A stretch of DNA of 25,350 nt from a virus, in IMG/VR virus record IMGVR_UViG_3300010354_000580, positions 1-25,350 of that record. The stretch is one strand, 5' to 3'. Position 1 is the stretch's first letter, and each line of letters begins with the position of its first letter. Shown piece after piece: positions 1 to 25,350 of the stretch. The translations under genes and the position numbers were made by a program. The notes beneath the pieces were generated by a model. That model was not told where the DNA came from. It saw only the letters and a list, made by a program, of their open reading frames with translations, and made no database searches.

Positions 1-126
1 GAGTTCCAGGGCGTAACAAGCTCTGTTATATTCACTTCTGGTTATGGTCAAGCTAATACAACTGGAGACTATGGTCGTGAAAAAGTTAAAGAGTGGTACG
101 GAGTACCTTCAGCTCAAGCTCTCTAA
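1..126 (+). CDS. 3' end of an unidentified phage protein (partial)
   Basis: Reading frame 1 is open from the window edge to a TAA at 124-126, giving the last 41 residues of a protein that ends in KVKEWYGVPSAQAL. The start lies outside the window. The fragment is rich in Gly, Thr and Ser (SGYGQANTTGDYG), which would suit a virion or lysis protein, but no family is recognised. It directly precedes, and overlaps, small membrane proteins of the lysis region, so a late-expressed tail or lysin gene is a reasonable guess only. Confidence 0.6.
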   Translation, partial: EFQGVTSSVIFTSGYGQANTTGDYGREKVKEWYGVPSAQAL

Positions 127-367
127 TGCATGGAAAGCCCCAATCATTCTTGATAAACAAGATAAAAAAAGTGGCACTATTGCCTGGGGCAGTCTAGCAT
201 TGGGAATACTAGCATATGATATATATGCTATAAAATCCAAAAAGATTGAAACATTAACTAGATCTTTTTGGAGATTAACAGAAAAACCAATAGAAGGAAG
301 TTTATTAATCGGAGCGTGGTTAGGTTTAACCTTTCATCTTCTTATAGAGAAGCAAATACGAAAATAA
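71..367 (+). CDS. small two-helix membrane protein, possible lysis accessory
   Basis: From the ATG at 71 the product is 98 aa with two hydrophobic segments, about residues 35-52 (IAWGSLALGILAYDIYAI) and 75-93 (EGSLLIGAWLGLTFHLLIE), separated by a short charged loop. It therefore very likely sits in the inner membrane. It lies just before a holin-like gene, and small membrane proteins of this kind are common beside holins in actinophages. The start is uncertain: ATG at 44, ATG at 71 and GTG at 77 are all in frame, and a GGAG at 64-67 is best spaced for GTG 77 or is tight for ATG 71. All of these overlap the upstream gene by about 50 bases or more, which is unusual. The specific function is unknown. 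Confidence 0.6.
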   Translation: MVVKKLKSGTEYLQLKLSNAWKAPIILDKQDKKSGTIAWGSLALGILAYDIYAIKSKKIETLTRSFWRLTEKPIEGSLLIGAWLGLTFHLLIEKQIRK

Positions 368-378
368 ACGGAGGAAGA

Positions 379-576
379 ATGAGCAAACTTCATAAAGATA
401 TTTTAGAAAGAGCTATTTGGACAGCTGTGCAAGCATTTGTTGCAGTGTACACTGTTGGTGGAGTTGATGAATTAAAGTCAGCTGCCGCAGCAGCTTTTGC
501 CGCAGGCATAAGCGTTATAAAAGGTTTTGTTGCCACAAAGATGGGAGATAGCGAATCTGCAGCAACGTTGAAGTAA
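379..576 (+). CDS. r1t-type holin
   Basis: This 65-aa protein has a short polar N terminus (MSKLHKDILERA), a first hydrophobic helix at about residues 13-27 (WTAVQAFVAVYTVGG), an Ala-rich second helix at about 33-51, and a charged tail. This two-helix pattern, including a leading 'RAxWTxVQA', matches the phage r1t holin family as I remember it. Holins oligomerise in the cytoplasmic membrane and open it so that lysin can reach the cell wall. The start is fixed by a strong GGAGG at 370-374 five bases upstream of ATG 379; a longer in-frame opening back to 268 runs through the previous gene and is not credible. A hairpin complex follows, so it probably ends the late transcript. Confidence 0.8.
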   Translation: MSKLHKDILERAIWTAVQAFVAVYTVGGVDELKSAAAAAFAAGISVIKGFVATKMGDSESAATLK

Positions 577-590
577 TGTTAATTAGATAA

Positions 591-659
591 GTATGCCAAT
601 GTGTGGTATACTTTCACCTAGATAGGTGCAATACCCCGCCTGTTTATGGCGGGGTATTG
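591..659 (+). terminator. three consecutive hairpins ending the lysis region
   Basis: Three stems lie in tandem. Hairpin 1 is 591-611, with an 8-bp stem including one G-T pair and a 5-nt loop. Hairpin 2 is 615-628, a 5-bp stem (cacct/aggtg) with a 4-nt loop. Hairpin 3 is 629-659, a perfect 12-bp stem (caataccccgcc) with a 7-nt loop. The GC-rich third stem is the likely terminator of the holin transcript, although the T tract after it is weak. Hairpins 2 and 3 abut directly, so the whole element could instead be a structured leader or small RNA for the next module. Confidence 0.65.
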
Positions 660-719
660 TGTTCTCAGGGTTAGTATATAGGTTTTAACAAATGTATTCA
701 CACTTATTAAGGATTAGAG

Positions 720-1430
720 ATGTCTTTGCACGATATGGAAAGTGTTATAGCCAATGATTCATTATCTTTTGATTTAGCCCAAAAATATTTAAACCTGTAT
801 GTTGCAGACATTGGATGGGCAACACATATAGAGACACTTTGGAATCAGAGTAAAAAGAAATTTAAGAATGATAATGAGGCAAAAGCTCACCTTAAAAAGG
901 CAATAAGCTGTGCATCAATGCTTCCATATATTGAGAAAACTCTTATACCTACACCTCCAGAGCAATTATTGTTTTGGTGTACGGCATGGAAACAGTTTAC
1001 TGAAAATGATTGGTTTTCTATTTTAAAGGATGTTATTAAAAAGGATATAGAAATTTCTTATAATAGAAATAGATTAATTGAATATGGAATTATAGATCCA
1101 ATTGATTTTTCTCCAATGACCCGTCAGGCATATAACTGGTTATATCAGAAGGCAGATGAAGAAAACATTCTAAGCGAAACAAATTCTGCAGATATAAAAA
1201 ATAAATTTTCTAATATTGTAAGAGTATATGGTGGAGTCACTGTATGTAATATGTTTATTAATCACAAGTTAAATATTAATAAGGTGTTTAATTGGAGAAG
1301 CGGTTATTTCTTCGAAAAAGAAATATACAAAGTATACGATATAGATCAACTTATAAAAATAAAAACAACAGAGTTAAGCAAAATTAATTCTTCATATATA
1401 AAAAAGAACGTTCAAAAAACAGGAGTATAA
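720..1430 (+). CDS. hypothetical protein, first gene of the metabolic module
   Basis: This 236-aa soluble protein belongs to no family I can name. It has no membrane segment, no P-loop and no clear cysteine cluster. Its composition is rich in Lys, Asn and Ile, and the pattern is helical throughout. Aromatic-rich stretches stand out (LLFWCTAWKQFTENDWF around residues 83-99, and RQAYNWLYQKA around 134-144). ATG 720 has an AAGGA about seven bases upstream. It is the first gene after the hairpin complex and ends one base before the ribonucleotide reductase gene, so the two are probably co-transcribed and possibly translationally coupled. Confidence 0.75.
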   Translation: MSLHDMESVIANDSLSFDLAQKYLNLYVADIGWATHIETLWNQSKKKFKNDNEAKAHLKKAISCASMLPYIEKTLIPTPPEQLLFWCTAWKQFTENDWFSILKDVIKKDIEISYNRNRLIEYGIIDPIDFSPMTRQAYNWLYQKADEENILSETNSADIKNKFSNIVRVYGGVTVCNMFINHKLNINKVFNWRSGYFFEKEIYKVYDIDQLIKIKTTELSKINSSYIKKNVQKTGV

Positions 1431-1431
1431 T

Positions 1432-3489
1432 ATGTCTGACAATTTAGTATCATTTAATTTTCGTTTAACAGATGATTTTGTAGATGGGTATAGAAGTAAA
1501 AAAGCACCATTTGGTTATGCAGACGCCGCTGGTAACTCTGTTGGGGAAATAACATTCTTAAGAACTTATTCTAGAATTAAGGAAGATGGAACAAAAGAAA
1601 CTTGGGTTGATGTATGCGAAAGAGTAATTAATGGAATGTATTCTTTACAAAAAGAGCACTGTAAAAAAAATAGACTTCCCTGGAATGATTTAAAGGCTCA
1701 AGCTTCTGCGAAAGAAGCTTTTGATCGTTTGTTTAACTTAAAGTGGACTCCACCGGGACGTGGCTTGTGGGTAATGGGAACTCCTATAGTTATGGTTCAG
1801 AAAAACTCTGCCGCACTACAAAATTGTGCATTTGTTAGTACAGCAGAAATGACAAAAGCAAACCCTGCAAAACCATTTGGCTTTTTAATGGAAGCGTCAA
1901 TGCTTGGTGTTGGTGTTGGATTTGACGATAAGGGCGCTGATAAAGATTTTATGATATATGAACCAAACCGTTTAACTACTGCTGTGCAAATTGAAGATTC
2001 AAGAGAAGGTTGGGTTGATTCAGTTGTTGTGCTAATTAATTCATATCTGAAACCAGATCAAAATCCTATTGAATTTGATTACTCAGAAATTAGACCTGCT
2101 GGTACTCCAATTAAAACATTTGGTGGTACAGCAGCAGGCGCAGATCCATTGATAAAACTACATAATCATATTAGAAAAATGTTTATTGGACGTTCAGGAC
2201 AGAAACTTACAAGAGTTGATATTGCGGACATAGGTAATACGATTGGCGTTTGTGTTGTTTCTGGTAATGTGCGACGTTCTGCAGAATTATTAATAGGTAG
2301 ACTTGACGATGAACGGTTCCTTAATTTAAAAAATGCAGAGGTATTTCCTGAAAGAAACTCATATTCACCAGATTCTCCCGGTTGGGGATGGATGTCAAAT
2401 AACTCTGTAGAAACATCTGTTGGCGTTGATTTAACATCTATTGTTGATGGTATTGCTAGAAACGGTGAACCAGGGGTTATATGGTTAGATATGTCAAGAA
2501 AATATGGTCGTTTAGCTGATGCACCAAATAATAAGGACTGGAGAGTTGCTGGCTATAATCCTTGCGCAGAACAGTCACTTGAATCGTATGAATGCTGTAC
2601 ACTGGTGGAAACATATCTCAATAGACATGATTCGCTAGAAGATTTTAAGAGAACATTAAAGTTTGCGTACCTATATGCTAAGACAGTTACACTTCTTCCG
2701 ACACACTGGGAAGAAACAAACGCTATTATGCAACGTAATCGTAGAATTGGAACTTCAGTTTCTGGTGTAGCTAACTTTGCAGATAAATTAGGTCTCCCAA
2801 TACTTAGGGAGTGGTTAGACAATGGATATCAGACTGTTCAGAGATATGATAATATTTATTCTGAGTGGCTTGGAATTCGTGAGTCAATCAAAACAACAAC
2901 AGTAAAGCCTTCTGGAACAGTTTCAATTCTTGCCGGAGAATCTCCTGGTGTCCATTGGACTCCAGGCGGAAAATATTTCTTTAGAGCAATTCGTTTTTCC
3001 AATGATGATCCAATGCTACCATTATTTAGAATGGCTAATTATAGGGTTGAGCAAGCGTCAGAGTCTCCAGATACAACTTCTGTAGTATTTTTTCCAATAG
3101 TTTCTGAAGCAAAAAGATCAGAAAAAGATGTTACAATTTTTGAAAAAATGTCATTAGCTGCAACAGCGCAAAGATATTGGTCTGATAATTCTGTTTCTGT
3201 AACAATATCCTTTGATTCAGAGACTGAGCAGCATCACATAGGCACAGTTCTGCATATGTATGATGGGCAACTAAAGACTGTTTCATTTTTACCGCAAGGG
3301 AATTTCACATATCCACAAATGCCGTACACGCAAATAAGTAAAGAAGAATATGATCAAGCCTCTATGAATATTATGCCGATAGATTTTACTGGCATATATC
3401 AAGGATTGGCAGCAGATGCTGTTGGGGAAAGTTATTGCACAACAGATAGTTGTGAAATAAAATTCATTAAGGAAAATACAAAGGTTTAA
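1432..3489 (+). CDS. nrdJ: adenosylcobalamin-dependent (class II) ribonucleotide reductase
   Basis: The enzyme reduces ribonucleotides to deoxyribonucleotides with a B12-derived radical, supplying dNTPs for phage replication. The 685-aa product has the family motifs in order: PPGRGLW at 107-113, the first redox cysteine in LQNCAFVST (C132), GVGVGFDD, GNVRRSAELL near 278-287, and NPCAE at 376-380 with the radical cysteine C378 and E380. C389 is the second redox cysteine. A KPSGTVS segment follows later, and the C-terminal shuttle pair is C669-x4-C674. The C378-to-C389 spacing of 11 equals that of the Lactobacillus leichmannii monomeric triphosphate reductase (C408 to C419), so that subtype is likely. 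It is somewhat shorter than that enzyme. ATG 1432 lies one base after the upstream stop, with GGAG eight bases before. Confidence 0.95.
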   Translation: MSDNLVSFNFRLTDDFVDGYRSKKAPFGYADAAGNSVGEITFLRTYSRIKEDGTKETWVDVCERVINGMYSLQKEHCKKNRLPWNDLKAQASAKEAFDRLFNLKWTPPGRGLWVMGTPIVMVQKNSAALQNCAFVSTAEMTKANPAKPFGFLMEASMLGVGVGFDDKGADKDFMIYEPNRLTTAVQIEDSREGWVDSVVVLINSYLKPDQNPIEFDYSEIRPAGTPIKTFGGTAAGADPLIKLHNHIRKMFIGRSGQKLTRVDIADIGNTIGVCVVSGNVRRSAELLIGRLDDERFLNLKNAEVFPERNSYSPDSPGWGWMSNNSVETSVGVDLTSIVDGIARNGEPGVIWLDMSRKYGRLADAPNNKDWRVAGYNPCAEQSLESYECCTLVETYLNRHDSLEDFKRTLKFAYLYAKTVTLLPTHWEETNAIMQRNRRIGTSVSGVANFADKLGLPILREWLDNGYQTVQRYDNIYSEWLGIRESIKTTTVKPSGTVSILAGESPGVHWTPGGKYFFRAIRFSNDDPMLPLFRMANYRVEQASESPDTTSVVFFPIVSEAKRSEKDVTIFEKMSLAATAQRYWSDNSVSVTISFDSETEQHHIGTVLHMYDGQLKTVSFLPQGNFTYPQMPYTQISKEEYDQASMNIMPIDFTGIYQGLAADAVGESYCTTDSCEIKFIKENTKV

Positions 3490-3490
3490 A

Positions 3491-3874
3491 ATGGCAAATG
3501 AAGAAGAAGATTTTGATAAAAAATTTACAGAAATAGTAAGTTCTAATAATCTTAGCGAAATTAATGAGTCTTATAGTGGACAAGTTAAAATGGGATTAAA
3601 GGAACTTGCTATAATGCAGCAGTCAATACTTGAGGCTTTAGGTCACATAAACGAACTAATACTTAACGCAATTGAAGGAGCAAATATACTTGATGATCCA
3701 TTGGGTGAAGAGTTAGAATTATTAACCGCATTGTATAAAATATCAGAAGATTTTAATGAATGCATATCTGATAAGTATTTGGAACTTGCTATAATAGATG
3801 AAGATGACGAAGAAGAAAACGAAGAAGAATTAAATGGAGATGAAAATGAACCAGGACCAGAAGATTGGTACTGA
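3491..3874 (+). CDS. hypothetical protein with hyperacidic C-terminal tail
   Basis: This 127-aa protein has two parts. Residues 1-100 are helical, with a Leu/Ile-rich core (LKELAIMQQSILEALGHINEL). From about 101 to 127 the tail is almost all Asp and Glu (IDEDDEEENEEEL) and ends in GPEDWY. No family is recognised. An acidic tail ending in aromatic residues resembles the C-terminal tips of single-stranded-DNA-binding proteins, which dock partner proteins, but no OB-fold is evident, so this is only an analogy. It starts one base after the reductase stop, and its last 29 bases contain the ThyX start, so translation of the two is probably coupled. Confidence 0.75.
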   Translation: MANEEEDFDKKFTEIVSSNNLSEINESYSGQVKMGLKELAIMQQSILEALGHINELILNAIEGANILDDPLGEELELLTALYKISEDFNECISDKYLELAIIDEDDEEENEEELNGDENEPGPEDWY

Positions 3875-4559
3875 TACAATAGATGTATTAAATAATGGAT
3901 ATGTTAGATTAGTTGACATAATGGGCTCAGATCTATCTGTGGTCAATGCGGCAAGAGCATCATTTGCCAAAGAATCACAAGAAATGTCAGTTCAAGATAG
4001 TAGGTTATTAGATTTTCTTGCTAGAGAAAATCATATGTCACCATTCAGACACGCTTTTATGACTTTTGAATTTAAGGCTCCGCTTATGGTTGCTAGACAA
4101 CATTGGAAATATGTTGTTGGCTCAGACCACACTATGGACTCATGGAATGAATCAAGTAGAAGATATATAACTATGGAGCCAGAGTTTTATATACCAACTA
4201 ATGAACAATGGAGACTTGCCCCGGAAAATAAAAAACAAGGTTCTGGTGGGCCAGTTGATCCGTGGACAGGAACAATATTAACACAAAATTTAATTGACTA
4301 TATAAATCAAGGAGAGGCTTTTTATGCAATGGCAATGCAAGCTGGTATAGCAGCCGAACAGGCTAGATTATTTTTACCAGCATACGCCATGCATGTCGTA
4401 TATAGGTGGTCATGCAGTCTGCAATCTGTTGCTTTATTTCTTAATCAAAGACTTGAAGAAGATGCTCAAAAAGAGATACAAGAATATGCAAAAGCAGTTT
4501 TTGAATTAATTAAAAATAAATTTCCTGTATCAATATCTGTTTTAGTTGGAAAATTATGA
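3846..4559 (+). CDS. thyX: flavin-dependent thymidylate synthase ThyX
   Basis: ThyX makes dTMP from dUMP using FAD, NADPH and methylenetetrahydrofolate, with no need for dihydrofolate reductase. From ATG 3846 the product is 237 aa. The signature region is at residues 84-107: it keeps R84-Q85 and the downstream S-x-N-x-x-S-x-R block (S99, N101, S104, R106). However, the RHR triplet of classical ThyX reads K-Y-V at 88-90, and a short insert precedes the S-W-N block. Other ThyX-like features are the NHMSPFRHAFMTF segment and the C-terminal ARLFLP...YRWSCSLQSVALFLNQR region. ATG codons at 3834 and 3840 are also in frame; GGAG at 3836-3839 sits six bases before 3846, which decides the start. It works with the neighbouring dCMP deaminase, which supplies dUMP. 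Confidence 0.92.
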   Translation: MNQDQKIGTDTIDVLNNGYVRLVDIMGSDLSVVNAARASFAKESQEMSVQDSRLLDFLARENHMSPFRHAFMTFEFKAPLMVARQHWKYVVGSDHTMDSWNESSRRYITMEPEFYIPTNEQWRLAPENKKQGSGGPVDPWTGTILTQNLIDYINQGEAFYAMAMQAGIAAEQARLFLPAYAMHVVYRWSCSLQSVALFLNQRLEEDAQKEIQEYAKAVFELIKNKFPVSISVLVGKL

Positions 4560-4723
4560 TAATAAATATATTTAAATTAATATTATTTTCATTTTTATTA
4601 AACTACGTAGTGTCTTTGCAAATATTAAATCAATCCTTAACAAGTAAACGAGAAAGAATTGTAACAATAATTCTTTCTTTATTTGTTGGAACTTTGTCTG
4701 GTGCAATTATTTTATGGATTTAA
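4556..4723 (+). CDS. small membrane protein, 55 aa
   Basis: This short gene is held between two sure genes by tight overlaps: its ATG (4556) shares ATGA with the ThyX stop, and its TAA (4721-4723) lies ten bases inside the deaminase gene. The product has two hydrophobic helices, about residues 4-23 (NIFKLILFSFLLNYVVSLQI) and 35-54 (IVTIILSLFVGTLSGAIILW), joined by a basic loop (SLTSKRER). A helical hairpin in the inner membrane is therefore likely. The overlaps and the clean two-helix pattern argue that it is real. The function is unknown; a membrane accessory or superinfection-exclusion role cannot be judged from sequence. Confidence 0.65.
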   Translation: MIINIFKLILFSFLLNYVVSLQILNQSLTSKRERIVTIILSLFVGTLSGAIILWI

Positions 4724-5175
4724 CAAAAAAAGACATTCAATATATGCAACTTTGCATTAGTATGTCAAAAATATTTTCTACTTGTTTAAAAAAACAATAC
4801 GCTGCAATTTTAGTTGATGAATATGGTCACGTTGTTGGGATGGGATACAATGGTGGACCAGCCGGCATGCCTCATTGCAAGGATGGGTACTGTCCTAGAT
4901 TAAAAGATAATTCCCCAAATGGATCATTATACGATAATTGTATAGCTATTCACGCAGAAGCTAATGCACTTTTGCATTCTGATTACTCCAGTAGACCAAA
5001 AAAGATTTACGTGAATGGACCACCATGTTTTAGTTGTGCTAAACTGATAGCTAATTCAACAATTGAAAAAGTTTTTTATCTAAACGATAAAAATTATCTA
5101 GATTGGGATAATGTGAGTAGTTTTTTACAACAGTGTTCTGTGCAACTAGTAGGAGTTGATGATGCCAGCATCTAA
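4714..5175 (+). CDS. dCMP deaminase
   Basis: This zinc enzyme deaminates dCMP to dUMP, the substrate of ThyX next door. The 153-aa protein has the cytidine/deoxycytidylate deaminase fold signatures: HAEAN with zinc ligand H80 and catalytic E82, and PPCFSCAKLI with zinc ligands C105 and C108. The N-terminal MGYNGGPAGMPHC segment is typical of dCMP deaminases. Its length is close to phage and bacterial family members. The ATG lies inside the 3' end of the small membrane gene. A ComE-like or nucleoside-level deaminase is a less likely alternative given the family segment and the neighbours. Confidence 0.92.
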   Translation: MDLTKKDIQYMQLCISMSKIFSTCLKKQYAAILVDEYGHVVGMGYNGGPAGMPHCKDGYCPRLKDNSPNGSLYDNCIAIHAEANALLHSDYSSRPKKIYVNGPPCFSCAKLIANSTIEKVFYLNDKNYLDWDNVSSFLQQCSVQLVGVDDASI

Positions 5176-5374
5176 ATTAAATTATATTTTAGCTTATGAA
5201 GGGCATAGTCAAGTATATGGTTGTTCTTCAAAAAAAATAGCAGAAGAAAGCCCAACACCAGAGGGGTACACAGAAGATGATAAGAATATATTTTTCATAA
5301 CTTTTGAACCAGATACAAACAACATATGTTTGTTTAAACTAGAAAAAGAAAGCAATGGCAAAGAAACAAAATAA
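5162..5374 (+). CDS. hypothetical protein, 70 aa
   Basis: This small soluble protein has no recognised domain. It is moderately acidic in the middle (EESPTPEGYTEDDK) with a short strand-like stretch after it (NIFFITFEPDTNNICLFKLE). Three starts are possible in a row (TTG 5156, ATG 5159, ATG 5162). AGGAG at 5151-5155 is six bases from ATG 5162, which I prefer. It overlaps the deaminase stop by 14 bases and the next gene by 20 bases, so it belongs to the same translationally coupled run. Confidence 0.65.
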   Translation: MPASKLNYILAYEGHSQVYGCSSKKIAEESPTPEGYTEDDKNIFFITFEPDTNNICLFKLEKESNGKETK

Positions 5375-5591
5375 TAAGAAGAAAGTTAGTGTTAAAATTG
5401 TTTCAGGAGAAACATTTTTAATATTAGATTTAGATATAGCTTTACATATAGCTGAAACATATGATTATCTTTCTGTAGAACAATCAGAAGACGGATATGC
5501 AGCTTGGTATAGAGATGTTGCAGATAGTGTACGTATGCAAGCAAATGAAAACTTATACAGCGAAGATTCTTATGAAGAAGATTGGATATAG
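5355..5591 (+). CDS. hypothetical protein, 78 aa, basic head and acidic tail
   Basis: This small protein has an asymmetric charge pattern: a Lys-rich N terminus (MAKKQNNKKKVSVK), a central strand and helix portion (ETFLILDLDIALHIAETYDYL), and an acidic end (YSEDSYEEDWI). No known family is recognised. It overlaps the genes on both sides by about 20 bases. The acidic tail ending in Trp-Ile resembles the tail of the protein encoded at 3491-3874. Confidence 0.65.
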   Translation: MAKKQNNKKKVSVKIVSGETFLILDLDIALHIAETYDYLSVEQSEDGYAAWYRDVADSVRMQANENLYSEDSYEEDWI

Positions 5592-5823
5592 TTTAATATT
5601 TTTTGGCGCTATAGCTACAACATATATAGTTTTAAATTGCGCTAACAAAAAAAATAATAATAAAAATATTAACTCGCCAACAATTGCTCAGTATTTAAAT
5701 AGATTGATTGAATTTTTTGATTCAGACAGTATTGATTTAGCTGAGGATAATTTTCTTAATTTAGTAGATTTTGGGATTAGTCTTAATGGAGCTTTTGAGT
5801 CAACAGTTTTTGGAGAACAGTAA
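5572..5823 (+). CDS. hypothetical protein with N-terminal membrane anchor
   Basis: From ATG 5572 the product is 83 aa. It starts MKKIG followed by a single hydrophobic segment at about residues 6-22 (YSLIFFGAIATTYIVLN), then a Cys and an Asn/Lys-rich linker, then a mostly acidic helical domain (IAQYLNRLIEFFDSDSIDLAEDNFLNLVDF). This looks like a membrane-anchored protein with the domain possibly outside the cytoplasm. A lipoprotein signal is conceivable (VLNC) but lacks the typical small-residue box. A longer in-frame opening back to 5497 lies inside the previous gene and is less likely. It ends directly before the glycosyltransferase start. Confidence 0.6.
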   Translation: MKKIGYSLIFFGAIATTYIVLNCANKKNNNKNINSPTIAQYLNRLIEFFDSDSIDLAEDNFLNLVDFGISLNGAFESTVFGEQ

Positions 5824-6627
5824 ATGATAGATCTATGTGTTATTAACTATAATACTAAAAATTTATTAAAAAGATTTTTAGATACCTTACATAGTGATAT
5901 AGATTCATGTAATAAAATGTGGAAATTGCATATAGCAGATAATGGGTCTACTGATGATACACTTTCTTGGTTTAGTTCCAACTATCAAAACTATTTTATA
6001 GATTCATTTTATAAAAATGAAAATATAGGATACTCTGGTGCAGCAAATCAAATGGCAAAAAATACTGATTCAGAAATTATTGCCATATTAAACGCAGACA
6101 TATGGATGAACAGTAGTGATGTTGAAAAAATATACAATATATTTTTAGAAAATAAAGATATACACATACTTGGACCAAAGCAGAGAGATGAAAATGGTCA
6201 TATAACTCACGCTGGAATTATTGGTACTGGATCACAGCCTAAGATGAGAGGTTGGCTAGATTATGATCCAGAAGATATCTTGTATAAAGACAGAATAAAT
6301 TGCGTGACTGTATCTGGCGCCGCTTTCTTTGTGAGAAGAAGCGTATGGAACGCCATGACTTACAATTTAGAATACAGAAAATTATATCCAAACGCAATAG
6401 GAGCATTTTTGCCAACACCTCATTATTACGAAGAAACTTGGTGCGCATATTTTGCTAGACATCTTGGTTATAATGTTGTGTATGATGGTAGTGTGTCTAT
6501 TGGCCATAGTTGGCATGCGTCATCACCAAAGCCAAACGAAGGCTTTAGCCACGCCGACGCCATGTTTCCTGTTAGTAGGGAAATGTTTAGAAAAGCTTGT
6601 GATCATTTTGGAATAGAAAGAGATTAA
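5824..6627 (+). CDS. family 2 glycosyltransferase (GT-A fold)
   Basis: This 267-aa enzyme is likely to transfer a sugar from a nucleotide sugar. N-terminal GT2 features are visible: strand and loop VINYNTKNLL, the nucleotide-binding ADNGSTDDT at about 38-46, NENIGYSGAANQ at 65-76, and NADIW at 90-94 taking the place of the metal-binding DxD. A later GAAFFVRRSVW and the YYEETWCAYFARHLGY segment give the acceptor and catalytic-base region of rhamnosyltransferase-like GT2 proteins. No membrane helix is seen, so it is cytosolic. GGAG at 5813-5816 precedes ATG 5824. It sits next to a DNA methyltransferase, so the acceptor could be modified DNA, but a virion or cell-surface acceptor is just as possible. 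Confidence 0.88.
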   Translation: MIDLCVINYNTKNLLKRFLDTLHSDIDSCNKMWKLHIADNGSTDDTLSWFSSNYQNYFIDSFYKNENIGYSGAANQMAKNTDSEIIAILNADIWMNSSDVEKIYNIFLENKDIHILGPKQRDENGHITHAGIIGTGSQPKMRGWLDYDPEDILYKDRINCVTVSGAAFFVRRSVWNAMTYNLEYRKLYPNAIGAFLPTPHYYEETWCAYFARHLGYNVVYDGSVSIGHSWHASSPKPNEGFSHADAMFPVSREMFRKACDHFGIERD

Positions 6628-6628
6628 G

Positions 6629-7510
6629 TTGTCAATTAAAACATATGGGTCTTTGTTTGCCGGTGTAGGTGGCATAGATATAGGACTTGATTCAGCCGGA
6701 ATGAATTGTCTTTTTCAGGTTGAGATAGATGAAAATTGTTTACAAACTTTAGAGTATCATTGGCCAAACTCAACTAGAATGAAAAATATTACCAATGTTT
6801 GTGGGCGTGACCTACCTGAGGTGGACATAATAAGCTTTGGATCCCCATGTCAAGATCTATCTGCAGTTGGGAGAAGAGCTGGTCTTAATGGAAAAAAATC
6901 TAGTTTATTTCATGAAGCTGTAAGAATTATTAAAGAAATGAGAGAAAAAACAAATGGACAATATCCTAAGTGGGCAATATGGGAGAATGTTGCCGGAGCC
7001 TTATACTCCAATTCAGGTGATGACTTCGGGCAAGTCCTCAGCGAAATGGATGACGCAGGGGCGTGTTTCAGCGAATGGGCAGTCTTGGATGCACAATACT
7101 TTGGAGTGCCCCAAAGAAGAAGAAGAATATACTTGCTCTCTGTCTTTGATACTGCAATTGCCGCAAGATGTCCATCAAAAATATTACCTGTCGGAGAAAG
7201 CAATCCTCGGAATGGAAAAGAGAACGGGTATTTCACCTTCTACACTTCACAAGGAAAGTATGATTCATATACGGAAGGAATAGCTACAACATTAAAAACA
7301 GCAGGTAATATTTGTATTACAAATAAAAATATTGCGCCAAGAAAATTGACGCCAATTGAGTGCGAAAGACTTATGGGGTGGCCAGATAATCATACTTTAT
7401 ATAGGGCTGATGGCAAATATAATTCAGATAGCACTAGATATAAAATGTGTGGCAACGGTGTGGTTAGTCCAGTAATAAGTTGGATAATAAATAAAATTAA
7501 AGATATTTAA
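6629..7510 (+). CDS. DNA (cytosine-5) methyltransferase
   Basis: This enzyme transfers methyl groups from S-adenosylmethionine to cytosine C5 in DNA. Motif I is SLFAGVGGIDIGL (residues 8-20), motif IV GSPCQDLS with the catalytic Cys at C74, motif VI WENV (118-121), motif VIII QRRRRIY, motif IX around RKLTPIECERLMGWPD, and motif X RYKMCGNGVV. All are in the usual order. At 293 aa it is short, with a compact target-recognition region between motifs VIII and IX, so the recognised site is probably short. The start is TTG 6629, one base after the glycosyltransferase stop; no better ATG lies upstream of motif I. No partner restriction enzyme is seen, so a self-protection or modification role is favoured over a restriction system. 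Confidence 0.93.
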   Translation: MSIKTYGSLFAGVGGIDIGLDSAGMNCLFQVEIDENCLQTLEYHWPNSTRMKNITNVCGRDLPEVDIISFGSPCQDLSAVGRRAGLNGKKSSLFHEAVRIIKEMREKTNGQYPKWAIWENVAGALYSNSGDDFGQVLSEMDDAGACFSEWAVLDAQYFGVPQRRRRIYLLSVFDTAIAARCPSKILPVGESNPRNGKENGYFTFYTSQGKYDSYTEGIATTLKTAGNICITNKNIAPRKLTPIECERLMGWPDNHTLYRADGKYNSDSTRYKMCGNGVVSPVISWIINKIKDI

Positions 7511-7519
7511 GGAGAAAAA

Positions 7520-7918
7520 ATGTCAGATAAATTAAACCCGTGGATATATAATGCAGAAGTCAAAAAAACAATTGATGGCGATACTTTTGATATTGTTATT
7601 GATCTTGGTTTTGACGTTCTAAAAAAGGGAAGAGTACGTTTATATGGTGTTAATACACCTGAGAGTCGCACTTCAAATGTAGAAGAAAAGAAGATGGGTC
7701 TAGCGGCAAAAGAATTTACTGATCAGTGGTTGACAGCAGCTAATCATAAGGTTAAGATAGAAACTATCATTGATAAGAACGATAAGTATGGAAGAGTTCT
7801 AGCAAAAGTGTGGAATGAGGCTGGAGAGTGTCTTAATGATGCTATAATAGCTTCCGGACTAGCTAGAGAATATTTTGGCGTAGGCGACAAAACGTTCACC
7901 GAATTCAAAAAGGACTAA
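7520..7918 (+). CDS. SNase-like thermonuclease
   Basis: The 132-aa protein matches the staphylococcal nuclease fold. Catalytic positions are recognisable: the DGDT loop near residues 19-22, the RVRLYGVNTPE block carrying the first catalytic Arg and the Glu, and KYGRVLAKVW carrying the second Arg. These enzymes cut DNA and RNA with calcium. The length suits a bare SNase domain. No signal peptide is seen, so it is probably intracellular, where it could help degrade host nucleic acid. A strong AAGGAG precedes ATG 7520. The methyltransferase stop is nine bases upstream. Confidence 0.9.
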   Translation: MSDKLNPWIYNAEVKKTIDGDTFDIVIDLGFDVLKKGRVRLYGVNTPESRTSNVEEKKMGLAAKEFTDQWLTAANHKVKIETIIDKNDKYGRVLAKVWNEAGECLNDAIIASGLAREYFGVGDKTFTEFKKD

Positions 7919-7919
7919 A

Positions 7920-8339
7920 GTGCAAACATTTTTACCTTATGCTGATTTTCAGAAATCAGTAGAAGTATTAGACTATCGTAGATTGGGGAAGCAACGTGTT
8001 GAAACATTTCAAGTTCTTAACATACTTCTTGAAAGAACGCCTACGAAAGGTTGGCGCAACCATCCTGTGACGCTAATGTGGATGGGGTACGAATCTGCTC
8101 TTAAATTGTACCAAAATCTTACAATTCGTGAATGGAAAAAAAGAGGATATAATAACAATATGTCTTACGAGTCAATTGATCCAGGAACACTTATTATGCC
8201 ACCTTGGTTTGGAAATGAAGATTTTCATAGATCGCATAGATCAAATCTATTAAGAAAAGATTATAGCTATTACTCACAATATTTTGATGAACCATCAGAT
8301 TTACCATATTATTGGCCGGAGATAGCTAATGCCTCTTAA
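7920..8339 (+). CDS. MSMEG_6728 / pyrimidine-dimer-glycosylase-like protein
   Basis: The 139-aa protein closely follows the actinobacterial MSMEG_6728 family as I remember it: an N-terminal MQTFLPYADFQKSVEVLD, then RRLGKQRVETFQVL, HPVTLMWMGYESAL, MPPWFGNEDFHRSHRSNLL, and a final LPYYWPE. The family is linked to the Pyr_excise domain of T4 endonuclease V, which repairs UV dimers, but the true activity of this branch is not established to my knowledge. T4 endonuclease V uses an N-terminal Thr exposed after Met removal; here residue 2 is Gln. The start is GTG 7920, one base after the SNase stop. Confidence 0.8.
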   Translation: MQTFLPYADFQKSVEVLDYRRLGKQRVETFQVLNILLERTPTKGWRNHPVTLMWMGYESALKLYQNLTIREWKKRGYNNNMSYESIDPGTLIMPPWFGNEDFHRSHRSNLLRKDYSYYSQYFDEPSDLPYYWPEIANAS

Positions 8340-8733
8340 AGTATTTTTGTCGGGAGCAATTGAAGGTGTGGAAGATTATGGTAGAAAATGGAGAAAAGAA
8401 GCAACGCACGCTCTACATTTAGCGGGGTATGATGTTATAGATCCAATGAATATTATTGAAACTGGATATGAAACGCCAGATGAAATAGTAGAAAAAAATC
8501 TATTTATGCAAAAAAGAGCAGATATTATCTTAGTAGAATATATGATACAAGATCGTCCATATATAGGAACGGACTTTGAGCTTGCTTGGGCAAAGCTGCA
8601 TGGTCAGCCAGCTATTGTTTTTTGCTGCGAAGCAAATAAAAACAGAGTTTATCTGAAATATATGGCAACAAAACTTGCATTAACAATGCAAGATGCGGTA
8701 GAATATATCGCAATCAATTATCCAACCAATTAG
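8329..8733 (+). CDS. nucleoside 2-deoxyribosyltransferase-like protein
   Basis: This 134-aa protein has the flavodoxin-like pattern of the nucleoside 2-deoxyribosyltransferase / DUF4406 group: KVFLSGAIEG at the N terminus, DVIDPMN in the middle, KRADIILVEY, and GTDFELAWA, which carries the position of the catalytic Glu. It ends with a QPAIVF strand and a short helix. The family cleaves or swaps the base of deoxynucleosides or hydrolyses nucleotides, which suits a salvage role alongside the reductase, ThyX and dCMP deaminase. ATG 8329 overlaps the preceding gene by 11 bases, with GGAG about eight bases before. The substrate cannot be told from sequence. Confidence 0.78.
   Translation: MPLKVFLSGAIEGVEDYGRKWRKEATHALHLAGYDVIDPMNIIETGYETPDEIVEKNLFMQKRADIILVEYMIQDRPYIGTDFELAWAKLHGQPAIVFCCEANKNRVYLKYMATKLALTMQDAVEYIAINYPTN
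8675..8704 (+). promoter_or_regulatory. candidate promoter for the 8750 gene
   Basis: TTGCAT at 8675-8680 and TAGAAT at 8699-8704 are separated by 18 bases, inside the 3' end of the preceding gene. The -35 box is also one arm of a 6-bp inverted repeat (TTGCAT-taaca-ATGCAA, 8675-8691). Transcription would start near 8711 and leave a leader of about 40 bases. The downstream gene differs in composition from its neighbours and has its own terminator, which supports a separate transcript. The -35 box is poor, so this stays tentative. Confidence 0.35.
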
Positions 8734-8749
8734 TCATGAAAGGACTAAA

Positions 8750-8941
8750 ATGTCAGACAATAAGCTAAAGTATTTCACAGTTACAACCACAGCCCTTGTA
8801 AAGGCTAACACAAAGGCTGATGCAGAGAAGATTGCAATGAGCAATCGTCGCCCTGCTGGCACACCTGGACAGCTCATCGCAAAAGATGTAGAGGTTGAGC
8901 GCATTTCTGCAGTCCAGGCTCGCGAGCAGATTTCTGCCTGA
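8750..8941 (+). CDS. small hypothetical protein with host-like codon use
   Basis: The 63-aa product starts with an alternating strand pattern (KLKYFTVTTTALVKA), followed by a helix (NTKADAEKIAMSNR), a Gly/Pro loop, and a second strand and helix. A small alpha/beta fold is likely. No family is named with confidence, though similar short proteins occur in actinophages. Its base use stands out: all four Arg codons are CGT or CGC where neighbours use AGA, and GC is about one half compared with about one third around it. AAGGA precedes the ATG, and a very stable hairpin follows it. Together these suggest a highly expressed or recently acquired gene. Confidence 0.75.
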   Translation: MSDNKLKYFTVTTTALVKANTKADAEKIAMSNRRPAGTPGQLIAKDVEVERISAVQAREQISA

Positions 8942-8948
8942 TTAATAC

Positions 8949-8978
8949 TTGCTACGAGACGAGCAGAGGGGATATAAT
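8949..8978 (+). promoter_or_regulatory. candidate promoter with -10 box in a hairpin loop
   Basis: TTGCTA (8949-8954) and a perfect TATAAT (8973-8978) are 18 bases apart. The start point would be near 8985, about 30 bases before the glycosyltransferase ATG at 9016. The -10 box is exactly the loop of the inverted repeat at 8956-8995, so the promoter and the terminator of the preceding gene share the same bases. Confidence 0.5.
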
Positions 8979-8995
8979 TCTCCTCTGCTCGTCTC
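8956..8995 (+). terminator. very stable terminator-like inverted repeat
   Basis: A perfect 14-bp stem (gagacgagcagagg at 8956-8969 against 8982-8995) extends by one G-T pair and two further pairs to about 17 bp, leaving the hexamer tataat as loop. The stem lies 14 bases after the stop of the 8750 gene and is much GC-richer than its surroundings. There is no strong T tract (attccttat follows), so termination would rely on the stem. Bidirectional or cruciform behaviour is possible. Confidence 0.75.
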
Positions 8996-9015
8996 ATTCC
9001 TTATAGGAGATTATA

Positions 9016-9711
9016 ATGTTAATTGCTCAAATGGTTGGCAGAAATGAATCCAACAGATTTCTTGTTGAAATTCTAGAAAGACTTTCTCAACAAGTTGATA
9101 AAATTATTTTTACAGACGATTGTTCAACTGATAATACCATTGAAATAGCTTCAAAGTACGCAGAAGTATTTCAAGCACCAGAGCCGTTGTTTACAAAAAA
9201 CGAAGGTAAATTACGATCCATTGCGTGGTCAAACTTGGAAAAGTTTGCTTCACCAGGTGACTGGATTGTCGCAATAGATTGCGATGAAAAACTATATTGT
9301 CCAGATAATGCACCGCTAAAAAATGTACTAGCACAATCTCCATATGATGTTGTCAATGTTCGTTTTTATCATATGTGGAATGAAACTCAATATAGAGTAG
9401 ATAAATTATGGAAGCCTGAAAATAGCTCAAGAATATTTAGGTATTTTGAGAATGGTGTATTTGCAAACAGAGAGCTTGCATGTGGATCTGAACCCACATA
9501 TGTTTCCGAACTAGTAATAGCGCACAAAAACTATTGGTTAAATTCTGGCCTAAAGATGCAGCATCTTGGCTACGTAAGAGATGAGGATAAATATATTAAG
9601 TACGATAGATATTCATCTATAGATGGTGGTCAATTTCATAATAATAATCATATCAATTCAATCATTGATGAAAATCCTGTATTAATTAATTGGGGAGTTT
9701 TTGGAGCATAA
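9016..9711 (+). CDS. family 2 glycosyltransferase
   Basis: This 231-aa GT-A enzyme shows MVGRNESNRFL at the N terminus, nucleotide-binding DDCSTDNT (34-41), and the metal-binding AIDCDEKL with D88-C-D90. The family uses nucleotide sugars as donors. The C-terminal half is Asn, Tyr and Trp rich and includes a conserved-looking HLGYVRDEDKYIKYDRY segment, as in glycosyltransferases that act on sugar or peptide acceptors. No membrane helix is present. AGGAG at 9005-9009 sets the start at ATG 9016. It follows the hairpin-embedded promoter, so it may begin a new transcript. The acceptor is unknown. Confidence 0.85.
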   Translation: MLIAQMVGRNESNRFLVEILERLSQQVDKIIFTDDCSTDNTIEIASKYAEVFQAPEPLFTKNEGKLRSIAWSNLEKFASPGDWIVAIDCDEKLYCPDNAPLKNVLAQSPYDVVNVRFYHMWNETQYRVDKLWKPENSSRIFRYFENGVFANRELACGSEPTYVSELVIAHKNYWLNSGLKMQHLGYVRDEDKYIKYDRYSSIDGGQFHNNNHINSIIDENPVLINWGVFGA

Positions 9712-9712
9712 T

Positions 9713-10369
9713 ATGTCATTTCTAACGGTAGAACAATCAATTATTGAGCTAACAGCTCAAATGGAAAAAAACAATAAATTTACGTACATCAACGTACCCA
9801 AAAATGCCGTAGCGGCTTTAACAAAAAGTGGAGATTATGTTTTTCCAAGTCATTTTGCAAAAAATGTAATTGCAGGTATTAGAAATAAAAACTCAAACGT
9901 AATGAGAGCAGTTTCGCATACGTTAACAAATGATATTACATCTGGTAAGTTTGAAAAACTTGGCCTATCTAAAAATGGTAAATATTTTTATTCAAATATA
10001 TTTGAATATTATTTCATGAATAATAAAGATATATACAATATTTTTATTGAAAGATATATTAAAAATAGTCCCACAATTGTAGTTTCTTTTAATGATAAGA
10101 AGATTATAAATAAAATATTTGGCAATAATGTAAATTATGTGCATGTAATGTATAATAATTATTATGATAAAGTAGATGATATTTATTCTCAAATATCAGA
10201 ATTTGATGGCGGAGTTGATTACTGTGTAATGGATTGTGGTCCACTATCCTTAGCTTTGTCGGCAAAGATTAGTGAAAACTTATCAATGTCTATAATTGAT
10301 TTTGGAAAAGCTATAAGTCTTAACCGTTCACATATTATTTCAGCGTCAAATAACTATGAAAAGAAATGA
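9713..10369 (+). CDS. possible GT-D-type glycosyltransferase
   Basis: The 218-aa product carries a C-terminal segment (YCVMDCGPLSLALSAKIS at about 170-187, then IIDFGKAI at 194-201) that resembles the closing part of the GT-D fold (DUF1792-like), where a Gly-rich loop and a D-x-G motif bind the nucleotide sugar. The N-terminal half is not diagnostic. Being directly behind a GT2 gene supports a role in the same pathway. ATG 9713 follows the upstream stop by one base, with GGAG about seven bases before. A different Rossmann-like enzyme cannot be excluded. Confidence 0.5.
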   Translation: MSFLTVEQSIIELTAQMEKNNKFTYINVPKNAVAALTKSGDYVFPSHFAKNVIAGIRNKNSNVMRAVSHTLTNDITSGKFEKLGLSKNGKYFYSNIFEYYFMNNKDIYNIFIERYIKNSPTIVVSFNDKKIINKIFGNNVNYVHVMYNNYYDKVDDIYSQISEFDGGVDYCVMDCGPLSLALSAKISENLSMSIIDFGKAISLNRSHIISASNNYEKK

Positions 10370-11009
10370 AAAAAATAAATTTGAAGATGATGATATAGAT
10401 TTTCTTATAGACTTATTATTTGATACAAATATTTCTATAGGAAAAATATCTGAAGAATTAAACCTACCAATTCAATTAGTTAATAAAAAAATAAATCAAT
10501 TAGGTTTATCTTGGATTAAAAATCAAAGAAAAAAATCATCAAGAGGTCAATCCGCATTAACTAGTATAATGCAAAAACTATTACCTGGCGAAAAAATACT
10601 AAATGAATATCATATAGGTGACCGTCTTAAACTTGACGTATACTGTCCTAAATATAATATAGCCGCAGAATTTCATGGTAGACAACATTTTTATTATACC
10701 GAAAGATTCTTTGATTCAAAGTATGATTTTGAAGAAGCTCAAAAAAGAGATCTGAAAAAAATACAACGTTGTAAAGAACTTGGAATTCTTTTAATTGTAT
10801 TTAGGTATAATGATAGCTTAACTGAGCAAAGTGTTTATGATAGAATGCTGGAAGCAATACGTGATTGTAATTCAATTGAAGAAAAGCCAAAGAAAAAATC
10901 AGTAACTTCTTCATCTTTTTATCAACAGCGTAAAAAAAATAATTCAGAATATAAAAAAATGTTATATAAAAAAATAAAGGATCTTAAAAAAGATGACGAT
11001 AGAGGATAG
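10356..11009 (+). CDS. helix-turn-helix plus Vsr/PD-(D/E)XK-like endonuclease
   Basis: Residues 14-55 form a likely helix-turn-helix (NISIGKISEELNLPIQLVNKKINQLGLSW). Residues 65-165 match the Vsr/DUF559-like nuclease pattern: GQSALTSIMQKLLPG, LKLDVYCPKYNIAAEFHG with D94 and E105, the HGRQH motif at 107-111, and EAQKRDLKKIQRC before the GILLIVFRYND strand. The last 45 residues are Lys-rich and probably disordered. A structure-specific or site-specific DNA endonuclease is likely. It overlaps the helicase gene by 17 bases, so a role in replication or recombination is inferred. Whether it acts alone or as a homing-like enzyme is unclear. Confidence 0.7.
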   Translation: MKRNEKNKFEDDDIDFLIDLLFDTNISIGKISEELNLPIQLVNKKINQLGLSWIKNQRKKSSRGQSALTSIMQKLLPGEKILNEYHIGDRLKLDVYCPKYNIAAEFHGRQHFYYTERFFDSKYDFEEAQKRDLKKIQRCKELGILLIVFRYNDSLTEQSVYDRMLEAIRDCNSIEEKPKKKSVTSSSFYQQRKKNNSEYKKMLYKKIKDLKKDDDRG

Positions 11010-12450
11010 TGCTGGAGTCCAACAAGAAACTCCATTAGAATACCAAATATTTGCTTCAGCTTTAAAAGAAAATGGTGCTATAGCCTACTATTCAGAAAAT
11101 TTACCAGATAATATTGTTGGATTAATTCATGGAGAAAAGGGTATCCATGAATTTTATCAAGCGCTTTTGTCTTACTACAGCGCTACGCAATTGCCAATAG
11201 TAGATCCGGTAGCATTTAAATCTTGGTTGGTGTCAGACACTAATATATATGATGCTCTTGGCGGTTCTGCTGGCGTTTCTGTTTTGTTAGATTATGTTTT
11301 AAATGTTGAGTATTCTGATCCTGTTTCAATAACCGAACTTATTAAACATAAAGCTAATAAAAGAAAGCAAAAAAATTATTTACAAGAACTACAAATACTA
11401 ATATCCAAAAAAGGTGCTAAGTCACAAGAGGATATAGAAAAGATAAATATTCTAACATCTGAAATTAGAGAGTTAGAAAATCAATTAAAATATAATCCTT
11501 ATAGCAAGTTAACTACAGGCAATGATGTAGCTAATAGGGCTTCTGATTTATTAGATATACCAACATTTCTTTCTACTCAATATAAATCATTAAATAGAGC
11601 CATGGGGTATACTGATGATGGTGGCTTTTTTAGAGGCGCAGTGCATGCAATAATTGCACCCTCAGGAAAAGGCAAAAGCACATTCGCAAAGTGTTTAGCT
11701 AATAATTGGCTTGATTGTGGATATACTGTTTTGTACGTTAATTTTGAAGAAGCAATAGGTCATTGGGAAAGAATTCTTATGACTCAAATAATTGGAAAAA
11801 ATGTTTATTCAGAAGCAAAGTCTTGGAGTGAATCAGAAAAAGAACAGTATATAAAAATGTTTAAAGATAAACTTAATGAGTGGGGAGATAGATTATTGGT
11901 TCGCCACGATCCAGATACGCCATATTTTGAAGATTTAGAAATATGGCTAAGAGATTTAATGGGGCATAATGAAAAACTTCCAGATGTTGTAATTATTGAT
12001 ACAATCCAGTCTATGTTCACTAGGGGGAAGGGAAAGCCTAGGTGGGGAGAATTTGAGGAGATGATGGTAAAGCTTGAGAAGCTTGCCAGAGATATGAACT
12101 GTGTTTTAATAATTACTGCACAAGAAAACGCAAATAGAATGAAAGAAAAAAGAGAAGTAGTACAACAATCTGATACTGGTGGATCTTTAGCTATTCAACA
12201 AAAGTGCGCAGTTACAATATTTATAACTGAAAAAAGATTAATATCTGACGATGATTCTATTGATGAAAATATAATGCAACTTCAAATACCAAAAAATAGA
12301 ATAACTGGGTCAACATTCTCTTATGATCCACCATTAGTTAGATATATTGATGATAAAAAAGTATATGAAGAATATAAAGTTGTATCTAATGAAGATTATT
12401 CTACTTCAAGTATTCTCCAAGATTTATTAGATGGAAAGGGATTTTACTGA
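10993..12450 (+). CDS. dnaB: DnaB-like replicative DNA helicase
   Basis: The 485-aa protein has a DnaB-type N-terminal helical domain (TPLEYQIFASAL at 13-24, as in the family's 'E..vLgall' helix), a coiled-coil-prone linker (about 115-170), and a RecA-like motor. Walker A is APSGKGKST (222-230; the first position is Ala instead of Gly). A catalytic-Glu strand is YVNFEEA, Walker B is DVVIIDT (331-337), and VLIITAQEN follows as the sensor strand. It is expected to form a ring that unwinds the fork ahead of DnaE and loads the primase encoded at 14045. The ATG at 10993 lies inside the nuclease gene, after an AAAGGA. The stop overlaps the next start (TGATG). Confidence 0.9.
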   Translation: MTIEDSAGVQQETPLEYQIFASALKENGAIAYYSENLPDNIVGLIHGEKGIHEFYQALLSYYSATQLPIVDPVAFKSWLVSDTNIYDALGGSAGVSVLLDYVLNVEYSDPVSITELIKHKANKRKQKNYLQELQILISKKGAKSQEDIEKINILTSEIRELENQLKYNPYSKLTTGNDVANRASDLLDIPTFLSTQYKSLNRAMGYTDDGGFFRGAVHAIIAPSGKGKSTFAKCLANNWLDCGYTVLYVNFEEAIGHWERILMTQIIGKNVYSEAKSWSESEKEQYIKMFKDKLNEWGDRLLVRHDPDTPYFEDLEIWLRDLMGHNEKLPDVVIIDTIQSMFTRGKGKPRWGEFEEMMVKLEKLARDMNCVLIITAQENANRMKEKREVVQQSDTGGSLAIQQKCAVTIFITEKRLISDDDSIDENIMQLQIPKNRITGSTFSYDPPLVRYIDDKKVYEEYKVVSNEDYSTSSILQDLLDGKGFY

Positions 12451-13226
12451 TGCTTAAGCTGAATGTTGAATCAATAAAAGATTTTCAAATATGTGAAAGA
12501 TTATATGATTACAGATATCTTGATAAGATTCCAGAAAAAATATCATCAAGAGATATATTATTACCAAAGTTTGAGTCAACCATTAAGAATATAATATTTT
12601 TCTTTTGGTACAAAAAACAAGCAGGGGTAACACCATCATATATATCTTTATTAAATAGATGGGAAAAATTATGGTTTCCAAAAGAAGTTACTTCATATGA
12701 TTTAATTATAGAGCAGCATGAAACAGTGTATGCAAATATGGCCAGCATGACCACTAAGGCCGCCGGAATACTTCTTGCCTTTCATGAAAAATATGCCAAT
12801 TCAGATTTTATGCCTATAGGAATACAGGAAGATTATATTGATGTTATTGAACCAAATTTAGTAGTAGAAGATAAATTTGATTTAATATTAGTATCCAGTA
12901 ATCAGATAGATGTAGTAAAAATATTATTTAATTATAGAAACAGTAATAGATTTGCACATCAAATTGATTTTGCATCAATGTATTCAGCATTCGCTAAGAA
13001 GCACCCAAAGAAAATTCATTTAGCTAAGTTTGGATATATAGACATACTTTCTGCAAACGTTAATATAATTAATTACGAAATAACAAAAGAAGATATAGAC
13101 GCATATGAGTATTGGTCATCTTCAGTCTTAGATAAAAAAGTATTTGTTCCGAGAAGAGGTCTGACCTCCTATTGCAAGAAATGCCCGTTTGATGATCCTT
13201 GTTCAAAATGGAATGATTGGAAATAA
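12450..13226 (+). CDS. RecB/Cas4-like iron-sulfur protein with degenerate nuclease site
   Basis: The 258-aa protein has the frame of a RecB/Cas4-family PD-(D/E)XK protein. It begins VESIKDFQICERLYDYRYL, with C15 in the usual first Fe-S position, and ends YCKKCPFDDPC, giving C242-x2-C245-x5-C251. Four such cysteines hold a 4Fe-4S cluster in AddB and Cas4. The nuclease core looks damaged: the segment corresponding to 'G-I-D...V-D-Y-K' reads FDLILVSSNQIDVVKIL, so the Asp of D-x-K is Val155, and the upstream G-x-x-x-H motif has no His. D144 and K157 remain. A structural or DNA-binding role is inferred. It sits between helicase and primase genes, and a second, intact family member lies at 19523. 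Confidence 0.65.
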   Translation: MLKLNVESIKDFQICERLYDYRYLDKIPEKISSRDILLPKFESTIKNIIFFFWYKKQAGVTPSYISLLNRWEKLWFPKEVTSYDLIIEQHETVYANMASMTTKAAGILLAFHEKYANSDFMPIGIQEDYIDVIEPNLVVEDKFDLILVSSNQIDVVKILFNYRNSNRFAHQIDFASMYSAFAKKHPKKIHLAKFGYIDILSANVNIINYEITKEDIDAYEYWSSSVLDKKVFVPRRGLTSYCKKCPFDDPCSKWNDWK

Positions 13227-13228
13227 AA

Positions 13229-13897
13229 ATGCCTAAAAGTATATTAGATGATATATTAAAAAATGATAATAGTCAGACTTCAATAAAAGAAGATGATATA
13301 TTAAATCCTCTTTTAAGTGAAATAGATTTAATATCCAATGATGATATTAAATCATTTGTTAGATCTATTCTATTAAAGTCAGAAATATTTTGGTCAATAC
13401 CTTCTAGTTTTTCTGGAAAATATCATCCGGCAGATGAACATAATGAAGGTGGCAATGTTTTACATACTAAGAGAGTTGTAAGAGTTGCAAGTTATATGTG
13501 CGAATCTTATTCTTTAACAGAAGAAGAAAGAGATATTGTTTTAGCAGCATGTTTATTGCATGATATAACAAAGGGAATTATTTCGGAAGACCATGGTTCA
13601 TTCCATTATGATCCGATGCATCCATATACTGTCGGTAAGTTTGTGATAAAATGTCAACAGCTAGATAAAGAATATGCTAACGATACGCATTCCTCAACAC
13701 TATTTCTTTCAGAGGATATTGTTCAAGGAATTTTACGCTTAGTTAGATGCCATCTTGGGCCATGGTCTCCTGTTCCGGAAACATTCCCAATAACATATCT
13801 TGATTACATAGTTCATATTGCAGATAATATAGCTTCAAAAATACATCTTATTATAGAGGATAGTGATTTAATAAATGAGCAATGGAGAAAAAACTAG
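13229..13897 (+). CDS. HD-domain phosphohydrolase
   Basis: From ATG 13229 the product is 222 aa. HD-family metal ligands are visible in order: H79 (NVLHTKRV), H111-D112 (LLHDITKG), H131 (DPMHPYTVG), H175 (RCHLGPWSP) and D199 (HIADNIASK). This is the pattern of HD enzymes that hydrolyse phosphate esters such as nucleotides, cyclic nucleotides or RNA ends. Substrate-specific parts are not recognised. It lies between the degenerate RecB-like gene and the primase, which suggests a part in DNA replication or nucleotide control. A TTG at 13217 is in frame but ATG 13229, with a GGAA shortly upstream, is favoured. Confidence 0.8.
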   Translation: MPKSILDDILKNDNSQTSIKEDDILNPLLSEIDLISNDDIKSFVRSILLKSEIFWSIPSSFSGKYHPADEHNEGGNVLHTKRVVRVASYMCESYSLTEEERDIVLAACLLHDITKGIISEDHGSFHYDPMHPYTVGKFVIKCQQLDKEYANDTHSSTLFLSEDIVQGILRLVRCHLGPWSPVPETFPITYLDYIVHIADNIASKIHLIIEDSDLINEQWRKN

Positions 13898-14048
13898 AAT
13901 AGGTACAAGACTTAAGATAGTTAAAGATATTGAAAAAATTATAAAAGAATCTGTATATTATCGTTCTTATTCGGAGTTAATGATAGAATCAAATAGAATA
14001 ATAATAGGTAATATTAATAAACAAGAGAGCAAAGCAAAAATATTATGA
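13875..14048 (+). CDS. small basic hypothetical protein, 57 aa
   Basis: This short gene overlaps the HD gene by 23 bases and shares ATGA with the primase start (14045). Without it a 147-base gap would break an otherwise seamless run. The product is basic and helical, with KTRIGTRLKIVKDIEKIIKES at the front and SKAKIL at the end. No family is recognised. There is no good ribosome-binding site, so expression may rely on re-initiation after the HD gene. Confidence 0.55.
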   Translation: MSNGEKTRIGTRLKIVKDIEKIIKESVYYRSYSELMIESNRIIIGNINKQESKAKIL

Positions 14049-15241
14049 AGGTAGTTAGTGACTCAACAAAATACCTATATAAGTGGCGACAAGTTGAAGT
14101 AGCTAGATATGTTAGTTCTTTAGATCGTGTTATAAGAGATAAGATTAACGACAAAAGTCTTATTATTGATATTGATAATATAGATTCTTATAGAAAAAAG
14201 TATGATAATATTGGCATCTATACATCAATATGGCACTATGATACTCTGACAATAGAAGATTCAACTAGATTTGGGTCTTTATATTTTGACATTGACAATG
14301 AATCAGAAGATGTCTCTTTATCTGAAGCAAGAAAATTATATAGTTATCTAGCTAACTATATTCCAGAAGAATCTCTTTTAGTTTATTTTACCGGAAAAAA
14401 AGGATTCCATATAGAGTGCGAACCAATAGCCCTTGGAATAAATCCTTCAAATAATCTTCCAAATATTTATAGATTTATTGCAAGTAAAATTAAAGCCTTA
14501 TTAACTTTAAATAGTCTAGACTTTAGTGTTTATGATGCAAGAAGAATGTGGCGATATCCTGGAACAAAACATCAATCTACTGGTCTGTATAAAAATTTAA
14601 TTACCAACGATTTACTATTTTCTAATATTGGTACTATAAAGGAATACTGTTCCGTTGAGCAGAATAATGGCGTTAGCGATCAATTGTTTAATGGAAAAGC
14701 AAATGAATGGTTTAGAAATTACACATATGATATGGAGATAGAAAAGGAAAAGTCAAAGGATTTTATGGCTTATTTTAATAAGCACGGTTCTTCCGCTTTT
14801 AAAAATATTGATGAAAAAGAAAAAGAGTTTACTCCAAAAAATTTATTAGAAAAGTGTTCTGCTATTAAAAGATTATGGCAACAAGCAATAGATAAAAAAT
14901 ATCTTGAGCATGAGGCTAGATTATTTTTATGCTCAATACTAACATATGACGAAGATTCAATTAAGTTTCTACATGGTATATTAAGTAACTGCGAAGATTA
15001 TAATATTGAGAAAACAAATAGTCACATAAATGATTGGATACGTAGAAGAGAACTAGGAATAGGTGGTAGGCCGTATACGTGCGAAAGAGCCAATGCAGCT
15101 GGCGTTGGATGCGGCGAATGTTCTTTAGAAAAAAGAAATAGATGGATAAAAATTGGAGATAAATATGTTGAAACAGAAGAGCAATCTTCTCCTTCCCCAA
15201 TACGCTTTGCGTACAAAGTAAAAAATAAGGAGGTGAATTAA
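14045..15241 (+). CDS. archaeo-eukaryotic-type (PriS-like) DNA primase
   Basis: The 398-aa protein carries the three AEP primase motifs: LYFDID with D82 and D84 (metal binding), GKKGFHIECEP at 118-127 (His122, nucleotide binding), and DARRMWRYPGTKH at 164-176 (third acidic residue and Arg pair). A C-terminal helical domain follows (KCSAIKRLWQQAIDKKYLEHEARLFL), like the PriCT or L-domain parts of phage primases. A cysteine cluster near the end (YTCERANAAGVGCGECS) may bind metal. It makes the RNA or DNA primers for DnaE. ATGA coupling joins it to the small gene before. Its own stop lies over the strong ribosome-binding site of the next gene. Confidence 0.85.
   Translation: MKVVSDSTKYLYKWRQVEVARYVSSLDRVIRDKINDKSLIIDIDNIDSYRKKYDNIGIYTSIWHYDTLTIEDSTRFGSLYFDIDNESEDVSLSEARKLYSYLANYIPEESLLVYFTGKKGFHIECEPIALGINPSNNLPNIYRFIASKIKALLTLNSLDFSVYDARRMWRYPGTKHQSTGLYKNLITNDLLFSNIGTIKEYCSVEQNNGVSDQLFNGKANEWFRNYTYDMEIEKEKSKDFMAYFNKHGSSAFKNIDEKEKEFTPKNLLEKCSAIKRLWQQAIDKKYLEHEARLFLCSILTYDEDSIKFLHGILSNCEDYNIEKTNSHINDWIRRRELGIGGRPYTCERANAAGVGCGECSLEKRNRWIKIGDKYVETEEQSSPSPIRFAYKVKNKEVN
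15227..15236 (+). promoter_or_regulatory. extended Shine-Dalgarno, AAGGAGGTGA
   Basis: This ten-base match to the 16S rRNA 3' end lies at the end of the primase gene and nine bases (counted from GGAGG) before ATG 15243. It is the strongest ribosome-binding site seen in the window. It should give high translation of the small zinc-ribbon protein and, by stop/start coupling, of the DnaE gene behind it. Confidence 0.8.
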
Positions 15242-15242
15242 C

Positions 15243-15446
15243 ATGATTAATGATCCAGATGATGTAATCGGAGTTTGTTCAGAGTGCAAAACAGATCAAC
15301 CAATGCAATATATGGAAAGAAATCCATTTGCACAAGAGGGTAAGCCGGTTCCATGCAAATATTGTGGTGGAGTTGTTATAATAACTTATAGAGAAACCAG
15401 AGATAGCGCCTTAGACCAATCGGATAACACTAGAGGTATCGGGTGA
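15243..15446 (+). CDS. small zinc-ribbon protein upstream of dnaE
   Basis: The 67-aa protein has two Cys pairs, C12-x2-C15 (VCSECKTD) and C38-x2-C41 (CKYCGG), typical of a zinc ribbon. The ends are polar and acidic. Such ribbons bind nucleic acid or protein partners; which one applies here cannot be told. It has the strongest ribosome-binding site in the window. Its TGA overlaps the GTG start of the polymerase gene (GTGA at 15443-15446), so the two are tightly coupled and may act together at the fork. Confidence 0.75.
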   Translation: MINDPDDVIGVCSECKTDQPMQYMERNPFAQEGKPVPCKYCGGVVIITYRETRDSALDQSDNTRGIG

Positions 15447-18400
15447 AAAACTGGACTAATTTACATAACCATACAATATATTCTATGTTGGATGGCCATG
15501 GTCGCGTAGAAGAGTATTTAGATAGAGCTAAGTCTCTTGGAATGAGAGGCTTAGCAACTACCGATCATGGCAACATCCATTCTTGGCTTGATTTTTATGA
15601 TGCAGGTAACGCTGTTGGTGTTAAACCAATTCTTGGTTCCGAATTTTATCAGGCAAGAAAAACAAGATTTGATAGAGATGAAGAAGAAAGATCTGGTCCA
15701 GCTAAAAATGAATGGGAACAAAGAGGACCTTATCATATAACAATTTTAGCTAAAAATAATATAGGCTATAATAATATTATAAAAATGTCTTCAAAAGCTT
15801 TTTTGCAAGGATATTATGTTAAGCCTAGAATAGATCATGATTTAATTTCTGAACATTCAGACGGAATTATCGTTCTATCCGGTTGCCTAAACGGCGAAGT
15901 GTCTCAGGCTTTGTTGAGAGGCGATTTTGACTATGCTTTAAAGTCAGCCCAAAAAATGCAAGATATCGTTGGCAAAGAAAACTATTTTATAGAAGTTCAA
16001 GATCATGGTCTTTCTGAGCAAAGAAAAGTATTTAATCAGCTAGTAAAGATTGCATCCCTCATTGGTGCAAAAATTGTTCCAAGCGGAGACTGCCATTATG
16101 TCCACCAGCATGACGCTAGAGCTCATGACATAATGTTATGCGTCGCAACAAATGCAACCATTGATACACCAAATAGATTTTCTTTTAGTGGGGATGAGTT
16201 TTATCTTCAATCATATAGTGATATGGAGAAAAGATTTAGTCAAGAATGGTTGAGTAACACAATGGATGTTTGCGACATGATTGATGTGAATTTAAATTTT
16301 GGAAATATATACTTCCCGAATTTCCCAATACCAACAAATGAAAGTTCTGTTGAATATTTTGAACGTTTAGCTTGGCAAGGGTTGAAAGAAAGATATGGTG
16401 ATCCGCTTCCTCAAAATATTATTGATAGAGCAAATCATGAAATAAGAGTAGTCAAAGAAATGGGTTTTCCAGAATACTTCCTTGTTGTTTCTGATCTAGT
16501 GAACTGGGCTAAAAATAATGATATTAGAGTTGGTTGGGGAAGAGGTTCTGCAGCTGGGAGTGTTTTATCATACGCTTTTAAAATTACAAATTTAGATCCA
16601 ATTAAATTTGGTCTTATGTTTGAAAGATTTCTTGTTGAGGGAAGAAAATCAATGCCAGACATTGACCTTGACTTTGACGATAGATATAGAGACGAAGTTA
16701 TTAATTATGCAAGACAGAAGTATGGTTCCGATCATGTAGCGCATATATGTACGTTCAACAGAACTGGGGCACGTCAGTCAATTAGGGACGCAGCCAGAGC
16801 CTTAGGTTATGATTTTGGCACGGGAGACTCTGTTGCAAAACTCGTACCGCCACCAGTTCTTGGGGTATCAAAAACTTTGACAGAGTGTATGGAAGTTCAT
16901 GAATTCAAAGACTTTTATCACAAAGATGCAACAGCTAAAAGCATAGTAGATACAGCTTTTGGTCTTGAGGGCTTAGTTAGACAAACTGGAATTCACGCCG
17001 CTGGTATAGTTATTTCAAGAGAGGCTTTAACGGAGTATCTCCCTGTAATGCAAAAGGGTCCAGATAATCCACTTGTTACACAATGGGACATGGGTAGGGT
17101 TGAGCAATGTGGACTTTTGAAAATTGACTTTCTTGGCTTGCGAAATTTAGGAATTATTGATTCGTGCGTTAAATTGGTTAAGAAACATAGAGATATAGAT
17201 ATTGAAATAGATCAAATTCCAATAGATGATGTAAGAACTTATGACGAATTATGTCGTGGCAATTGTGCTGGAGTATTTCAGTTGGAATCATCTGGAATGA
17301 GAGAGTTGATGTTACAACTCCAGCCAAAAAACATTGAAGATATTATGGCTCTTATTTCTTTATATCGACCAGGTCCAATGGGTTCTGGCATGGATAAAGA
17401 ATATATTGATCGCAAACATGGTAGAAGTAAGATTAAATATGATCACCCAAAACTTGAGGAAGTTCTTGGGCCATCGCTTGGTATTATGCTCTATCAAGAA
17501 GATGTTCTGGGTGTAGCTAGGCATCTAGCTGGCTTCTCTTCCGCTGAAGCAGATGACTTAAGAAAAGTCATTGGAAAAAAGTTAATGGATAAAATTGCAA
17601 AAATTAGATCAAAGTTTGTGCAAGGCTGCGTTGACACATCCGGCATATCTGAAAATTTAGCTAATAAAATATTTTCTGATATTGAATATTTCGGCGGATA
17701 CGGTTTCAATAGAGCGCACGCCGCAAGCTATGCCATGATAAGTTATATAACATCTTATCTAAAAACTAATTTTACAACAGAATATATGGCAGCACTAATG
17801 TCTTCCGTAGTCGGTAATAAGGATAAACAATCTTTTTATTTATCCGATTGCAGAAAACTTGGCATAAATGTACTTCCTCCTTCTATCAATAAATCTGAAA
17901 TAGATTTTTCTGTTGTAGGTGAAAATAATATTGTATTTGGTTTGTCTGCAATTAATGGTATAGGCGCTTCTATTGCAGAAGCAATAGTCAATTGTAGAAC
18001 ATATTCCTATAAAAATATTTATGATTTTTTTAGAAGATGTGATCCAATAATTCTTAAGAAATCAACTCTAGAAAATCTGGCTTTAGCTGGAGCTTTTGAT
18101 GAACTATATGACTTAGATGATTGTTATGTAAATAGGTTAGAAGAGTTAGATATTTTAGAAAAAGAGAAAGATCAACTTGGAATATATGTAACATCCCATC
18201 CTGTTCAGGGTATATGGGATATCTTGAAAACAAAAATAGACACAGAAATAATTGATATAGAAAATTATGTTGGACAAAGTGGCATAAAAGTAGGTGGAGT
18301 TATTTCATCGTGTAAAAAAATAATAACTAAAAAAGGACAAAAAATGTATAAAATTATATTAGAAGATATATCTTCTGATATAGAAATTATCATTTTTCCT

Positions 18401-18760
18401 AACTCAGCAAAAAACTATGATGATACCTATTTTAATAAGGGTGAGGTAATTATAGTTTCTGGAAATATTAATAAAGAAAACGAAGAAGAAAATTCAATAC
18501 CTAAAATGTATTTAAGTTCCTGTGAAAAATTATCTTCAAAGATATTTTCTAGCGGCAAACCAATAGTTTTTTATGTTGACAAAGAACTGCAACCCATAAC
18601 TATAAGCAAAATATATGATATAATAGAAAATAATAAAGGTGATAGACCACTTTTAATAGAAACTATATCCGGTAAAAATAAAATTTTGTTTAAATTTAAA
18701 ATTAATTGTAATTCTAAAGTTGAAACATTAGTTAAAGATTTAATTAGTTTGGAGCAATAA
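15443..18760 (+). CDS. dnaE: DNA polymerase III alpha subunit (family C)
   Basis: This replicative polymerase extends primed DNA. The 1105-aa chain shows a PHP domain (about 1-240), family C palm, fingers, helix-hairpin-helix and a C-terminal OB domain (IKVGGVISSCKKII onward). Catalytic aspartates are D406 and D408 in MPDIDLDF and D562 in KIDFLGL. GWGRGSAAGS is the nucleotide-binding block. PHP metal ligands appear complete: H8, H10, D17, H42, E67, H98, C148, D216 and H218, which suggests built-in 3'-5' proofreading. The stretch between GAFDEL and LGIYVTSHP (about residues 888-911) is roughly 40 residues shorter than in E. coli DnaE, where the internal clamp-binding motif lies. The tau-binding end is also short. 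The GTG start at 15443 is set by a GTGA overlap. Confidence 0.95.
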   Translation: MKNWTNLHNHTIYSMLDGHGRVEEYLDRAKSLGMRGLATTDHGNIHSWLDFYDAGNAVGVKPILGSEFYQARKTRFDRDEEERSGPAKNEWEQRGPYHITILAKNNIGYNNIIKMSSKAFLQGYYVKPRIDHDLISEHSDGIIVLSGCLNGEVSQALLRGDFDYALKSAQKMQDIVGKENYFIEVQDHGLSEQRKVFNQLVKIASLIGAKIVPSGDCHYVHQHDARAHDIMLCVATNATIDTPNRFSFSGDEFYLQSYSDMEKRFSQEWLSNTMDVCDMIDVNLNFGNIYFPNFPIPTNESSVEYFERLAWQGLKERYGDPLPQNIIDRANHEIRVVKEMGFPEYFLVVSDLVNWAKNNDIRVGWGRGSAAGSVLSYAFKITNLDPIKFGLMFERFLVEGRKSMPDIDLDFDDRYRDEVINYARQKYGSDHVAHICTFNRTGARQSIRDAARALGYDFGTGDSVAKLVPPPVLGVSKTLTECMEVHEFKDFYHKDATAKSIVDTAFGLEGLVRQTGIHAAGIVISREALTEYLPVMQKGPDNPLVTQWDMGRVEQCGLLKIDFLGLRNLGIIDSCVKLVKKHRDIDIEIDQIPIDDVRTYDELCRGNCAGVFQLESSGMRELMLQLQPKNIEDIMALISLYRPGPMGSGMDKEYIDRKHGRSKIKYDHPKLEEVLGPSLGIMLYQEDVLGVARHLAGFSSAEADDLRKVIGKKLMDKIAKIRSKFVQGCVDTSGISENLANKIFSDIEYFGGYGFNRAHAASYAMISYITSYLKTNFTTEYMAALMSSVVGNKDKQSFYLSDCRKLGINVLPPSINKSEIDFSVVGENNIVFGLSAINGIGASIAEAIVNCRTYSYKNIYDFFRRCDPIILKKSTLENLALAGAFDELYDLDDCYVNRLEELDILEKEKDQLGIYVTSHPVQGIWDILKTKIDTEIIDIENYVGQSGIKVGGVISSCKKIITKKGQKMYKIILEDISSDIEIIIFPNSAKNYDDTYFNKGEVIIVSGNINKENEEENSIPKMYLSSCEKLSSKIFSSGKPIVFYVDKELQPITISKIYDIIENNKGDRPLLIETISGKNKILFKFKINCNSKVETLVKDLISLEQ

Positions 18761-19125
18761 TGGCAGCAAAAGGTAGTTATAAAAATCCAGTTGAAAAAGA
18801 TTGTTGGAACTTTTGTTTCTCATGCAATCGTTGTCAGGATAAGGGTCGTTATACAAAGTGCAATGGATGTAGTGGAAGATTTGATCCAGAGGGCATAATT
18901 GATGTTGACAACCAAGACTTTTGCGATTGTAAAAATGGAAATCTTAGATGGAAAACAAAAGAAGGTAAACTTATTTTAATAAAATTTAAATCTAATCCAT
19001 TTAAAGGTGAAGTAAAATATGAGAAAAAGTCGGAAGATGAAAGAGATTGGGACTCTTATGTTAGAGACATGAGAGAAAAATTAAATGATCCAACTTGGGA
19101 TCCAATAACTATAACTGGAGAATAA
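18760..19125 (+). CDS. cysteine-rich, probably zinc-binding protein downstream of dnaE
   Basis: The 121-aa product has eight Cys in its first half: C15, C19, C22, C25, C34, C37, C55 and C57, in segments such as CWNFCFSCNRC and CNGC. This number could hold two metal ions or an iron-sulfur cluster. The second half is charged (YEKKSEDERDWDSYVRDMREK) and ends in WDPITITGE. No family is recognised. Its ATG shares one base with the DnaE stop (TAATG) and has GGAG before it, so it is expressed with the polymerase. Confidence 0.7.
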   Translation: MAAKGSYKNPVEKDCWNFCFSCNRCQDKGRYTKCNGCSGRFDPEGIIDVDNQDFCDCKNGNLRWKTKEGKLILIKFKSNPFKGEVKYEKKSEDERDWDSYVRDMREKLNDPTWDPITITGE

Positions 19126-19126
19126 T

Positions 19127-19360
19127 ATGTCAAGAGAAGTATTTGGAACAATTAAAAAAAATGAAATAACATTAATAGAGTATGCAGATGGAACATATAA
19201 CCATTATGACAAAATATTTATACAGTGTGGAATAGTAGGTCTTTTTCTAAATAAAAAAGACTTAGAAGATTTATTTACTGTATTGAATTACTATATTAAT
19301 ATGGAAAAATTTATTGACTGCGACATAAAGATAGGGGATACAAATGTGGCCTTACAATGA
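19127..19360 (+). CDS. hypothetical protein, 77 aa
   Basis: This small protein has an N-terminal strand-rich pattern (VFGTIKKNEITLIEYADGTYNHYD) and a helical second half (KKDLEDLFTVLNYYINMEKF). It looks like a compact alpha/beta fold of unknown role. GGAG precedes ATG 19127, one base after the upstream stop. It overlaps the next small gene by 17 bases. Confidence 0.65.
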   Translation: MSREVFGTIKKNEITLIEYADGTYNHYDKIFIQCGIVGLFLNKKDLEDLFTVLNYYINMEKFIDCDIKIGDTNVALQ

Positions 19361-19517
19361 AGATGATCATATGGAAATCGGCAACTCTTCTTGGATGCCT
19401 TTTGGTGAGGGAGGATGGAAAAATAAAATAACCGGTCATACAATAAACGAGCAGGGAGAAGAATTTGATGCGGAAGGAAACTTGGTTGGAAAAATAGATA
19501 AATACGATTTGGAGTAA
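19344..19517 (+). CDS. hypothetical protein, 57 aa
   Basis: ATG 19344 follows an AGGGG and opens a frame to TAA 19515-19517 that exactly fills the space between two surer genes. The product is acidic and Gly-rich, starts MWPYNEDD, contains WMPFGEGGWKNKITGHTI, and ends with a short repeat-like EEFDAEGNLVGKID. The pattern 'E-x-x-D-x-x-G-N-L-V-G-K-I-D' resembles a small beta-hairpin repeat. No family is assigned. Confidence 0.6.
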   Translation: MWPYNEDDHMEIGNSSWMPFGEGGWKNKITGHTINEQGEEFDAEGNLVGKIDKYDLE

Positions 19518-19522
19518 TAACT

Positions 19523-20320
19523 TTGTCAATACCAATTAAATCATACGATACATTAACAGATTTAGAAAAATTATCTTTAGTAGATTTATCTTATTCAAGA
19601 ATGGATACTTACACACAGTGTCCAGCTAAATATTTCTATTCATATATACAGAAAGAACCAAGGCAATTTGCCCCAGCAGCAACTCTTGGAAATATAGTTC
19701 ACGCAGTGTTAGAAAACTGTTTATCAAATGACAGTGAGCTTAGTCTTGATCATATGCGTGATGAGTATGATAAAAATATATCAATTTATGATCCAGATTC
19801 TTTAATACCAAAAGAATTAATTAATGCCGGTGTTCAAATCATAGATGAATTTTACGACGAAAATTCAGATAAAACATTTAACATATATGATAAAGAAATG
19901 CCATTCACTTTAATTATTGGATCTTATAAGGTTATCGGTTTTATAGATAGAGTTGATGTCAAAGATGACATGGTTCATATCGTTGACTATAAAACTGGTA
20001 AATGGGAAGTTAGTGCAAAAGAAGTGCCAAATAATCTTCAGCTAGGAATATACGCACTAGCCGTATCTCAAATGTTTCCAGAAAAACAAGTTTATGCGGA
20101 ATTACACTATCTTAGATCTGGTAGAAAAAAAGGTCATCTTTTTACCCATGAAGACATTGACGGTGTTAAGTCTAAAATAATAGATATAGCATATAAGATG
20201 ATAAGCGATATTAATTATTCGCCTACATCAAACATAAGACTTTGTACTTATTGTGATCACGCAAAATCTGGCGCATGCGGAACTGGCTCATTTAGAATGC
20301 GCAATAATAAATATGGGTAA
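19523..20320 (+). CDS. RecB/Cas4-like PD-(D/E)XK nuclease with Fe-S cysteines
   Basis: The 265-aa protein has a complete RecB-family nuclease core: LSYSRMDTYTQCPAKYFYSY at the front, GNIVHAVLE (H60), GFIDRVDVKDDMVHIVDYKTG with D142, D155 and K157, and NLQLGIYALA (Q173, Y177). Cysteines C33, C241, C244 and C252 match the 4Fe-4S arrangement of Cas4 and AddB. It should be a 5'- or 3'-directed single-strand DNA exonuclease used in recombination or fork processing. The start is TTG 19523, five bases after the previous stop, with GGAG at about 19511-19514. It is the last plus-strand gene before a converging minus-strand gene. Confidence 0.88.
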   Translation: MSIPIKSYDTLTDLEKLSLVDLSYSRMDTYTQCPAKYFYSYIQKEPRQFAPAATLGNIVHAVLENCLSNDSELSLDHMRDEYDKNISIYDPDSLIPKELINAGVQIIDEFYDENSDKTFNIYDKEMPFTLIIGSYKVIGFIDRVDVKDDMVHIVDYKTGKWEVSAKEVPNNLQLGIYALAVSQMFPEKQVYAELHYLRSGRKKGHLFTHEDIDGVKSKIIDIAYKMISDINYSPTSNIRLCTYCDHAKSGACGTGSFRMRNNKYG

Positions 20321-20327
20321 AGAAAAA

Positions 20328-20345
20328 GGGCCGGTTTCCCGGCCC
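20328..20345 (-). terminator. rho-independent terminator of the minus-strand gene
   Basis: A perfect 7-bp GC stem (gggccgg/ccggccc) encloses a 4-base loop. Read on the minus strand, the loop is GAAA and the stem is followed by TTTTTC then TTTA, a classic intrinsic terminator 26 bases after the minus-strand stop codon. On the plus strand it lies 8 bases after the RecB-like gene but has only a weak T run (aattcttt). It probably acts mainly leftward and may also stop the converging plus-strand transcript. Confidence 0.85.
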
Positions 20346-20371
20346 CAATTCTTTGGATATCAAAAACAGTA

Positions 20372-20548
20372 TCAGAAATCCTCTACCGGATATTCCTCTG
20401 CATCAGCTACGAGGTCAAAGTCTTCAAACTCTGTAACAATCTTGACCGCTAGATCATGGGTGTAGCCAAGATCTATCATGTCATGAATGATTTCCTCGTT
20501 GATTGTCTGGTGGATACTGTTGATGATTTGGTTCATTGTTGTGTTCAT
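20372..20548 (-). CDS. small acidic protein, the only minus-strand gene
   Basis: The 58-aa product begins MNTTMNQIINSIHQTINEEI and ends DAEEYPVEDF. It is helical and acidic, with a helix-turn-helix-sized central part (DMIDLGYTHDLAVKIVTEFEDF) but no clear DNA-binding face. A perfect -10 box (TATAAT on the minus strand, 20560-20555) ends seven bases before the ATG, so the transcript may begin at the start codon itself. A GGAG lies within those seven bases but is too close for normal use with this ATG; the second Met (codon 5) is a weaker alternative. A terminator follows the stop. Codons favour ATC, GAC and GAG more than its neighbours do. Its function is unknown; its place suggests a regulator or early protein. 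Confidence 0.75.
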   Translation of the reverse strand: MNTTMNQIINSIHQTINEEIIHDMIDLGYTHDLAVKIVTEFEDFDLVADAEEYPVEDF

Positions 20549-20554
20549 GTCTCC

Positions 20555-20583
20555 ATTATACCTTTTTGTTTTTCGGTCCGCAA
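20555..20583 (-). promoter_or_regulatory. minus-strand promoter, possibly leaderless
   Basis: On the minus strand, TTGCGG (20583-20578) and TATAAT (20560-20555) are spaced by 17 bases. The distance from the -10 box to the ATG at 20548 is six bases, which puts the expected transcription start on the A of the start codon. A small inverted repeat GCAA-gttat-TTGC (20580-20592) overlaps the -35 box and could be an operator. Confidence 0.75.
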
Positions 20584-20599
20584 GTTATTTGCAGAATTT

Positions 20600-20628
20600 T
20601 TGTGTTTTTTAATTTTTTATTGTATAAT
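20600..20628 (+). promoter_or_regulatory. plus-strand promoter of the nuclease/sigma-factor operon
   Basis: TTGTGT (20600-20605) and TATAAT (20623-20628) have a 17-base spacer. The start point would be near 20635, giving a leader of about 24 bases with AAGGA at 20648-20652 before ATG 20659. The promoter lies back-to-back with the minus-strand one, the two -35 boxes being only about 16 bases apart. The spacer is a T-rich tract. Confidence 0.7.
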
Positions 20629-20658
20629 GTATGTGTATGACACAGAAAAGGATACACT

Positions 20659-21225
20659 ATGGAGATAGAAGAAGTCAACGCAAAAGAGTTCTTTTTAGAA
20701 AAATCTTCTTTGCGTAAACATCCAAATTTAAATAATATCAGGAACAAATCCGTATCAAAAGCAATCATAGAAGAAGACGGTATTATAACAAGAAAAAAAG
20801 GTAACGCCTACCAATATACTAGAACTGGTTACAGAAAAGATATTAAGCTCAATGTCAGATCTAGTTGGGAAGCTAACTTTGTTAGAGTTTTAAATATATA
20901 TAAAATTGATTTTGATTTTGAACCGCAGGTGTTTACGTTTCCTATAAAACGAGGAACGAAAGGATATACTCCTGATTTTTATTTAAACAAAACAAATACT
21001 TGGGTTGAATTAAAGGGTTATATGGATGATAAAAGTAAAATAAAACTAAAAAGATTTAAAAGGTATTATCCTAAACAATTTGAGAACCTAGTATGCATCA
21101 TAAGTAAATATTCTTCAGACGCAAAAAAGTTTCTAATGGAACTAGAGGTCTCTAAAATCATTTATTATGAAGACATAAAAAATGAGTACGCAAAATATAT
21201 AATAAATTGGGAAGGCAAGATATGA
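20659..21225 (+). CDS. PD-(D/E)XK endonuclease, TnsA / T7-endonuclease-I-like
   Basis: The 188-aa protein has a nuclease core in the usual order: RSSWEANFVRVLN with E71, FEPQVFTFPIKRG, YTPDFYL with D106, and WVELKGY with E117 and K119. A basic helix follows (KSKIKLKRFKRYYP). This layout is shared by phage resolvase-like enzymes and the TnsA nuclease. The N-terminal 60 residues are basic and probably bind DNA. A Holliday-junction resolvase or a nicking role in DNA processing is inferred; no separate resolvase is seen in the window. It is the first gene of the rightward operon and shares ATGA with the sigma-like gene behind it. Confidence 0.75.
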   Translation: MEIEEVNAKEFFLEKSSLRKHPNLNNIRNKSVSKAIIEEDGIITRKKGNAYQYTRTGYRKDIKLNVRSSWEANFVRVLNIYKIDFDFEPQVFTFPIKRGTKGYTPDFYLNKTNTWVELKGYMDDKSKIKLKRFKRYYPKQFENLVCIISKYSSDAKKFLMELEVSKIIYYEDIKNEYAKYIINWEGKI

Positions 21226-22076
21226 GTAGTTATAAGGAGCAATATTATTCTTTGGAAGAAAGCGAAATGCAAAGGCTAATAGCTGGAGCAAAAAAGGGTA
21301 ACTTAAAAGATCAACAACAAATACTAAAAGTGTTTAATAACTTCCTAACAAAGTATGCGTCATTACTTTATAACGGAAAATATAATTTATCAGATTATGA
21401 TATTAGAAGATTTATTTCTTTATTTATAAAAGACCCTTCAACAAGATATGCGTTAATGAAAAACAAACTGTCAAATGCAAACTTAAAAGTGATTAACGAA
21501 TGTATGCGTGGTATACTTTATATGACACAAAGGTATGGAGAAGAAGAAGATATTAGACAGACGGTTGATTTAACATTTTTTCAATGCATTCAGAGGTATG
21601 AGCGAAAAGATTCAGCAAAAGGGCCAATACCTTTTAGTGGTTTTTTGTATAGTTATTTTTTTTATCTCTTAAAAAAGAATGTTGACACATTTCTGATTGA
21701 TCAATTAGGAAGAAAAACTTTTCCATTATTAGCAGATGAGTCTGGTGACGAAGAAGAGGAGCAAGGTGTGATAGGATTTAGGGCAGATCCAATTGAAATA
21801 TCAATGGATGACATGCTTGCAACACAATTAATTGATGAATTTTGGGTACTTGGAGAAAATGTTATGTCACCATTTGATCAGTTAACAATACAAGAAAGAC
21901 AATTAATTAAGTGGAGATATGTTGATGGAAAAAGATCAAGTGAAATTTCTCAAAAAATAAATGAACACCCTAATACAATCAGAGAGCATTTATCTAAAAT
22001 TAAAAACAAAGTCAAAGAATATATTATTGAAATGAATTTAGAAGAATTTATTTATTTGGTAAAGATGGAGAAATAA
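21222..22076 (+). CDS. sigma-70-family RNA polymerase sigma factor
   Basis: From ATG 21222 the product is 284 aa. A region 2-like part lies at about 108-160 (EEDIRQTVDLTFFQCIQRYERKD, then PFSGFLYSYFFYLLKKN). A region 4-like part lies at 221-270 (LTIQERQLIKWRYVDGKRSS, then EISQKINEHPNTIREHLSKIK), with the helix-turn-helix at about 236-262. An acidic stretch (DESGDEEEEQ) replaces a normal region 3. It should direct host RNA polymerase to phage promoters, most likely late ones. ATGA overlap links it to the nuclease before. An in-frame TTG at 21207 is less likely. Region 2 is divergent, so promoter specificity cannot be read from the sequence. Confidence 0.78.
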   Translation: MSSYKEQYYSLEESEMQRLIAGAKKGNLKDQQQILKVFNNFLTKYASLLYNGKYNLSDYDIRRFISLFIKDPSTRYALMKNKLSNANLKVINECMRGILYMTQRYGEEEDIRQTVDLTFFQCIQRYERKDSAKGPIPFSGFLYSYFFYLLKKNVDTFLIDQLGRKTFPLLADESGDEEEEQGVIGFRADPIEISMDDMLATQLIDEFWVLGENVMSPFDQLTIQERQLIKWRYVDGKRSSEISQKINEHPNTIREHLSKIKNKVKEYIIEMNLEEFIYLVKMEK

Positions 22077-22077
22077 T

Positions 22078-22593
22078 TTGAACATTCAATCTATTGAAAA
22101 ACTTCAGGATCTTCTTGAAGAATTTCTTGGCCCACAATTAAAAGAAGTACTAGATGCGTATAGCACAAATTCGTCCACGTATAAATATTTTATAGAGATG
22201 CCAGAGTCAGATATTATTGATCTTGGCTTAGATGCTCTTGCCTCTCTTGTCGCTAAGAGCTCTAATGTTTATGGTAGAGCTGCACGCTTTGCTGGTATGG
22301 CTAGAGCAGAGTTTAAAATTTTAGAAGGAAGATATAAAAGAGTTTATAAATCAAATAGGGTTGGCAAAAATGAAGCTGAAAGAGAGTCTGCTGCAATGCT
22401 TGCTGCAGAAGGTGAATACTCTGCTCTCGTAACCTGTGAGGCAATAGTGAATCTTGCCGAAGCTCTTGAAACATCTGCAAGAATAGCTTCGGAATCTGCA
22501 AGAAAATTGATGGACAAAGTTCAATCAATGCAAATTGCAGCAACTAGAGAAGATAAGGGTCACTTCTTGGATAGTGATTTTAGTACATACTAA
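22078..22593 (+). CDS. helical protein, possible UvsY-like recombination mediator
   Basis: The 171-aa protein is mainly alpha-helical and rich in Ala and Glu. A distinctive core reads YGRAARFAGMARAEFKILEG, then RYKRVYKSNRVGKNEAERES, and later ARIASESARKLMDKVQSMQI. A layout with a basic central helix pair and a final Q-S-M-Q helix resembles phage UvsY-like mediators, which load a RecA-type recombinase on coated DNA. The match is from memory and weak, and no RecA or UvsX is present in this window. The start is TTG 22078 with GGAG seven bases before it and two bases after the sigma gene. Confidence 0.4.
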   Translation: MNIQSIEKLQDLLEEFLGPQLKEVLDAYSTNSSTYKYFIEMPESDIIDLGLDALASLVAKSSNVYGRAARFAGMARAEFKILEGRYKRVYKSNRVGKNEAERESAAMLAAEGEYSALVTCEAIVNLAEALETSARIASESARKLMDKVQSMQIAATREDKGHFLDSDFSTY

Positions 22594-22602
22594 GGAGTTA
22601 TT

Positions 22603-22824
22603 GTGTTTATTGGTTACTATAAATCTGTAGTGTCTTCTAATGAATTTTATTCTAAAAAAAGAGATTCATTAGATTTCCCTATGCAAGTAGAGTTAGATAG
22701 TGAAAGATATTTATTGGTAAAATCCATTCAAATATCTTCGTTGTCACAAGAAAAAAATATAATTAACACCGCCAAAAAGTATGGTATACAATATGACGTT
22801 AGAATTGAGCCAAGAGATAATTAA
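22603..22824 (+). CDS. hypothetical protein, 73 aa
   Basis: This small protein starts at GTG 22603 behind a good AAGGAG. It reads as strand, loop, strand (FIGYYKSVVSSNEF, FPMQVELDSERYLLVKSIQI) followed by a helix (EKNIINTAKKYGIQ) and a final strand (YDVRIEP). No family is recognised. Its last 32 bases overlap the next small gene. Confidence 0.65.
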   Translation: MFIGYYKSVVSSNEFYSKKRDSLDFPMQVELDSERYLLVKSIQISSLSQEKNIINTAKKYGIQYDVRIEPRDN

Positions 22825-22948
22825 TTCTATAAAAGTAGAAGTAGAAAAAAGTCTTGATCAAATATCTAATAAAGAAAGAAATTTGTATTCCAGAGAGGAA
22901 GTTGAAAATATGTTATTAGACATATATTGTCTATTAATTATAAGTTAG
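22793..22948 (+). CDS. hypothetical protein, 51 aa
   Basis: ATG 22793 opens a frame to TAG 22946-22948 that covers an otherwise empty gap of about 140 bases. The product is helical with alternating charges (LELSQEIINSIKVEVEKSL, then SNKERNLYSREEVENM) and a hydrophobic end (LLDIYCLLIIS). A coiled coil is possible. There is no clear ribosome-binding site other than coding bases of the previous gene, so it may depend on coupling. Confidence 0.5.
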   Translation: MTLELSQEIINSIKVEVEKSLDQISNKERNLYSREEVENMLLDIYCLLIIS

Positions 22949-22962
22949 ATGGTGATTAATTA

Positions 22963-23397
22963 ATGAATGTAGAAGTTTTTTGCGATGGAGCTTCAAGGGG
23001 TCAGGGTCAAAAAAAATTTGGTGAGGCAGCTTGTTCTGCAGTTGTTTATAAAAATAGAAAAAAAGTCGCCCAATTTGCAAGGGGTCTTGGCCCAAGGACA
23101 AATAATGAAGCTGAATATGAGGCTGTAATTGCTGGTCTTTTGATTTGTTCTATGGCGGATTTATTAGACCCAATTATATATACGGATTCAGCTGTAGTAG
23201 CAAATCAAGTAAATGGTAAATGGAAATGTAAAAATGAATCCTTAATACCATTATTGATGACCGTAGAAGAAATTAAATCAGAATTTAATTTTCGTGTCGT
23301 TCAAGTGAATAGGTCTTTTGTTTGGGAACCAGATAGATTAGCTAATTCATTTTTAAATGAATTAGAGATACGAAAAGAGCATGCAACAAGAATATAA
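22963..23397 (+). CDS. rnhA: ribonuclease HI
   Basis: RNase H removes RNA from RNA-DNA hybrids, as needed to clear primers. In this 144-aa protein the four catalytic carboxylates are present: D8 (FCDGASRGQG), E49 (TNNEAEYEAV), D75 (YTDSAVV) and D124 (EPDRLAN). The order and spacing match the single-domain, short form found in actinobacteria and phages; the basic protrusion of the E. coli enzyme is missing. It probably works with the primase and DnaE of this window. It overlaps the kinase gene by 17 bases. Confidence 0.92.
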   Translation: MNVEVFCDGASRGQGQKKFGEAACSAVVYKNRKKVAQFARGLGPRTNNEAEYEAVIAGLLICSMADLLDPIIYTDSAVVANQVNGKWKCKNESLIPLLMTVEEIKSEFNFRVVQVNRSFVWEPDRLANSFLNELEIRKEHATRI

Positions 23398-24205
23398 ATG
23401 CTATAATAGAAGAATGACTATGAAAGAAAAATATTACAAATCACAGCCAATCATATTAGGTTTAGCTGGTAAGGCAGCAAGTGGTAAAACATCTGTAGCT
23501 GAATCAATACTGCCTAAGGCAAAAATTAATAGCATTGACGAGTTCATTATATGGGATCATCTATTTTTTACCCTTCCTTTATATGAAATAGCTTCTATAA
23601 AAAAGACAACTTTAGGGTTACGCCAGAGAGAAAGACAGCTATTTTCTATACATCAAGTATTGTATGATCTTTTTGGTGGAAACGCACTTGGCAATATACC
23701 AGACTATGCTCATTTTACTGATTTAGTTAACCAGCTTTATAATCTTCCAATAGAACCAGAAGGTCAAAAGCCAAGATCATTTTTGCAAAAAGCTGGAGAT
23801 CTTTGTAGGGCATATGATCCAGAATGTTTTGTAAAATGGATTATTTATAAGGCTTCAAAGGCTCATAGGACAATAGTTTCCTCACAATCTCATGAAGACA
23901 ATCCTTTGCCTGTTGGCATAATTATTTCTGATGTTCGCCAAAAAAATGAAGCAGAAAAAATACTTGCACAACCAAATGGTATTGTAGTATACTTTGACGC
24001 CTCGGATGAAAAAAGAAATGAAAGAATGTTAAAAAGAGATGGAAGATTGATGACAGTAGAACAAGCAAATCATGTTTCAGAGAAACAATGCGACCTTGTT
24101 AAGGAGATAGCATCATTTGTTATAGATACCGATAATCTTTCAATTGAACAGCAAACAGAAAAAACATTAGATATAGTTAAAAGTTTTGTGAACATATATG
24201 CCTAA
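23381..24205 (+). CDS. deoxynucleoside monophosphate kinase
   Basis: The 274-aa protein has a P-loop GKAASGKT at residues 30-37, a central helical lid region, IISDVRQKNEAE (the D-x-R...N-E motif of phage dNMP kinases), and a final YFDASDEKRNERMLKRDGR segment with the Arg-rich base-binding area. These kinases raise dNMPs to dNDPs for DNA synthesis, completing the pathway from the reductase, deaminase and ThyX. The ATG at 23381 lies inside the RNase H gene; ATG 23414 (codon 12) with AGAAG close by is an alternative that would leave the P-loop intact. Confidence 0.83.
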   Translation: MQQEYKCYNRRMTMKEKYYKSQPIILGLAGKAASGKTSVAESILPKAKINSIDEFIIWDHLFFTLPLYEIASIKKTTLGLRQRERQLFSIHQVLYDLFGGNALGNIPDYAHFTDLVNQLYNLPIEPEGQKPRSFLQKAGDLCRAYDPECFVKWIIYKASKAHRTIVSSQSHEDNPLPVGIIISDVRQKNEAEKILAQPNGIVVYFDASDEKRNERMLKRDGRLMTVEQANHVSEKQCDLVKEIASFVIDTDNLSIEQQTEKTLDIVKSFVNIYA

Positions 24206-24521
24206 GTTAAATAAAAGCGCACTAGAACAATCAACAGATTCTCCTATAGATCAGGTGGTAACCATTTTGAGTAATGAAATTTCCTTAAGTAGTTCTCCCA
24301 TAGTTATATGTGGGGTAAATAGAAAAATCAATATTGGAAACTTTGAAAATATTGATGTCTATGCAGGGGTTACTATACCTTTGCATGGTGTTTCTTTTGA
24401 AGATAGGGAGTCCCTAACTGCTGCAATAAATGACGCAGTTGCCTATGGATTTTCTGTAGCTTCCAAGGAGACTGGTGAGCGTTATTCGCTCATTAAAGAA
24501 TCACAGCAAGGTAATAAGTAA
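24198..24521 (+). CDS. hypothetical protein, 107 aa
   Basis: This soluble protein has a polar start (MPKLNKSALEQSTDSP), a helix, then strands (SSSPIVICGVNRKINIGNFE, then NIDVYAGVTIPLHG) and a final helix (RESLTAAINDAVAYGFSVAS). The 'K-I-N-I-G-N-F-E-N-I-D-V' stretch is reminiscent of a common small phage protein whose role is unknown to me. It overlaps the kinase stop by eight bases, so it is expressed with it. Confidence 0.65.
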   Translation: MPKLNKSALEQSTDSPIDQVVTILSNEISLSSSPIVICGVNRKINIGNFENIDVYAGVTIPLHGVSFEDRESLTAAINDAVAYGFSVASKETGERYSLIKESQQGNK

Positions 24522-24532
24522 TAGGAGAAAAA

Positions 24533-24850
24533 ATGAAACTGATTAAGAAGCTTGCAAGAAAAATTCTTTTTTCAAAGAAGAAAGTTACAACAAATGTTAA
24601 ACCATTTACTACGGCACCAAGTACATCTGCTAATGCTGTAACAGATCCGGTTATTAGTTTTAGTCAACCCAAAGTTGGCGGTCATGATATTGATGATAAG
24701 CCAAAGTTGGAAACCTGCATTGATAAAACCCCAGTAAAAAAGAATCCTGGTAGACCAAAGGGGCAGACAAAAAGCGCACCAGCTAAAAAGTCTGCAAATA
24801 ATTCTGCCAATAAGTCAAAAGCTAAGCCTAAGCCAAAAGCAGCAAACTAA
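24533..24850 (+). CDS. lysine-rich AT-hook protein
   Basis: The 105-aa protein has a basic amphipathic N terminus (MKLIKKLARKILFSKKK), a Thr/Ser/Pro-rich middle, and a basic tail with an AT-hook core GRP at 73-75 in KKNPGRPKGQTK. The rest of the tail repeats Lys, Ala and Pro (APAKKS, KSKAKPKPKAAN), as in histone H1-like and other nucleoid proteins. It should bind the minor groove of AT-rich DNA. Candidate roles are packing of phage DNA or taking over host chromatin. AGGAG lies before ATG 24533, and a strong terminator follows the stop. Confidence 0.75.
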   Translation: MKLIKKLARKILFSKKKVTTNVKPFTTAPSTSANAVTDPVISFSQPKVGGHDIDDKPKLETCIDKTPVKKNPGRPKGQTKSAPAKKSANNSANKSKAKPKPKAAN

Positions 24851-24868
24851 AACACATAATCAATTACT

Positions 24869-24925
24869 AAAAAGAGATTAGATATATAGAACAGTATTGT
24901 TACTATATAACTAGTCTCTTTTTTT
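24869..24925 (+). terminator. strong rho-independent terminator
   Basis: The left arm 24869-24889 (aaaaagagattagatatatag) pairs with 24903-24923 with one mismatch and one G-T pair, about 20 bp in all, and runs straight into seven Ts (24919-24925). It ends the operon that starts at the divergent promoter near 20628. As the stem is itself an A-tract/T-tract repeat, it could stop transcription from both sides. Confidence 0.85.
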
Positions 24926-24941
24926 ATTAAGGTGGTTAATT

Positions 24942-25088
24942 ATGGCCGATAAAGGTTGGGGTAATAAAACATCCTCAGAAAAAAATTATTATAAATTACT
25001 CAAAGATTCTGTCATGAATGTTATTGATACCAAGAAAACTGGTGGCCAATATTCAAGTCATTGGACAAAAAACAATAATGGCAAGTAA
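24942..25088 (+). CDS. small basic hypothetical protein, 48 aa
   Basis: ATG 24942 follows an AAGGTGG about eight bases upstream and opens a 48-codon frame ending at TAA 25086-25088. The product is polar, basic and Trp-containing (MADKGWGNKTSSEKNYYK, later GGQYSSHWTKNNNGK). It lies between the terminator and the next small basic gene, whose start it overlaps by 11 bases. No family is recognised. Confidence 0.6.
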   Translation: MADKGWGNKTSSEKNYYKLLKDSVMNVIDTKKTGGQYSSHWTKNNNGK

Positions 25089-25251
25089 GAAGAAAGCAGC
25101 TTATCAAAAAAAGATTAAGTCTGTTATGGGGGAATTCGGTAGGGGCACCTTGCATTCAGGAAAAGGTGGTCCTGTAGTTAAATCTAAAAAGCAAGCAATA
25201 GCTATTGCAATATCATCAGCTGATAGGTTAAAGAAGAAGCGTAAAAAATAA
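25078..25251 (+). CDS. DUF6496-like small basic protein
   Basis: From ATG 25078 the product is 57 aa: a Lys-rich head (MASKKKAAYQKKIKS), then VMGEFGRGTLHSGKGGPVVK and SKKQAIAIAISSADRLKK. The 'V-M-x-E-F-x-x-G-x-L-H-S-G' followed by 'K-Q-A-I-A-I-A' pattern is that of DUF6496-type proteins as I remember them, whose function is not established. A longer frame from ATG 25018 would lie inside the preceding gene. Its TAA shares one base with the next ATG. Confidence 0.7.
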   Translation: MASKKKAAYQKKIKSVMGEFGRGTLHSGKGGPVVKSKKQAIAIAISSADRLKKKRKK

Positions 25252-25350
25252 TGGCTTTTAAGAAATCTATCTATATTAGTGGACCAAGAATGGGAACAAA
25301 TAATCAAAAAAGTAATGGTCCAGTTTTAAAAAATAAAAAACGTAGAAAGA
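25251..25350 (+). CDS. basic protein, 5' part only
   Basis: ATG 25251 overlaps the previous stop by one base and the frame stays open to the window edge, giving 33 residues that start MAFKKSIYISGPRMGTNN and end in a Lys/Arg run (KNKKRRK). It continues the run of small basic proteins. Nothing more can be said without the rest of the gene. Confidence 0.55.
   Translation, partial: MAFKKSIYISGPRMGTNNQKSNGPVLKNKKRRK

Follow-up and report, generated by a model that had tools for sequence, protein, structure and literature searches.

Leaderless transcripts are common in actinobacteria, with a TANNNT box 7-12 bp upstream of the start codon (PMC3898074, PMC4633059), and actinobacterial orthologues swap between leaderless (TA-led) and Shine-Dalgarno (SD)-led starts (PMC3160421). 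In M. tuberculosis, the TANNNT box at 7-12 bp is accompanied by a preference for C at position -1, and genes for growth are under-represented among the leaderless ones (PMC3898074). An RTG start codon has been found necessary for leaderless starts in mycobacteria (PMC4633059). Among phages, lambda cI is a known leaderless gene (PMC3160421), and the cluster O mycobacteriophages (Corndog and relatives) carry the predicted leaderless divergent promoters PL1/PR2 and PL2, where transcription is predicted to begin with the start codon's own first base; of these, PL2 serves a single leftward gene situated within the structural operon (PMC4351075). The kind of arrangement described below is therefore already known from the predicted divergent and lone-gene promoters of cluster O. 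What is unusual here is that extreme codon bias comes together with alternating start modes and with a palindrome at the -35 box that covaries.

The window analysed here is a viral record of 25,350 bases. Its lone minus-strand gene resembles the actinobacterial TA-led genes in having a TANNNT box about 12 bp before the start codon and in the exchange of SD-led and TA-led starts between orthologues; it differs from them in being a phage gene with extreme codon bias, and in having a TTG -35 element consistently spaced by 17 nt, whereas a search for a conserved -35 motif in M. tuberculosis had found none. Cluster O shares with it the divergent phage promoters and the lone gene, but the phages are different, only the lone gene is predicted to be leaderless here while the divergent rightward gene has an SD, and the present locus adds SD-led orthologues and a palindrome at the -35. 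The resemblance to lambda cI, transcribed from PRM, lies in a leaderless phage mRNA and a divergent promoter pair. Lambda cI is a helix-turn-helix repressor; the product here, by contrast, is small and acidic and carries no DNA-binding signature.

That this is the only minus-strand gene in 25 kb, as an earlier note had remarked, is consistent with the list of open reading frames. The gene (20372..20548, minus strand, ATG to TGA) encodes a small acidic protein of 58 amino acids, and its mRNA is probably leaderless. Its -10 box, TATAAT (20555..20560, minus), is separated from the ATG by a 6-nt discriminator, GGAGAC, and the -35 box, TTGCGG (20578..20583, minus), lies a 17-nt spacer further upstream; an automatic scan missed this promoter because the -35 box has only three matches out of six. 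The A of the ATG, at 20548, is the seventh base past the -10 box (20560-20555) and is the putative transcription start, as the earlier note had read it. The GAAA-looped intrinsic terminator that it had assigned to the gene was likewise recovered, at 20346-20327 on the minus strand: the GC-rich hairpin GGGGCCGG-GAAA-CCGGCCCT, followed by TTTTC, begins 25 nt past the TGA and shows compensatory stem changes across relatives. An Rfam search gave sub-threshold matches only, at this terminator.

The plus-strand replication and nucleotide genes of the window include those for ribonucleotide reductase (RNR), a DnaB-like helicase, primase, DnaE polymerase, RNase H and dNMP kinase. Convergent with the minus-strand gene is a PD-(D/E)XK (Cas4/RecB-like) exonuclease gene (19523..20320, plus; PF12705, 1e-30), present in 69 of 73 loci. 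Back-to-back with it stands a rightward promoter, TTGTGT-17-TATAAT (20600..20628, plus; TTGTGT at 20600-20605 and TATAAT at 20623-20628), followed by the SD AAAAGGA (20646..20652) of a gene for a T7 endonuclease I/Holliday-junction resolvase-like nuclease (20659..21225, plus; phrog_9019, 3e-17; PF05367, 2.5e-4) and by a gene for a phage sigma-factor-like protein (21222..22076, plus; phrog_351, 6e-10; Sigma70_r4_2, 1e-5; 70 of 73 loci). Both the promoter and the family matches of the two products agree with what had been proposed for this operon. When the nuclease was used to query a phage collection, distant relatives only were retrieved. In one distant relative (L141) the nuclease frame stops after 114 residues, a possible frameshift or truncation.

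The nuclease is encoded on 73 related viral contigs, 72 of which have readable upstream DNA. The search of related phages that the earlier note had suggested found the minus-strand gene at the identical divergent position in 71 of these 72. The rightward promoter (TATAAT with TTG at 17 nt) is kept in nearly all relatives, as is an AAAGGA-type motif ahead of the nuclease gene. Nearly all orthologues of the minus-strand gene on the nuclease-bearing contigs share the start ATG-AAC-AC, pairwise dN/dS is 0.04-0.16 where computable, and the gene is under purifying selection. Loss of the frame in close relatives, which had been named beforehand as a refutation of the proposal, is confined to one contig of the 72 (L073), where a gap of 253 nt at about position 1932 runs from the last part of the exonuclease gene to within the ATG. 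The minus-strand gene is thereby lost and both promoters are retained; this contig is >99.8% identical to L054, and the gap could reflect either a genuine deletion or a join made in assembly. In a 193-kb relative (G001), the gene stands alone within an opposite-strand array of ~124 kb by our own gene calls.

This is a family of freshwater phages, and their hosts are probably actinobacteria. WhiB, by which freshwater phages have been assigned to actinobacteria (PMC6802176), scored above the cut-off in two 193-kb relatives (G001 and G002) and was not found in the eight other records searched, which lends indirect support to the actinobacterial host suggested earlier. The window record, outside this ten-record search, showed no host marker, and one scan of genome contigs found no host genome.

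We compared 44 distinct upstream regions of the minus-strand gene, including those of distant members found with single distant members as queries. Thirty of them, the window included, are of a leaderless type, with TTG-17(18)-TAnnnT ending 6-7 nt before the start codon and the TTG present throughout; none of the 30 has an SD motif 3-11 nt upstream. The remaining 14 form a sister type: 7-13 nt before the start they have an SD-like motif (AAAGGA or GAAAGG, and in L018 only GAGG), and none of them has the TAnnnT box at the leaderless spacing. The SD of the nuclease gene next door is retained in both groups, so the absence of an SD is specific to the minus-strand gene; in G001, an SD-like match of at least four bases accompanies a start in 205 of 240 gene models. 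The discriminator is nearly constant in length and free to vary in sequence (GGAGAC, ATTCACC, AGAAGAC, ACAAGTC), and a C directly precedes the ATG in most sequences, including the window. This clean alternation of two modes offers strong comparative evidence for a leaderless mRNA, and the leaderless part of the original proposal is well supported by it and by the spacing in the 30 distinct sequences.

Aligned by eye, the two forms read GAAAGG-TTACAAT-ATG and AAAAGG-TATAAT-N6/7-ATG, as in the pair L084 GAAAGGTTACAATATG and L076 AAAAGGTATAATATTCAACATG, so that the two start modes are told apart by the 6-7 nt that separate the A/T-rich box from the ATG. In the nuclease tree a single change of mode suffices; since the branch has weak support (61/60) and the outermost rows sit on long branches, we make no claim about the direction of the conversion. 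Another sequence, L140 (1110-1165), carries both signals and is possibly an intermediate form: it has TTGCAA-17-TATCAT-7-ATG, and also an AAGGAG upstream of an in-frame ATG that shares bases with the -10 box. ATG or GTG stands at the inferred +1 in the window and in all leaderless-type sequences except L099 (5872-5892, minus) and L103, which retain the promoter, with ATT in the place of the start codon and an in-frame ATG partly within the -10 box (TATAATG); their close relative L129 carries ATG instead of this ATT. Given the RTG requirement, these two sequences count against a leaderless start, and L140 with its two signals does so as well.

From the window sequence alone, neither the promoter pattern nor the 4-bp repeat at the -35 box (see below) goes beyond chance. 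The pattern TTG-17-TAnnnT-6/7-ATG occurs once in the window against 1.1 ± 1.0 times in Markov-shuffled windows, and this figure of about one per shuffled window is what speaks for a chance match in an A/T-rich genome. Conservation among relatives gives both elements their significance: the pattern sits at one and the same gene start in 30 distinct sequences and alternates with an SD, which makes a chance match highly improbable.

The start could also lie further upstream. On the minus strand, a promoter-like site, TTGACT-18-TATCCT (20649-20678), is found in the nuclease start region, TTGACA-18-TATCCT occurs in several relatives, and sites of the form TTGAC[AT]-18-TATCCT lie ~100 nt upstream of the gene in several clades, the window among them. 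A transcript starting near 20642, inside the nuclease leader, would have a leader of about 95 nt and make the TATAAT incidental; purine-rich stretches 12-18 nt before the ATG fit such a leader. However, the L061-L076 and L043 groups lack the upstream site and nevertheless keep the -10 spacing. Its TATCCT is the reverse of the nuclease SD and its -35 overlaps nuclease codons, so the site itself may be a by-product, and there is no SD at a workable distance from the ATG. Together with the -35/-10/ATG spacing, which is kept despite sequence change, this renders a long leader improbable.

Of all genes examined, the minus-strand gene stands first in its share of C-ending two-fold codons. Its NNC/NNY ratio is 0.58 against 0.17 for the window genes pooled and 0.03-0.30 for the other genes singly; in G001, the orthologue reaches 0.79, the first rank among 235 genes, where the major head protein has 0.57. 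Strand skew was considered as the cause and rejected: NNG/NNR is raised too (0.61), and the value expected from skew alone is 0.22 (p 1e-4). Codon bias of this kind is the usual mark of translational selection, from which we infer high expression; whatever its timing, the product is probably made in large amounts.

The 58 residues include 14 Asp or Glu and a single Lys or Arg, giving a net charge of about -13, and the aligned members all have a conserved core and a C-terminal phenylalanine. A three-helix structure is predicted with moderate confidence (pLDDT 74 and 82). Pfam and PHROG searches gave no confident family for the protein, and no helix-turn-helix or repressor match by sequence; the phage collection held no homologue (best match 25% at E 2), and fold searches returned no PDB match at E≤0.001, the weak ones including EF-Ts and RuvA domain III. 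The UBA/TS-N domain (PF00627), which is likewise helical, was matched weakly by 5 of 28 members (best E 0.001); the window protein differs in falling under the curated cut-off (13.5 bits against 22.4) and in having no fold match at that E-value threshold. A protein-binding or DNA-mimic role is our best guess, and a role as DNA-binding repressor appears unlikely.

These properties bear on the suggestion in the earlier note that the product could be a brake on the rightward operon. A switch like that of lambda cI, itself leaderless (PMC3160421), would have the minus-strand product bind the palindrome between the promoters and repress the rightward operon or its own gene, and the divergent promoters, together with the palindrome that covaries over the minus -35 box, speak for it. 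The product, however, is strongly acidic, with no helix-turn-helix match, and its codon usage is that of a highly expressed gene. A typical DNA-binding repressor is of low abundance, the opposite of what this usage indicates. Moreover, the palindrome is absent in a clade that retains the gene (L047-L051/L087/L098), and its loop and centre vary among the outer relatives. We regard a repressor switch as improbable; of the original interpretation, the leaderless start is well supported, on the spacing and the SD alternation, and the brake is not supported.

The palindrome itself, CCGCAA-GTTAT-TTGCAG (20578..20594), overlaps the minus -35 box and has one mismatch, A/C on the plus strand and G.U on the minus strand. 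The GCAA/TTGC repeat that had first been noticed over the -35 box lies within it (20580-20583/20589-20592); the repeat is indeed present, and although without significance by itself (p about 0.3), it belongs to a palindrome that covaries in relatives. Perfect inverted repeats are found in most leaderless-type relatives; they measure 4-8 bp, have their centre 3.0-3.5 bp upstream of the -35 TTG and differ in arm sequence from lineage to lineage (TGCAAC, TCACAAC, ATGCAA, GCTACAAC). The arms pair in 83% of cases against ≤37% in slid controls, and both-sided changes are seen in four of seven pairs; a separate permutation test makes no correction for the relatedness of the sequences. The palindrome could serve as an operator, as a terminator on the plus strand or as an RNA element. 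Two back-to-back -35 boxes were rejected as an explanation, the distance to the plus -10 box being 17, 25 or 28 nt among relatives. An RNA hairpin in a long minus-strand leader is not favoured: the L061 group lacks the upstream promoter yet has the hairpin, and the L047-L051/L087 group has the promoter and no hairpin.

As a terminator or insulator, and no operator, the palindrome would form a rightward hairpin that stops antisense read-through before it reaches the rightward promoter. In many relatives a plus-strand T-rich tract comes after the stem, and in the window the U-tract that the GC-rich hairpin of the minus-strand gene has on the plus strand is a poor one. On the other hand, SD-type relatives without the palindrome also have the T-rich tract, the stems are weak, and the deviations from pairing are G.U in the minus sense and A.C in the plus sense, all of which leave this role unlikely.

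Taken together, we favour, with a probability of about 0.74, a self-contained, strongly expressed leaderless unit encoding an acidic protein that acts on proteins, with SD-led orthologues in the sister group. The gene would be transcribed from its own sigma-A-type promoter to its own terminator, counter to a long co-directional array of phage genes, into an mRNA whose 5' end is the AUG itself. Ribosomes would load on this AUG without an SD, as they readily do in actinobacteria, and the short frame would yield an abundant, very acidic three-helix protein that binds a host or phage protein, for instance in a DNA-mimic or host-takeover role, and not DNA; in the sister group, the orthologous gene would have an ordinary SD-led start. 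Comparison of the relatives is the basis for the gene, promoter, terminator, spacing, start alternation and codon bias in this proposal. The fuller proposition, that the family is among the most strongly expressed, that leaderless and SD-led starts interconvert by a length change of 6-7 nt, that the -35 palindrome is new and goes with the leaderless form, and that the acidic product is a new host-takeover factor, is a tentative one, and somewhat doubtful.

Nature here supplies leaderless and SD-led orthologues of one phage gene, at a single locus with common neighbours, on which the cost and benefit of leaderless translation can be tested directly. The unnamed, conserved and probably abundant protein family is also a promising candidate for a role in host takeover, in freshwater actinobacteria that are abundant but hard to culture. 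The strongest codon bias of its genome falls on the leaderless form, despite the depletion of growth genes from the leaderless set of M. tuberculosis (PMC3898074). Similarly high C-ending codon usage was noted in a cluster of small genes near the contig end of G001 (L111, 437-5042), which are candidates for strongly expressed genes.
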